Assembly (NCBI GenBank): GCA_026989095.1
Contig: JALSKA010000202.1
Span: 1-50,392 of the forward strand
Reading direction: 5' to 3'
Origin: Ardenticatenaceae bacterium
Lineage (GTDB): Bacteria; Chloroflexota; Anaerolineae; Ardenticatenales; Ardenticatenaceae
DNA length: 50,392 nt
The notes under the pieces are model-generated. The model saw only the letters and a program-made list of their open reading frames with translations. It was not told where the DNA came from and searched no databases. Shown here piece after piece: positions 1 to 50,392 of this stretch. Within the stretch, counting starts at the first letter, position 1, and every line of letters begins with the position of its first letter. A program made the translations under genes and the position numbers.

Positions 1-2
1 TT

Positions 3-635
3 GCCCAAGCGCCCCGGTACACGCCCACGCCAACGAAGACACCCAAGCCCACCTTCACGCCCACCCCAGAGGCCACGGCCACGCCCGTGCCCACGGCCAC
101 GCCCGAGGCATCGCCCACGCCAGTGCCCACCGACACGCCGGAGGCGTCGCCCACGCCTGAGCCCACCGACACGCCGGTGCCCACCAACACACCGCGGCCC
201 AGGCCCAGGCCCACATCGCCGCCGCCACCCCCTCCCACGCCCACGCCGGCGCCGCCACCGCCCACGCCCAAGCCCGCCACGCCCTACACGGGCCGAGTCG
301 TTCAGACGTTCACCAACTGCGGCCTCACCCAGGTCTTCGGCGTGGTGCTGGACCGCAACGGGAACCCCAAGCCGGGCGTGACCATCCGGGGCTGGTGGGA
401 GGGCCGTGAGGCACCACCCCTCACCACCGTGGCCGGCCAGTACGTGCGCCCGGAGACCAACGAGGCCGGCTGGGACTTCACCGTCAACAACGTGCCCGTG
501 GGCCTCGTCTTCTACGTCGAAGTCTACCGCCAGGAAGACGGTGCCCGTCTCTCCAACACGGTCAAAATCGTCACCGTGGGCTCGTGCAACCCGGGTGACG
601 TGAACGTGGCCAAAGTGATCTTTCAGGAGAACTGA
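3..635 (+). CDS. Thr-Pro-rich secreted protein with C-terminal cysteine-framed beta domain (5' truncated by window edge)
   Basis: The reading frame is open from the first bases of the window, so the N-terminus (signal peptide and any upstream domain) is missing. The first ~95 residues visible are a low-complexity linker rich in Thr, Pro, Ala and Glu, the kind found in exported Chloroflexota proteins. A domain of about 105 residues follows (nt 312-632). It opens with Asn-Cys-Gly (Cys codon 318-320) and has a second Cys near its end (585-587), so a disulphide is possible. The pattern of short Gly-rich turns and beta strands resembles carboxypeptidase-regulatory-like/Cna-B domains. The same domain recurs in the genes at 30285 and 31827. 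The function is unknown; a surface or adhesive role is an inference. A strong hairpin follows the stop codon. Confidence 0.7.
   Translation, partial: AQAPRYTPTPTKTPKPTFTPTPEATATPVPTATPEASPTPVPTDTPEASPTPEPTDTPVPTNTPRPRPRPTSPPPPPPTPTPAPPPPTPKPATPYTGRVVQTFTNCGLTQVFGVVLDRNGNPKPGVTIRGWWEGREAPPLTTVAGQYVRPETNEAGWDFTVNNVPVGLVFYVEVYRQEDGARLSNTVKIVTVGSCNPGDVNVAKVIFQEN
111..182 (+). repeat. 36-nt tandem repeat inside the Thr-Pro linker
   Basis: Two adjacent 36-nt units (111-146 and 147-182) differ at only a few positions and encode a 12-residue SPTPxPTDTPxx motif. Shorter imperfect copies continue on both sides. This is in-frame coding repeat expansion of a linker, not a mobile element. Confidence 0.7.
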
Positions 636-648
636 GGCCACACGTGAA

Positions 649-681
649 GCCAGGAGCAGGGTTTTTTGTCCTGCTCCTGGC
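649..681 (+). terminator. Strong hairpin after the first gene, T-run in the loop
   Basis: A perfect 12-bp stem (649-660 pairing with 670-681) closes a 9-nt loop containing six T residues. It lies 14 nt after the stop codon of the first gene. The T-run sits in the loop rather than after the stem, so it is not a textbook intrinsic terminator, but transcription end or RNA 3'-end protection is the likely role. It also argues that the next gene starts downstream of it, at 702. Confidence 0.6.
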
Positions 682-701
682 CCATGGCCCGGCCCTCCAA
701 G

Positions 702-3473
702 ATGCACACGTCAAGGAAGCCGGTTCTCGTCTCTATAGTCGTGGCCGCGCTCTCGTTGCGCCTGCTCTTCTTGGACGCCCAGCCCCTTTGGTGGGACGAG
801 GGGTACTCCGTCTACTTCTCAACCGAACCGCTGGGCAGGCTGATCGCGCTCACCTCCTTCGACATCCACCCCCCCCTCTACTACGTGTTCCTGAAGGCGT
901 GGTTCGCCCTCGTGGGCGTGAGCCCCGTGCGGGCCCGTCTGCTGAGCGTGCTCCTGGGCGTGCTGGCCGTGCGCCTGATGTGGTCCGTGGCTCACCGGCT
1001 GAGCCCGCGGCCCGTGGCTGTGGTGGCCACGGTGTTGCTGGCCACCTCGCCATTGCACATCTACTACTCCCAGGAAGTGCGCATGTACGCCCTCCTCACC
1101 CTGCTGGCCTTGGCCGGCGTGAACGCCCTGTTGGAAGCGTGTCAGACGGGCCGGCGCCGGCAGTGGGCTTGGCTCGTGGTGCTCGCCACGGCGACCATGC
1201 TGACCCAATACTACGGGGCCTTCGTGGTGGTGGCGTTGGCCCTCACCTGGTGGTGGCTGCGCCGCTCAGCGACCGACACCTTCCCCCACGCGCCCGCGCC
1301 CAAGGCAGCCGCGCGGTGGGCCATAGCCCTGGGCGCCCTCTACGCCCCTTGGGCCATCTACGCCGGCCCTCGCCTGTACGAGTACGTGGTGGGCAAGGTG
1401 GCCGTCGAGGCCGACCGGCCGCTCAGCGCGGGCGTCTTCGCCCTGCGCCACGCCGTTGCCTTCAGCGTGGGACACCTGATGCCCCAGCAGGCCCCGTTGG
1501 CCGCGTGGGCGCTTCTCTTCGTGGTCCTGGCCCTCGTGGGCACCTGGCACGGGTGGCGGAGAGCGCGCTGGCAGACCGGCGTGCTCCTCCTCTGGCTCGC
1601 CGTGCCGGCGGCGGGCACATTCCTGGTGAACCTGGTCGCCCCCTTCACCGACCCGCGCATCGAACGCCAGCTAATCGCCGCATTGCCCCCCTTCCTCCTC
1701 CTCGTCGCCTGGGGCGTGGAGGCCATCCGACGGTTGCCCCTCACCAGGGTGACGCAGTGGCACCGGCTTTCCCGGTGGGGCGGGATTCCGGCAGCCTTCA
1801 CGGTGAGCCTTCTCCTGCTCGTGGCCAACGCCCTGAGCTTGGCCGGCTTCTACACGATTCCCCGCTACCCCGAGGACGACTACCGCCCCCTCCTGGCCCA
1901 CGTGGCTGCCGTTCAGGGGCCCCAGGATGCGTGGCTGGCCGTCTACCCGTGGCAAATCGGCTACCTGCGCGCCTACCTGCCCAAGCGACGCCCGGCCGAG
2001 GTGACCGTGCCCCTCGACTGGGCCGAGGACGCAGAGGCCCGCCGGGCTGGTGTGCGCGCCCTCTACGCCCGCTTCCGCCGCCTCTGGTTCCCCGCCTTCC
2101 AAGTCAAGGGGCGTGTGCTCGAGGAGCGCCTGGCAGCCACCTTGCGGCAGGAGGGCGTCCCGGTCTGGGACGAGTGGTACGGCACCACGAGGCTGTGGCT
2201 CACAGCCCGCGCCGACGTGGACGCCGAGAGCGAGCCGTTGGTCTCCTTTTCCGGCGGGGGAACCCTGCGCCGGGTGGCCTACCGTGCCTCACCGGTGCCA
2301 TCGGGCGTGGGCGTCGTGCCGGTGGTGCTCACGTGGGATGGGCCGACCGACAACCGGCGCCTGAATGTGCAGCTCGTGGGACCACAGGGAACCGTGTGGG
2401 GCGAATTCGACGCCCCCTTGGAAGCACCGGAGACGCGGGCCGGCGTGCCCGTGGAGCCGGGCACGCCCCCGCTGCGCTACACGCTGCGCCTCACCCTCTA
2501 CCGGGCCGACACGGGCCGGCCATACGATGTGCTGGACGAGGCAGGCAACCCGGTCGCCCCCTCCTATTCCCTCGGCGAGCTGACCGTGACCCGCCCGCCC
2601 GAGCCTCTGCCGCCAGCAGCGCTGCCCATACAGCGCCCCGTTGCTCTGAGCTTCGGAGATGAGGTGCGCCTGTTGGGGGCCAGTCTCGTCACCGACACCG
2701 TCCGGACGGGCGACGTGCTGCCGGTTACCCTCTTCTGGCAGGCGTTGAGGGATGTTCAAGGAGAGTACCTGGTCATTCTCCAGGCCATCGATGAGGTGGA
2801 AGGGGAAATCCAGGGAGCGCGTGAGGCTGTGCCGGTCATGAACACCTTTCCCACCTCGATGTGGCAGCAGGGCGAGATCGTTCGTGACCCTCACCCCTTG
2901 GTCATTGACGCCACGGCACCCCCCGGCCGCTACCGCCTCATCGCCGGCCTGTACGACCCCGTTGCGGGGGAGCGGCTGCGCACACGCCGGGGTGCCGACC
3001 ACGCCGTGGTGGGAACCTTCACGGTGGAACCAAGGCCCCACCTCTTCGAGCCGCCGCCGGTGGCCCAGCCGTTGGAAGTGAGCTTCGGCCAGATCGCCCT
3101 TCTCACAGGGGTCACGCTCACGTGGCCGGGCCCCGCAGGCGAGGTGCGCGCCGGGGAGACTGTTGAGATCACCCTCGTCTGGCAACCACAAACCACGCCT
3201 GAAGGGCCCGTGCGCACCTTTGTCCAGCTCCTGGGGCCGGACAACGTGCTCGTGGCCAACAGCGACCACGTGCCCGGCCAAATGCCGGCCACGGCTTGGG
3301 TGCCGGGCGAATACATCGTGGACCCCCACGCGCTCACAGTGCCCCAGGAGGCGCCGCCGGGCACGTACCGGCTCATCGCGGGCATCTACGACGCTTCTAG
3401 CGGCCAGCGCTTCCTCACGGCCGAGGGCACGGACGTGGTCGAGCTGGCAACGGTGGACATCACCCGGCCGTGA
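702..3473 (+). CDS. GT39/PMT-like membrane glycosyltransferase with C-terminal tandem beta domains
   Basis: This is an integral-membrane GT-C glycosyltransferase-like protein of 923 aa. The first half is multi-spanning, and its first extracytoplasmic loop carries a Trp-Trp-Asp-Glu motif (D32/E33), the acidic pair typical of the dolichyl-phosphate-mannose mannosyltransferase superfamily that uses polyprenyl-phosphate sugars. From about residue 500 the protein is soluble and contains at least two clear ~120-residue beta-rich repeats plus a weaker first copy. The clear repeats share motifs such as 'W..GE.V.DPH.L' and 'PPG.YRLIAG.YD'. The start at 702 was chosen because in-frame starts at 666 and 684 overlap or abut the hairpin; no strong ribosome-binding site decides it. 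The stop overlaps the convergent pgeF by 14 nt. The substrate is unknown. Confidence 0.75.
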   Translation: MHTSRKPVLVSIVVAALSLRLLFLDAQPLWWDEGYSVYFSTEPLGRLIALTSFDIHPPLYYVFLKAWFALVGVSPVRARLLSVLLGVLAVRLMWSVAHRLSPRPVAVVATVLLATSPLHIYYSQEVRMYALLTLLALAGVNALLEACQTGRRRQWAWLVVLATATMLTQYYGAFVVVALALTWWWLRRSATDTFPHAPAPKAAARWAIALGALYAPWAIYAGPRLYEYVVGKVAVEADRPLSAGVFALRHAVAFSVGHLMPQQAPLAAWALLFVVLALVGTWHGWRRARWQTGVLLLWLAVPAAGTFLVNLVAPFTDPRIERQLIAALPPFLLLVAWGVEAIRRLPLTRVTQWHRLSRWGGIPAAFTVSLLLLVANALSLAGFYTIPRYPEDDYRPLLAHVAAVQGPQDAWLAVYPWQIGYLRAYLPKRRPAEVTVPLDWAEDAEARRAGVRALYARFRRLWFPAFQVKGRVLEERLAATLRQEGVPVWDEWYGTTRLWLTARADVDAESEPLVSFSGGGTLRRVAYRASPVPSGVGVVPVVLTWDGPTDNRRLNVQLVGPQGTVWGEFDAPLEAPETRAGVPVEPGTPPLRYTLRLTLYRADTGRPYDVLDEAGNPVAPSYSLGELTVTRPPEPLPPAALPIQRPVALSFGDEVRLLGASLVTDTVRTGDVLPVTLFWQALRDVQGEYLVILQAIDEVEGEIQGAREAVPVMNTFPTSMWQQGEIVRDPHPLVIDATAPPGRYRLIAGLYDPVAGERLRTRRGADHAVVGTFTVEPRPHLFEPPPVAQPLEVSFGQIALLTGVTLTWPGPAGEVRAGETVEITLVWQPQTTPEGPVRTFVQLLGPDNVLVANSDHVPGQMPATAWVPGEYIVDPHALTVPQEAPPGTYRLIAGIYDASSGQRFLTAEGTDVVELATVDITRP

Positions 3474-4317
3474 GCCCGGACTGCCCCGGCTCCAACGCGA
3501 CCAACACCCCCAGCCGGCCCGTCACCGGCTTCTCAGCCCGGTACGAGAAGAACTCGTCGGTGTGACAGGCCGTGCAGAGGTGGAGCGCCTCCACGTGGCG
3601 CACCCCGGCCCACCGGAGCACGTCGGCGTTGGCGGCCGTCAAGTTCAGGTGGACACGCCCCTCACCGTTGGGCACGAACCAGCGCATTCCTGCCGGCCAG
3701 CGGCCGGCTGCCCGTACCACATCCTCCCCCACTTCGTAACAACAGACGCCAATGGCCGGCCCCAACACGGCGATGAGGTGCTCGGGCCGCGTGCCCCAAG
3801 CCACCTCCATCGCGCGGACCAAGGCCAGGGCAATGCCCCCCAGCGCTCCCCGCCACCCCGCGTGGGCCAGGGCCACCGCGTGACGGGCCGGGTCGTAGAG
3901 CAGGATGGGCTGGCAGTCCGCGAAAGTCATGGCCAGCGTCAGGTGGAGCGTCGCCGTCGTCAGGCCGTCCGTGGCCGGCAGAACCCGGCCGGCATGGTGA
4001 TCGCCGACCACGGCCACCCGCGTGCCGTGAACCATGCGCACCCGCACTGCACGGCGCGGGTCCAAGCCCAGCGCGCGGTATGCTCGCCGGTGGTTCTCGG
4101 CCACTGCCGCCTCCTCGTCCCCCACGCTCAGGCTCAGGTTGAGCGTGTCGAACGGAGGGGCGCTCACCCCGCCGTGACGGGTGAAAAAGGCATGCCGCAC
4201 GCCGTGGCGCCACAAGGTCTCGGACCGGTAGAGGGGCACATGGCCGGCCAGCACACGCCGCACGTGGGCGGGCTTCGCGGACCGCAGAGCGTTTGCGCGC
4301 ACAGTTTCTCGTCTCAA
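3460..4317 (-). CDS. pgeF: PgeF / YfiH-type laccase-domain protein (peptidoglycan editing factor)
   Basis: The product (285 aa from the preferred start) matches the YfiH/DUF152 family. Members are described as multicopper polyphenol oxidases, purine-nucleoside phosphorylases and peptidoglycan-editing factors. Visible signature residues are MVHG, FADCQP, AHAGWRG and a C-terminal Cys-x2-Cys-His...FFSYR. These supply the His/Cys metal site and the active site. The frame can be read from a TTG at 4356, but a TTG at 4317 is preceded by an AGGAGAGG Shine-Dalgarno at good spacing and gives a more usual length. The gene is convergent with the glycosyltransferase and divergent from the gene at 4412. 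The family call is firm; the physiological substrate here is not known. Confidence 0.88.
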   Translation of the reverse strand: MRRETVRANALRSAKPAHVRRVLAGHVPLYRSETLWRHGVRHAFFTRHGGVSAPPFDTLNLSLSVGDEEAAVAENHRRAYRALGLDPRRAVRVRMVHGTRVAVVGDHHAGRVLPATDGLTTATLHLTLAMTFADCQPILLYDPARHAVALAHAGWRGALGGIALALVRAMEVAWGTRPEHLIAVLGPAIGVCCYEVGEDVVRAAGRWPAGMRWFVPNGEGRVHLNLTAANADVLRWAGVRHVEALHLCTACHTDEFFSYRAEKPVTGRLGVLVALEPGQSGLTAG

Positions 4318-4334
4318 GACGACACCCTCTCCTC

Positions 4335-4363
4335 TTGACAGACTCGTCCAGGCCAATTATGTT
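4335..4363 (+). promoter_or_regulatory. Sigma-70-type promoter for the 4412 gene
   Basis: TTGACA (4335-4340), a 17-nt spacer and TATGTT (4358-4363) lie 49 nt before the start codon at 4412. The reverse strand of the same interval carries a weaker match (TTGTGC, 17 nt, CATAAT) facing pgeF, so two divergent promoters may overlap here. Confidence 0.6.
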
Positions 4364-4411
4364 CTCGCCCAAGTCAAGGCACAACCTGACCGTATCCCGC
4401 GGAGGCAGGTC

Positions 4412-5152
4412 ATGAGTCTCCCCCCCGAAATCACCATCTTGAACGCAATAGGGCTTCTCCTCACGCTTGCCACCATCCCTACTTTCTTCCTCGTGCTCCG
4501 ACACCGCCTGAACCGCCGGCTCAACAAGTACGAGGATGCCGACGCTCTGCTCTCCAAGGTGCAACCTTGGCAGTGGGAGGCGCTCTCACACCTGTGGACC
4601 TGTCAGGAGTACATTTCAAAAGGGCACTACGGCTCGTTTCAATTGGCCGGCTGGATTGGGGCCCCCTTGGCGGCCCAGCAGCGCCCGTGGGTGGCCTTCA
4701 CCGTGCGCGGGCGCTTTCCCGACTACACATCGCTCCTCTTCGTGGGGGAAGGAAGAGCCCACACCACCGAACACACCGTCGAGTACTCGGCCACCTCGCC
4801 GGGAAACGTGGCCATAACGGTCAACGGCCAAGAGCTGGGACGCCTGCTCCCCGACGGACGCCTGCTGGACGCCCGTGGCCGCCCCATCGGCACTCAGGAG
4901 GCCGACGGCGGTCAGCTCTGCGCCGTAACCGTGAAGGGGCGCCTCATTGCTCGAGTGCGCTGTCCCGCGTCCATTCACGGCGATTCGTTGCGCACCCTTG
5001 TCCACACGGTTCAACACGCCAGGGGCAAATCCCTTCCACAGCTGGACGTGGCCCCTGCCCTGTCCTCCGAGGAGCGCACTTGGGTGCTGGCCTTGGCCGT
5101 CTGGAACGTGATGTTGGGACAAGCGTTCGGCGCGACTCGACATGAGGACTGA
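4412..5152 (+). CDS. Membrane-anchored protein of unknown function
   Basis: I do not recognise this 246-aa protein. Residues ~8-28 form one hydrophobic segment followed by a basic stretch (RHRLNRRLNK), which suggests an N-terminal membrane anchor with the bulk in the cytoplasm. The remainder is a mixed alpha/beta soluble region with no metal-binding cluster or P-loop. A good Shine-Dalgarno (GGAGG, 7 nt before ATG) and an upstream promoter support the start. It stands alone between pgeF (divergent) and the LysM gene (same strand, own promoter), so context says little about its job. Confidence 0.6.
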   Translation: MSLPPEITILNAIGLLLTLATIPTFFLVLRHRLNRRLNKYEDADALLSKVQPWQWEALSHLWTCQEYISKGHYGSFQLAGWIGAPLAAQQRPWVAFTVRGRFPDYTSLLFVGEGRAHTTEHTVEYSATSPGNVAITVNGQELGRLLPDGRLLDARGRPIGTQEADGGQLCAVTVKGRLIARVRCPASIHGDSLRTLVHTVQHARGKSLPQLDVAPALSSEERTWVLALAVWNVMLGQAFGATRHED

Positions 5153-5159
5153 ACACGAA

Positions 5160-5173
5160 CCCCTCAGGAGGGG
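5160..5173 (+). terminator. Short hairpin after the 4412 gene
   Basis: A 5-bp GC stem (CCCCT 5160-5164 with AGGGG 5169-5173) and a 4-nt loop begin 8 nt after the stop codon at 5152. There is no U-tract, so this is a weak terminator call. Confidence 0.25.
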
Positions 5174-5181
5174 CTCACACA

Positions 5182-5209
5182 TTGTCTTTTCGCGTCGAAC
5201 GTGTAGAAT
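5182..5209 (+). promoter_or_regulatory. Promoter for the LysM lipoprotein gene
   Basis: TTGTCT (5182-5187), a 16-nt spacer and TAGAAT (5204-5209) lie about 100 nt before the LysM start codon. The -10 matches the consensus in five of six positions. Confidence 0.5.
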
Positions 5210-5312
5210 TCAGGTGCTCCGGCCGACCCATGACGTTCACGCCCGCCGGCCCGGAGTCAACCCGTACTCCGGTCTCTACAACTTCACCAAACTCCCCCTG
5301 TCGAGGTGAAAC

Positions 5313-5633
5313 ATGCGAACTGCCGTCTATCTCCCGGCCATTTTCATCGTCCTCGTCGCCGTCTCGGCCTGCAGTCGCACTCCTCCCCCTGCACCAACCG
5401 CCCCCCCGGCCACCCCCATAGCCTCGCCCTCTCCCACGGCGACGGTTCCCCCATCGCCGTCGCCCACGCCCACGCCCGCCTACATCGTGCATGTGGTCCA
5501 GCCGGGCGAGACGCTCATTCGCATTGCCCGGCAATACGACACGACGGTGGAAGCCATCTTGGAGCTCAACCCGGAGATCACCGACCCCAACTTCATCCGG
5601 GAGGGACAAGAGATCAAAGTGCCACGCCGCTGA
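5313..5633 (+). CDS. Small LysM-domain lipoprotein
   Basis: The product is 106 aa. A short signal peptide ends in a lipobox (VSAC, Cys20), so the protein is probably lipid-anchored outside the membrane. A ~35-residue Pro/Thr/Ser linker follows, then one LysM module (~residues 58-105: YIVHVVQPGET...IARQY...NPEI...I.EGQEIKVP) that binds the N-acetylglucosamine-containing glycan of peptidoglycan. There is no catalytic domain, so it is likely a wall-binding structural or accessory protein. The GAGGTGA Shine-Dalgarno is well placed. The gene ends just before a bidirectional terminator shared with the convergent etfA. Confidence 0.85.
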   Translation: MRTAVYLPAIFIVLVAVSACSRTPPPAPTAPPATPIASPSPTATVPPSPSPTPTPAYIVHVVQPGETLIRIARQYDTTVEAILELNPEITDPNFIREGQEIKVPRR

Positions 5634-5650
5634 GAGAGACGCACAAACAA

Positions 5651-5679
5651 CGTGGGCCGGGAACGGTGCCCGGCCCACG
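5651..5679. terminator. Bidirectional hairpin between LysM gene and etfA
   Basis: A perfect 11-bp GC-rich stem (5651-5661 with 5669-5679) with a 7-nt loop sits between two convergent genes. The symmetry lets it act on both strands. No U-tract follows on either side. Confidence 0.6.
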
Positions 5680-5710
5680 CTGGCTGTAAGCCCGCAGGAG
5701 AGTGCCGTGA

Positions 5711-6706
5711 CTACAGCTCCTGATCCCGGTATTCCTTGATGGCCTTGATGAGCTCGGGCACCACCTTGAAGAGATCGCCCACAATGCCGTAGTCGGCGAG
5801 TTTGAAGATAGGCGCCTCCGGGTCCTTGTTGATGGCCACAATGTAGCGGCTGGTGCGCATCCCGGAGACGTGCTGAATGGCGCCGCTGATGCCGATGGCG
5901 ATGTAGAGCTGGGGCGAGACGGTCTTGCCCGTCTGGCCCACCTGTTCCTCGTAGGGGCGCCACCCGGCGTCCACCACCGCCCGCGTGGTGCCCACGGCCG
6001 CGCCCAGCAGGTCGGCCAACTCCTCGATGAGGTGGAAGTTCTCGGGCCCCTGAAGCCCCCGGCCGCCCGCGACGATGATGGACGCCTCGGTCAACTCAGG
6101 GCGGGTGCTCTCCTGGGCCTCGACGGCCAACACGTCGATGACATTCTCGGGCAGGTCGTCAACGTCCAGCTCCTCCACGTCGGCCTGCTCGTCCCCCTCC
6201 GCCGGGGCCGCGGCCCACGTGTTGGGGCGCACGGTGACTAGCACAGGCGGACGGGTGACCCGCACGGTGGCAATGGCCTGCCCCGAGAAGATGGGGCGCT
6301 TGATGATGAGCTCGCCGTCCTCAACGTCCAAGCCGGTGATGTCGCTGGCCAGGCCGGCGTTGACCTTGGCGGCCACACAGGGCGCCAGGTCACGCCCCAA
6401 GGGCGTCATGCCGAAGAGGACCAGCACGGGCTCCTCCTCCTCGATGAGCTGTTGGATCACCGCGGCGTAGGGCTCGGCCGCGTACTCCTCCAAGGCGGGG
6501 TGATTGGCCACGAAGAGCACGTCGGCGCCGCGGGCGCCCACATCTTCGGCCAGGGCGTCGGCGTCCAGGTCGTGTCCCATCACGAGGACGCCCACCTCGA
6601 CGTCCAACTCATCGGCCACGCTTCGGGCCGCCGTGAGCATTTCATAGGTGATCTTCTTGGGCCTGCCTGCTTGGTGTTCGGCCACGACAAGTGCCAAGTC
6701 GGCCAT
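5711..6706 (-). CDS. etfA: Electron transfer flavoprotein, alpha subunit
   Basis: EtfA pairs with EtfB to carry electrons from acyl-CoA dehydrogenases to the quinone pool through ETF:quinone oxidoreductase. The product is 331 aa, the usual length. The N-terminal nucleotide-binding-like domain (ALVVAEHQ...) is followed by the FAD-binding C-terminal domain, with the diagnostic segments VAGGRGLQGPENF, ELADLLGAAVGTTRAVVDAG, GQTGKTVSPQLYIAIGISGA and INKDPEAPIF..ADYGIVGD. An acidic inter-domain insert (~residues 160-185) is unusual but compatible with the family. The GGAGGA Shine-Dalgarno precedes the ATG. It lies 14 nt after etfB in the same operon. Confidence 0.95.
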   Translation of the reverse strand: MADLALVVAEHQAGRPKKITYEMLTAARSVADELDVEVGVLVMGHDLDADALAEDVGARGADVLFVANHPALEEYAAEPYAAVIQQLIEEEEPVLVLFGMTPLGRDLAPCVAAKVNAGLASDITGLDVEDGELIIKRPIFSGQAIATVRVTRPPVLVTVRPNTWAAAPAEGDEQADVEELDVDDLPENVIDVLAVEAQESTRPELTEASIIVAGGRGLQGPENFHLIEELADLLGAAVGTTRAVVDAGWRPYEEQVGQTGKTVSPQLYIAIGISGAIQHVSGMRTSRYIVAINKDPEAPIFKLADYGIVGDLFKVVPELIKAIKEYRDQEL

Positions 6707-6720
6707 GATCCTCCTCCGCG

Positions 6721-7503
6721 TCAGATGACTTTTGCTTCCTCGTGGAGCAGCCGCACGAGCTCTTTGGCCACGTCCTCCGGCTCGCCTTCCAAGATGCGTC
6801 CCGCCTTGCGGGCCGGCGGGCGTTCCACGCTGAGCACTTCGACAACGGGCTCCAACTCGTCACGGTCCACGCCCACGTCGTCGGCGTTCCAGACGGTGAG
6901 CGGCTTCTTCTTCGCCCCCATGATGCCCCGCAGGGTGGGGTATCGGGGCTCGTTGGGCCCCTGGGTCTGAGTGACCACGGCCGGCAGGGGCACGCGCACC
7001 CGGCGGTACCCGCCCTCGGCCTCCGCCTTGACCACGGCGTGGCCGTCGGCCACCTCTTCGACGGTGATGGCCGTGGAGACGTGGGGCAGGCCCAAGAACT
7101 CGGCCACCATGACGCCCGTCTGCCCTTCGTCGTTGTCCACGCCCTTGAACCCGGGCCAAATGAGGTCATACTCGCCGATCTTCTCGATGGCCGCGGCCAG
7201 GACGCGGGCGCGGCCCAAGGGGTCGAGTTGCTCGAAGGCGTCATCGAGCAGGTGGTAGGCCTCATGGGCGCCCATGGCCAACGCCTTGCGGATGGTCTCC
7301 TGGGCTGCTTCCGGCCCAATGGTCACGATGATGATCTTGCCCTCGCCCTGGCGCTCAATGAGGCGCAGGGCTTCCTCGATGGCATACTCGTCATAGGGGT
7401 TGATCACCCACGTCTCCACCTCGTCGAGGAGCACGCGGCCGTCCTTGACGGTCACTTGGATGGCGGTGTCCGGCACGCGCTTCATGGGAATAATGATGTT
7501 CAT
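6721..7503 (-). CDS. etfB: Electron transfer flavoprotein, beta subunit
   Basis: EtfB (260 aa) binds AMP and forms the heterodimer with EtfA. Visible family motifs are IPMKRVPDTA at the N-terminus, INPYDEYAIEEALRL, the signature VAEFLGLPHVSTA and PLPAVVTQTQGPNEPRYPTLRGIMGAKKK. The ATG at 7503 is preferred over a GTG at 7512 because the Shine-Dalgarno GGGAGGTG overlaps the GTG and lies at the right distance from the ATG. The acyl-CoA dehydrogenase gene ends 18 nt upstream and etfA follows 14 nt downstream, so the three genes form one transcription unit. Confidence 0.95.
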   Translation of the reverse strand: MNIIIPMKRVPDTAIQVTVKDGRVLLDEVETWVINPYDEYAIEEALRLIERQGEGKIIIVTIGPEAAQETIRKALAMGAHEAYHLLDDAFEQLDPLGRARVLAAAIEKIGEYDLIWPGFKGVDNDEGQTGVMVAEFLGLPHVSTAITVEEVADGHAVVKAEAEGGYRRVRVPLPAVVTQTQGPNEPRYPTLRGIMGAKKKPLTVWNADDVGVDRDELEPVVEVLSVERPPARKAGRILEGEPEDVAKELVRLLHEEAKVI

Positions 7504-7521
7504 TCTCGGCACCTCCCTGTA

Positions 7522-8679
7522 TCAGTATCCGTCGGCCTCGCCCTTGAGCAGGGCGCGCGCAATGACCAGGCGCTGAATTTGGTTCGTTCCCTCGTAAATC
7601 TGCATCAATTTGGCGTCGCGCATGTACTTTTCGACAGGATATTCGCGGCTGTAGCCGTAGCCCCCGAAGATCTGCACGGCGTCCGTGGTGACCCGCATGG
7701 CCACGTCGGTGGCGTAACACTTGGCAATGCTGCTGGCGTAGCGGCTGTACCGGCCCTGGTCCACGAGCCAGGCCGCGCGCCAAGTCTGGTACCTGGCCGT
7801 CTCCACGCCGATGGCCATGTCGGCGAGCATGAACTGGACAGCCTGGAAGTTGGCAATGGGCTGGCCGAACTGCACGCGCTGTTGGCTGTACTCCAGGGCT
7901 GCCTGGAGGGCCGCCCGGGCAATGCCCACGGCCATGGCCGCAATGCCCGGCCGGCTCTTGTCCAACGTGCGCATGGCGATCATCCACCCCTCTCCCTCTT
8001 CGCCCAAGCGGTTGAAGGCCGGCACCCGCACTTCCTCGAAGATGACGGACCGCGTGGTGCTGGCCCGGTGTCCCATCTTGTCCTCCTTCTTGCCGAAGGA
8101 GAGGCCCGGCGTGTCGGCCGGGACCACGAAGGCGGAGATGCCCTTGTGGCGCAAGCTGGGGTCCTTGGTGGCGAAGACGACGTAAAGGGAAGACTCGCCG
8201 GCGTTGGTGATCCACTGCTTCGCCCCGTTGATGACGTACTCGTCTCCCTCGCGGCGGTAGGTGGTGCGCATTCCGGCCACGTCACTGCCGGCCTGGGGCT
8301 CGGTCAGGCAAAACGAGGCCAAGTTCGGGCCGTTGCAGAGGGGGGAGAGAAAAGCTTCCTTCTGCTCATGGGTGCCGGCCAGGACGATGGGCGTGAGGGC
8401 AAGGGCGTTCGCCATAATCGTCGTGGTGACCCCGGCACAGGCGGCGGCGAACTCCTCGGCCACCAGACACTCCTCGAAGACGCCCAGACCACCGCCCCCG
8501 TAGGCCTCCGGCACGGTCAGGTTCATGAGCCCCACTTCCCACGCCTTTTCCACGATCTCGGCAGGATGGCGCCCCTCCCGGTCCAACTCGGCTGCCCGGG
8601 GGGCAATCTCCTTCTGGGCGAAGTCACGGGCCAGCTCTCGCAGGAGTCGCTGTTCTTCGGTGAGGGTAAACTCAGCCAT
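7522..8679 (-). CDS. Acyl-CoA dehydrogenase
   Basis: This FAD-dependent acyl-CoA dehydrogenase (385 aa, typical length) makes the alpha,beta double bond in acyl-CoA and passes electrons to the EtfAB pair encoded next. The order is an N-terminal helical domain, a middle beta domain with the signature FCLTEPQAGSD and the WITNAG flavin loop, then a C-terminal helical domain ending in YEGTNQIQR. That last motif contains the catalytic base E363, placed as in short-chain, branched-chain and butyryl-CoA dehydrogenases. The chain-length class cannot be fixed from sequence reading. The Shine-Dalgarno AAAGGAG is well placed. It is the first gene of the operon, about 125 nt downstream of a near-consensus promoter with an operator-like palindrome. 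Confidence 0.93.
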   Translation of the reverse strand: MAEFTLTEEQRLLRELARDFAQKEIAPRAAELDREGRHPAEIVEKAWEVGLMNLTVPEAYGGGGLGVFEECLVAEEFAAACAGVTTTIMANALALTPIVLAGTHEQKEAFLSPLCNGPNLASFCLTEPQAGSDVAGMRTTYRREGDEYVINGAKQWITNAGESSLYVVFATKDPSLRHKGISAFVVPADTPGLSFGKKEDKMGHRASTTRSVIFEEVRVPAFNRLGEEGEGWMIAMRTLDKSRPGIAAMAVGIARAALQAALEYSQQRVQFGQPIANFQAVQFMLADMAIGVETARYQTWRAAWLVDQGRYSRYASSIAKCYATDVAMRVTTDAVQIFGGYGYSREYPVEKYMRDAKLMQIYEGTNQIQRLVIARALLKGEADGY

Positions 8680-8811
8680 GTTCGTGCTCCTTTGCCGCTA
8701 TGCCACTGCGAACGGCGTTCTCGTCCGAGGTAAGAGGCATGAGGTCAATGCCGGACAGCTCCTCCCCCGCCGCGCCGCCTCCGAACAGGCGCCGAGCACA
8801 GAGTTAGCGCG

Positions 8812-8840
8812 ATTCTAACAGTTTTCGGTTTCCATGTCAA
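8812..8840 (-). promoter_or_regulatory. Near-consensus sigma-70 promoter of the acd-etfB-etfA operon
   Basis: Read on the minus strand: TTGACA (8840-8835), exactly 17 nt, TAGAAT (8817-8812). Eleven of twelve consensus bases are present. Predicted transcription start is near 8805, leaving a leader of about 125 nt. Confidence 0.75.
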
Positions 8841-8844
8841 GCCT

Positions 8845-8862
8845 ACCAAACGGTTGTTTGGT
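8845..8862. promoter_or_regulatory. Operator-like palindrome abutting the -35 box
   Basis: A 7-bp inverted repeat (ACCAAAC / GTTTGGT) separated by GGTT lies 4 nt upstream of the -35 hexamer of the acyl-CoA dehydrogenase promoter. Size and symmetry fit a TetR-family site, and such regulators commonly control acyl-CoA oxidation operons. No regulator gene is next to it, so the binding protein is unknown. Confidence 0.5.
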
Positions 8863-8917
8863 GGGCTCCTGTCAGCAATGTGGCGGGGGCCTTCGTAGCT
8901 CCCCCGTCCAAGCATGT

Positions 8918-8946
8918 TTGTCATCCGTTGCACTTTGCGCTACCAT
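8918..8946 (+). promoter_or_regulatory. Possible promoter for the zinc-ribbon gene
   Basis: TTGTCA (8918-8923), a 17-nt spacer and TACCAT (8941-8946) lie about 70 nt before the ATG at 9015. Confidence 0.45.
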
Positions 8947-9014
8947 ACCACACGTTGAGCCCTGCATGTCAGGCGTGACCCAAGTAGGGCCCGCACGCCA
9001 GAGAGGAGGTGCCC

Positions 9015-9260
9015 ATGTCGCCCAGGCTGAGCCGTTTGCGCCGGAAGCGCATAGACGTGTCCAAACTCAAGAAGAAACACGTGCGTCTCGTCTGCCCCCA
9101 CTGTGGCAAGACGGTCAAAATCGGCAAGGTGAGCCGGTTCCAGCGGGCCATGCCCTGCCCGTCGTGCCGGGTGCCCATCGGGGCGGACTACATTCAGGCA
9201 GCCATGGAAGCCGACGAAAAGGCCACAACGGAGCCGGAGGAACCACAGGCCGAGGAGTAG
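9015..9260 (+). CDS. Small zinc-ribbon protein
   Basis: This 81-residue protein has a strongly basic N-terminus (SRLRRKRIDVSKLKKK), two Cys-Pro-x-Cys knuckles (CPHC and CPSC) about 20 residues apart, and an acidic tail. The four cysteines should bind one zinc ion as a ribbon. The basic arm suggests contact with nucleic acid or the ribosome, but this is inference. The ATG at 9015 is preceded by GAGGAGGT at ideal spacing; a GTG at 9009 overlaps that site and is rejected. The gene is monocistronic by context, with its own promoter and a hairpin after the stop. Confidence 0.75.
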   Translation: MSPRLSRLRRKRIDVSKLKKKHVRLVCPHCGKTVKIGKVSRFQRAMPCPSCRVPIGADYIQAAMEADEKATTEPEEPQAEE

Positions 9261-9267
9261 ACGGTCG

Positions 9268-9310
9268 GGGCAGAGCCTGCAGGGGGGTTGAGGGTTGTGC
9301 TGCTCTGCCC
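9268..9310 (+). terminator. Long-loop hairpin after the zinc-ribbon gene
   Basis: GGGCAGAGC (9268-9276) pairs perfectly with GCTCTGCCC (9302-9310). The 25-nt loop is G-rich and there is no U-tract. It could terminate the zinc-ribbon transcript or act in the leader of the next gene. Confidence 0.35.
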
Positions 9311-9372
9311 GAAGAGGCCGTTCCTCCTCGCCGCACTCCTGTGAATTTCTGACCACTGCACTGCTGAGCCAG

Positions 9373-12300
9373 ATGGGAGAGACGAGCATTCCGTTGCCCC
9401 AGGTTGGGACGGAGTCGGCGGACGTGGGCGCATCCCACCACCGACGGTGGGCCGATTGGGTCGACCGCGCCTTGACCAGCCAGGCCATGATCCCTTTCTG
9501 GCTGGGGTTTATCCTGTTGGTCGGCGGCGCGCTCCGCTTCACCGGCCTCAACTGGGACCAAGGCCAACACCTCCACCCCGACGAGCGCTTCCTGACGATG
9601 GTGGAGACGGCCCTGCGCTGGCCCTCGAGCCTCGGCGAGTACTTGGACGAGGCGCGCTCGCCCCTCAACCCCCGCAACGTGGGCTACACCTTCTTCGTCT
9701 ACGGCACGCTGCCCACCACCATCGTGCGCGGCGTGGCCGAGGCGCTCGACCGCACGGGGTACGACCAAGTCCACCTGGTGGGCCGGGCCGTGAGCGCCAC
9801 CTTCGATCTGGCTTCGGTTTTCGTCCTCTTCCTGTTGGGACGGACCCTCTACCGCGACACCCGCGTGGCCCTGGTGGCCGCCTTTCTCCTGGCCACCACG
9901 GTCTTGGCCATCCAACACGCCCACTTCTTCGTGGTGGACACCTTCGCCAACTTCTTCATCGTCACCGCCCTCTACTGGCTGGCCCGTGCCCAGCGCTCGG
10001 GCCGGGCGTGGGACTTCGCCATGACCGGCCTCTTCTTCGGGCTGGCCATGGCCAGCAAGATCTCCGTCTTCACCTTCGCGCTGGTGGTGACGCTCGTGGG
10101 GGCCTACCGCATCTGGCAGGAGTGGGAGACCCACCGCTCGGCCGAGCGGCTGTTGCTCGTGGGCGAGCAGACCTTCGTGCGCCTGGTGCTCGCGGCTCTC
10201 GTGGCGTTTCTGGCCTTCCGCCTGGCCCAGCCGGACGCCTTCCAGGGCCTGGTGGAGCCCAGCCAGCGCTGGCTCCAAAACATCAGCGCGGCCCGCGACC
10301 TGGTGAGCGGTAACGTGGACTACCCCCCCGGCCACCAGTGGACCGCCCGCACGCCCCTCTGGTTCCCCTGGCAAAACATGGTTCTTTGGGGCATGGGCCT
10401 TCCCCTGGGGTTGACGGCTTGGGTCGGGTGGGCTGTGGCCGCCTGGCGCCTGCGGAGGCAGCGGGAGTGGGCCCACCTCATCCCCGTCAGTTGGGTGGCC
10501 ATTCTCTTCCTGCACCAGGGCACCCAGTGGGTCAAATCCCTGCGGTACTTCCTGCCCATCTACCCCACGCTGGCCCTTCTGGCCGCCTGGCTCCTCGTCT
10601 GGCTCTGGGACCGGGCCCGCCGTCAGCCCCACTCGTCTCCCCTCGGCCTGCTGGCGTGGACCCCGGCCAAGGCGGGAGCGCTGGCCGGCGCTGTCCTCGC
10701 CGGGACAACCCTCTGGGCCCTCGCCTTCACCAGCATCTACACGCGCCCCCACAGCCGCGTGCAGGCCAGCCGGTGGATCTACGAAAACGTCCCGCCCGGC
10801 AGCACCATCGCCAACGAGCACTGGGACGACCCGCTGCCCCTGCGCATCGACGGCAAGGACCCCTTCGGCGGCCTCTACCGGGGCATCGAGATGCAGTGGT
10901 ACAGCGAGGACACGCCCGAGAAGCTCCAGCAAGCCCTCGACTGGCTGGATCAGGCCGACTACATTATCCTGAGCAGCAACCGCCTTTACGACTCCATTCC
11001 CCGCCTGCCCATGCGCTACCCCATGACCGTGAAGTATTACGAGGCGCTCTTCAGCGGGGAACTGGGATTCGAGAAAGTCGCCGAGTTCACCTCCTACCCC
11101 CAGCTCTTCGGCATCGAGATTCCAGACCAGAGCGCCGAGGAGGCCTTCAGCGTCTACGATCACCCGCGCGTGCAGATCTTCAAGAAGACGCCGGCCTACA
11201 GCCGCGAGCGGGCCGCCCGCATCCTGGGCGACGTGGACTGGGACGAGATCGTGCGCCTCTGGCCCAAGCAGGCCACCAAGGCGCCCACGGCGCTCATGCT
11301 CCCCGATGAGCTGTGGGACCTCTACCGGCAGCAGGGCACGTGGTCGGCCATGTTCGACCGGGACGGGCTCGTCAACCGCGTGCCGGTGCTGGCCTGGGCG
11401 TTGGCCCTGCTGGTGATCGGCCTGCTGGCCTGGCCCTACCTCTTCGCGGCCCTCCCCGCCCTGCCCGATCGGGGGTACGCGCTGACCAAGCCCGTGGGCC
11501 TCTTGCTGGTGAGCTGGATCGTCTGGTGGGCGGCCAGCCTGCGGACATTGACCTTCACGCGCGGGACCATCCTGCTGGCCATGTTCGTTCTGGCAGCAGG
11601 CAGCGGCCTGCTCTTTTGGCGTCAGCGGTCTGCGTGGCGGTCCTTCTGGCAAGCTCAACGGGGGCTCATCTGGCTGGAGGAAGGGCTCTTCTGGGCCTTC
11701 TTCGCCCTGGTCCTGGGCGTTCGCTGGGCCAACCCGGACCTCTGGCACCCAATCTTGGGGGGCGAGAAGCCCATGGACTTCGCCTACCTCAACGCGGTGA
11801 TCAAGTCAGCTTACTTCCCCCCGTATGATCCTTGGTTCGCCGGCGGCTACATCAACTATTACTACTTTGGCTTCGTGCTGGCGGCCACGCTCATCAAACT
11901 CACAGGCGTAGTGCCCTACGTGGCCTACAACCTGGCCGTGCCCACCTTCTTCGCCATGACGGCCCTTGGCGCCTTCGGGGCCACTTTGGCCCTCCAGGCC
12001 GTGGCACAGCGTCACCGCCGCCGGGTGATCGGGGCCCGTCAGGTGGGCGTGGCCTTCTTGGGCGCCCTCTTCGTGGCCGTCATCGGCAACTTGGGAGAAC
12101 TTCGGCTCCTGCTGAACGGATTCGCCCAAATGAGCTCCTGGGAGGTGGAAAGCCCCGTTCCCGGCCTGGCCACCCTGGTGCGGGCCATTCACGGCTTCTT
12201 CACCGGCTTCCTGGCCGGCACGCCCCTCAACTTCCGCATCGAGTGGTGGTACTGGAACGCCACCCGCGTCATCAGCCACCCGCCATCCGAGGCCGGGCCG

Positions 12301-13827
12301 ATCACGGAGTTCCCCTGGTTCACCTTCCTCTACGCCGACCTCCACGCCCACATGATGGCCTTGCCCTTCACGCTGGCCGTCATCGTGTTGGCCGTCGCGA
12401 TCCTGCGGCCCGACGGTGCCGGCCGCCCCGCCGCCGTGGGCCGCGGGCTCCTGCTGGCCCTGGTGTTGGGCATGTTGTGGCCCACCAACACGTGGGACTT
12501 TCCCACATACGCCCTGATCGTCCTGGCCGCCTTGGTCCTGCGCGAGTGGCACTGGCGGGGAGCGCTCACCCCCGAGGTGCTTTGGGAGAGCGGCTGGCGC
12601 TGGGGCCTGTTGGTGGCCCTCGCTTACGCCCTCTACCGCCCCTTCCACGCCTGGTACGGCTCGGCCTACGGCAGTGTGGAGCGGTGGCGCGGCTCCCAGA
12701 CCCCCTTGGGCGACTACCTGGTCATCCACGGCTTCTTCCTTCTCGTGTTAACCGCCGCCCTGTTGGCGGACCTCCGCTTCGGGCGGGGGCACAACGGGGT
12801 GGTGCGCCTCGTGCGGCTCGGCCTGCGCTTCTGGCGTCGGCCGGGGAGGCTCGTGCGGCTCCACAGGGCCCTCGTCCGGCCGGGCCTTCTGTACGGCGTG
12901 GGGCTCTACGCCCTGGGCGTGGCCGGCATCGTGGGGGGCGTGCTCCTCCTCGTGGGGCGGGGCGTGCCGGCGCTGGGCCTCTGGCTCCTCACGCTCGTGG
13001 TGGCCCTGGTCTGGCGGCGCCGGCCAGACCCCCTTTGGCAAATGACGCTGGTCATGGTGGGCGTGGGCGTTGCCCTCACCGTGGTAGTGGAGTTCCTCGT
13101 GCTCAAGGGCGACATTGGCCGCATGAACACAGTCTTCAAGTTCTACCTCCAGGTGTGGGTCCTCTTCGCCCTGGCCTCGGCTGTGGGGGTCTCGCGCGTG
13201 TGGCGCACCCTGCCCCGATGGCCCGCCGGCCGGCGCGCCCTCTGGACGTGGAGCTTCACCCTGCTCTTCGGCGCCACCCTCCTCTACCCAGTGCTGGCCA
13301 CCCGGGCCAAGATCTACGACCGCTTCGACACCTCCGTGGGGCCCACGCTGAACGGCATGGCCTTCATGGAGAAGGCTGTCCACTACGACCGGGAGCGCGC
13401 CATGCCCCTCGTGTGGGACAAACAGGCCATCGAGTGGCTCCAGGAGAACGTGGAAGGGTCACCTGTGATTGCCGAGATCAACACCTACCCCACCCTCTAC
13501 GGCTGGGGCAACCGCTACGCCATGTTCACGGGCCTGCCGGCCATCGTGGGGTGGGATTGGCACCAGCGCCAACAGCGGGCGCTCCTGCCGGGCGAGGTGG
13601 TCACCAGGCGCATCGAGGACGTGCAACGCCTCTACAACACCCCCAACCCCGACGAAGCCTACCAAATCCTGCGCCACTACGAGGCCGAGTACATCGTCGT
13701 GGGCGAGTTGGAGCGAGCCTACGCGACGCCGGAGGGCATTGCCAAGTTCGCCCAGATGGACGGCCTCCTCTGGGACCTGGTCTACGAGAACGAAGGCACC
13801 CAGATCTACCGGGTGCGCTCGCGCTGA
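9373..13827 (+). CDS. Giant membrane protein: GT39-like glycosyltransferase fused to DUF2298 (Chlor_Arch_YYY)
   Basis: At 1484 aa this is one of the largest proteins in the window. Residues ~35-560 form a GT-C type module whose first loop has HPDERF (D70/E71), as in PMT-like enzymes that transfer sugars from polyprenyl phosphates outside the membrane. Residues ~660-1484 are a DUF2298 module: EKPMDFAYLN, the INYYYFG motif that names the family, TEFPWFTFLYADLHAHMMALP, and RMNTVFKFYLQVWVLFA. A ~200-residue hydrophilic segment in the centre is probably extracytoplasmic. Start codon choice is uncertain; ATG 9373 precedes the first conserved region and lacks a strong Shine-Dalgarno. The next gene encodes a stand-alone DUF2298 relative 12 nt away. 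DUF2298 has no established biochemical role that I know of; a sugar transfer or lipid-carrier function is inferred from the fusion. Confidence 0.85.
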   Translation: MGETSIPLPQVGTESADVGASHHRRWADWVDRALTSQAMIPFWLGFILLVGGALRFTGLNWDQGQHLHPDERFLTMVETALRWPSSLGEYLDEARSPLNPRNVGYTFFVYGTLPTTIVRGVAEALDRTGYDQVHLVGRAVSATFDLASVFVLFLLGRTLYRDTRVALVAAFLLATTVLAIQHAHFFVVDTFANFFIVTALYWLARAQRSGRAWDFAMTGLFFGLAMASKISVFTFALVVTLVGAYRIWQEWETHRSAERLLLVGEQTFVRLVLAALVAFLAFRLAQPDAFQGLVEPSQRWLQNISAARDLVSGNVDYPPGHQWTARTPLWFPWQNMVLWGMGLPLGLTAWVGWAVAAWRLRRQREWAHLIPVSWVAILFLHQGTQWVKSLRYFLPIYPTLALLAAWLLVWLWDRARRQPHSSPLGLLAWTPAKAGALAGAVLAGTTLWALAFTSIYTRPHSRVQASRWIYENVPPGSTIANEHWDDPLPLRIDGKDPFGGLYRGIEMQWYSEDTPEKLQQALDWLDQADYIILSSNRLYDSIPRLPMRYPMTVKYYEALFSGELGFEKVAEFTSYPQLFGIEIPDQSAEEAFSVYDHPRVQIFKKTPAYSRERAARILGDVDWDEIVRLWPKQATKAPTALMLPDELWDLYRQQGTWSAMFDRDGLVNRVPVLAWALALLVIGLLAWPYLFAALPALPDRGYALTKPVGLLLVSWIVWWAASLRTLTFTRGTILLAMFVLAAGSGLLFWRQRSAWRSFWQAQRGLIWLEEGLFWAFFALVLGVRWANPDLWHPILGGEKPMDFAYLNAVIKSAYFPPYDPWFAGGYINYYYFGFVLAATLIKLTGVVPYVAYNLAVPTFFAMTALGAFGATLALQAVAQRHRRRVIGARQVGVAFLGALFVAVIGNLGELRLLLNGFAQMSSWEVESPVPGLATLVRAIHGFFTGFLAGTPLNFRIEWWYWNATRVISHPPSEAGPITEFPWFTFLYADLHAHMMALPFTLAVIVLAVAILRPDGAGRPAAVGRGLLLALVLGMLWPTNTWDFPTYALIVLAALVLREWHWRGALTPEVLWESGWRWGLLVALAYALYRPFHAWYGSAYGSVERWRGSQTPLGDYLVIHGFFLLVLTAALLADLRFGRGHNGVVRLVRLGLRFWRRPGRLVRLHRALVRPGLLYGVGLYALGVAGIVGGVLLLVGRGVPALGLWLLTLVVALVWRRRPDPLWQMTLVMVGVGVALTVVVEFLVLKGDIGRMNTVFKFYLQVWVLFALASAVGVSRVWRTLPRWPAGRRALWTWSFTLLFGATLLYPVLATRAKIYDRFDTSVGPTLNGMAFMEKAVHYDRERAMPLVWDKQAIEWLQENVEGSPVIAEINTYPTLYGWGNRYAMFTGLPAIVGWDWHQRQQRALLPGEVVTRRIEDVQRLYNTPNPDEAYQILRHYEAEYIVVGELERAYATPEGIAKFAQMDGLLWDLVYENEGTQIYRVRSR

Positions 13828-13839
13828 TTTGGGAACGCC

Positions 13840-16185
13840 ATGCTCCACGCAGCCGTGTGGTACTTGGTCATGACAGCTCTGGGCTGGGCCGCGGCGCCGC
13901 TGGCCTTCACCTGGCTGCGGCGCCTGCCCGACCGGGGATGGGGCGTGGCCCGGCCCCTGGGGTGGATGCTCACCGGCTACATCGTTTGGATGTTGGCCTA
14001 CTTCGACATGGCCCGCGTGAGCGCCGGCAGTGGCTTTGGCGCCCTGCTCCTCGTGGCCCTGGGCAGCCTCATCGTGCTCGACCGCTGGGGAGACGGGTGG
14101 CGGGCGTGGTGGGCGTGGCTCCGCGCGCGCCGGCGGCTCATCCTGCTGGAGGAGGGCCTTTTCCTGGCCGCCTTTGTGCTCTGGACCTTGGTCCGGGCCC
14201 ACGACAGCGCCATCATGGGCACGGAGAAGCCCATGGAGTTCGCCTTCCTCAACAGCATCGTGCGCGGGGGAACGGTGCCCCCGGCGGACCCGTGGATGTC
14301 CGGGTACGCCATCAGCTACTACTACTTCGGCTACCTCCTCGTGGCCCTGGTGACGACAATGGGCCGCACCCCCACGCCGGTGGCCTTCAACCTGAGCGTT
14401 GCCCTCCTCTTCGCCCTCACCCTGACAGCCGCCTTCAGCCTGGCTTACAACGTGGCGCGCACCGTGGCCGGGGAGAAGGCCGCTCGCCTGGCCGGCGGCT
14501 TGGGTGCCCTGCTCACGGGCGTGGCCGGCAACCTGGAGGGCTTCTTCGAGGTGCTCAACGCCAACGGCATCGGCTCCGAGGCCTTCTACCGGTGGCTCGA
14601 CATCAAGAACTTGGTCAAGGCCGCGCCCACGGGCACCTGGTATCCCACTGAATTCTGGTGGTGGTGGCGGGCCTCCCGGGTTATCCGCGACCGCGCCCCC
14701 CTCACGGGCGCCGACCAGGAAGTCATCACCGAGTTCCCCTTCTTCAGCTTCCTCCTGGGCGACGTTCACCCCCACGTGTTGGCGCTGCCCTTCGTGCTCA
14801 TGGTGCTCTCGGTGGCCTTTGCCACGCTGCGGGCGGCCTGGCTCTCCCGGAAGGGGGAAGAACCTCTGTCGGCCGTAAGTCCGGCGTGGCCTACGTCCTC
14901 CTTCCTGCTGACGGCGTGGGCCGTGGGCGGGCTGGCCTTCCTGAACGCCTGGGACTTCCCGACCATGAGCCTGATCGTCATCGCCGCCTGGCTCGTCGGA
15001 CATGCGGCAGCCGGCCGTCTCAGCGGCCGCTCCCTGGTGGACGCTGTGCTTCGCACGGCCCCCTTGCCCGTCGTGGGCCTGGTGCTCTACCTGCCCTTCT
15101 TCATTGGCCTCCAGTCCCAGGCCAAGGGCGTTGGCCTGGTGATCGGCGTGGCCACGCGCCTCCACCAGTACCTCATTATCCACGGCCTCTTCTTCTGGGC
15201 GTGGGTGGCCCTACTGCTCAGCCTGCTCCCCGTGGCCAGGCGCTCTGGCGTTGACCGGTGGCGCCTCGCGTGGACGGCCCTCATGGCCGGCTGGGCGCTC
15301 CTGGGCCTGCTGCTGAGGAACGGCACGGCGATACTCCTCTCCGGGGTGATCTGGGCCGGCGGGTGGATGTTGGGCGCCTGCGTGAGCGCCCTGAGGGCTC
15401 AAGGGCGCCGGGCGGAGGCCTCCGACAGGGCGACGAACGTCGGCCTGCCGCGCGATCCCACCGGCGTGCTCTTCGCCCTGCTCGCGGGCGGTGTGGCCGT
15501 GGGGCTCACGCTCAGCACGGAGTTCATCTTCGTGCGCGATGTCTTCGGCACGCGCATGAACACGGTCTTCAAGTTCTATTACCAGGCGTGGGTCCTGCTG
15601 AGCGTGGCCTCGGCGTTCGGCGCCGTGTGGCTGTGGCGCCGCCTGCCCCCGGCTGGCCGCGCCGCGTGGGGCTTAGGATTCGGCGCCCTGCTGGCCGCCG
15701 CAATGCTCTACCCGGTCGCTGCCACCTGGAGCAAGGCCAACCGCTTTCAGGGCCCGGCCACACTCGACGGGCTCGCCTGGTTCCGCCAAGCACGGCCCGG
15801 CGACGCGGCCGCTGTGGCCTGGCTCAACGCCAACGTCGAGGGCCAGCCGAACATCCTCGAAGCGACCGGCCCCCAGTACAGCGAGTACGCCCGCGTCGCC
15901 ACGATGACCGGCCTGCCCACAGTGTTGGGGTGGGGCGGCCACGAGCTCCAGTGGCGGGGCACTTACGAGGAGCCGGGGCGGCGCGAACCCCTCATCGCCC
16001 GCATCTACCAGACCGAAGATGCCCAAGAGGCCCGCCGGCTCCTGGACGAGTTCGACGTGCGCTACGTCATCGTCGGCAGCCTGGAGCGCCAAGCCTACGG
16101 GCTCGGCGACGCCCAAGTGCAGAAGTTCCGCGCGTTCATGGCGCCCGTGGTGGAACGCCAGGACGCTGTGCTCTTCGCCAGGTGA
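13840..16185 (+). CDS. DUF2298 (Chlor_Arch_YYY) membrane protein
   Basis: This 781-aa, multi-spanning protein aligns along its length with the second half of the upstream fusion protein. It shares TEKPMEFAFLN, ISYYYFG, TEFPFFSFLLGDVHPHVLALP, RMNTVFKFYYQAWVLL and a TGLPTVLGW segment near the C-terminus. The two are therefore tandem paralogues. The C-terminal ~100 residues after the last membrane span are hydrophilic. The gene follows the fusion gene by 12 nt, and its TGA overlaps the ATG of the next gene (TGATG), which suggests translational coupling. The molecular function is unknown; context implies polyprenyl-linked glycan metabolism. Confidence 0.82.
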   Translation: MLHAAVWYLVMTALGWAAAPLAFTWLRRLPDRGWGVARPLGWMLTGYIVWMLAYFDMARVSAGSGFGALLLVALGSLIVLDRWGDGWRAWWAWLRARRRLILLEEGLFLAAFVLWTLVRAHDSAIMGTEKPMEFAFLNSIVRGGTVPPADPWMSGYAISYYYFGYLLVALVTTMGRTPTPVAFNLSVALLFALTLTAAFSLAYNVARTVAGEKAARLAGGLGALLTGVAGNLEGFFEVLNANGIGSEAFYRWLDIKNLVKAAPTGTWYPTEFWWWWRASRVIRDRAPLTGADQEVITEFPFFSFLLGDVHPHVLALPFVLMVLSVAFATLRAAWLSRKGEEPLSAVSPAWPTSSFLLTAWAVGGLAFLNAWDFPTMSLIVIAAWLVGHAAAGRLSGRSLVDAVLRTAPLPVVGLVLYLPFFIGLQSQAKGVGLVIGVATRLHQYLIIHGLFFWAWVALLLSLLPVARRSGVDRWRLAWTALMAGWALLGLLLRNGTAILLSGVIWAGGWMLGACVSALRAQGRRAEASDRATNVGLPRDPTGVLFALLAGGVAVGLTLSTEFIFVRDVFGTRMNTVFKFYYQAWVLLSVASAFGAVWLWRRLPPAGRAAWGLGFGALLAAAMLYPVAATWSKANRFQGPATLDGLAWFRQARPGDAAAVAWLNANVEGQPNILEATGPQYSEYARVATMTGLPTVLGWGGHELQWRGTYEEPGRREPLIARIYQTEDAQEARRLLDEFDVRYVIVGSLERQAYGLGDAQVQKFRAFMAPVVERQDAVLFAR

Positions 16186-18041
16186 TGGTGTTCCCGGCGC
16201 GCCCACGGGAGAGAACCAACGTGGAGCAAACATCCCCAATGGAAAGATCGATCGTGCGCGTGCGCGCGCCACACGAGCAGAGAGAGGACGGACACCGGCG
16301 GGACGTGCCGGACATGGCCCCTACGCCCCGCCTCAGAGAGGGCAGCATCTCCCTGGAGGCCCTCCTCTGGGGCCTCCTCCTCGCGCTGGCCGGCGCCCTG
16401 CGCCTGGGCGACTTGGGCCGCTGGCCCCTCAACGCGGCCGAGGCCGAGATCGCCCTGGCCGCGCTGGGGCGCGCGCTGCCGGCCCCGGTGCCCGTGCCGG
16501 CCGACGTGAGTCCCCTGGCCTTCAACCTGACGGCCCTCAGCATGTGGCTCTTCGGCCCGGAGGACGGCGTCGTGCGCCTGCCGGCCGCCCTCGCCGGCGT
16601 GGCCCTCGTGGGGCTCCTCCTGTGGAGGGGGCGCGACGTGCTCGGCCGGGGCCCGGCCTTGGGCGCCGCAGCCCTGCTCGCCCTCTCCCCCTCCCACACC
16701 TTCTTCTCCCGCCAGGCCACAGAGGTGAGCGTGGCCACGCTGGCCGCCCTCTGGGCCGTGTTCGCCGTGGCCCGCTACGCGCGTCGGCCGTCGCCGGGGC
16801 GCGCCTGGGAAGTGACGGCCGCCCTGGCCCTGGGGCTCGTGAGCGGCCCGGGGTTCTGGAGCGCCGTGGTCGCCGGCGGGCTCTACGCTCTGCACGCGCG
16901 GCACCGCTTCAGCCGGCGCGGGGACCGCGCGTGGTTGCGCCTGCTCGCCCTGAGCCGGCGGATGTGGCCTCGCCGCTACCGCCTGCTGGCCGGGCTCGCG
17001 GGCGCCGCGCTCTTCCTCAGCACGGCCGGCTGGGCCAACCCCTCGGGGCTCACGGGCGCGCTGGAACTGCCAGACCGCTGGCTGAGCCTGCTGGCGGGCA
17101 GCGGCCCGCCCCCGGTCATCCCCTTCTCGGAAATGGCCTTCCTTTACGAGTGGCCGGTCTTCGTGTGGGCCACCCTGGGCGCAGCCCTGTGGGTCGAGCG
17201 GCGTCCCGAGCTGACGCGCTTCCTGCTCCTGTGGGCCTTCGTCACCTTCCTGCCGGCCACGCTTACTAACACCGGGTGGACAGGCGCTTTGGCCCACGTC
17301 ACCCTGCCCTTGGCCCTGCTGGGAGGCGTGGCCCTGAACGCCCTCGCCCGGGGCCTTCTGGCGGGCCGGAAGGAGGCGGAAGGGCTCTACACGGCCACAG
17401 GGCTGGTCATTCTGGCCTTCGCCTGGCTCAACCTCGTAGCTTACTCGTTGACGGGCGCCACGCTTTCGATCCTGCTGGTGGCCGCGGCCCTCGTCCTGGC
17501 AGGCAGTGTGCCCGTCGTGGTTGCCGTCCAACACGGCCTCGAGCGGGCCATGCGCGTGGCCGGCGCGCTGTTGTTGGTCACCTCCGCCTTTTGGGCGCTG
17601 CGCACGGCGTGGGGCCTGGGCTACCACGGCCTGGCCGACCCGCGCGAGCCCCTCGTCACCCAGGCCGCGGACCCGGACGTGCGCTACCTGCGCGCCTTCC
17701 TGCGCCAAGTCTCCCAAAACCGGGCCGGCCACCCCGACAGGCTGCCCATCGCCGTGCAGCGCTCGCTGGGGCCAGTGCCCCGCTGGTACCTGCGCGACTT
17801 CCAGGACGTGCGCCTCACCGAGGGCAGTCACCCCGGCCTGCCGGCCGTGGCCCTGCTGGCGCCGGACGAGCCGGCGCCCCCCGGCCACATCGGCCAGCGC
17901 GTGCGGCTGGGCCGAGCTTGGCGCTGGCCGGGCCTGTCGGGCCGTGCCTTCGTCCAGTGGGTGCTCTTCCGCGAGGCACCCGGCGTCACGGGGATAGACG
18001 CCATCCTCTACGTCTCCGGCGCCATCCCAACAGGACCGTGA
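16185..18041 (+). CDS. GT39-like multi-spanning membrane protein, acidic motif degenerate
   Basis: This 618-aa protein begins with a ~50-residue charged tail, then about ten or more hydrophobic segments and a ~130-residue C-terminal soluble part. Topology matches PMT/GT39-like proteins (first span LLWGLLLALAGALRLGDLG, then WPL). Where relatives have an Asp-Glu pair, this protein reads NAAEAE, so the Asp is replaced and catalysis is doubtful. The ATG overlaps the previous stop; a GTG at 16221 (preceded by GGGAGAG) and ATGs at 16239 and 16315 are alternatives, and the first conserved span begins after all of them. It may be a non-catalytic partner of the adjacent glycosyltransferases. Confidence 0.7.
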   Translation: MVFPARPRERTNVEQTSPMERSIVRVRAPHEQREDGHRRDVPDMAPTPRLREGSISLEALLWGLLLALAGALRLGDLGRWPLNAAEAEIALAALGRALPAPVPVPADVSPLAFNLTALSMWLFGPEDGVVRLPAALAGVALVGLLLWRGRDVLGRGPALGAAALLALSPSHTFFSRQATEVSVATLAALWAVFAVARYARRPSPGRAWEVTAALALGLVSGPGFWSAVVAGGLYALHARHRFSRRGDRAWLRLLALSRRMWPRRYRLLAGLAGAALFLSTAGWANPSGLTGALELPDRWLSLLAGSGPPPVIPFSEMAFLYEWPVFVWATLGAALWVERRPELTRFLLLWAFVTFLPATLTNTGWTGALAHVTLPLALLGGVALNALARGLLAGRKEAEGLYTATGLVILAFAWLNLVAYSLTGATLSILLVAAALVLAGSVPVVVAVQHGLERAMRVAGALLLVTSAFWALRTAWGLGYHGLADPREPLVTQAADPDVRYLRAFLRQVSQNRAGHPDRLPIAVQRSLGPVPRWYLRDFQDVRLTEGSHPGLPAVALLAPDEPAPPGHIGQRVRLGRAWRWPGLSGRAFVQWVLFREAPGVTGIDAILYVSGAIPTGP

Positions 18042-18329
18042 GGTTGAACACCGTGGGTCAACTTTCGCTCCTCCGGCACGGGAAAAAATCGTGGGCCGGG
18101 TGGTGGCCAAGGACGAGAACAAGGGGCACGTGCTCCGCCGGTACTACTCGGGGATGAGCTGCATGTTGCGCGAAAGAGATCACCGGCATCGGCGCACGCG
18201 GGCCGGAGCGGGGTCGCCGCATGGTGCCCGCCCGCCGGGGACGCGCTCGGCCTGCCGTCGAGCGCCGGATGCACGAGGAATACGTGATCGGGTTCTACGC
18301 CATTTCTTGAGCAGGAGGCAAGAGCGCCC
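18042..18329. other. 288-nt gap with possible decayed coding remnant
   Basis: No intact gene is supported. One plus frame reads plausible protein from ~18091 to 18180 (VVAKDENKGHVLRRYY...). A shifted frame reads on to a stop at 18308-18310 (...MHEEYVIGFYAIS). This is compatible with a frameshifted small-gene relic, but codon evidence is weak. An inverted repeat GTTGA-N10-TCAAC lies just after the preceding stop codon. Confidence 0.3.
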
Positions 18330-21300
18330 ATGACCACCACCTCTCAATCCCTGCCGAAGTCCCTGGAGCAACGCCGCTGGCTGGACGTGCCCGTGGTGCG
18401 CCTCCGGGCCCTCGACTGGGTGGCCGTGGCCTTCGGGCTCGTGGTGTTGGCCGCCATCGTCACCCGCTTCTGGGACTTGGGCTCGCGGGCCCTGCACCAC
18501 GACGAGAGCCTGCACGCCGTCTACTCCTACTACTTGTACACGGGCCTGGGCTACCGCCATGACCCGCTCATGCACGGCCCCTTCCTCTTCCACTTCACGG
18601 CCCTCATCTTCTGGCTCTTCGGGGACAGCGACTTCACCGTGCGCGTGGGGCCGGCCATCTTCGGCGTGGTCCTGGTGGCCTTCCCCTGGCTGTTGCGGGA
18701 CTACTGGGGCCGGCGGGGAGCGCTCATCGCCGCCTTCCTCACCCTCATCTCGCCGACGGTGCTCTACTACTCACGCTTCATCCGCCACGACATCTTCGCC
18801 ATCGTCTGGTCCGTGCTCATCGTCTACGCCATAGTGAAATACCTGGACGAGGGAGGCGACCGCTGGCTCGTGCTGCTCGGCGCCGCCATGGCCCTCAGCT
18901 ACTCCACCAAGGAGACCTCCTTCATTCTCAGCGCCGTGTTGTGGAGCTTCCTCGCGCTGGTGGTTTTCTTCCAGCGCCCCGCCTCGTGGGAGGCGCTGCG
19001 GCGCTCCCGCGCCTGGCACCTGGTGGTCATCAAGGCCAGCCTGCTCCTGCCCTTCACCACCGCCCTGGTCGTCGAGCTCGTCTTCGGCGACGCGCTCGGC
19101 CTGGGGTGGAAGGCCCTGGACTACTCGGCGGCCGGCGTGGTGCGCAGCGGCACCATCTTCGCCGTGCTCTTCGTCCTGGGCGTAGTCGCGGCCAGCCTGC
19201 TCTTCGACGCCACCAGGTTCGCCGTTGTCGCCTCCGTCTTCTACACCATTTTCCTCCTGCTCCACACCACGTTCTTGACCAACGGCGCCGGCGTGGCCAC
19301 CGGGTTCGTCGGCGCGCTGGGATACTGGCTGGAACAGCACGGCGTGCGGCGCGGGGACCAGCCGTGGTACTACTACCTGCTGCTCCTCTGGCTCTACGAG
19401 TTCCTGGTGCTGCTGGTGGGCCTCGTCTGGGGCGGGTGGTCCCTGCTCCGCGGGCGACACGGCGTCGTGATCGAGCGGGGCGAGCTGCGGGTGCGGGGCC
19501 TCTTCCCCGTGCTCCTGCTCTGGTGGCTGGTGCTCTCCTTCGTAGCCTTCAGCATCGCCGGCGAGAAGATGCCCTGGCTCAGCGTTCACATGAGCGTGCC
19601 CGCCATCTGGCTGGCGGCGTGGACCCTCAACGCCTTCTTCGAGCGCGTGGAGTGGGAGCGGCTGCGCCAACACGGGGGCATCTGGCTGGCCCTCCTCCTC
19701 GTGGCCGTGACGGTGGCCGCGCTCACCCTCTTCTACCTGGCCTTCCGCGGCGAGTGGCCCCTCCGGGGCAACGACCTGGAAGCGCTCAACGTGACGGCCC
19801 GCTGGGTGGCGGCCACCCTTGTGCTCCTGGCGGCCGGCTGGCTTGCCCGGCGGCTGGCGCGCCCCTTGGGGGGCAAGGCCGCCGGCGACGTGGCCACCAT
19901 GGTCGTGCTGGCCCTGCTGGTCGTGATGACTGTGCGCTACGCCTGGCTGGCCGCCTACGTCCACGGCGACATCGCCAAGGAGATGCTCATCTACACCCAG
20001 ACGACCCCCGACGTGACGATGGTCACCCAGGACTTGGAGATGCTCTCCCGCCGCCTCACCGGCGGGCTCGACATGGTGGTGGCCTACGACAACGAAACCT
20101 CCTGGCCCTTCGAGTGGTACCTGCGCAACTTCCCCAACAAGCGGTACTTCGGCCAGACGCCGGGCGAAGACTTGGCCGGCGTGCCCGTGGTGCTGGTGGG
20201 GCTGGTGAACGAGAGCAAGGTGAAGCCCTACGTGGGCGACTACATCCGCCACCAGTACAAGCTCCGGTGGTGGTTCCCCGAGGAGTACAAGGACCTCCGC
20301 AACCCCCAGAACGAGTACGACCTGGCCTTCTTCTTCCGCGAATTCCTGGCCGAGGCGCGGGACCCCGAGTCCCGTCGCCTCTTCCTCGACTTCCTGCTCT
20401 GGCGCAAGCTGCGCGATCCCCTGGGTTCCACTGACTTCGTGATGTACGTGCGCCCCGACTTGGTTCAGGAAATTTGGCAGTACGGGAACCTCGTGCGGGC
20501 CGTTGACCCGTCGCTGGCCGTCAACGCCTACGAGGAACAGCGGGTGACCCTCGCGGCCGCGCGCTCGCTGGGCGGGCCGGGACAGTTCAACGCGCCCAAG
20601 GCCGTGGCCTTCGCCCCCGACGGCCGGCTCGTGGTGGCCGACAGCAACAACAACCGCGTTCAGGTGCTGGACGAGGACGGCCGCGTGGTAACGACTTTCG
20701 GGAGCCCCGGGAGCGCGCCCGGCGAGTTCAGCGAGCCCTGGGGCGTGGCCGTGGACCAGGACGGCAACATCTACGTGGCCGACACGTGGAACCACCGCGT
20801 CCAGAAGTTCGCGCCGGACGGCACCTTGCTCACGGTGTGGGGAACCTTCGCCGACACCCAGGGTGCCCTGGAGATGCCGGGTTCCTTCTGGGGGCCCCGG
20901 GGCATCTACGTCACCGACGACGGGCGCGTCTTCGTGGCCGACACGGGCAACAAGCGCGTCCAAGTCTTCGACACCGAGGGCAACTTCCTGGGCATGTTCG
21001 GCGGCGGGGGCAGCGAGCCCGGCAAAATGGACGAGCCCACAGCGGTGGCCGTGGGGCCCGACGGCACCATCTACGTGGCCGACACGTGGAACCGCCGCGT
21101 CCAAGCCTTCGGGCCGGACTTCACCTTCCTGCGCCAGTGGCCCGTGGCCGGCTGGCGGGGGCAGTCGGTGCTCAACAAACCGGCCATCGCCACCGACGGC
21201 CGGCGCGTTTGGGTGAGCGACCCCGAGGCCCACCGCATCGTCGAGTTCGACGCCGTGGGCAACGTGCTGCGCGTCTGGGGAGGGCTCGGCAGCGACGCCA

Positions 21301-21401
21301 TGTCGCTCAACCTGCCCGTGGGGCTGGCCTACCGGGACGGAGTGCTCGCCGTGGCCGACAGCAACAACAACCGCGTCCAACTCTTCGACGTGGGGCCCTG
21401 A
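18330..21401 (+). CDS. Agl23-like GT-C membrane protein fused to NHL-repeat beta-propeller
   Basis: The product is 1023 aa. Residues ~25-560 are an integral-membrane module of the TIGR03663 ('flippase activity-associated protein Agl23') type. Its first loop contains ALHHDESLHA (D58/E59), followed by HDPLMHGP and a KETSF segment. A soluble region follows. From ~744 to the C-terminus are five to six NHL repeats recognisable by [IV]xVADxxNxRVQ[VKA]F (VADSNNNRVQVL, VADTWNHRVQKF, VADTGNKRVQVF, VADTWNRRVQAF, VADSNNNRVQLF). These should fold as an extracytoplasmic propeller that binds protein or glycan. A CAGGAGG Shine-Dalgarno lies 11 nt before the ATG. It belongs to the glycan gene block, upstream of a flippase-like protein and UppP. 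Confidence 0.88.
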   Translation: MTTTSQSLPKSLEQRRWLDVPVVRLRALDWVAVAFGLVVLAAIVTRFWDLGSRALHHDESLHAVYSYYLYTGLGYRHDPLMHGPFLFHFTALIFWLFGDSDFTVRVGPAIFGVVLVAFPWLLRDYWGRRGALIAAFLTLISPTVLYYSRFIRHDIFAIVWSVLIVYAIVKYLDEGGDRWLVLLGAAMALSYSTKETSFILSAVLWSFLALVVFFQRPASWEALRRSRAWHLVVIKASLLLPFTTALVVELVFGDALGLGWKALDYSAAGVVRSGTIFAVLFVLGVVAASLLFDATRFAVVASVFYTIFLLLHTTFLTNGAGVATGFVGALGYWLEQHGVRRGDQPWYYYLLLLWLYEFLVLLVGLVWGGWSLLRGRHGVVIERGELRVRGLFPVLLLWWLVLSFVAFSIAGEKMPWLSVHMSVPAIWLAAWTLNAFFERVEWERLRQHGGIWLALLLVAVTVAALTLFYLAFRGEWPLRGNDLEALNVTARWVAATLVLLAAGWLARRLARPLGGKAAGDVATMVVLALLVVMTVRYAWLAAYVHGDIAKEMLIYTQTTPDVTMVTQDLEMLSRRLTGGLDMVVAYDNETSWPFEWYLRNFPNKRYFGQTPGEDLAGVPVVLVGLVNESKVKPYVGDYIRHQYKLRWWFPEEYKDLRNPQNEYDLAFFFREFLAEARDPESRRLFLDFLLWRKLRDPLGSTDFVMYVRPDLVQEIWQYGNLVRAVDPSLAVNAYEEQRVTLAAARSLGGPGQFNAPKAVAFAPDGRLVVADSNNNRVQVLDEDGRVVTTFGSPGSAPGEFSEPWGVAVDQDGNIYVADTWNHRVQKFAPDGTLLTVWGTFADTQGALEMPGSFWGPRGIYVTDDGRVFVADTGNKRVQVFDTEGNFLGMFGGGGSEPGKMDEPTAVAVGPDGTIYVADTWNRRVQAFGPDFTFLRQWPVAGWRGQSVLNKPAIATDGRRVWVSDPEAHRIVEFDAVGNVLRVWGGLGSDAMSLNLPVGLAYRDGVLAVADSNNNRVQLFDVGP

Positions 21402-21435
21402 GAGCGCCCCCGGCGACCGAGAGGAGCCCCACATC

Positions 21436-22449
21436 ATGTCCGCATCACCGCCGGTCCGTTGGCAGACGCTCAGATCGCGCTTCCTGCTCTCCGTCCTGTT
21501 GGGCGCGGCCGTCATCGTGGGCCTGGCCCTCTACGGCGACCTGCGCGCCCTGGCCGCACGCCTCCGCGACTTCCGCTGGGCCTACGTGCCCCTCATCCTG
21601 GGGCTGACCATGACCAACTACGCCCTGCGCTTCGTCAAGTGGGAGTATTACCTGCGCCTGCTCGACATCCGGGGCGTCTCCTTTCCCGACAGCGTGGCCA
21701 TCTTCTTCTCCGCCTTCGCCATGGTGCTCACCCCGGGCAAGGTGGGCGAAGTGCTCAAGAGCTACCAGCTCCGCCAAGCGTATGGCGTTCCCATGGCGCG
21801 CTCCGCCCCCATCGTCCTGGCGGAGCGGCTCACGGACGGGGTGGCGATGGCCCTCCTCAGCAGCATCGGCCTCTCATTCTACCGCCAGGGGTGGGTGGTG
21901 GTAGCCGTCACCCTCGTGCTCATGGTGGGCATGGCCGCGGTGGCCCAAGTGCGCCCGCTGGCCCTGCGCCTCATCGCCTGGGCCGAGCGCCTGCCCCTGG
22001 TGGGGCGCTTCGCCCACGAGTTCCACCACTTCTACGAGAGCGCCAGGGTCCTGCTGGAGCCCGTGCCCCTGGCCGTGGCCGTCACCCTGGGCACGGTGAG
22101 CTGGGCCTTCGAGGGCGTGGCCTTCTACATCGTCCTGCGAGGGCTGGGCGTTCCCCACTCGCCCCAAGTGCTCCTCCAGGCCATCTTCATCCTCTCCTTC
22201 GCCACCATCGTGGGCACGCTGGTGATGATGCCCGGCGGCCTGGGCGGGGTGGAGGGCACCATCACCGGCTTGCTCCAACTGCTCGTGGGCCTCAACCGCT
22301 CCACGGCCGTGACCGGCACCCTGCTCATCCGCCTGGGCACCCTCTGGTTCGGCGTGGTGCTGGGGCTCCTCTCCATCTTCTGGAAGCGCCACTGGCTGGT
22401 CGGAACCCCCGTGGCCGGTGCAACACAGTCAACAGGTGATCTGCCATGA
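21436..22449 (+). CDS. Flippase-like membrane protein (UPF0104 / LPG-synthase transmembrane family)
   Basis: This 337-aa integral-membrane protein has about eight hydrophobic segments. It matches the family of AglD-type and MprF N-terminal flippase domains; the diagnostic stretch is LTPGKVGEVLKSYQLR...APIVLAERLTDG, with MMPGGLGGVEG near the C-terminus. Relatives are thought to move polyprenyl- or amino-acid-modified lipids across the membrane. A GAGGAG Shine-Dalgarno precedes the ATG. The ATG of uppP overlaps the stop (ATGA), so the two are probably translated together. In this setting it is a good candidate for flipping the lipid-linked sugar made or used by the neighbouring GT-C proteins. 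Confidence 0.85.
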   Translation: MSASPPVRWQTLRSRFLLSVLLGAAVIVGLALYGDLRALAARLRDFRWAYVPLILGLTMTNYALRFVKWEYYLRLLDIRGVSFPDSVAIFFSAFAMVLTPGKVGEVLKSYQLRQAYGVPMARSAPIVLAERLTDGVAMALLSSIGLSFYRQGWVVVAVTLVLMVGMAAVAQVRPLALRLIAWAERLPLVGRFAHEFHHFYESARVLLEPVPLAVAVTLGTVSWAFEGVAFYIVLRGLGVPHSPQVLLQAIFILSFATIVGTLVMMPGGLGGVEGTITGLLQLLVGLNRSTAVTGTLLIRLGTLWFGVVLGLLSIFWKRHWLVGTPVAGATQSTGDLP

Positions 22450-23261
22450 GCATCGTGCAAGCCATCGTCCTGGGCATCCTCCAGGGAGCGACGGAGTTCA
22501 TCCCCGTCTCCAGCAGCGGCCACTTGGTGCTGGTGCCCTGGCTGCTGGGGTGGGAGAACCCCGGCCTCGCCTTCGACGCCATCGTCCACTGGGGCACCCT
22601 GGTGGCCGTGCTGGCCTTCTTCGCCGAGGACATTCGCCGAATTGTCGTGGCCGTCGTGGCGGGCGTGTTCACCCGCCGGCCCCTGGCCACGCCCGAGGCA
22701 CGCCTGGGGTGGTTCGTCGCCCTGGGCACTGTGCCGGCCGGCGTCGCCGGGGTGACATTGGAGGCCACATTCGAGGAACTCTTCGGCCGGCCCGCGTGGG
22801 TGGCCGCCTTCCTGATGGGCACCGGGGTGCTCCTGGTGACGAGCGAACGGCTCCACAACCGCAACCGCCCCTTGGAGAGCCTTTCCGCCTGGGACGCCCT
22901 CATCATCGGCGCGGCCCAAGCCCTGGCCATCACCCCGGGCATCTCCCGCAGCGGGGCCACCATTGCGGCCGGCCTGGTGCGCAACCTGGAGCGGGCTGCC
23001 GCCGCCCGCTTCAGCTTCCTCCTCATCGTGCCGGCCGTCTTCGGCGCCGGCCTCCTCCAGACCGCGGAGCTGTGGCGGGCCGGGCTCAGCGGGGCCGAGT
23101 GGGTGCCCATCGTGGCCGGCTTCGTGGCCGCCGCGGTGACGGGCTACTTGGCCATCGGCTTCCTCTTGCGCTACCTCCAGCGGGCCGGGCTCCACGTCTT
23201 CGCCTATTGGTGCTGGGCCTTTGGGCTCTTCTCCCTGCTCGTGGCGTGGTGGCGCCAATGA
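22446..23261 (+). CDS. uppP: Undecaprenyl-diphosphatase (BacA family)
   Basis: UppP removes one phosphate from undecaprenyl pyrophosphate outside the membrane, regenerating the carrier for peptidoglycan and surface glycan synthesis. The product is 271 aa, the usual length. Both active-site signatures are present: QGATEFIPVSSSGHL near the N-terminus and PGISRSGATI in the second half, each with the expected Glu, Ser and Arg residues. It is multi-spanning. The gene overlaps its upstream flippase-like neighbour and the downstream lipoprotein by 4 nt each. Its position in the operon suggests it recycles the carrier released by the encoded glycosyltransferases. Confidence 0.95.
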   Translation: MSIVQAIVLGILQGATEFIPVSSSGHLVLVPWLLGWENPGLAFDAIVHWGTLVAVLAFFAEDIRRIVVAVVAGVFTRRPLATPEARLGWFVALGTVPAGVAGVTLEATFEELFGRPAWVAAFLMGTGVLLVTSERLHNRNRPLESLSAWDALIIGAAQALAITPGISRSGATIAAGLVRNLERAAAARFSFLLIVPAVFGAGLLQTAELWRAGLSGAEWVPIVAGFVAAAVTGYLAIGFLLRYLQRAGLHVFAYWCWAFGLFSLLVAWWRQ

Positions 23262-24100
23262 AGGCGTGGACGTGGGCTTCCCTCCCCGTGCTCCTGCTCC
23301 TGGCCGGCCTCGTGGCCTGCGGCGCGCCCGCGCGCCCGCGCGCCGAGGACGAGCTCACCGTCGTGCGCGTCACCGGCGCGGAGGAGATGGTGCCCCTCCT
23401 CTCCGAACTGGCGGCCGGCTACGCCGCCCGCCGGCCGAACGTCTTCGTGGACGTGAGCGGCGGGGGCAGCCGGTGGGGCCTACGGGCCACCTTCAGCGGG
23501 CTGGCCGACATCGGCATGGTGAGCTACATGCCCGACGAGGAGGCCCTGCGCAGCGGGCGCCAACGCCTGCGCCCCGTCGAAGTGGGCCGGGACGGGCTCG
23601 CTATCATCGTCCACCCCGCCAACCCCCTGGTCCGCCTGCCGAAAAGCACCCTCGCGGAGCTCTTCAGCGGCACCACCTTCGAGTGGGACGGCCTGGGGTG
23701 GGAGGCCGGCGAGATCGCCGTCTTCACCCGCGAGCGGGGCAGCGGCGACCGCATCGTCCTGGAGGGCTACCTGTTCGGGGAATCGGGCGCGCGCATGACC
23801 CTCAACGCCCAACTGGTGCCCGCCCCCGACGCCCTCGCCCAAGCCGTGGCCGAGACGCCCACGGGCATCGGCTACGTGGGCATGGGGTACCTCTCCGGCG
23901 CGGTCAAGGCGCTCACCGTGGAGGGCGTGCGCCCCACGCCCGAGCGCGTGGCCGACGGCACCTACCCCCTCACCCGCCCCCTCGTGCTGGTCACCGAAGG
24001 CCGGCCCCGTGGAGCCGCACGGGACTTCATCGAGTGGGTCCTGAGCGCCGAGGGGCAGGCCATCGTGGCCCGTTCCGCAGTGCCAGTGCGGCCGCCCTGA
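23258..24100 (+). CDS. PstS-like substrate-binding lipoprotein
   Basis: This 280-residue protein has a signal peptide ending in the lipobox LVAC (Cys21), then a periplasmic-binding-protein fold of the phosphate-binding type. Visible landmarks are VSGGGSRWGLRATFSGLADIGM near residues 65-90 (phosphate-loop region), a TRERGSGDR segment and FIEWVLSAEGQAIV at the C-terminus. These match PstS-family proteins. No pstC, pstA, pstB or phoU lies nearby, so a transport role is not supported by context. It may act as a sensor or bind another anion. The ATG overlaps the uppP stop, so it is the last gene of the glycan block. Confidence 0.8.
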   Translation: MKAWTWASLPVLLLLAGLVACGAPARPRAEDELTVVRVTGAEEMVPLLSELAAGYAARRPNVFVDVSGGGSRWGLRATFSGLADIGMVSYMPDEEALRSGRQRLRPVEVGRDGLAIIVHPANPLVRLPKSTLAELFSGTTFEWDGLGWEAGEIAVFTRERGSGDRIVLEGYLFGESGARMTLNAQLVPAPDALAQAVAETPTGIGYVGMGYLSGAVKALTVEGVRPTPERVADGTYPLTRPLVLVTEGRPRGAARDFIEWVLSAEGQAIVARSAVPVRPP

Positions 24101-24117
24101 AATGCAGGCCCAGCCTG

Positions 24118-24146
24118 TTGACGGCAACCCCGCTTGGGAGTAAAAT
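24118..24146 (+). promoter_or_regulatory. Promoter of the ftsY operon
   Basis: TTGACG (24118-24123), a 17-nt spacer and TAAAAT (24141-24146) give ten of twelve consensus bases. They lie about 75 nt before the GTG of ftsY, in a 119-nt gap that separates the glycan block from the housekeeping operon. Confidence 0.7.
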
Positions 24147-24219
24147 CCCAAGGTTGGGCCGCAGCCCTTCGGCCGGGCCGCCGCCGGCCCCGTGCAACTC
24201 ACACACCGGAGGACCAAAC

Positions 24220-25152
24220 GTGATTCTCGGACGAGCCAAGAGCCTTCGCGAAAGCCTGCGCAAAACGCGCGAGACCATCTTCGGCCAGGTGGCCGGCCTC
24301 TTCGGCGCCGGCGACATCGACGACCTCTTCTGGGAGGACCTGGAAGCCCTGCTCATCCAGGGCGACGTGGGCGTCAAAACCACCTTGGCGCTCGTCGAGT
24401 GGCTTCAGGAGCAAGTGGCCGAGCGCCACCTCTGGCGCACCGACCAGGTGCGCGACCTGCTCAAGGAGCGCATGGTGCACATCCTGGAATCGGTGCAGGC
24501 CCCCTATCTCGCCGGTGACCGGATGCTCAACGTGGTCCTGATCGTGGGGGTGAACGGCTCCGGCAAGACGACCACCATCGCCAAGCTGGCCAAGTGGCAC
24601 AAGGATCGGGGCGACCGCGTGGTGCTCGCCGCGGCCGACACCTTCCGCGCGGCTGCCATCGACCAGCTTAAAGTGTGGGGCGAACGGGTGGGCGTGGACG
24701 TGATCGCCCACCAGCCCGGCAGCGACCCCGGCGCCGTGGTCTTCGACGCCATCCGCACGGCCTTCGGCCGGCGGCAGGCCAACGTGGTCATCGTGGACAC
24801 GGCCGGCCGGCTCCAAACCCAATACAATCTCATGCAGGAGCTGGCCAAAATCCGCAGCGTGGCCGCCAAGCAAGTCCACCAGGCCCCCCACGAGACCCTG
24901 CTGGTGCTCGACGCCACCACGGGCCAGAACGCCCTCTCCCAGGCGCACAAGTTCCGCGAGACGGCCGGCGTCACCGGCGTGGTGCTGGCCAAGCTGGACA
25001 GCACGGCCAAGGGGGGCATGGCCCTGGCCATCGCCCACGAGCTGGGGTTGCCCATCAAGTTCGTGGGCACGGGCGAACGGGCCGAGGACTTGGCCCCCTT
25101 CGAGCCCCGCGAGTTCGTCGAGGGGCTCTTCGGCAACGGCGCGGCGCCCTGA
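24220..25152 (+). CDS. ftsY: Signal recognition particle receptor FtsY
   Basis: FtsY is the SRP receptor GTPase that delivers ribosome-nascent-chain complexes to the membrane. This 310-aa copy is essentially the NG domain; the long acidic A domain found in some bacteria is absent. Motifs are GVNGSGKTT (K116), AADTFRAAA (the SRP-GTPase insertion box), DTAGR (D193), [19 protein letters not shown] and [14 protein letters not shown]. The GTG at 24220 was chosen because of the GGAGGA Shine-Dalgarno 6 nt upstream. It is the first gene of an operon continuing with htpG, prfB, trmD and tenA. Confidence 0.95.
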
Positions 25153-25197
25153 GCCCGCCCACCATCTCCTCACCCCTTGGAACGTGGAGGTGGAGCA

Positions 25198-27099
25198 ATG
25201 GACCGAGTGCAGGAGCGAAACGTCGAACACCACGAATTCCGCGCCGAAGTGCGCCAGTTGCTCGACATCCTGGCGCGCTCCCTCTACACGGAGCGCGAAA
25301 TCTTCCTGCGCGAACTCATCTCCAACGCCTCAGACGCCCTGAACCGCCTGCAATTCGAGATGCTCACCAACAAAGACGTGCTCGACCCGGAGGCCGAGCT
25401 GGCCATCCGCATTCAGGCCGACAAGGAACAACGCACCGTCACCGTCTCCGACACCGGCATCGGCATGACCCGGGAGGAGCTCATCGAGAACCTGGGCACC
25501 ATTGCCCACTCCGGCGCGCGCGCCTTCCTCCGGCAACTCCAGGAGGGAGAGGTCTCGCCCGAGAACATCATCGGCCAGTTCGGCGTGGGGTTCTACTCGG
25601 TCTTCATGGTGGCCGAGGAAGTCACCGTGACCACGCGCTCCTACCGGCCCGACGCCCAAGCGTGGTCGTGGACCTCGCGGGGCGACGGCACCTACACCCT
25701 GGCGCCGGCCGAGAGGGCCCAACGGGGCACGACGGTCACGGTCAGGCTCAAGGAAGACGCGGCCGAGTTCGCCGACGAGTGGCGCTTGGAGCAGATCGTG
25801 CGCCGCCACTCCAACTACATCTCCTTCCCCATCTACGTGGGCGACCGCGTTGTCAACCGACAAGTGGCCATCTGGCGCCAGTCGCCCTCCGAGGTCACCG
25901 AGGAGGAGTACGTGCAGTTCTACCGCGAGCTCACCTTGGACCCCGAGCGACCGCTGCTCTGGGTTCACGTCGTCACCGACGCGCCGGTCAACATCCGCAG
26001 CATCATCTACGTGCCCGGCCGGCGGGAGTGGGGCCTGGTGCCCGGCCTGCGCTCCGACTACGGCCTGCGCCTCTACGCCCGCAAGGTGCTCATCCAGGAG
26101 CGCAACGCCGACCTGTTGCCGGCCTACCTCCGCTTCGTGGAGGGCGTGGTGGACTCCGAGGACCTGCCCCTCAACGTCTCCCGCGAGGCCGTACAGCAGG
26201 ACCCCATGCTCCGCCACATCCGGCGCGCCCTCACAACCCGGCTCACCAAGGAGCTCAAGAGGCTGGCGGACGAGGAGCCCGACCGCTACGCCACCTTCTG
26301 GCGCGAGTTCGGCATCTTCCTCAAGGAGGGTGTGGCCACAGACCCCTCGAGCCACGAGACCTTGAAGGACCTGCTGCGCTTCCACTCCTCCAGGGCCGAC
26401 GGAGAGGGCCTCGTCTCCCTGGCGGCCTACGTCGCCCGCATGAAGCCCGACCAAAAGGCCATCTACTACGCGGTGGGCGATGACCTCGACTCCGTGCGCC
26501 ACAGCCCTCACTTGGACCCCTTCCGGGCGGGGGAGATCGAAGTCCTCTACCTGGTGGAGCCGGTGGAGACCTTCGCCGTGCTCGCCCTGCGCGAGTACCA
26601 GGGCTACCCCTTCCAGAATGTCGAGGACGCCGACGTGGAAGCCCTCCGGGTGGAACTGCCCGCGGACGAAGGGGCCGACGCCCGGTTCCAGGCCCTGGTG
26701 GAGCGCGTCAAGGCCATCCTGGGCGACCGGGTGGCCGACGTGCGCGCCTCCAAGCGCCTCACCACCAGCCCGTGTCGCCTCGTGGACCCGGAGGGCGGGC
26801 CCCAGCGGGACTTGGCCCGCGTGCGCCGGCTGTTGGAACAGGACTTCGAGGCGCCCAAGCGCATTCTGGAGCTCAACCCGCGCCACACGCTGATACGCCA
26901 CTTGGCCGACGTCCAGGCCACCAGGCCGGACGATCCGCTCCTTCCCCTCATCGTGCAACAACTCCTCGAGAACGCCCTGCTCGTCGAGGGGCTCCTGCCC
27001 AACCCGGCAGCTATGGTGCCCCGGATCCAGGCGCTCATGGAGGCGGCAGTGGCCGCGCGCGCCCATTCCCACATCACTCACAAGGAGGAACCATCATGA
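25198..27099 (+). CDS. htpG: Chaperone HtpG (Hsp90 family)
   Basis: HtpG is the bacterial Hsp90, an ATP-dependent chaperone working in the cytoplasm. The product is 633 aa, the usual length. The GHKL ATPase domain shows ELISNASDALNRLQFE (catalytic Glu, Mg-binding Asn), DTGIGMT, GTIAHSGA and GQFGVGFYSVFMVA. The middle domain includes LYARKVLIQE and the DLPLNVSRE motif with its conserved Arg. The C-terminal dimerisation region follows. ATG 25198 has GGAGGTGGAG upstream and is preferred to a frame extension to 25177. Its stop overlaps the ATG of prfB (ATGA). No CIRCE or HrcA site was noticed upstream. Confidence 0.95.
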   Translation: MDRVQERNVEHHEFRAEVRQLLDILARSLYTEREIFLRELISNASDALNRLQFEMLTNKDVLDPEAELAIRIQADKEQRTVTVSDTGIGMTREELIENLGTIAHSGARAFLRQLQEGEVSPENIIGQFGVGFYSVFMVAEEVTVTTRSYRPDAQAWSWTSRGDGTYTLAPAERAQRGTTVTVRLKEDAAEFADEWRLEQIVRRHSNYISFPIYVGDRVVNRQVAIWRQSPSEVTEEEYVQFYRELTLDPERPLLWVHVVTDAPVNIRSIIYVPGRREWGLVPGLRSDYGLRLYARKVLIQERNADLLPAYLRFVEGVVDSEDLPLNVSREAVQQDPMLRHIRRALTTRLTKELKRLADEEPDRYATFWREFGIFLKEGVATDPSSHETLKDLLRFHSSRADGEGLVSLAAYVARMKPDQKAIYYAVGDDLDSVRHSPHLDPFRAGEIEVLYLVEPVETFAVLALREYQGYPFQNVEDADVEALRVELPADEGADARFQALVERVKAILGDRVADVRASKRLTTSPCRLVDPEGGPQRDLARVRRLLEQDFEAPKRILELNPRHTLIRHLADVQATRPDDPLLPLIVQQLLENALLVEGLLPNPAAMVPRIQALMEAAVAARAHSHITHKEEPS

Positions 27100-28215
27100 A
27101 GGAACTCCAGACCCAACTCGACCAGGTGTTGGCCCGCATCTACGGCATCCTGGAGCGTCTTTGACATCCCCGGAAAAGAAGCGGAGCTCAAAACCCTGGA
27201 GGAGGCGGCCAACCGCGCCGACTTTTGGGACGATTCCCGGCGAGCACAACAGCTCATGCGGCGCATGGCCCAGCTCCGCGACCAAGTGGCCCTGTGGCGT
27301 GGCTTCGAGCGGCGGGCCCAGGACGCCCAGGAACTGTTGGAGCTGGCCGACGACGACGACCGTGCCCTCCTGGAGGAGCTGGAACAGGAGGTGGCACGCC
27401 TTGAACAGGAGGTCAACGACCAAGAGTTCCGGCTGGCCCTCAGCGGGCCCCACGATGCCGACGACGCCATCCTCTCCATCCACGCCGGCGCGGGGGGCAC
27501 CGAGAGCCAAGACTGGGCCGAGATGTTGCTGCGCATGTACCTGCGGTGGGCCGAGCGGCAGGGCTACCAAACTCGTATCCTCGACATGACCGAGGGCGAG
27601 GAGGCCGGCATCAAATCGGTCACGGTGGAGATCAAGGGCGACTACGCCTACGGCCACCTGAAGGGGGAACACGGCGTCCACCGCCTGGTGCGCATCTCGC
27701 CCTTCGACGCCCAGAAGCGCCGCCACACCAGCTTCGCCCTGGTGGAAGTGCTGCCCGTCATCGACGACGACATCGAGATCGACGTGAAGCCCGACGACAT
27801 CGAGGTGCAGGTCTTCCGTTCGGGCGGGCCGGGCGGCCAGCACATGCAGAAGAACGCCACGGCCGTGCGCATCATCCACAAGCCCACCGGCATCGTGGTC
27901 CAGTGCCAGAACGAGCGGTCCCAGAAGCAGAACCGGGAGATGGCCATGCGCGTCCTGCGCAGCCGGCTCTACGAGCTGGAACGCCAGAAGATCGAGGAGG
28001 AGCGCGCCCGGCTCAAGGGCGAACACGTGAGCGCCGAGTGGGGCAACCAAATTCGCTCCTACGTGCTCCACCCCTACCAGATGGTCAAAGACCACCGCAC
28101 CGGCGTGGAAATCGGCAACGCCCAGGGCGTGCTCGACGGGGACGTGGACCCCTTCATCCAGGCGTGGCTGAAGCAGCAGGTCTCGGCGGAGCCTTCGCCC
28201 CAAGAAACCACGTGA
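27096..28215 (+). CDS. prfB: Peptide chain release factor 2, made by programmed +1 frameshift
   Basis: RF2 ends translation at UGA and UAA. The gene is in two frames. ATG 27096 opens 22 codons ending ...CGT CTT TGA (27162-27164); skipping T27162 continues as GAC (27163) and reads to 28215, for 372 aa in total. The CTTTGAC slip site and an upstream GGAG are the classic autoregulatory RF2 arrangement. The GGQ catalytic motif (G246-G247-Q248, in SGGPGGQHMQKN) is present, with a coiled-coil domain 1 and a C-terminal RSYVLHPYQMVKDHRTG region. The anticodon-mimic tripeptide segment was not verified residue by residue. The ATG overlaps the htpG stop. Confidence 0.97.
27153..27165 (+). promoter_or_regulatory. 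RF2 programmed +1 frameshift site
   Basis: The sequence GAG-CGT-CTT-TGA-C has a GGAG (27152-27155) 3 nt before the CTT slip codon, then an in-frame TGA followed by C (a weak termination context). Low RF2 slows termination at TGA and favours the shift into the +1 frame, closing a feedback loop. The downstream frame is open immediately after the site. Confidence 0.95.
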
Positions 28216-28227
28216 AAGGCGCGGGCC

Positions 28228-29016
28228 ATGCGCTTCGACATCTTCACCCTGTTCCCCGAGATGTTCACGGGGCCGCTGACCGAGAGCATCATCAGGCGGG
28301 CCCGTGAGGCGGGCCTCGTCGAGGTCCACCTGCACAACGTGCGCGACTACGCCACGGACAAGCACCGCGTGACCGACGACACGCCCTACGGCGGGGGAGG
28401 CGGCATGGTGATGAAGGCCGAGCCCATCTTCCGGGCCGTGGAGGCCGTGCTGGGCCTCTCGCCCCGCGAGGCCGGCCGTTCCGTGTCCCCCCCGCCGTGC
28501 CCTGTCATCCTGCTCACCCCCCAAGGCCGGCCCTTCACCCAGCAGGTGGCCGAGGAGCTCAGCCACCACGGGCGGCTGGCCCTCATCTGCGGCCGCTACG
28601 AGGGCGTGGACGAGCGGGTGCGGGAGCACTTGGCCACCGACGAGATCAGCATCGGCCCCTACGTGCTCAGCGGGGGGGAGCTGCCGGCCATGGTCATCGT
28701 GGACGCGGTCACCCGGCTGTTGCCCGGCGCCCTGGGCGACCCCGAGGGCGCGCGCAAGGATTCCTTCGCCATGGGGCTCCTGGAACACCCCCACTACACC
28801 CGCCCGGCCGACTTCCGGGGCTGGCGCGTGCCCGACGTGCTCCTCAGCGGCCACCACGGCCACGTGGCCCGGTGGCGCCGGCACGAGGCCCTCATCCGCA
28901 CCCTGGTGCGCCGGCCCGAGCTCATCTCGGCCCACGCCCTCACCGAGGAGGACTTCACTTTCCTGCGCTCCCTGGCAGATCACGTCGAAGCCCTGTTGAA
29001 GGAGGCGAGCTCATGA
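28228..29016 (+). CDS. trmD: tRNA (guanine-N1-)-methyltransferase
   Basis: TrmD methylates G37 next to the anticodon of a subset of tRNAs and so prevents +1 frameshifting. The product is 262 aa. The N-terminus ([13 protein letters not shown]), [26 protein letters not shown], and the trefoil-knot SAM site around [17 protein letters not shown] are all present, followed by [11 protein letters not shown] and [11 protein letters not shown]. It begins 12 nt after prfB. Its stop overlaps the ATG of tenA. The usual rpsP/rimM/rplS neighbours of trmD are not here. Confidence 0.96.
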
Positions 29017-29669
29017 CCTCGATCCCCTTCCACCAGCGCCTGTTGGCCGCGGCCAAGCCCGTCTGGGACGCCACCTTGGCCCACCCCTTCCTGGCGGCCA
29101 CGGCCGCAGGCACCATCCCCGATGAGACCTTCGCCACCTGGCTCGTCCAGGATTACTTCTACGTGCGCGAGCTGGTCCCCTTTATGGGCGTGCTCATTGC
29201 CAAGGCGCCGCCACACTTGCGCTCCCCCTTGGCCGACGCCGTGGTGGTTTTCAACCGCGAGCTGGAGCTCTTCCGAGAACAGGCCCAGGCCCACGGCATC
29301 GCCCTCGACGGCCACACGATGGCGCCCACGTGCCACGCTTATGTTAACTTCATGCTGGTCACGGCCTACACACAGCCGTTCGCCCACGCCCTGACCGTCC
29401 ACTACGCGGCCGAGAAGGCCTACTTGGACGCCTGGACGTGGGTGAAAGCCCACCAAGAAGCGCCGAGCCCCTGGCAAGCCTTCATCGACAACTGGAGCAG
29501 CGAGGCGTTCGGCGCATACGTGGCTTGGCTGGCCGAGACGCTCGACGCCCTGGCCGCAGCCGCGTCGGCACGGGAACAGGCCGCGATGGAAGAGCTCTTC
29601 GTTCTCACGGCGCGCTACGAGTACCTCTTCTGGGAGATGGCCATGTCGGGCGAGACGTGGCCCCTTTGA
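29013..29669 (+). CDS. tenA: TenA-family protein (thiaminase II / HMP salvage), Cys-less class
   Basis: This 218-residue all-helical protein has the TenA layout: [21 protein letters not shown] at the start, [11 protein letters not shown] in the middle and [11 protein letters not shown] with the conserved Glu near the end. TenA_C enzymes hydrolyse aminopyrimidine thiamin breakdown products with a catalytic Cys. At the corresponding region here I read TVHYAAE and see no Cys, so it looks closer to the TenA_E class, whose substrate may differ. It overlaps the trmD stop by 4 nt, with GGAGG upstream. No thi genes or TPP riboswitch lie nearby. Confidence 0.85.
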
Positions 29670-29699
29670 GCTCCATCAGAGACAGGAGGGAAAACGGCG

Positions 29700-30284
29700 G
29701 TGATCGGCGAAATTGTGGAAACCAACACGTTGGGATTTCGCGCCGGCAGCGTGGAGCTCCACCGCCCTCCGGCGCTGGGCGAACTCGTGAAGGTGCGGCA
29801 CCAGGAGCACGGCCGCTGGTACGCCGTGGTCATCTACGGCACCACCGGCGCCGAGGCCGGGCGCCACGTGGTCCGGCGTGCCACGCCCGACGTGCGCGAC
29901 GAGGCCATCTACCGGGAGAACCCCCAGCTCCGGCGGCTCCTGCACACCCTCTTCGAGGCTCGCCTGGTGGGGTGGCAGGAGGGCGATCGCCTGTGGCACA
30001 CCCTGCCGCCCTTGCCCCCTCCGCTCCACTACAGCGTTTACCCCTGTTCGGCCGAGGAAGTGGCCGAATTCAGCGAACGGCTCCATTACTTTCGGCTGCT
30101 CCTGGAGCCTCCGCCGCCCCTGCCGGCCGAACAGGTGTTGGCCGCCCACATCCGCCACGTCTACGCGCAGCGCGGCTACGACGACGAGTGGCTGGGCAGG
30201 GCCGCCCGGGAGGTGGCCGGCCTGCTCAAAGAGGACTACGCCCGGCTCATGGGCCTCCTCTACGCCATTGACCCGGAGCGTTAA
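29700..30284 (+). CDS. HAS-barrel-like conserved protein
   Basis: The 194-aa product starts MIGEIVETNTLGFRAGSVEL, which resembles the N-terminal HAS barrel of HerA/ATP-synthase-like hexameric ATPases and of small stand-alone HAS-barrel proteins. A ~110-residue helical C-terminal part (AEQVLAAHIRHVYAQRGYDDEW...) follows. There is no P-loop. GTG 29700 has GGAGGG upstream at ~9 nt. It follows tenA by 30 nt, and its TAA directly abuts the ATG of the next gene. It may be an adaptor or a clamp subunit for an ATPase encoded elsewhere; that is inference. Confidence 0.55.
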   Translation: MIGEIVETNTLGFRAGSVELHRPPALGELVKVRHQEHGRWYAVVIYGTTGAEAGRHVVRRATPDVRDEAIYRENPQLRRLLHTLFEARLVGWQEGDRLWHTLPPLPPPLHYSVYPCSAEEVAEFSERLHYFRLLLEPPPPLPAEQVLAAHIRHVYAQRGYDDEWLGRAAREVAGLLKEDYARLMGLLYAIDPER

Positions 30285-31742
30285 ATGGGACCAGGCCACA
30301 CTCCTCGACGACCGCGCCACCCGATTCGCCTGGCCCAAGTGAGCCTGTTGATCGCCTCGCTGACCCTGTTGGCCCTCGGCGTTGCCATCACCCTGGCCGC
30401 CCCGTTCCACAGCGGCCTCTTCCCCCTCACCCCCTCCTCCTTGGCGCAGGCACGCCCGTCGGCTACGGCCACGGCGGCCCCCACGCCATCGGCCACGCCG
30501 TCGCCCACCCGAACGCCGACGCCCTCGGCCACGCCGTCGCCAACTCCGTCGCCGACGGCGACGCCCACCGCCACCCCAACGCGCGTGCCGGCCCTCTTCG
30601 TCCCTCTGCCGCCCCGCAGTGAGCCCAACTGTGGCCTCACCATGATCAAGGGCCAGCTCCGCACGGCCGACGCGCTCCTGAACGGCGTGCCCGTCCACGT
30701 CTGGTGGGAGGGTTCCGACGGCGTTCTCTCCCTTCCCTCGGGCGAGGACCCCACCAAGCCGGACGGGTACTGGGATGTGGTGCTCGACACCTACGCCAAG
30801 CCAGGGCGATGGTACGTGGCCGTCATCGACCCACAGACGGGCGAACATCTTTCGCCCGTGGTCACCGTCGAAACGGAGGCCGAGCCATGTGAGCCCACAA
30901 GCGGCGGGCGACAGGTCATCACAGTGGACTTCGTGCTGCAGGCCGGCGAGGCCGGCCGGCCGGGCCCCACCTTCACCCCTTCACCCACGCCCACGCCCAC
31001 CCTCACCCCGACGCCCTACCCCACGCCCGACGGCCAATCCCGCACCGTGCGGGTGCCCATTCTCATGTACCACTACATCAGCGCGCCGCCCCCCGGGGCC
31101 GACCGGTACCGCCGGGACCTGAGCGTGCCCCCGGATGTCTTCCGCGCCCAGATGGAGTACCTGAAGGCGCAGGGCTACCAGACTATCGCCCTCCGCGACC
31201 TGGTCTACGCCCTGACCCGGGGCACCCCCCTGCCCCCCAAGCCCATCGTCATCACCTTCGACGACGGCTACCGCGACAACTATGAGAATGCCTTCCCCGT
31301 GCTCAGGGAGCTGGGCTTCACGGGCACCTTCTTCGTCCTCACGGGCCCCATCGACCAGAACAATCCCATCTACATGAGCTGGGACCAGTTGCGCGAGATG
31401 CGCGCGGCCGGCATGGAAATCGGCGTCCACTCGCGCGATCACGTGGAGCTGCGGGGGCGCTCATACGAGTACCTGGTCTGGCAAATTCTGGGGGCCAGCC
31501 AAGCCGTCGAACGGCAGCTCGGGTTCCGGCCGGAGGTCTTCTCCTACCCCAGCGGCCTCTACGACCGGCGCACCGTGGAGGTCCTGCGCTCGGCCCACTT
31601 CTGGGCGGCCGTGACCACCCGGGGGGGCATCACCCACCGCACGGAGGAGCTGCTCACCCTGAAGCGCGTGCGCGTGCGCGGCGCCTGGGGTGTGGCCGAA
31701 CTCGCCCAAGCCTTGGCCTACTGGGAAAACGCGGACCGTTGA
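30285..31742 (+). CDS. Membrane-anchored polysaccharide deacetylase with cysteine-framed domain
   Basis: The product is 485 aa. Residues ~16-40 form a signal-anchor. A Thr/Pro/Ser linker (~60-105) leads to the cysteine-framed beta domain (EPNCGLT... to ...AEPCEP), which also occurs in the first and the next secreted proteins. A second linker precedes a NodB-homology domain (~260-480): VPILMYHYIS, ITFDDGY (D326/D327), GVHSRDH (H382, H386) and SYPSG. The Asp-His-His triad binds the metal used to remove N- or O-acetyl groups from glycans. It probably modifies wall or surface polysaccharide. The start directly follows the previous stop, with a GGAG 7 nt upstream. Confidence 0.88.
   Translation: MGPGHTPRRPRHPIRLAQVSLLIASLTLLALGVAITLAAPFHSGLFPLTPSSLAQARPSATATAAPTPSATPSPTRTPTPSATPSPTPSPTATPTATPTRVPALFVPLPPRSEPNCGLTMIKGQLRTADALLNGVPVHVWWEGSDGVLSLPSGEDPTKPDGYWDVVLDTYAKPGRWYVAVIDPQTGEHLSPVVTVETEAEPCEPTSGGRQVITVDFVLQAGEAGRPGPTFTPSPTPTPTLTPTPYPTPDGQSRTVRVPILMYHYISAPPPGADRYRRDLSVPPDVFRAQMEYLKAQGYQTIALRDLVYALTRGTPLPPKPIVITFDDGYRDNYENAFPVLRELGFTGTFFVLTGPIDQNNPIYMSWDQLREMRAAGMEIGVHSRDHVELRGRSYEYLVWQILGASQAVERQLGFRPEVFSYPSGLYDRRTVEVLRSAHFWAAVTTRGGITHRTEELLTLKRVRVRGAWGVAELAQALAYWENADR
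30475..30585 (+). repeat. Thr-Pro-Ser codon repeat in the deacetylase linker
   Basis: Short degenerate units such as CCCTCGGCCACGCCGTCGCC recur and encode a TPSATPSPT-type linker. Comparable stretches occur at 1-290 and 32349-32606, each within a secreted protein. Confidence 0.55.
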
Positions 31743-31826
31743 GTGCGCCCAAAAGCAAGGGGCACGGTCGTTTACATGGATGAAGATGTTGCCTGTCCGC
31801 CCGTCAACACCGAAGGGAGGCCGCAA

Positions 31827-32960
31827 GTGGCTTGGCGCACGTTCGCACTGCTCATCGTTGGCGTACTCGTTGGGCTCAGCATTCTAGGAGGCCAGCAGGC
31901 GCTTCCCCTCGCTGCCACGGGTGCCGTGCCCTCGCTGGAGTGGGACCCGCGCCTGGATGACCTCAACGTCACCTACCGGCCGGCCGAGAACTGTGCCCAA
32001 GGGTGCTGGCGTCTGATTTCGGCCCGCTTTGAAGACGTGGACGAGAGCAACGGGCTCCACCACATCTGGGTGAAGCTCTTGAACGCCGACGGCGAACAAA
32101 TGGCCGGCCAGCCCTGGCACGTGGCCTGGCCAGACGGCAACCAGCGTTTGCTGAGCAAGGCCGCCCCCGACTGGGCCGACTTCGCCATGTACGCCGGCTA
32201 CGATCCGGCCACGGGGCCCGGCCCCTACCGGGCCTACGCCGGGGACGACGAACAGCGCAGCGATGTGGTCCTGGGAATGGGGCTTCCCCTCAAGCAACAC
32301 GTGAGCTTCCGGCTCGTCTGGCAGTGGGCAGAGCCCGGCTCCTCCGTCTCGCCCACGCCCTCCGCCTCGCCCACGCCCGCGGGCACCCCATCCCCATCCA
32401 GCGCCTTCCTCCCCATCATCGTGCGCCAGCCCACGCCCACCCCGGTGCCGGCCACTCCCACGCCCACGCCGTTGCCGGCATCCCCAACCCCCACGCCCAC
32501 TTCGACGCCGTCATCGGCTTCTTCCCCGACGCCCACGCCCACCTCGACGCCATCGTCCTCCTCGTCGCCCACGCCTACCCCCACGCCGACGGCCACCTCC
32601 ACCTCCTCGGCGCAGTACACGGGCGTGTTCGTCGGCTGGGAGCCGAACTGCTCCGGCACCCAGGTCAAGGGCACGGTGCGCGACGCCGACGGCACCCCGC
32701 TGCCCGGCGTGACCGTGCGCGTGCTCCTCTTCGGCATCCAGCACGGGGACCCACCGGTCACCGACGCCAACGGGTTCTACGAGTTCAACCGCTTCGGCAC
32801 GTCCGATCCCCTGCTGGAGATCGACTACACCGTGGCCATCATTGACCCTGCTACGGGCGACTTGCTCTCCAACGAGGTCTACGTGCGCACGGACCGCAAC
32901 GACTGCCAACCCGGCGGGGCAGGCCACCAAATCGCCACCATCGACTTCACCCGCCGCTGA
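31827..32960 (+). CDS. Secreted two-domain protein with Thr-Pro linker and cysteine-framed domain
   Basis: From GTG 31827 (GGGAGG 6 nt upstream) the product is 377 aa with a clean signal peptide or anchor (FALLIVGVLVGLSILGG). The frame is open back to 31743, but that would place ~28 charged residues before the signal. The first extracellular domain (~35-170: SLEWDPRLDDLNV..., with CAQGCW) is an unnamed beta-rich module. A long Thr/Pro/Ser linker (nt 32349-32606) follows, then the cysteine-framed domain (EPNCSGTQVKG... to ...NDCQPG) shared with two other proteins here. There is no catalytic motif; a binding or surface-display role is inferred. It ends 15 nt from the convergent folK. Confidence 0.75.
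   Translation: MAWRTFALLIVGVLVGLSILGGQQALPLAATGAVPSLEWDPRLDDLNVTYRPAENCAQGCWRLISARFEDVDESNGLHHIWVKLLNADGEQMAGQPWHVAWPDGNQRLLSKAAPDWADFAMYAGYDPATGPGPYRAYAGDDEQRSDVVLGMGLPLKQHVSFRLVWQWAEPGSSVSPTPSASPTPAGTPSPSSAFLPIIVRQPTPTPVPATPTPTPLPASPTPTPTSTPSSASSPTPTPTSTPSSSSSPTPTPTPTATSTSSAQYTGVFVGWEPNCSGTQVKGTVRDADGTPLPGVTVRVLLFGIQHGDPPVTDANGFYEFNRFGTSDPLLEIDYTVAIIDPATGDLLSNEVYVRTDRNDCQPGGAGHQIATIDFTRR
32349..32606 (+). repeat. Thr-Pro-Ser coding repeat in the secreted protein linker
   Basis: This run of CCCACGCC-type units, with two near-identical ~50-nt blocks (around 32500-32590), encodes PTPTPTSTPSSS-like sequence. It is an expandable linker, so it may vary between strains. Confidence 0.55.
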
Positions 32961-32975
32961 GCTGAAGTCCGCCTC

Positions 32976-33485
32976 TCAAGGCACATACCGCTCCACGCGG
33001 CCCGTGTCAGGGCACTCGGCCAGCAGGGCCACGGCCGTCTTGCCCAAGCGGGGGTGCCGCCACGCCGGCGCCACGTCCACGAGGGGCACCAGCACGAAAC
33101 GGCGCAGGTGGAGCCTGGGATGGGGCACTTCCACCAGGTGATCCCGGTAGACCAGGGCGCCGTAGGCCAAGATGTCCACGTCGATGGGGCGGGGCCCCCA
33201 GGGTTTCTCCTCCTCCCGCCGGCGGCCCAACTCCCGCTCCACGGCCTGCACGTAGGCCAACAGCTCGTGAAGGCTCAGGGACGTGTACCCCCGGCACACC
33301 TGGTTGAGAAACCAGGGCTGGTCGGGCTTCCCCCACGGCTCAGTGCGGTAGAGGGGCGAACAGGCCATCAACACCACCCGCCCGCCGGCCGCCAGGCGGA
33401 CACGGGCGCGGCGCAACAGCTCGGGGGAGTCGCCCAAGTTACTTCCCAAGCCGATCAGCACCTCGACGATCTCAGGGGGTGTCAC
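32976..33485 (-). CDS. folK: HPPK: 2-amino-4-hydroxy-6-hydroxymethyldihydropteridine diphosphokinase
   Basis: FolK pyrophosphorylates hydroxymethyl-dihydropterin in folate synthesis. The product is 169 aa, normal for the family. Motifs are LIGLGSNLGD at the N-terminus, SPLYRTEPWG, FLNQVCRG and the HPPK signature WGPRPIDVDILAYG, then VPHPRLHLRRFVLVPL. GTG 33485 has GAGGAG 6 nt upstream; a longer frame to 33752 runs into the upstream gene out of phase and is rejected. It lies 25 nt downstream of the NACHT-TPR-CNB gene on the same strand and may be co-transcribed. No other fol genes are in the window. Confidence 0.93.
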   Translation of the reverse strand: MTPPEIVEVLIGLGSNLGDSPELLRRARVRLAAGGRVVLMACSPLYRTEPWGKPDQPWFLNQVCRGYTSLSLHELLAYVQAVERELGRRREEEKPWGPRPIDVDILAYGALVYRDHLVEVPHPRLHLRRFVLVPLVDVAPAWRHPRLGKTAVALLAECPDTGRVERYVP

Positions 33486-33510
33486 TGGCGTCTCCTCGGC
33501 TCCTTCGTGG

Positions 33511-36411
33511 TCATCGCGGGCGCTGTCGGTGGCCGGGGAGGCGCTCAGTGTGGGTCTGCACCAGTGTGCTGGCCAAATCGGGGGCTTGGAGCCGAATGCG
33601 CTCCACGTCCTCTCGCCGCAGCACGAAGGCCCACACGTGGGTGGCAGCCCTGGCGGTGAAGGGATAAGTGCTCGGCTCCGGCAGCAGGGCAAGTTGTCCG
33701 AAAAAGGAGCCCGACTCAGCGCGGGCCGTGACCTCATGGTCCTCCCCGACAAACTCCACTTCGCCCTCCTGGATCACGAAAAAGCGGTCAGCCGGCTCCC
33801 CGCGGCGAACGATGATCTCGCCCGGCAGGAACATCTGGAACCGCAGGTGTCTGGCGAGCAGGGCGCGATGCTCCACCGAGAGGGATTGGAAGAGGGAGAT
33901 GCGGCTCAGCCGGTCGAACATTTTCGAGTGCTGGGCCGTGCGGATCAACTCCAGTTGGGTCTGGGCAGCCTCGTAGCCGGGGTTCAAGGTGAGCGCTTTG
34001 GTAAAGGCCCGGGCCGCCTCCTCGAATCTTCCCAACATCTTGTACGCCTGGCCCAGGTTATAGTAATGGTGGGGGTTGGTCGGCTCGAGCTGCACGGCGG
34101 CCTCGAAGACATAACAGGAGCGCTCGTAGTCCCCGCTCTCGAAGTAGGTGATGCCGAGCTGGTTGTAGGAATCCACGAAATCGGGCTGGAGGCGGATGGC
34201 CTCCCGCAGGGCGATGATGGCATACTCGTACTGGCCGATCTGGCGGTAGACGATGCCCATCTCGTAGGGCACGAAGATGAGCGTCTCGTCCAGGAGCAGG
34301 GCCTCCCAGAAATACGTCAACGCCCGCTCGTACAACCCCCGGTGTTCCAGGGCCAACCCACAACAGAACTTGAACACGGCCAGCCGGCGGAGGTCGTCGG
34401 CGAACGCCTCGGCCAACTGCTGCCAGACAGGGCTCTCGATGGCCACGCCGGCCAGGGCCTCGCCGGCGATCCACAGGCGGCGGTACTCGGCGCCATCTCC
34501 CACGATGTCGAGAAAGACGTCGGCCGGGTTCGCGCTAATGCCGAAGAAGAGCACGGCCGTGCCGGCCCAGTGAAGAGCATCGTGGGGGTCCTCGAAGTAG
34601 GCCACCATGCGCTCGCCCAGCTCCCGCAACTGAAAGGCGGCGAAATATTCCCGCACCGCCTGGTGCAAGAACTCCACCCGCTCCCGATCACCTGTCAGGC
34701 GCAGGAGCCCGCTGAAGAGCAGCCCCTCGAAAATGTCCTTGGCCGAAGCCTGGAGCGAGGCGGCAAAGGTGGCCTCGCGGATCAGCCAGTAACACTGCTC
34801 CCGGCTGATGGTCTCCAGGCGCTGATGCTGCATGGCCAGGGCCAAGTAGCCCAACACCTCGCGGGAGACGTCCACTTGCACCTTGGCCTTGCTCCGGCCG
34901 AAGATGCGCCACCACTCGGTCTCCGTGCGGCGCAACAGGCGCTCGGTGAACGCCTCGTACAGGAGCCCCCGGTTCTTCGGAAGGGTGACCTCCTCCTGCG
35001 TGTCCGCGATCTGGGTGAACATGAAGAGGAGAAGGGGCGAATGGGCCAACTGGCGCAGCTCCGGGTCGGCCAGAATCTCCTCGGCCAGACACGTGGCCCG
35101 CTCGCGGTCCAAGTACCGGGCGATGTAGAGCTCGATGTCGGCCTCGGAGAGGGGCTCCAAGAAGACGGGCAAAAAGCCCTCGACGGGCACGAAGTGCTCC
35201 GTGCGACAGGTGAGCACCACCTGGTGAACGGGGGAAATGTGGCGCAGGAAGCGGAAAAACTCCTCTTGGGCTTCCTCTGGAATTTCGTTGAGGCCGTCGA
35301 AGAGCAGCGCCAGGCGCACGGGCGGCGTGTGCTCGTCCAGCCGGGTGAGCTCCCCCCGGAGCAGCCGACACACATCCTCCTCGCTCACGTGTTCGATACC
35401 CCCGTGGTGCAGGGCCTCCATGACCAGCGCCTCGACCTGCTGGCGCCGGCGCACCAGGTTGAGCCGCACGAAGACCGGCAGCGTCACCGACGTTCCCCCC
35501 TCATCGCCGTTCAGGCGCTGCACCTCCCTGTTGGCCACGTAGTGGGTGTAGTAGCGCAGCACGGTCGTCTTGCCGGCTCCAGGGGCTCCCACCAACAAAA
35601 TCCGCTCGTGGTGCGTCAAGTAGTAGAGCACAGGGGCCGTGGCCACGCGCGCCCACACGATGTCCTCGTCGGCCCAGCGCCGGGTGGACAGGCGAGTGCC
35701 CTCCCACTGGTCGGTCTTGGACGGCACCCCCCACCCGGCCTCCAGAGCGCGCAACTGGCTGCCCCGCAGGGGCACGAAGAGCTCCTCCCAGATGGAAAAC
35801 TCCGGCAAGTGGGCCACGGTGGCCAAATAGCGGTGGACTGGGGGGCGCTCAGGCGCGTGGTCATCCTCCTCCTGGGCGTCGAACTGGAAGAGCATCCCCT
35901 TCCAGGACCAGAAGTCCGGCGCCTCGGCTGCCATCTTCTGGATGAAATCGCTCGTCCCCCAGAGGACGATGGGCTGCTTGATGATCGTCGTGCCGTCGCG
36001 GAACAAGTTGAGAAAGTGGAGGAACTTCTCCTGCTGCTCCTCGGTGTACGCCTCGAACCCGTAGACGAAGAGCACAATGTTTCGGTACCGCCCCACGAGC
36101 TCCAAGTCCTTGAAGCCGGGGCTGTCGGTCAAGTCGCGCAACACCCGGACCAAGTTCAGGTCATTCTCGCTCACCTTGATGGGGTAGAGGTAGATATCGT
36201 GTTCGGCAAAGCGCTGCTTGAAGTACCGGAACAGGCGCTTGCGGAGCTCGACGTTGTTGCACTCGACCGTCGCAATCCCCCCCAAACGGCTCAGGCGCAC
36301 CAGGGTGAGGAGCAACTGAATCTGTTCGCCGTATTTGGCCTCCACGTCCGCGAAGGAGGAGGCCGGAGCTGGGTCCATCATCCACTCCTGAAGGGCACAC
36401 ATGAAGCTCAC
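33511..36411 (-). CDS. Multidomain signalling NTPase: degenerate STAND - NACHT - TPR - cyclic-nucleotide-binding domain
   Basis: The product is 966 aa. Residues ~20-190 look like a STAND-type core without Walker A (IVLFVYGFEAY, then IVLWGTSDF and APDFWSW), i.e. probably inactive. Residues ~250-560 are a NACHT NTPase: GAPGAGKTT (K281), LLFDGLNEIP (D372) and a VVLTCRTEHF sensor. Residues ~690-825 hold three to four TPR units (YEMGIVYRQIGQYEYAI, YNQLGITYFESGDYERS, YYNLGQAYKMLGRFEEA). Residues ~837-950 are a cyclic-nucleotide-binding domain (FLPGEIIVRRGEPADRFFVIQEGEVEFV). In its phosphate cassette the usual Glu is Gln (Q906), and about six extra residues precede R921, so ligand binding is uncertain. 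It overlaps the upstream ATPase gene by 4 nt. The architecture suggests a ligand-gated scaffold; defence or stress signalling is inference. Confidence 0.85.
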   Translation of the reverse strand: MSFMCALQEWMMDPAPASSFADVEAKYGEQIQLLLTLVRLSRLGGIATVECNNVELRKRLFRYFKQRFAEHDIYLYPIKVSENDLNLVRVLRDLTDSPGFKDLELVGRYRNIVLFVYGFEAYTEEQQEKFLHFLNLFRDGTTIIKQPIVLWGTSDFIQKMAAEAPDFWSWKGMLFQFDAQEEDDHAPERPPVHRYLATVAHLPEFSIWEELFVPLRGSQLRALEAGWGVPSKTDQWEGTRLSTRRWADEDIVWARVATAPVLYYLTHHERILLVGAPGAGKTTVLRYYTHYVANREVQRLNGDEGGTSVTLPVFVRLNLVRRRQQVEALVMEALHHGGIEHVSEEDVCRLLRGELTRLDEHTPPVRLALLFDGLNEIPEEAQEEFFRFLRHISPVHQVVLTCRTEHFVPVEGFLPVFLEPLSEADIELYIARYLDRERATCLAEEILADPELRQLAHSPLLLFMFTQIADTQEEVTLPKNRGLLYEAFTERLLRRTETEWWRIFGRSKAKVQVDVSREVLGYLALAMQHQRLETISREQCYWLIREATFAASLQASAKDIFEGLLFSGLLRLTGDRERVEFLHQAVREYFAAFQLRELGERMVAYFEDPHDALHWAGTAVLFFGISANPADVFLDIVGDGAEYRRLWIAGEALAGVAIESPVWQQLAEAFADDLRRLAVFKFCCGLALEHRGLYERALTYFWEALLLDETLIFVPYEMGIVYRQIGQYEYAIIALREAIRLQPDFVDSYNQLGITYFESGDYERSCYVFEAAVQLEPTNPHHYYNLGQAYKMLGRFEEAARAFTKALTLNPGYEAAQTQLELIRTAQHSKMFDRLSRISLFQSLSVEHRALLARHLRFQMFLPGEIIVRRGEPADRFFVIQEGEVEFVGEDHEVTARAESGSFFGQLALLPEPSTYPFTARAATHVWAFVLRREDVERIRLQAPDLASTLVQTHTERLPGHRQRPR

Positions 36412-37739
36412 ACGTCTACCGGAATGGGCTCACGCTCGGCGATGAGGCGCTGCACGATGGGGTGAACGTCATACCAATAATCGCCGTTGACGTATTCCAA
36501 CACGCAGAGGGACTGCAGGTACTCCCACACCTGCTCGCTGTCCTCGCAGTCCTTGGTGAGGTGAATGCGCTTGAGGCGCACGTAGTCCGAGCGGGTGAGC
36601 CGGCGGCTGAAATCGCGCTTGAACTCGTTGATCACCCACTCGAGCACATCGTGGGTAATCACCTCGTGCCCGAAGGTGGCACAGTAAAGACACGCATCCT
36701 GCACCATCTTGATCAGGTGGCGCACCACGCCGCCCGACGCCTTGGCCATCTCCTCCACCACCCCGTCCTCGAAGAGCTCCGGGGCCACCCGGCGGTAGAC
36801 CAGCTCCATCATCTTGTGAATGTCGGGCTCGTACAGGCCCTTCTCCGGACACCGGTGCATCACCTTGAACATGGGGACAGGATAACTGCGGTAGGGGCCG
36901 AAGCTGGGGCTCTCCCCCAGCTCGTACATGAGGGAGACCGGCGCGGTGTAGATGGCCATGCAGCTCAGGAGGGTGAGAAAGGGGCCGTCATCGCGGAAGA
37001 CGCGCAGGGCCTCCCGCTTGGGCAGCTTGTCCAAGTCGTCGATCACCAGCAGCACGTTCATGCCGCTGATCTCCTTGAGGCGGTCGAGCAGGGTGTTCAC
37101 CAAGTGGCGCAACTCCGGCGCCCGCTTCTTGACCCGGTAGCGCACCTCCGTGCCGAAGCGGGCACCTCCTCGGACCCGAATGCCCAACACGTTGAGAAAG
37201 CTGAGGAGCTTGGGGAGGCCGAGATCGGTGCCTACCTCCACCTCGCCGCCCAACGTGGTGGTGGCGAAGCGCTCCACCTCCCGGCTGATCCACTCGGTAA
37301 TCTCCCGGATGTGCTCCTGCGGAAAGCTCAGGTCGAGCCGCTCCAGCCGGTTGTACACGCCGATCACGATGGAAAAGGCGATGTCCGTGTAATCCACGTC
37401 CTGCAAGTCGAGGATCTCGTTGACCGAGTAGGGCACCACGAAGAGGCGCTCCCGCAGCGTCGCGTCGGCCTCGATCTCCTTGACCGAGCGGTTCAACTCC
37501 GTGCTCTTCCCGCACCCCACGTGGCCGGAGACGATGAACTTCGTGTCCAGCTCCCGCTCGGCCCCCCACAACAGCTCCTGCTTGAGCAACTCCAGGCGGG
37601 AATCGTGATCCTGACGTGCCACGTAAAAGGCATCCAGTTGCTCGCCCTCCAGGGGAATGCGGTAGTCGGTGTTGGCGTAAGCGTCCACGAAGTTCGTCGC
37701 AGCCCGCGGATACCGGGGCCAGTCCACACGTATCGCCAT
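36408..37739 (-). CDS. AAA/STAND-type P-loop ATPase partner
   Basis: The product is 443 aa from ATG 37739 (GGGAGGG upstream). Walker A is GHVGCGKST (K78), followed by ELNRSVKEIE; Walker B is LLVIDDLDKLP (D234/D235). A winged-helix-like region near the C-terminus (~370-440) includes LQSLCVLEYVNGDYWYDVHPIVQRL. The 'GxGKSTEL' P-loop is typical of uncharacterised STAND/Orc-like ATPases that occur beside larger signalling NTPases. No transmembrane segment or nuclease motif is visible. It is the first gene of the cassette, and its stop overlaps the ATG of the NACHT-TPR-CNB gene, indicating tight co-production and probably a complex. The function is unknown. Confidence 0.8.
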   Translation of the reverse strand: MAIRVDWPRYPRAATNFVDAYANTDYRIPLEGEQLDAFYVARQDHDSRLELLKQELLWGAERELDTKFIVSGHVGCGKSTELNRSVKEIEADATLRERLFVVPYSVNEILDLQDVDYTDIAFSIVIGVYNRLERLDLSFPQEHIREITEWISREVERFATTTLGGEVEVGTDLGLPKLLSFLNVLGIRVRGGARFGTEVRYRVKKRAPELRHLVNTLLDRLKEISGMNVLLVIDDLDKLPKREALRVFRDDGPFLTLLSCMAIYTAPVSLMYELGESPSFGPYRSYPVPMFKVMHRCPEKGLYEPDIHKMMELVYRRVAPELFEDGVVEEMAKASGGVVRHLIKMVQDACLYCATFGHEVITHDVLEWVINEFKRDFSRRLTRSDYVRLKRIHLTKDCEDSEQVWEYLQSLCVLEYVNGDYWYDVHPIVQRLIAEREPIPVDV

Positions 37740-37895
37740 CCTTTCCCTCCCGTTCCGCGTGGTTTTCGGAGGTGATTTGGAGCCGTTCGTGTCACGCGGC
37801 CTTGCAGGCCACCACACGGGGCCACGGAGGACACAGAGAACATCTCGAATCGAGGGTCAACATGCCTGCACCCTGTGCTGGCGGCGGTCCCTGTT

Positions 37896-37924
37896 ATGAT
37901 AAAGGATGTGAGCAACGATGTCAA
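37896..37924 (-). promoter_or_regulatory. Promoter of the NTPase cassette
   Basis: On the minus strand: TTGACA (37924-37919), 17 nt, TATCAT (37901-37896), giving eleven of twelve consensus bases. Predicted start is near 37889, leaving a ~150-nt leader before ATG 37739. An 8-bp inverted repeat (ATGATAAA 37896-37903 with TTTATCAT 37939-37946) brackets the promoter. Confidence 0.72.
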
Positions 37925-38029
37925 CATACAAGTGCTTATTTATCATTTACTTATGTCGCCTCAACTGCCCACAGGACCAGACCTCACCCTGCTTGACAAA
38001 CCCCTCCCCTTGCACAACCATAACCGCCG

Positions 38030-38064
38030 CTCCAGCCCTCCTCCGGCCACACAACGGGCTGGAG
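38030..38064. repeat. Inverted repeat upstream of the haem promoter
   Basis: CTCCAGCCC (38030-38038) and GGGCTGGAG (38056-38064) form a 9-bp perfect stem with a 17-nt loop, ending 30 nt before the -35 box. It could be an activator site or the end of an upstream transcript; there is no T-run on the plus strand. Confidence 0.45.
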
Positions 38065-38094
38065 ACAAAAAGGGAGAACCGCACCAATTCTCAC

Positions 38095-38122
38095 TTGACA
38101 CCGGGCCACACGGTGATATAAT
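38095..38122 (+). promoter_or_regulatory. Consensus promoter of the haem operon
   Basis: Perfect TTGACA (38095-38100), a 16-nt spacer and perfect TATAAT (38117-38122). Predicted start is near 38129, about 65 nt before hemA. It is the only fully consensus pair I noticed in the window. Confidence 0.82.
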
Positions 38123-38124
38123 CC

Positions 38125-38151
38125 GTTGACGTTTTATGAGGATTGGTCAAC
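38125..38151. promoter_or_regulatory. Inverted repeat over the hemA transcription start
   Basis: GTTGAC (38125-38130) and GTCAAC (38146-38151) are inverted with a 15-nt gap and straddle the predicted start site. A repressor bound here would block the strong promoter. The half-site is short, so chance cannot be excluded. Confidence 0.35.
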
Positions 38152-38192
38152 TTTAAGTAGGTTTACGCGGCACAATCACAGGAGTGGGGACC

Positions 38193-39494
38193 GTGCAACT
38201 CGTGCTCTTCGGCACCGACCACCGCCGAACCCCCGTGGCCGTGCGCGAGCGCTTGGCCCGCGCCGTCCACGACGTGGAGGGCGTGCTCTCCGCCCTGGTG
38301 AGCGCGCCGGCCGTCGCCGAGGCGGCCGTGCTGAGCACCTGCAATCGCGTCGAGTTCTACATGGTGGGCCCGGATGAAACCGGCCTCTCCGCCGCGCTCC
38401 AGGACGTTCTCGGCCGGGACGCCTCAGCCGAGGAGCCGCTCACGGCCCACCTGGTCCGCTCCTCCGGCGACGAGGCCGTCCGCCACCTCTTCCGCGTGGC
38501 CAGCGGCCTCGAGTCCCTGGTGCCCGGCGAGAAGCAGGTCCTGGGCCAGGTGCGCGAGGCCGTGCGGGCGGCCAGGCAGGCTCACAGCGCCGGCCCCGTG
38601 CTCAACCGCCTCTTCGACCACGCCCTCGCCTGCGGCCGGCGCGTGCGGGCCGAGACGGGCATCGACCGCCACCCGGTCAGCCTCAGCCACGCGGCCGTCC
38701 ACCTGGCACGGGAACACTTCGGGGCGCTTGACGGGCGCTCCTTCCTCATCATCGGCAGCGGCAAGATGGGCACCATCGCCGCCGGGCTGCTCCAGAAGGC
38801 CGGCGTGCGCCACTTCACCATTGCCAGCCGCACGTTGGCCCGTGCCTGCGAGCTGGCCCGCCGCTGGGGCGCCCGCCCCCTCACCCTGCGCCACATCCCG
38901 GCCGCGCTGGCCGACGTGGACGCGGTCATCTCGGCCACGGCCGCGCCCCACTACATCCTCGAGCGCGCCGACCTGGAAGCCACCCTTCGCCGGCGCGCGC
39001 GCCCCCTGCTGATCATCGACCTGGCCGTGCCCCGCGACGTGGACCCGGCCTTGGGCGAGCTGCCGGGCATCACCCTCGTGGACGTGGACGGGCTCCAGGC
39101 CGTGGTAGAGCGCAACCTGGCCATGCGCCACAACACGCGGCAGGCCGCCGAGCGCCTCATCGCCGAGGAGGTGGACGCCTTTCGGGCGTGGCTGGCCACC
39201 CGCCGCGTGGCCCCCACCATCGCCGCCCTGCGCGAGCGGGCCGAGGCCATCCGCCAGGCCGAGCTGGAACGCGCCCTGCGCCGCCTGGACCACCTGTCGC
39301 CCAGGGACCGCGAGGTCGTTGCGGCCCTCTCCCGCCGGCTCATCAACCGGCTCCTCCACGAGCCCACCGTGCGGCTGCGCGCCGAGGCCGCCCACGGCAA
39401 CGGAGAGCCCTACCGCCAGGTCATCGAGGAGCTCTTCGGCCTGCGCGCCGTCCCCCCGGCGGAGGAGGCCGCCTCCCGGAGGGCCACCCCATGA
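38193..39494 (+). CDS. hemA: Glutamyl-tRNA reductase
   Basis: HemA reduces glutamyl-tRNA to glutamate-1-semialdehyde with NADPH, the first committed step of C5-pathway tetrapyrrole synthesis. The product is 433 aa. The catalytic Cys lies in LSTCNR at C50, the canonical position; GEKQVLGQV and the NADPH site IIGSGKMG are clear, followed by the C-terminal dimerisation helices. GTG 38193 has AGGAG 8 nt upstream; a GTG at 38184 overlaps that site. It is the first gene of the ten-gene haem operon and overlaps hemC by 4 nt. Presence of hemA with hemL excludes the ALA-synthase route for this operon. Confidence 0.96.
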   Translation: MQLVLFGTDHRRTPVAVRERLARAVHDVEGVLSALVSAPAVAEAAVLSTCNRVEFYMVGPDETGLSAALQDVLGRDASAEEPLTAHLVRSSGDEAVRHLFRVASGLESLVPGEKQVLGQVREAVRAARQAHSAGPVLNRLFDHALACGRRVRAETGIDRHPVSLSHAAVHLAREHFGALDGRSFLIIGSGKMGTIAAGLLQKAGVRHFTIASRTLARACELARRWGARPLTLRHIPAALADVDAVISATAAPHYILERADLEATLRRRARPLLIIDLAVPRDVDPALGELPGITLVDVDGLQAVVERNLAMRHNTRQAAERLIAEEVDAFRAWLATRRVAPTIAALRERAEAIRQAELERALRRLDHLSPRDREVVAALSRRLINRLLHEPTVRLRAEAAHGNGEPYRQVIEELFGLRAVPPAEEAASRRATP

Positions 39495-40474
39495 GCGCCC
39501 GCCGGCTGCGCGTGGGCACGCGGGGCAGCGCCCTCGCCTTGGCCCAAGCCCGCGGCGTGATCAATGCCCTCCGCGCCGCGGAGCCCGGGCTGGCCGTGGA
39601 GGAAGTGATCGTGCGCACCTCGGGCGACCGCTCCACGGCCCCGCTGAGGGAGATCGGAGGGCAGGGCGCCTTCACGCGGGAGCTGGAGCAGGCCCTCCTC
39701 GACGGCCACGTGGACGTGGCCGTCCACTCCCTCAAGGACTTGCCCTCCACCTTGCCCGAGGGCCTGTGCCTGGCCGCCACCCCCCCGCGCGAGGACCCGC
39801 GCGACGTGCTGGTGACGCGGGCCGGCGTCGGCCTGGGCTCCCTGCCCGCCGGCGCCCGCGTGGGCACGGGCAGCCTGCGCCGGCGGGCCCAGCTCCTGGC
39901 CGTGCGCCCTGACCTCCGCGTGGCCAACATCCGGGGCAACGTGGACACCCGCCTGCGCAAGCTCCAGGCCGGCGCCTACGACGCCCTGGTGGTGGCCGCC
40001 GCCGGCCTGCGCCGGCTGGGCCGGGCCGACCTGGTTGCCCGCCACGCCCTTCCACTGGAGCTGATGCTCCCGGCCCCGGCCCAGGGCATCCTCGGCCTCG
40101 AGTGCCGGGCCGACGACCCGGAGACCGCGGCCCTGCTCCGCCGGCTCAACCACGCGCCCACCTTCGCGGCCGCCCAGGCCGAACGGGCCCTGCTGCGCCG
40201 CCTGGGCGCCGGGTGTCGCCTGCCCGTGGCCGCCCTGGCGACGGTGGAGGCCGAACGGCTCACCCTGCGGGCCCGCGTCCTGGGCTTCGAGGGCTCCCCG
40301 GTCATCGAAGTGGCCCTCACCGGCACCCCCATCGAGGCCGAGGCCGTGGGCACCGCCGCGGCCGAGCGCCTGTTGGCCCAGGGGGCGGCCACCCTGCTCT
40401 CCTGCGCCGCCGGCCACGCGCCCCCGAACGCCCTTCGCGGTTCCCCCCAATCAGAGGAGGACGACCATGCCTGA
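39491..40474 (+). CDS. hemC: Porphobilinogen deaminase (hydroxymethylbilane synthase)
   Basis: HemC links four porphobilinogen units into hydroxymethylbilane on a dipyrromethane cofactor. The product is 327 aa. Visible are GTRGSALALAQA, VHSLKDLPS (catalytic Asp), GTGSLRRRAQL and IRGNVDTRLRKL. The cofactor-binding Cys is in LGAGCRLPVAAL at C242, the same number as in E. coli. A ~35-residue Ala-rich, then Pro/acidic tail is longer than usual. The start overlaps the hemA stop (ATGA), and its end overlaps the radical SAM gene by 8 nt. Confidence 0.96.
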   Translation: MSARRLRVGTRGSALALAQARGVINALRAAEPGLAVEEVIVRTSGDRSTAPLREIGGQGAFTRELEQALLDGHVDVAVHSLKDLPSTLPEGLCLAATPPREDPRDVLVTRAGVGLGSLPAGARVGTGSLRRRAQLLAVRPDLRVANIRGNVDTRLRKLQAGAYDALVVAAAGLRRLGRADLVARHALPLELMLPAPAQGILGLECRADDPETAALLRRLNHAPTFAAAQAERALLRRLGAGCRLPVAALATVEAERLTLRARVLGFEGSPVIEVALTGTPIEAEAVGTAAAERLLAQGAATLLSCAAGHAPPNALRGSPQSEEDDHA

Positions 40475-41546
40475 ACACCGCTTCGCCAACGCGCCGTTGC
40501 TGGTCTACTGGGAAGTCACGCGGGCCTGTGACCTCGCCTGCCGGCACTGCCGCGCCGAGGCCATGCCGGCCCGCCACCCCGATGAGCTCACCGCCGAGGA
40601 GGGGTTCCGGCTCCTCGAGGCCCTGGCCGCCTTCCGGCCGCGGCCCCACATCGTCTTCACGGGCGGCGACCCCCTCAAGCGGCCCGACCTCTTCGCCTGG
40701 ATCGAGCGGGCTGTGGCCTTGGGCTTCCGCACGGCCATCACGCCCAGCGGCACCTACGCCCTCACGCGCGATGTGGTCCGCCGCTTCAAGGCCGCCGGCA
40801 TCTGGATGATGGCCCTCAGCCTGGACGGCTCCACGGCCGAACGCCACGACGCCATCCGGCAGGTGCCCGGCAGCTTCGACCAGACCATGCGGGCCATCCG
40901 CTGGGCCCAGGAGATCGGCCTGCCCCTCCAGATCAACACCCTGGTCTGCGCGGAGACCTACGACGACGTGCCCGCCGTCGGGCGCCTCCTGGCCGAGCTG
41001 GGCGTCGCCCGGTGGAGCGTCTTCTTCCTGGTGCCCACGGGGCGGGGGCGGGTGCTGGGCGACATCTCCCCCCACCAGGCCGAGGTGCTCCTGACGTGGC
41101 TCTACGACTTCAGCCGCACCGCGCCCTTCGACATCAAGACCACCGAGGCCCACCACTACCGCCGCATCGCCCTCCAGCGCTCCGGTCGCCGGGATCAGGC
41201 CGAGAAGGAACAGTTGGCCGTGGTGCGCCGGGGGTTCACCATCCGCGACGGGGCCGGCATCATGTTCATCTCCCACGTGGGGGAGATCTACCCGGCCGGC
41301 TTCCTGCCCATTCCCGTGGGCAACGTGCGCACCCACGATCCGGTGGCCGTCTACCGGCGCGATCCTCTCTTCGTGGCCCTGCGCGACCCGGACCGCTTCC
41401 GCGGCAAGTGTGGCCTCTGCGAGTACCGCGTCGTCTGCGGGGGCTCCCGGGCACGCGCCTACGCGCTCACCGGCGACCCCCTCGAAAGTGACCCGCTGTG
41501 CCCGTATCAACCGCCAGCGTGGCTGGAAAGGAGTGCAGTCGCATGA
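40467..41546 (+). CDS. Radical SAM / SPASM-type protein, AhbD-NirJ-like, in the haem operon
   Basis: The product is 359 aa. The SAM-binding cluster Cys-x3-Cys-x2-Cys is at C21, C25 and C28 ([11 protein letters not shown]), with TGGDPL as the glycine-rich SAM contact. The C-terminus has a SPASM-like cysteine set (C315, C318, C324, C345) for an auxiliary FeS cluster. This layout is shared by AhbD, which decarboxylates Fe-coproporphyrin III to haem without oxygen, by NirJ (haem d1) and by the TIGR04053 group. Its place inside a haem operon supports a role in haem formation. GAGGAGG lies just before the ATG. Whether it is a true AhbD or a relative with another task cannot be settled by reading. 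Confidence 0.85.
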
Positions 41547-42586
41547 TCGAGGAACGCCCCTTCACCCCACAGGCGGCGACGCACGCGCCCACCTTCCCGA
41601 CCCTGCGCCCCCGCCGGCTGCGCCGCACCCCCGCCCTGCGGCGCATGGTGCGCGAGACCACCCTCTCGCCCGCCGACTTCATCTTCCCCCTCTTCGTCAC
41701 CCACGGCCACGGGGTGCGGCGGGAGATCCCCTCCATGCCCGGCCAATACCAGCTCTCCGTGGACCAACTGCCCGCCGAGGCCGAAACCGTGGCCCGCCTG
41801 GGCATCCCGGCCGTGATCCTCTTCGGCATTCCCCGCGTCAAGGACGCCATCGGCAGCGAGAACTTCGCCGAGGACGGCATCGTCCAGCAGGCCGTGCGCG
41901 CCCTCAAGGCCGCGGTGCCCGAGCTGGTGGTCATCACCGACGTCTGCATGTGCGAGTACACCGACCACGGCCACTGTGGCATCGTGCGGGAGGCCCCCGG
42001 CGGGGCCTTCGAGATCGACAACGACGCCACGTTGGAGATCCTGGGGCGGGTGGCCGTCTCCCACGCCGAGGCCGGCGCCGACATCGTGGCCCCCAGCGGC
42101 ATGATGGACGGCATGGTGGCCGCCATCCGCCAGGCTCTCGACGCCGCCGGCCACCACCAGGTGGCCATTCTCTCCTACGCGGCCAAGTACGCCTCGGCCT
42201 TCTACGGCCCCTTCCGCGACGCGGCCCAGTCCCCACCCCAGTTCGGCGACCGCCGGAGCCACCAGATGGACCCCGCCAACGCCCGCGAGGCCCTGCGCGA
42301 GGTGGCCCTCGACGTGGCCGAGGGGGCCGACATGGTCATGGTCAAGCCGGCGTTGGCCTACTTGGACATCATCCGGGCCGTGCGCGAGCGCTTCGACCTG
42401 CCCGTGGCGGCCTACAACGTGAGCGGCGAGTACGCCATGGTCAAGGCCGCCGCCCGCAACGGCTGGATCGACGGCCGAGGGGTCACCCTCGAGCTCCTCA
42501 CCGCCATCAAGCGGGCCGGCGCCGATCTCATCCTCACCTACTTCGCCAAGGAGGTTGCCCAATGGCTCCAAAGCAACGAGTCCTAA
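41543..42586 (+). CDS. hemB: Delta-aminolevulinic acid dehydratase (porphobilinogen synthase)
   Basis: HemB condenses two 5-aminolevulinate molecules to porphobilinogen. The product is 347 aa. The zinc-binding cysteine set [14 protein letters not shown] (C135, C137, C145) marks a Zn-dependent enzyme rather than the Mg-only type. The two active-site lysines are in [17 protein letters not shown] (K215) and [10 protein letters not shown] (K268). A ~25-residue extra N-terminus precedes the usual [18 protein letters not shown] start. The ATG at 41543 has AAAGGAG upstream and overlaps the stop of the radical SAM gene. Its end overlaps the hemQ start by 25 nt. Confidence 0.97.
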
Positions 42587-43251
42587 GCCACTTCGCCTTC
42601 TTCACCTTCACCGACGCCTACTGGGCGCTCCCGCCGGAGGAGCGCCGCCACGTGGGCGGCCGCCTCCTCGACGGGCTGCGCCGAGGCAGGGCCCACGTGG
42701 AGCTCTACCAGCTCTTCCCCGCCCGCGGGGACGCCGACCTGCTCATCTGGTCCTCCACGGTGGCCGAGGACCCCTGCGCGGCGGCCACCTTCTTCCACCA
42801 GTACGCCCAAGCCACCACGCCGGCGCGCGCCTTCCTGCGCCCCACGCTGACGTTCTGGGGGTTCACCAAGCCCTCCATCTACACGCGCAGCGAGCGCAGC
42901 CCCCAGGAATTGGACCCCTTCGCCCAGGAGCGCAAGGCCTACCTGATCGTCTACCCCTTCGTCAAGACGGCCGACTGGTACCTGATGAGCCGGGACGCCC
43001 GCCAGGGCATGATGAACGAACACATCCGCATCGGCCGGCAGTACCCGGAGATCACCCAGCTCCTGCTCTACTCCTTCGGCCTCCAGGACCAGGAGTTCAT
43101 CGTGGTCTACGAGACCGATGACCTGGCCCACTTCTCCGACCTGGTGATGGAGCTGCGCAGCAGCGAGGCCCGCCGCTTCACCGAGCGGGACACGCCCATC
43201 TTCACGGCCGTCCACCGACCGGCCGAGGAGACGTTGGAGGTGTTCGCGTGA
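42562..43251 (+). CDS. hemQ: Coproheme decarboxylase HemQ/ChdC (chlorite-dismutase family)
   Basis: ChdC converts Fe-coproporphyrin III to haem b with hydrogen peroxide, the last step of the coproporphyrin-dependent branch. The product is 229 aa, the usual size. The family fold is indicated by [19 protein letters not shown], a Tyr in [13 protein letters not shown] (Y131, the likely radical Tyr) and the proximal haem ligand His in [11 protein letters not shown] (H154). The distal Arg of true chlorite dismutases is not obvious, in line with ChdC. ATG 42562 has GGAGG 6-7 nt upstream. It overlaps hemB by 25 nt and hemE by 4 nt. Confidence 0.9.
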
Positions 43252-44276
43252 CCCCGTTTCGCTTCCTGAGGGCCTGTCGGCGGGAGCCGGTGGACCGCAC
43301 GCCCGTCTGGTTCATGCGCCAGGCCGGCCGGTTCCTGCCCGAGTACCGCGCCCTGCGGGAACGCTACCCCATCATGGAGCTCATCAAGACGCCGGAGCTG
43401 GCCGTGGAAGTGACCCTCCAGCCCCTGCGCCGCTTCGAGGTGGACGCGGCCATCATCTTCGCCGACATCCTGCCGGTGTTGGAGAGCATGGGCCTCGAGG
43501 TGGCCTTCGTGCGCGGGGAGGGGCCGGCCATTCGCGAGCCCGTGCGCACGCCCGGCGACGTGGAGCGGCTGCGCGTGCCCGCGCCGGAGGAGATCGCCCC
43601 CTTCACGCTGGAGGCCATCCGCCTGGCCCGGCGGGAGCTGGAGGGGCGGGTGCCCCTGATCGGCTTCGCCGGCGCCCCCTTCACCCTGGCCAGCTACGCC
43701 GTCGAGGGGGGAGCGTCCCGCCACTACCTGCACACCAAGGGGCTCATGTACGGCGAGCCCAAGGCCTGGCACGACCTCATGGACAAGCTGAGCGCCACCG
43801 TGGCCGCCTACCTCCAGGCCCAAGCGCGGGCCGGCGCCCAGGCCCTCCAGCTCTTCGACAGTTGGGCCGGCGCCCTCAGCCCCGCGGACTACGAGCGCTT
43901 CGTGCTGCCCTACAGCCGCCGCGTGTTGGAGGCGGCCCGTGCCACGGCCGTGCCGGTGATCCACTTCACCACCGGCACGGCCGGCATGTTGCCCCACGTG
44001 GCCGCGGCCGGCGGAGACGTCATCGGCGTGGACTGGCGCATCGCCCTGGACGAGGCGTGGGCGCGCGTCGGCCACGACCGGGCCATTCAGGGCAACTTGG
44101 ACCCCGCCGTCCTCCTGGCCCCCTGGCCCGAGCTGCGCCGGCAGGCCGGCGAGATTCTGCGCCGCGCCGGCGGCCGGCCCGGCCACATCTTCAACCTGGG
44201 GCACGGTGTCCTGCCCCAGACGCCCGTCGAGAACGTGCAACGCCTGGTTGACTTCGTCCACGGAGCGGAACCATGA
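43248..44276 (+). CDS. hemE: Uroporphyrinogen decarboxylase
   Basis: HemE decarboxylates the four acetate side chains of uroporphyrinogen III to give coproporphyrinogen III. The product is 342 aa, typical. The N-terminal signature PVWFMRQAGRFLPEYR carries the substrate-binding arginines (R24, R28). FADILPVLESMG contains the key Asp, and GFAGAPFTLASYAVEG, FDSWAGALSP and NLGHGVLPQTP complete the family pattern. The start is a GTG overlapping the hemQ stop (GTGA). It is followed with a 4-nt overlap by the ferrochelatase gene. Confidence 0.97.
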   Translation: MTPFRFLRACRREPVDRTPVWFMRQAGRFLPEYRALRERYPIMELIKTPELAVEVTLQPLRRFEVDAAIIFADILPVLESMGLEVAFVRGEGPAIREPVRTPGDVERLRVPAPEEIAPFTLEAIRLARRELEGRVPLIGFAGAPFTLASYAVEGGASRHYLHTKGLMYGEPKAWHDLMDKLSATVAAYLQAQARAGAQALQLFDSWAGALSPADYERFVLPYSRRVLEAARATAVPVIHFTTGTAGMLPHVAAAGGDVIGVDWRIALDEAWARVGHDRAIQGNLDPAVLLAPWPELRRQAGEILRRAGGRPGHIFNLGHGVLPQTPVENVQRLVDFVHGAEP

Positions 44277-45229
44277 ACGACCAACCGGAGATCGCCGTGC
44301 TGGTGATGGCCTACGGCGGCCCCCTCTCCCTCGACGACGTGGAACCCTACCTGCTCGACGTGCGGGGCGGCCGCCACACGCCCAAGGAGCTGGTCGAAGA
44401 AGTGCGCCACCGCTACGCCCTCATCGGCGGGCGCTCCCCCCTGCTCGACATCACGCGGGCCCAAGCCCAAGCCCTGGAAGCGGCCCTCAACGCCGGCGGC
44501 GGCCCCCGCTTCCGCGCCTACGTGGGCATGCGCCACTGGCACCCCTACATCCGCGAGGCCGTGGCCCGCATCGCCGACGACGGCATCCGGCGGGCCGTGG
44601 CCATCGCCATGGCCCCCCAATACTCCCGCATGAGCATCGGCGCCTACATCAAACAGGTCGAGGAAGCCCGCCGCGAGCTGGCCCCCGACCTGCAGGTGGC
44701 CTACGTGCAGCAGTGGGGGAACCACCCCCTCTTCGTCCGGGCCGTCGTCGAGAAGGTGCAAGAGGCCCTGGCCCGCTTCCCCGAGGACGTGCGCGACGAC
44801 GTGATCCTCCTCTTCACGGCCCACAGCCTGCCGGCCGCCATCGTCGCCCAGGGCGACCCCTACGAGGCCCAGCTCGTGGAGTCGGCCCGCCTGGTGGCCG
44901 AGGGCGCCGGCGTGCCGGCCGAACGGTGGCGCTTCTGCTACCAGAGCGCCGGCGCCACCAACGACAAGTGGCTGGGGCCCGACATCTGCGACGTGATCGT
45001 CGAGCTGGGCCGCGCCGGCGCGGCCCACGTGCTGGTGGTGCCGGTGGGCTTCGTGGCCGACCACGTGGAAGTGCTCTACGACATCGACATCGAGGCCCGC
45101 CAGGTGGCCGAGCAACACGGCGTGCGCCTCGAGCGCACCGCGTCGCTCAACGCCTCGCCCACCTTCATCGCCGCCCTGGCCGACCTGGTGCGTCGGCAGG
45201 CGGCCGAACTCGAGGAGGTGGCGGGGTGA
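44273..45229 (+). CDS. hemH: Ferrochelatase (coproporphyrin-type, CpfC)
   Basis: HemH inserts Fe2+ into the porphyrin ring. The product is 318 aa. The metal-binding His is in LFTAHSLP (H184) and the conserved Glu in VADHVEVLYDID (E266). AYGGP, YVGMRHWHPYI and PQYSRMSIGAY are typical. Because hemQ and a HemY-type oxidase are in the same operon, the likely substrate is coproporphyrin III rather than protoporphyrin IX. The start overlaps hemE by 4 nt and the end overlaps hemY by 4 nt. No 2Fe-2S cysteine cluster is visible at the C-terminus. Confidence 0.95.
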   Translation: MNDQPEIAVLVMAYGGPLSLDDVEPYLLDVRGGRHTPKELVEEVRHRYALIGGRSPLLDITRAQAQALEAALNAGGGPRFRAYVGMRHWHPYIREAVARIADDGIRRAVAIAMAPQYSRMSIGAYIKQVEEARRELAPDLQVAYVQQWGNHPLFVRAVVEKVQEALARFPEDVRDDVILLFTAHSLPAAIVAQGDPYEAQLVESARLVAEGAGVPAERWRFCYQSAGATNDKWLGPDICDVIVELGRAGAAHVLVVPVGFVADHVEVLYDIDIEARQVAEQHGVRLERTASLNASPTFIAALADLVRRQAAELEEVAG

Positions 45230-46641
45230 ACGTGGTCATCGTCGGCGGGGGCATCACGGGCCTGGCCGCGGCCCACGCCCTCGTCGCGCGCGCCGGCGAC
45301 CGCCCCGCACAGGTGACGCTGGTGGAGGCCGCGCCCCGCTGGGGCGGCACCGTCCACACCCTCCGCGTGGACGGCTTCCTGGTCGAGGCCGGCCCCGACG
45401 CCTTCCTGGTCCACCGGCCCGAAGCCCTGGCCCTCTGCCGTGACCTGGGCCTGGGCGACCGCGTCGTGGGCGTGCGCCCCGAGCACCGCCGCGCCTACCT
45501 GGTGCGCCGCGGGCGCCTGGTGCCCCTGCCCGAGGGCCTCGCCCTGGCCGTGCCCACCCGCCTCTGGCCCCTGGTGACCACGCCCCTCCTCTCCTGGCGC
45601 GGCAAGGCCCGCGTGGCCCTCGACCTCCTCATCCCGCGCCGCCGCGCCAACGGCGACGAGAGCGTGGCCCACTTCGTCCGCCGGCGCCTGGGGGACGAGG
45701 CCCTCCGGTGGCTGGCCGGCCCCCTCATGGCCGGCATCCACGCCGCCGACCCGGAACGCCTCAGCCTCCTGGCCACCTTCCCCCACCTGGCCGAGCTGGA
45801 GCGCCGGCACGGCAGCCTGATCAGGGGCGCGCTGGCCTCGCGCCGGCCGGCCGGTGCCCGCCGGCGTGGGCCGGAACGCTCCCCCTTCGCCACGCTCCTC
45901 GGCGGCCTGGGCGAGCTGATCGACGCCCTGGTGGCCCGCCTGGAGGCCGCGCCGGCGTGCCGCCTGCTCCTGGGCCGGCCTGCCCAAGCCATCCTCCGGG
46001 AACCAGCCGGCTACCGGGTGGTGCTCGACGGCGGGGAGAGCCTGCCGGCCGACGCCGTCATCGCGGCCACCCCGGCCCACGTGACCGCCCGCCTCGTGGC
46101 CGACATGGCCCCCGAGCTGGCCCGCGCCCTGGAGCACATCCGCTACACCTCGTCGGCCGTGGTCTCGCTGGCCTTCCGCCGCGACGAGCTGCCCCCCCTG
46201 CCGGCCGGCTCGGGCTTTCTCGTGCCCCGGGACGAGGGGCTCACCCTCACGGGCTGCACCTGGAGCTCCAACAAGTTCCCCGGCCGCGCGCCCGAGGGCT
46301 TCGTCCTCTGGCGGGCCTTCGCCGGCGGCGACGGCCGCCCGCCCCTGCCCGGCGACGACGGCCGCCTCGTCGAACTGCTCGTGGCCGAGCTGGGCGCCCT
46401 GCTGGGCCTCCGGGCGACGCCCCACCTGGCCCTCGTCCACCGCTGGAGCCGGGCACGCCCCCTCTACGACGTGGGCCACCTCGACCTGGTGGCGCGGATC
46501 GAGGCCCTCTGCCCGCCTGGCCTCCTCGTGGCCGGGAGCGCCTACCGGGGAGGCGGCCTGCCGGCCTGCATCCGCGCGGGCACAGAGGCGGCCGGGCGCG
46601 CGCTGGCCTCGGCCCGCCGCTCCCAGGAGGTGGCGCCATGA
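45226..46641 (+). CDS. hemY: Coproporphyrinogen III / protoporphyrinogen oxidase, HemY-type (CgoX)
   Basis: This FAD-dependent oxidase (471 aa) of the HemY family oxidises coproporphyrinogen III to coproporphyrin III in organisms with HemQ. The N-terminal dinucleotide-binding motif [17 protein letters not shown] is followed by the E-x-xRWGG segment ([12 protein letters not shown]), [29 protein letters not shown] and a C-terminal flavin-closing motif [19 protein letters not shown] start overlapping the hemH stop, with GAGGAGGTG upstream. It is expected to associate with the membrane, but no transmembrane segment is visible. Confidence 0.93.
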
Positions 46642-47495
46642 GGCCCCTGGCGGGCAAGCGGGTGGTGGTCACCCGCGCCCGCGACCAGGCCCGCGAGCTG
46701 GCGGAGCGCCTGCGCGCCGAGGGGGCCGAGCCGGTGCTCCTGCCCACCATCGAGCTCGTGCCGCCGGCCGACGGCTACGCGGCCCTCGACGCGGCCCTCA
46801 GGGCGCTGGACACCTTCGACTGGATCATCTTCACCAGCGTGAACGGCGTGGCCCACACCTGTGCCCGCCTGGAGGCGCTGGGCCGCCACCCCCGCGCCCT
46901 CAACCGGCTGCGGGTGGCGGCCATCGGCCCGGCCACGGCGCGGGCCCTGCGGGAGCGGGGCGTGCGCGTGGACGTGGTGCCCCCCACCTACGTGGCCGAG
47001 GCCATCCTGGAGGTGCTTCCCCTGGAGCCCGGCGCGGGCATCCTGCTGCCCCGGGCCGACATCGCCCGCCCGGCGCTGCGCGAGGGGCTGCGGGCGGCCG
47101 GAGCCCGCGTGGTGGAGGTGGCCGCGTACCGCACCGTGCCGGCCCGGCCCGACCCCGGGGCGCTGGCCCGCCTGGAGGCCGGCGTGGACGCCATCACCTT
47201 CACCTCCGGCAGCACCGTGCGCCACTTCGTGACCCTGCTCGGCGCCGAGCGGGCGCGCCGGCTGGCCCGTGGTGCCGTAGTGGCGGCCATCGGGCCCATC
47301 ACGGCCCGCGTGGCCCGCGAAATGGGCCTGCCCCCCGACGTCGTGGCCCGGGAGCACACCGTGCCCGGCCTGATCGCCGCCCTCTGCGCCCACGTCCGGG
47401 GGCGAGCTTCCCGCCCCGGGGACCCAGCCCACAGCGCCCCGCGCGCCACGGCGGAGCCATCGGACAAAAGGAGACACAAGGGGGAGGAGGAATGA
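46638..47495 (+). CDS. hemD: Uroporphyrinogen-III synthase
   Basis: HemD closes and inverts ring D of hydroxymethylbilane to give uroporphyrinogen III. The product is 285 aa including a ~35-residue charged tail that is not conserved. Two alternating alpha/beta lobes are apparent: [33 protein letters not shown] starts the first, and [41 protein letters not shown] and [15 protein letters not shown] mark the known family positions. Sequence conservation in this family is low, but the paired motifs and operon place are decisive. It overlaps hemY and hemL by 4 nt each. Confidence 0.93.
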
Positions 47496-48781
47496 TGCCA
47501 CCCACATCGCGATCACGTGCGGCCTTCGACCGCGCCCGTCGGGTGCTCCCCGGCGGCGTCAACTCGCCCGTGCGGGCCTTCAAGGCCGTCGGGGGCGTGC
47601 CCCGCTTCATCGCCCGGGGCCAGGGCCCCCACGTCTGGGACGTGGACGGCAACCGGTACGTGGACTACGTCCTCTCGTGGGGCCCCCTCATCGTCGGCCA
47701 CGCCCACCCGGAGGTTGTCCGCGCCATCTGCGAGCAGGCCGGCCTGGGCACCAGCTACGGCGCGCCCACGGAGGCGGAGACCGCCCTGGCCGAGCTCATC
47801 GCCGACATGGTGCCCTCCGTCGAGGTGGTGCGCCTGGTGAACAGCGGCACCGAGGCCACCATGAGCGCCCTGCGCCTGGCCAGGGCCTTCACCAACCGGC
47901 CCAAGATCGTGAAGATGGAGGGCCACTACCACGGCCACGCCGACCACCTGCTCGTCTCCGCCGGCAGCGGGGTGGCCACCTTCGGCCTGCCCAACAGCCC
48001 GGGCGTGTTGCCCGCCGTGGCCCAGGAGACCATCGTCATCCCCTTCAACGACCTCGAGGCGGCCGAGGCCCTCTTCGAGCGCGTGGGCGACCAGGTGGCC
48101 GCCGTCATCCTGGAGCCGGTGGCCGGCAACATGGGCGTGGTGCCCCCCCAGCCGGGCTACCTGGAGGGCCTGCGGGAGCTCACCCGCGCCCACGGCGCCC
48201 TGCTCATCTTCGACGAGGTGATGACCGGCTTCCGCGTTCACCTGGGAGGGGCCCAAGCCCTCTACGGCGTGGAGCCCGACCTGACCACGCTGGGCAAGGT
48301 GATCGGCGGCGGCCTGCCCGTGGGCGCCTACGGCGGCCGGCGGGAGATCATGGAGCTGGTGGCGCCCGAGGGGCCCGTCTACCAGGCCGGCACCCTGAGC
48401 GGCAACCCCCTGGCCGTGCGGGCCGGGCTTGTCACGCTCGAGCTGATCCGACAGCCCGGCGCCTTCGAGGCCATGGTCCGCCGCGCCGAGCGCCTCGCCC
48501 AGGGCATGGTGCGCATCGCGCGGGAGGCCGGCCTGCCCGCCACCGGCCACCAGGTGGGCACCATGTTCAGCCTCTTCTTCGCCGAGGGGCCCATCACCAC
48601 CTACGCTGACGCCAAGGGCAGCGACACAGACCTCTACGCCCGCTTCTTCCACGCCATGTTGGAGGCAGGCGTCTACCTGGCCCCCAGCCAATTCGAGGCC
48701 GCCTTCCTCTCCACGGCCCACACCGACGAGATCATCGACTTCACCCTGGAGGCCACAGCACAGGCCGTGAACCGCCTGTAG
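47492..48781 (+). CDS. hemL: Glutamate-1-semialdehyde 2,1-aminomutase
   Basis: HemL is the PLP enzyme that turns glutamate-1-semialdehyde into 5-aminolevulinate, so it works right after HemA although it is the last gene of the operon. The product is 429 aa. Signatures are [12 protein letters not shown] at the N-terminus, [31 protein letters not shown] and the PLP lysine in [10 protein letters not shown] (K269). Start ATG 47492 overlaps the hemD stop; a second ATG at 47495 is equally possible (GGAGGAGG upstream). The stop TAG lies inside a palindromic repeat that probably ends the transcript. Confidence 0.97.
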
Positions 48782-48839
48782 GGGCGACCGGCCGGTCGCC
48801 CCTACAGGCCGGTCGCCCCTACAGGCCGGTCGCCCCTAC
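48778..48839. repeat. Palindromic repeat with tandem half-units covering the hemL stop codon
   Basis: A perfect 28-bp palindrome (48778-48805, arms GTAGGGGCGACCGG and its complement) begins within the last codon of hemL and contains its TAG stop. Two further direct copies of a 17-nt half-unit (AGGCCGGTCGCCCCTAC) follow at 48806-48822 and 48823-48839. GTAGGGGCG-type palindromes are, from general knowledge, dispersed short repeats in Chloroflexota and some other phyla. The hairpin may end the haem transcript. There is no transposase nearby. Confidence 0.75.
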
Positions 48840-48979
48840 ATCGTCGTGTCCCCCCGCCTAGCCACGCCCTGTTCAACGCCCGCACCTATGCTATACTATG
48901 CCCAAGCCCACATTGGCGTGGGCGTGCGACCCGACAAGGACAAGGACACTTCTGCTCGACGACACCCGGAGGTGTTCCC

Positions 48980-50392
48980 GTGACCCCAACACCCGACCCC
49001 CTGGCCAGCCAGGAGGACATTCGCGACGCCCTGGAGCGCATCCGGCGCGGGGAGGAACGCGCCGGGGACCTCGACGCCCTGGTGCAGGCCGTGCGCCAGG
49101 GGCACATCTCCGTGGTCACCGGTGAGCGGGCCGTATCCTTGGGCGGCGACGCGCAGGGTGTCGTCGTGATCACAGGGGACGGCAACGTGATCACCATCGG
49201 CGGCGCCGTGGCAGAATCCATCCGCTCCAGGCTGGGCGACCAACAGCCCGACGAAGACCTCCTGCACGCCTACCTGGACTGGCTCATCCGCCAGCACAGC
49301 ACCCTGGAGCTGCGCGGCATCCGCCGCGCCGGCCACGCCCCCACCATCCCCCTGGAGCAGGTCTACGTCGCCCTGCGGGCCGAGACCACCGCCGTCACCG
49401 AGTGGACCGAGAGCCGCGACCTGCTGGAGCAGGAGTTCCGCCAGTGGCGGGAGGCCCAGGGGCTGCGCGACCTCCTCCCGGAGGAGGAACGGCGCCTCCG
49501 CTGGCGCTTCCTGGCCCGCTCCCCCCTGATGCCCGCCCTGGCCGAGCGGGACCGCCCCCACCTCTTCGCCGACCGGGAGCCCCAGGTCCTCAACCTGGCC
49601 GAGGCCGTGGCCCGTTACCGCTGGCTGGTCATCCTGGGCGACCCGGGCAGCGGCAAGACCACCCTGGCCCGCTGGCTCACCCTCCAACTGGCCCGCGCCC
49701 TGCGCGAAGGCCAACCTCGCGTGCAGGTCCCCGCCCACCAGGTGGACCCCAAGGCCGACGAAGACGCCCCGCCGGCCGACCTGGGCCCCGCCCGCCTGCC
49801 CGTGCTGCTGCGGGTGGCCGACTACGCCGAGGCTCGCCGCAAGGCTGTCGAAAAGGGCGACCCGCCCCCCTCGCTGCTGGAGTTCCTGGGCCACCAGGGC
49901 TGGCAGAAGGAGTTCCCCACCTACCCCAAAGACCACCCCCGCCGGGGGGAACGGCTCGACCCCGGGGCCCTCAACGCCCTGGTGCGGGACGCCCTCCGCC
50001 GGGGGCAGGCCGTCGTCATCCTGGACGGCCTGGACGAGATCACCGCCGCCGACGACCGGCTGGAGATCGTCCGCGCCGTGGAGCGCTTCATCCGGGAGTG
50101 GGTGACCACCCCGGCCGGCCTCTCCCCCTTCGACGCGCCCGACCGCCCCTGGCGCCTCCCCGCCGACGCGCCGGCCCAGACCGGCGGCAACCAGATCGTC
50201 GTCACCAGCCGCATCGCCGGCTACCACGCCGCCCCCTTCAGCGGCCGGCTCGCCCACGTCACCGTCCAGCCCATGGACGACGCCGCCGTGGACCGCTTCT
50301 GCGACGCCTGGAGCCTGGCCGTCCACCGCCTGACCGCCGACCCCCGGGAGAGCGAGGAGACCGTGGCCGCGCGGGCCGCGCGGGAGGCCAAA
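48980..50392 (+). CDS. NACHT-domain NTPase, 3' truncated by window edge
   Basis: The frame is open to the end of the window (471 codons). GTG 48980 has GGAGGTG 6 nt upstream. A TATACT (48892-48897) could be its -10, but no good -35 was found. Residues ~10-75 form a small N-terminal module (helices, then VSLGGDAQGVVVITGDGNVITIGG), reminiscent of short effector-associated adaptor domains in STAND proteins. A linker (YLDWLIRQHSTLELRGI...IPLEQVYVALRAE) leads to the NACHT core: GDPGSGKTT (K226), VVILDGLDEI (D349) and QIVVTSRIAGY. The C-terminal sensor repeats are outside the window. Such proteins often act in antiphage or stress signalling; that role is inferred here. Confidence 0.88.
   Translation, partial: MTPTPDPLASQEDIRDALERIRRGEERAGDLDALVQAVRQGHISVVTGERAVSLGGDAQGVVVITGDGNVITIGGAVAESIRSRLGDQQPDEDLLHAYLDWLIRQHSTLELRGIRRAGHAPTIPLEQVYVALRAETTAVTEWTESRDLLEQEFRQWREAQGLRDLLPEEERRLRWRFLARSPLMPALAERDRPHLFADREPQVLNLAEAVARYRWLVILGDPGSGKTTLARWLTLQLARALREGQPRVQVPAHQVDPKADEDAPPADLGPARLPVLLRVADYAEARRKAVEKGDPPPSLLEFLGHQGWQKEFPTYPKDHPRRGERLDPGALNALVRDALRRGQAVVILDGLDEITAADDRLEIVRAVERFIREWVTTPAGLSPFDAPDRPWRLPADAPAQTGGNQIVVTSRIAGYHAAPFSGRLAHVTVQPMDDAAVDRFCDAWSLAVHRLTADPRESEETVAARAAREAK

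Follow-up and report, generated by a model that had tools for sequence, protein, structure and literature searches.

Organization of the locus

The window, a 50,392-nucleotide stretch of contig JALSKA010000202.1 from a genome that places near Ardenticatena (Chloroflexota), carries a pair of overlapping open reading frames to which an earlier note, made from the letters of the sequence, had drawn attention. The two frames, their coordinates, the motifs GHVGCGKST and IDDLDK, and the 4-nt GTGA overlap were all recovered as described there, on the minus strand. The main features of the locus are the following.

36408..37739, minus strand: gene 1, a 443-aa STAND/ORC-Cdc6-type AAA+ ATPase with a C-terminal winged helix
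33511..36411, minus strand: gene 2, a 966-aa partner with a P-loop-less N-domain, NACHT, TPR and CNB
36408..36411, minus strand: overlap of gene 1 and gene 2, GTGA, 4 nt, containing stop and start
37896..37924, minus strand: promoter-like element TTGACA-17-TATCAT, 11/12 match

A spacing of -4 between the two genes is also seen in four related genomes (G002, G004, G005 and G014). The promoter-like element, previously called near-consensus, is matched in G002, the nearest relative and a member of the same genus, which aligns TTGACA...TATTAT, the -35 being identical and the -10 nearly identical to those of the window. The pair is flanked by folK and hemA and lies within a heme gene region, its neighbours comprising folK, hemA, hemC, hemB, hemE and hemL. 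As the note had remarked, no nuclease, protease or pore is visible in the pair itself. The folK gene (window 32976-33490) comes directly after the 966-aa gene and was not found at the same spot in G002, the flanks being otherwise syntenic. Inside the hemA-hemC-hemB-hemE cluster we also observed a radical SAM/SPASM protein of TIGR04053 (window 40467-41546), whose score for AhbD (heme b synthase) is strong but below cut-off.

Gene 1 is predicted to be an active ORC/Cdc6-STAND ATPase

Pfam returned only weak AAA matches for gene 1, while DAP3, NACHT and KAP families recur below cut-off across the gene 1 family. The following motifs were located in the protein.

37500..37526, minus strand: Walker A, GHVGCGKST, residues 72-80
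37026..37043, minus strand: Walker B, IDDLDK, residues 233-238
36720..36734, minus strand: GGxxR, residues 336-340, a putative sensor-2-like motif

In an alignment of 58 homologues, the residues of Walker A, Walker B, GGxxR and the winged helix are near-invariant; G72, G75, G77, K78 and T80 of Walker A do not vary at all, and within GGxxR, G337 is kept in 58/58 and R340 in 57/58 homologues. The AF2 model of gene 1 (pLDDT 89) finds its fold matches in ORC/Cdc6, TnsC and CED-4 (Foldseek E 2e-7), and in the VIA comparison it aligns with 7jgr (Z 17.3, rmsd 3.0, 246 aligned) and with CED-4 4m9s (Z 14.5, rmsd 5.1, 289 aligned). Combining Walker A, Walker B, a GGxxR-like sensor 2 and a C-terminal winged helix, gene 1 has the attributes of a STAND/ORC-Cdc6 AAA+ protein, and its motifs and predicted fold point to a member of the ORC/Cdc6-STAND clade that looks active. 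In G129, gene 1 seemed to be fused to an N-terminal extension of 1040 aa; this candidate was rejected because it looks like an open reading frame read-through, Pfam having found no domain ahead of the position where the ATPase itself starts.

Gene 2 joins a P-loop-less N-domain to NACHT, TPR and CNB

Six features were delimited in gene 2.

35860..36363, minus strand: N-domain, residues about 17-184, the hallmark of the family
34612..35664, minus strand: NACHT module with helical arm, about residues 250-600
35563..35589, minus strand: NACHT P-loop, GAPGAGKTT, residues 275-283
33937..34374, minus strand: TPR array, residues 680-825
33538..33924, minus strand: CNB domain, residues 830-958
33646..33702, minus strand: degenerate phosphate-binding cassette FGQLALLPEPSTYPFTARA, residues 904-922, with Glu changed to Gln and Arg lost

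This domain content agrees with the earlier reading of the protein, NACHT being the part for which the orthologues had to be consulted: PF05729 scored 20.4 bits in window gene 2, below the cut-off of 26.7, and 28.2-34.2 bits, above it, in five orthologues. As both the P-loop and a DGLNE motif are in place and orthologues score above cut-off, gene 2 counts as a NACHT protein, and its NACHT-type Foldseek match is NLRC4. Pfam TPR matches occur at about residues 715-825, and CNB (PF00027) was detected at residues 861-939 with 59 bits against a cut-off of 27.5; the CNB domain aligns with 3mdp (Z 18.7, rmsd 2.1, 132 aligned).

In the AF2 model of gene 2 (pLDDT 88, pTM 0.76), the N-domain shows an alternation of helices and strands, with five predicted strands. 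It has no P-loop and is marked by the motifs LNxxRD and APDFWxW[RK]. No Pfam family matched this domain, a PDB profile search returned nothing credible, its profile comparison with gene 1 was not significant (probability 2.8%), and the matches of a VIA search with the whole gene 2 model were filled by TPR chains. From its topology, its position and the published precedent for inactive STAND partners (PMC8195603, PMC12839542), we infer that the N-domain may be an 'inactive STAND' domain.

The pair forms a widespread family under purifying selection

A scan of GTDB genomes yielded at least 541 loci related to gene 1, from which 80 named loci were kept. A gene encoding the N-domain lies directly downstream of the gene 1 homologue in 79 of these 80, a count that is not fully independent, as some named loci are themselves records of the G-handle genomes and close species repeat. 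The N-domain profile matched only 6 other open reading frames among the 7383 scanned; as this profile was partly built from the same loci, the analysis was repeated with half of them held out, giving 39/40 and 39/40 (78/80). The two genes mostly overlap, and their distance matrices correlate (Mantel r 0.48, with 0/2000 permutations as high). Hosts include Chloroflexota, Cyanobacteria, ANME archaea, Acidobacteriota, Deltaproteobacteria and Lachnospiraceae (Clostridia), among others, and outside the Chloroflexota subfamily defined below the partner usually consists of just the N-domain with TPR or WD40 repeats. The proposals that this is a true two-gene cassette, that a degenerate P-loop-less domain is paired in it with an active STAND-type ATPase, and that it is conserved across Chloroflexota and Cyanobacteria come out of these counts strengthened.

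At the level of the class, the cassette was found in 89/396, a broad and sporadic distribution, and within the order in 4/4 high-quality genomes (6/7 in all). Between the window and its congeners G002 and G001, gene 1 has a dN/dS of 0.05-0.09 and gene 2 as a whole one of 0.09-0.19; substitutions are strongly purifying, and since the values are low in both genes the cassette is retained in the window genus. For the CNB domain dN/dS is 0.07 against G002 and 0.26 against G001, the latter being the highest among the domains, so that CNB is the most changed part between the window and G001. The 79/80 adjacency together with purifying selection makes the pair more than a chance neighbourhood.

Several loci of the collection display unusual surroundings. 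A plasmid of Nostoc sp. C057 (L201:4051-9224) bears the succession VMAP, MoxR and a SAV_2336-type protein with a gene-1-family ATPase at its C-terminus; this operon is a conflict system of the MoxR-vWA type (PMC7159879) that recruited the gene 1 family, and it is the only locus where such neighbours were seen. On the Acaryochloris plasmid pREC1 (L202:2645-13113), described as a conjugative plasmid, a gene-1/N-domain-WD40 pair sits between two tyrosine recombinases together with HicAB and a NACHT gene, and this region is probably a mobile island. Upstream of the gene-1 homologue in L064, L069, L073, L085, L094, L112, L119 and L123 lies a gene for an MraZ-like protein, often accompanied by a NarL/LuxR response regulator; the resulting four-gene arrangement is recurrent, chiefly in Chloroflexota (Anaerolineales) cassettes.

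The cyclic-nucleotide module is present in relatives and lost in the window genus

Orthologues with a gene 1 identity of at least 37% were taken as the Chloroflexota subfamily. Here the partner is enlarged: it has gained NACHT, a CNB domain in one or two copies and, at its C-terminus, a domain resembling class III cyclases (PF00211, above cut-off in the cyclase-carrying relatives), enzymes marked by two metal Asp and by a Lys, an Asn and an Arg. A deep clade shows the order N-domain, CNB, NACHT, TPR, CNB, cyclase; its CNB cassettes are canonical (FGEIAL..PRTA), and most members have the cyclase motifs GDIHGST, KSLGD and VNxxxKL, with the metal Asp, Lys and Asn kept and Arg changed to Lys. In four genomes (G004, G005, G014 and G462) the partner has a single CNB, which is canonical, and in its cyclase Lys is changed to Gln and Asn to Val/Ile; the cyclase of G006 has lost one metal Asp. 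The fused cyclase is missing from all three copies of the window genus (the window, G001 and G002), and a search of the window protein and its flank detected neither PF00211 nor a downstream remnant. In the gene 1 tree the three cyclase-less copies form one group (99/99) adjoining G004/G005, in agreement with a single loss of the cyclase in the window genus; whether two CNB domains became one, or one became two, is not fixed by a root in these tree data.

Cyclic nucleotides are bound by the Glu and the Arg of the CNB phosphate-binding cassette. Both the window and G002 have Gln in place of this Glu and have lost the Arg, whose position in the window is taken by Ser or Tyr depending on the register; G001 keeps the Glu and misses the Arg. 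We propose from these changes that the CNB of the window genus is now a structural or non-canonical domain, left after decay of the cyclic-nucleotide module, and gating by a cyclic nucleotide seems plausible in those relatives that have canonical cassettes and a cyclase.

Comparison with known systems

Among published systems, the nSTAND2 two-gene operon (Kaur et al. 2021, PMC8195603, Fig. 6C) comes closest, and we liken it to the window pair by description. It combines a STAND NTPase whose nucleotide-binding motifs are intact with a second in which they are eroded, the putative counterpart of the N-domain; the inactive partner bears variable fused modules, and both systems have relatives towards DAP3/ORC within STAND, gene 1 giving weak DAP3 matches. 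The nSTAND2 partners most commonly carry GT4 or HEPN effectors (PMC8195603), whereas the window protein and the Pfam-scanned partners have neither, displaying TPR, WD40 or NACHT-TPR-CNB-cyclase instead. The earlier statement that no characterised system has such an order stands within the literature searched, where a full-text search combining NACHT, TPR, CNB, cyclase and Chloroflexi found no paper, but it has to be tempered by the existence of this close published relative.

The gene 2 N-domain also resembles the iSTAND of MoxR-vWA ternary systems and that of BrxB/BrxF, a proposed sensor, in being P-loop-less, in its five strands and in having no C-terminal helical bundle (PMC7159879, PMC12839542). 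Unlike in the MoxR-vWA systems, no MoxR or vWA gene was found among the neighbours of the window pair, and the N-domain stands apart from Pfam families. Bacterial NACHT (bNACHT) antiphage proteins and NLRC4, which are single-gene proteins, share with gene 2 a NACHT with an arm and a repeat sensor; the pair differs from them in its near-constant neighbouring ATPase gene and in the P-loop-less N-domain that replaces an N-terminal effector. The cyclase and CNB of the relatives recall the cNMP cyclase/cNMPBD conflict modules (PMC7159879) and Pycsar, with the difference that here both are joined to NACHT in one polypeptide, and that in the window they are lost or broken.

Proposed mechanism and alternative explanations

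Taken together, we regard it as slightly more probable than not that the pair is an ATP-dependent two-protein STAND/inactive-STAND switch of the kind found in conflict systems. Gene 1 would be the active ATPase of this switch and the N-domain its dedicated partner, probably docked next to it within a ring or filament built of both proteins and contributing residues in trans. In the Chloroflexota subfamily, the partner would have gained its own NACHT switch, a TPR recognition arm, and CNB plus cyclase as a cyclic-nucleotide module. A cue met through TPR/NACHT or through gene 1 may lead to an ATP-loaded gene 1/N-domain assembly, which could let NACHT oligomerise and recruit an output that is encoded by a separate gene. 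The module has decayed in the window genus, the cyclase being deleted and the CNB pocket broken. The domain logic is that of the NLR/APAF1-type switches, whose sensors the TPR or WD40 arrays of the partners resemble. A bolder and rather doubtful extension is that the Chloroflexota subfamily represents a new NLR-like receptor making and reading its own cyclic nucleotide, with inactive STAND, CNB, NACHT, TPR, second CNB and class III cyclase in one polypeptide that is driven by an ORC-like ATPase of its own, the window genus being a naturally occurring variant that has lost the signal and whose NACHT switch is nucleotide-independent.

The earlier note had the CNB domain read a cyclic nucleotide and thereby gate NACHT oligomerisation. 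For the window protein, binding of cAMP, cGMP or a related nucleotide to this end is improbable, because the Arg and Glu of the cassette are lost and the cyclase that relatives co-encode is gone; the elevated CNB dN/dS against G001 and the Arg-less cassette of that genome also speak against it, even though the domain is folded and under constraint, relatives combine canonical FGEIALL..PRTA cassettes with a fused cyclase, and the source genome has seven class III cyclase matches. The same losses could be read as those of a relic, the whole cassette being on its way out of the window genus, and the cyclase and CNB motifs, which erode step by step along the tree, would agree with this. However, each of the three copies in the genus is full-length and has its Walker motifs intact, both genes evolve at a dN/dS of 0.05-0.2, with CNB included in the comparison with G002, and the promoter is conserved in G002, which largely refutes the idea and makes it very improbable.

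A serious but less than probable alternative is that the pair is a switch in ordinary regulation or signalling, for instance in transcription control linked to stress or development, and plays no part in immunity. The linkage of Anaerolineales cassettes to MraZ-like proteins and NarL-type response regulators suits such a function, as do the resemblance of gene 1, with its winged helix, to the DNA-binding ORC/TnsC ATPases and the chromosomal position of the window copy beside core genes; retention of the window pair in every high-quality genome of the order and its heme-gene neighbourhood are unlike a patchy defence system. Phage records gave no match to the cassette and plasmid matches were few. 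PADLOC, run on the window proteins, gave only weak partial matches and no known defence protein, the weak Pycsar matches coming only from the CNB part, and when applied to 137 proteins flanking the 80 cassettes, without control loci, it returned for the most part regulators and ATPases of a generic kind, together with a few isolated matches that looked defence-like. Against purely regulatory signalling stand the gene-1 homologue fused into a VMAP-MoxR operon, the integrase-flanked plasmid copies, the broad but sporadic occurrence in the class, and the NLR-like architecture, and we lean slightly towards a conflict-type (immune-like) role of the pair.

The pair defines a two-gene STAND family of bacteria and archaea that is large and for the most part lacks a name, and whose P-loop-less partner domain lies outside the Pfam models. 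One subfamily has an NLR-like NACHT-TPR receptor fused to domains for cyclic-nucleotide binding and synthesis, an arm that one lineage has lost. This series of complete, degenerate and lost forms allows the use of a second messenger in cis by a bacterial NLR-like protein, as well as the role of the inactive STAND domain, to be tested, and the most interesting members are the relatives that keep both CNB domains and the cyclase.

The source genome (G000) also harbors a second, distant cassette on contig C22 (L039:2681-4588). Directly upstream of it, on the same strand, lies a DUF5939 class III cyclase gene in which the metal Asp, Lys and Asn motifs are present and Arg is changed to Lys.
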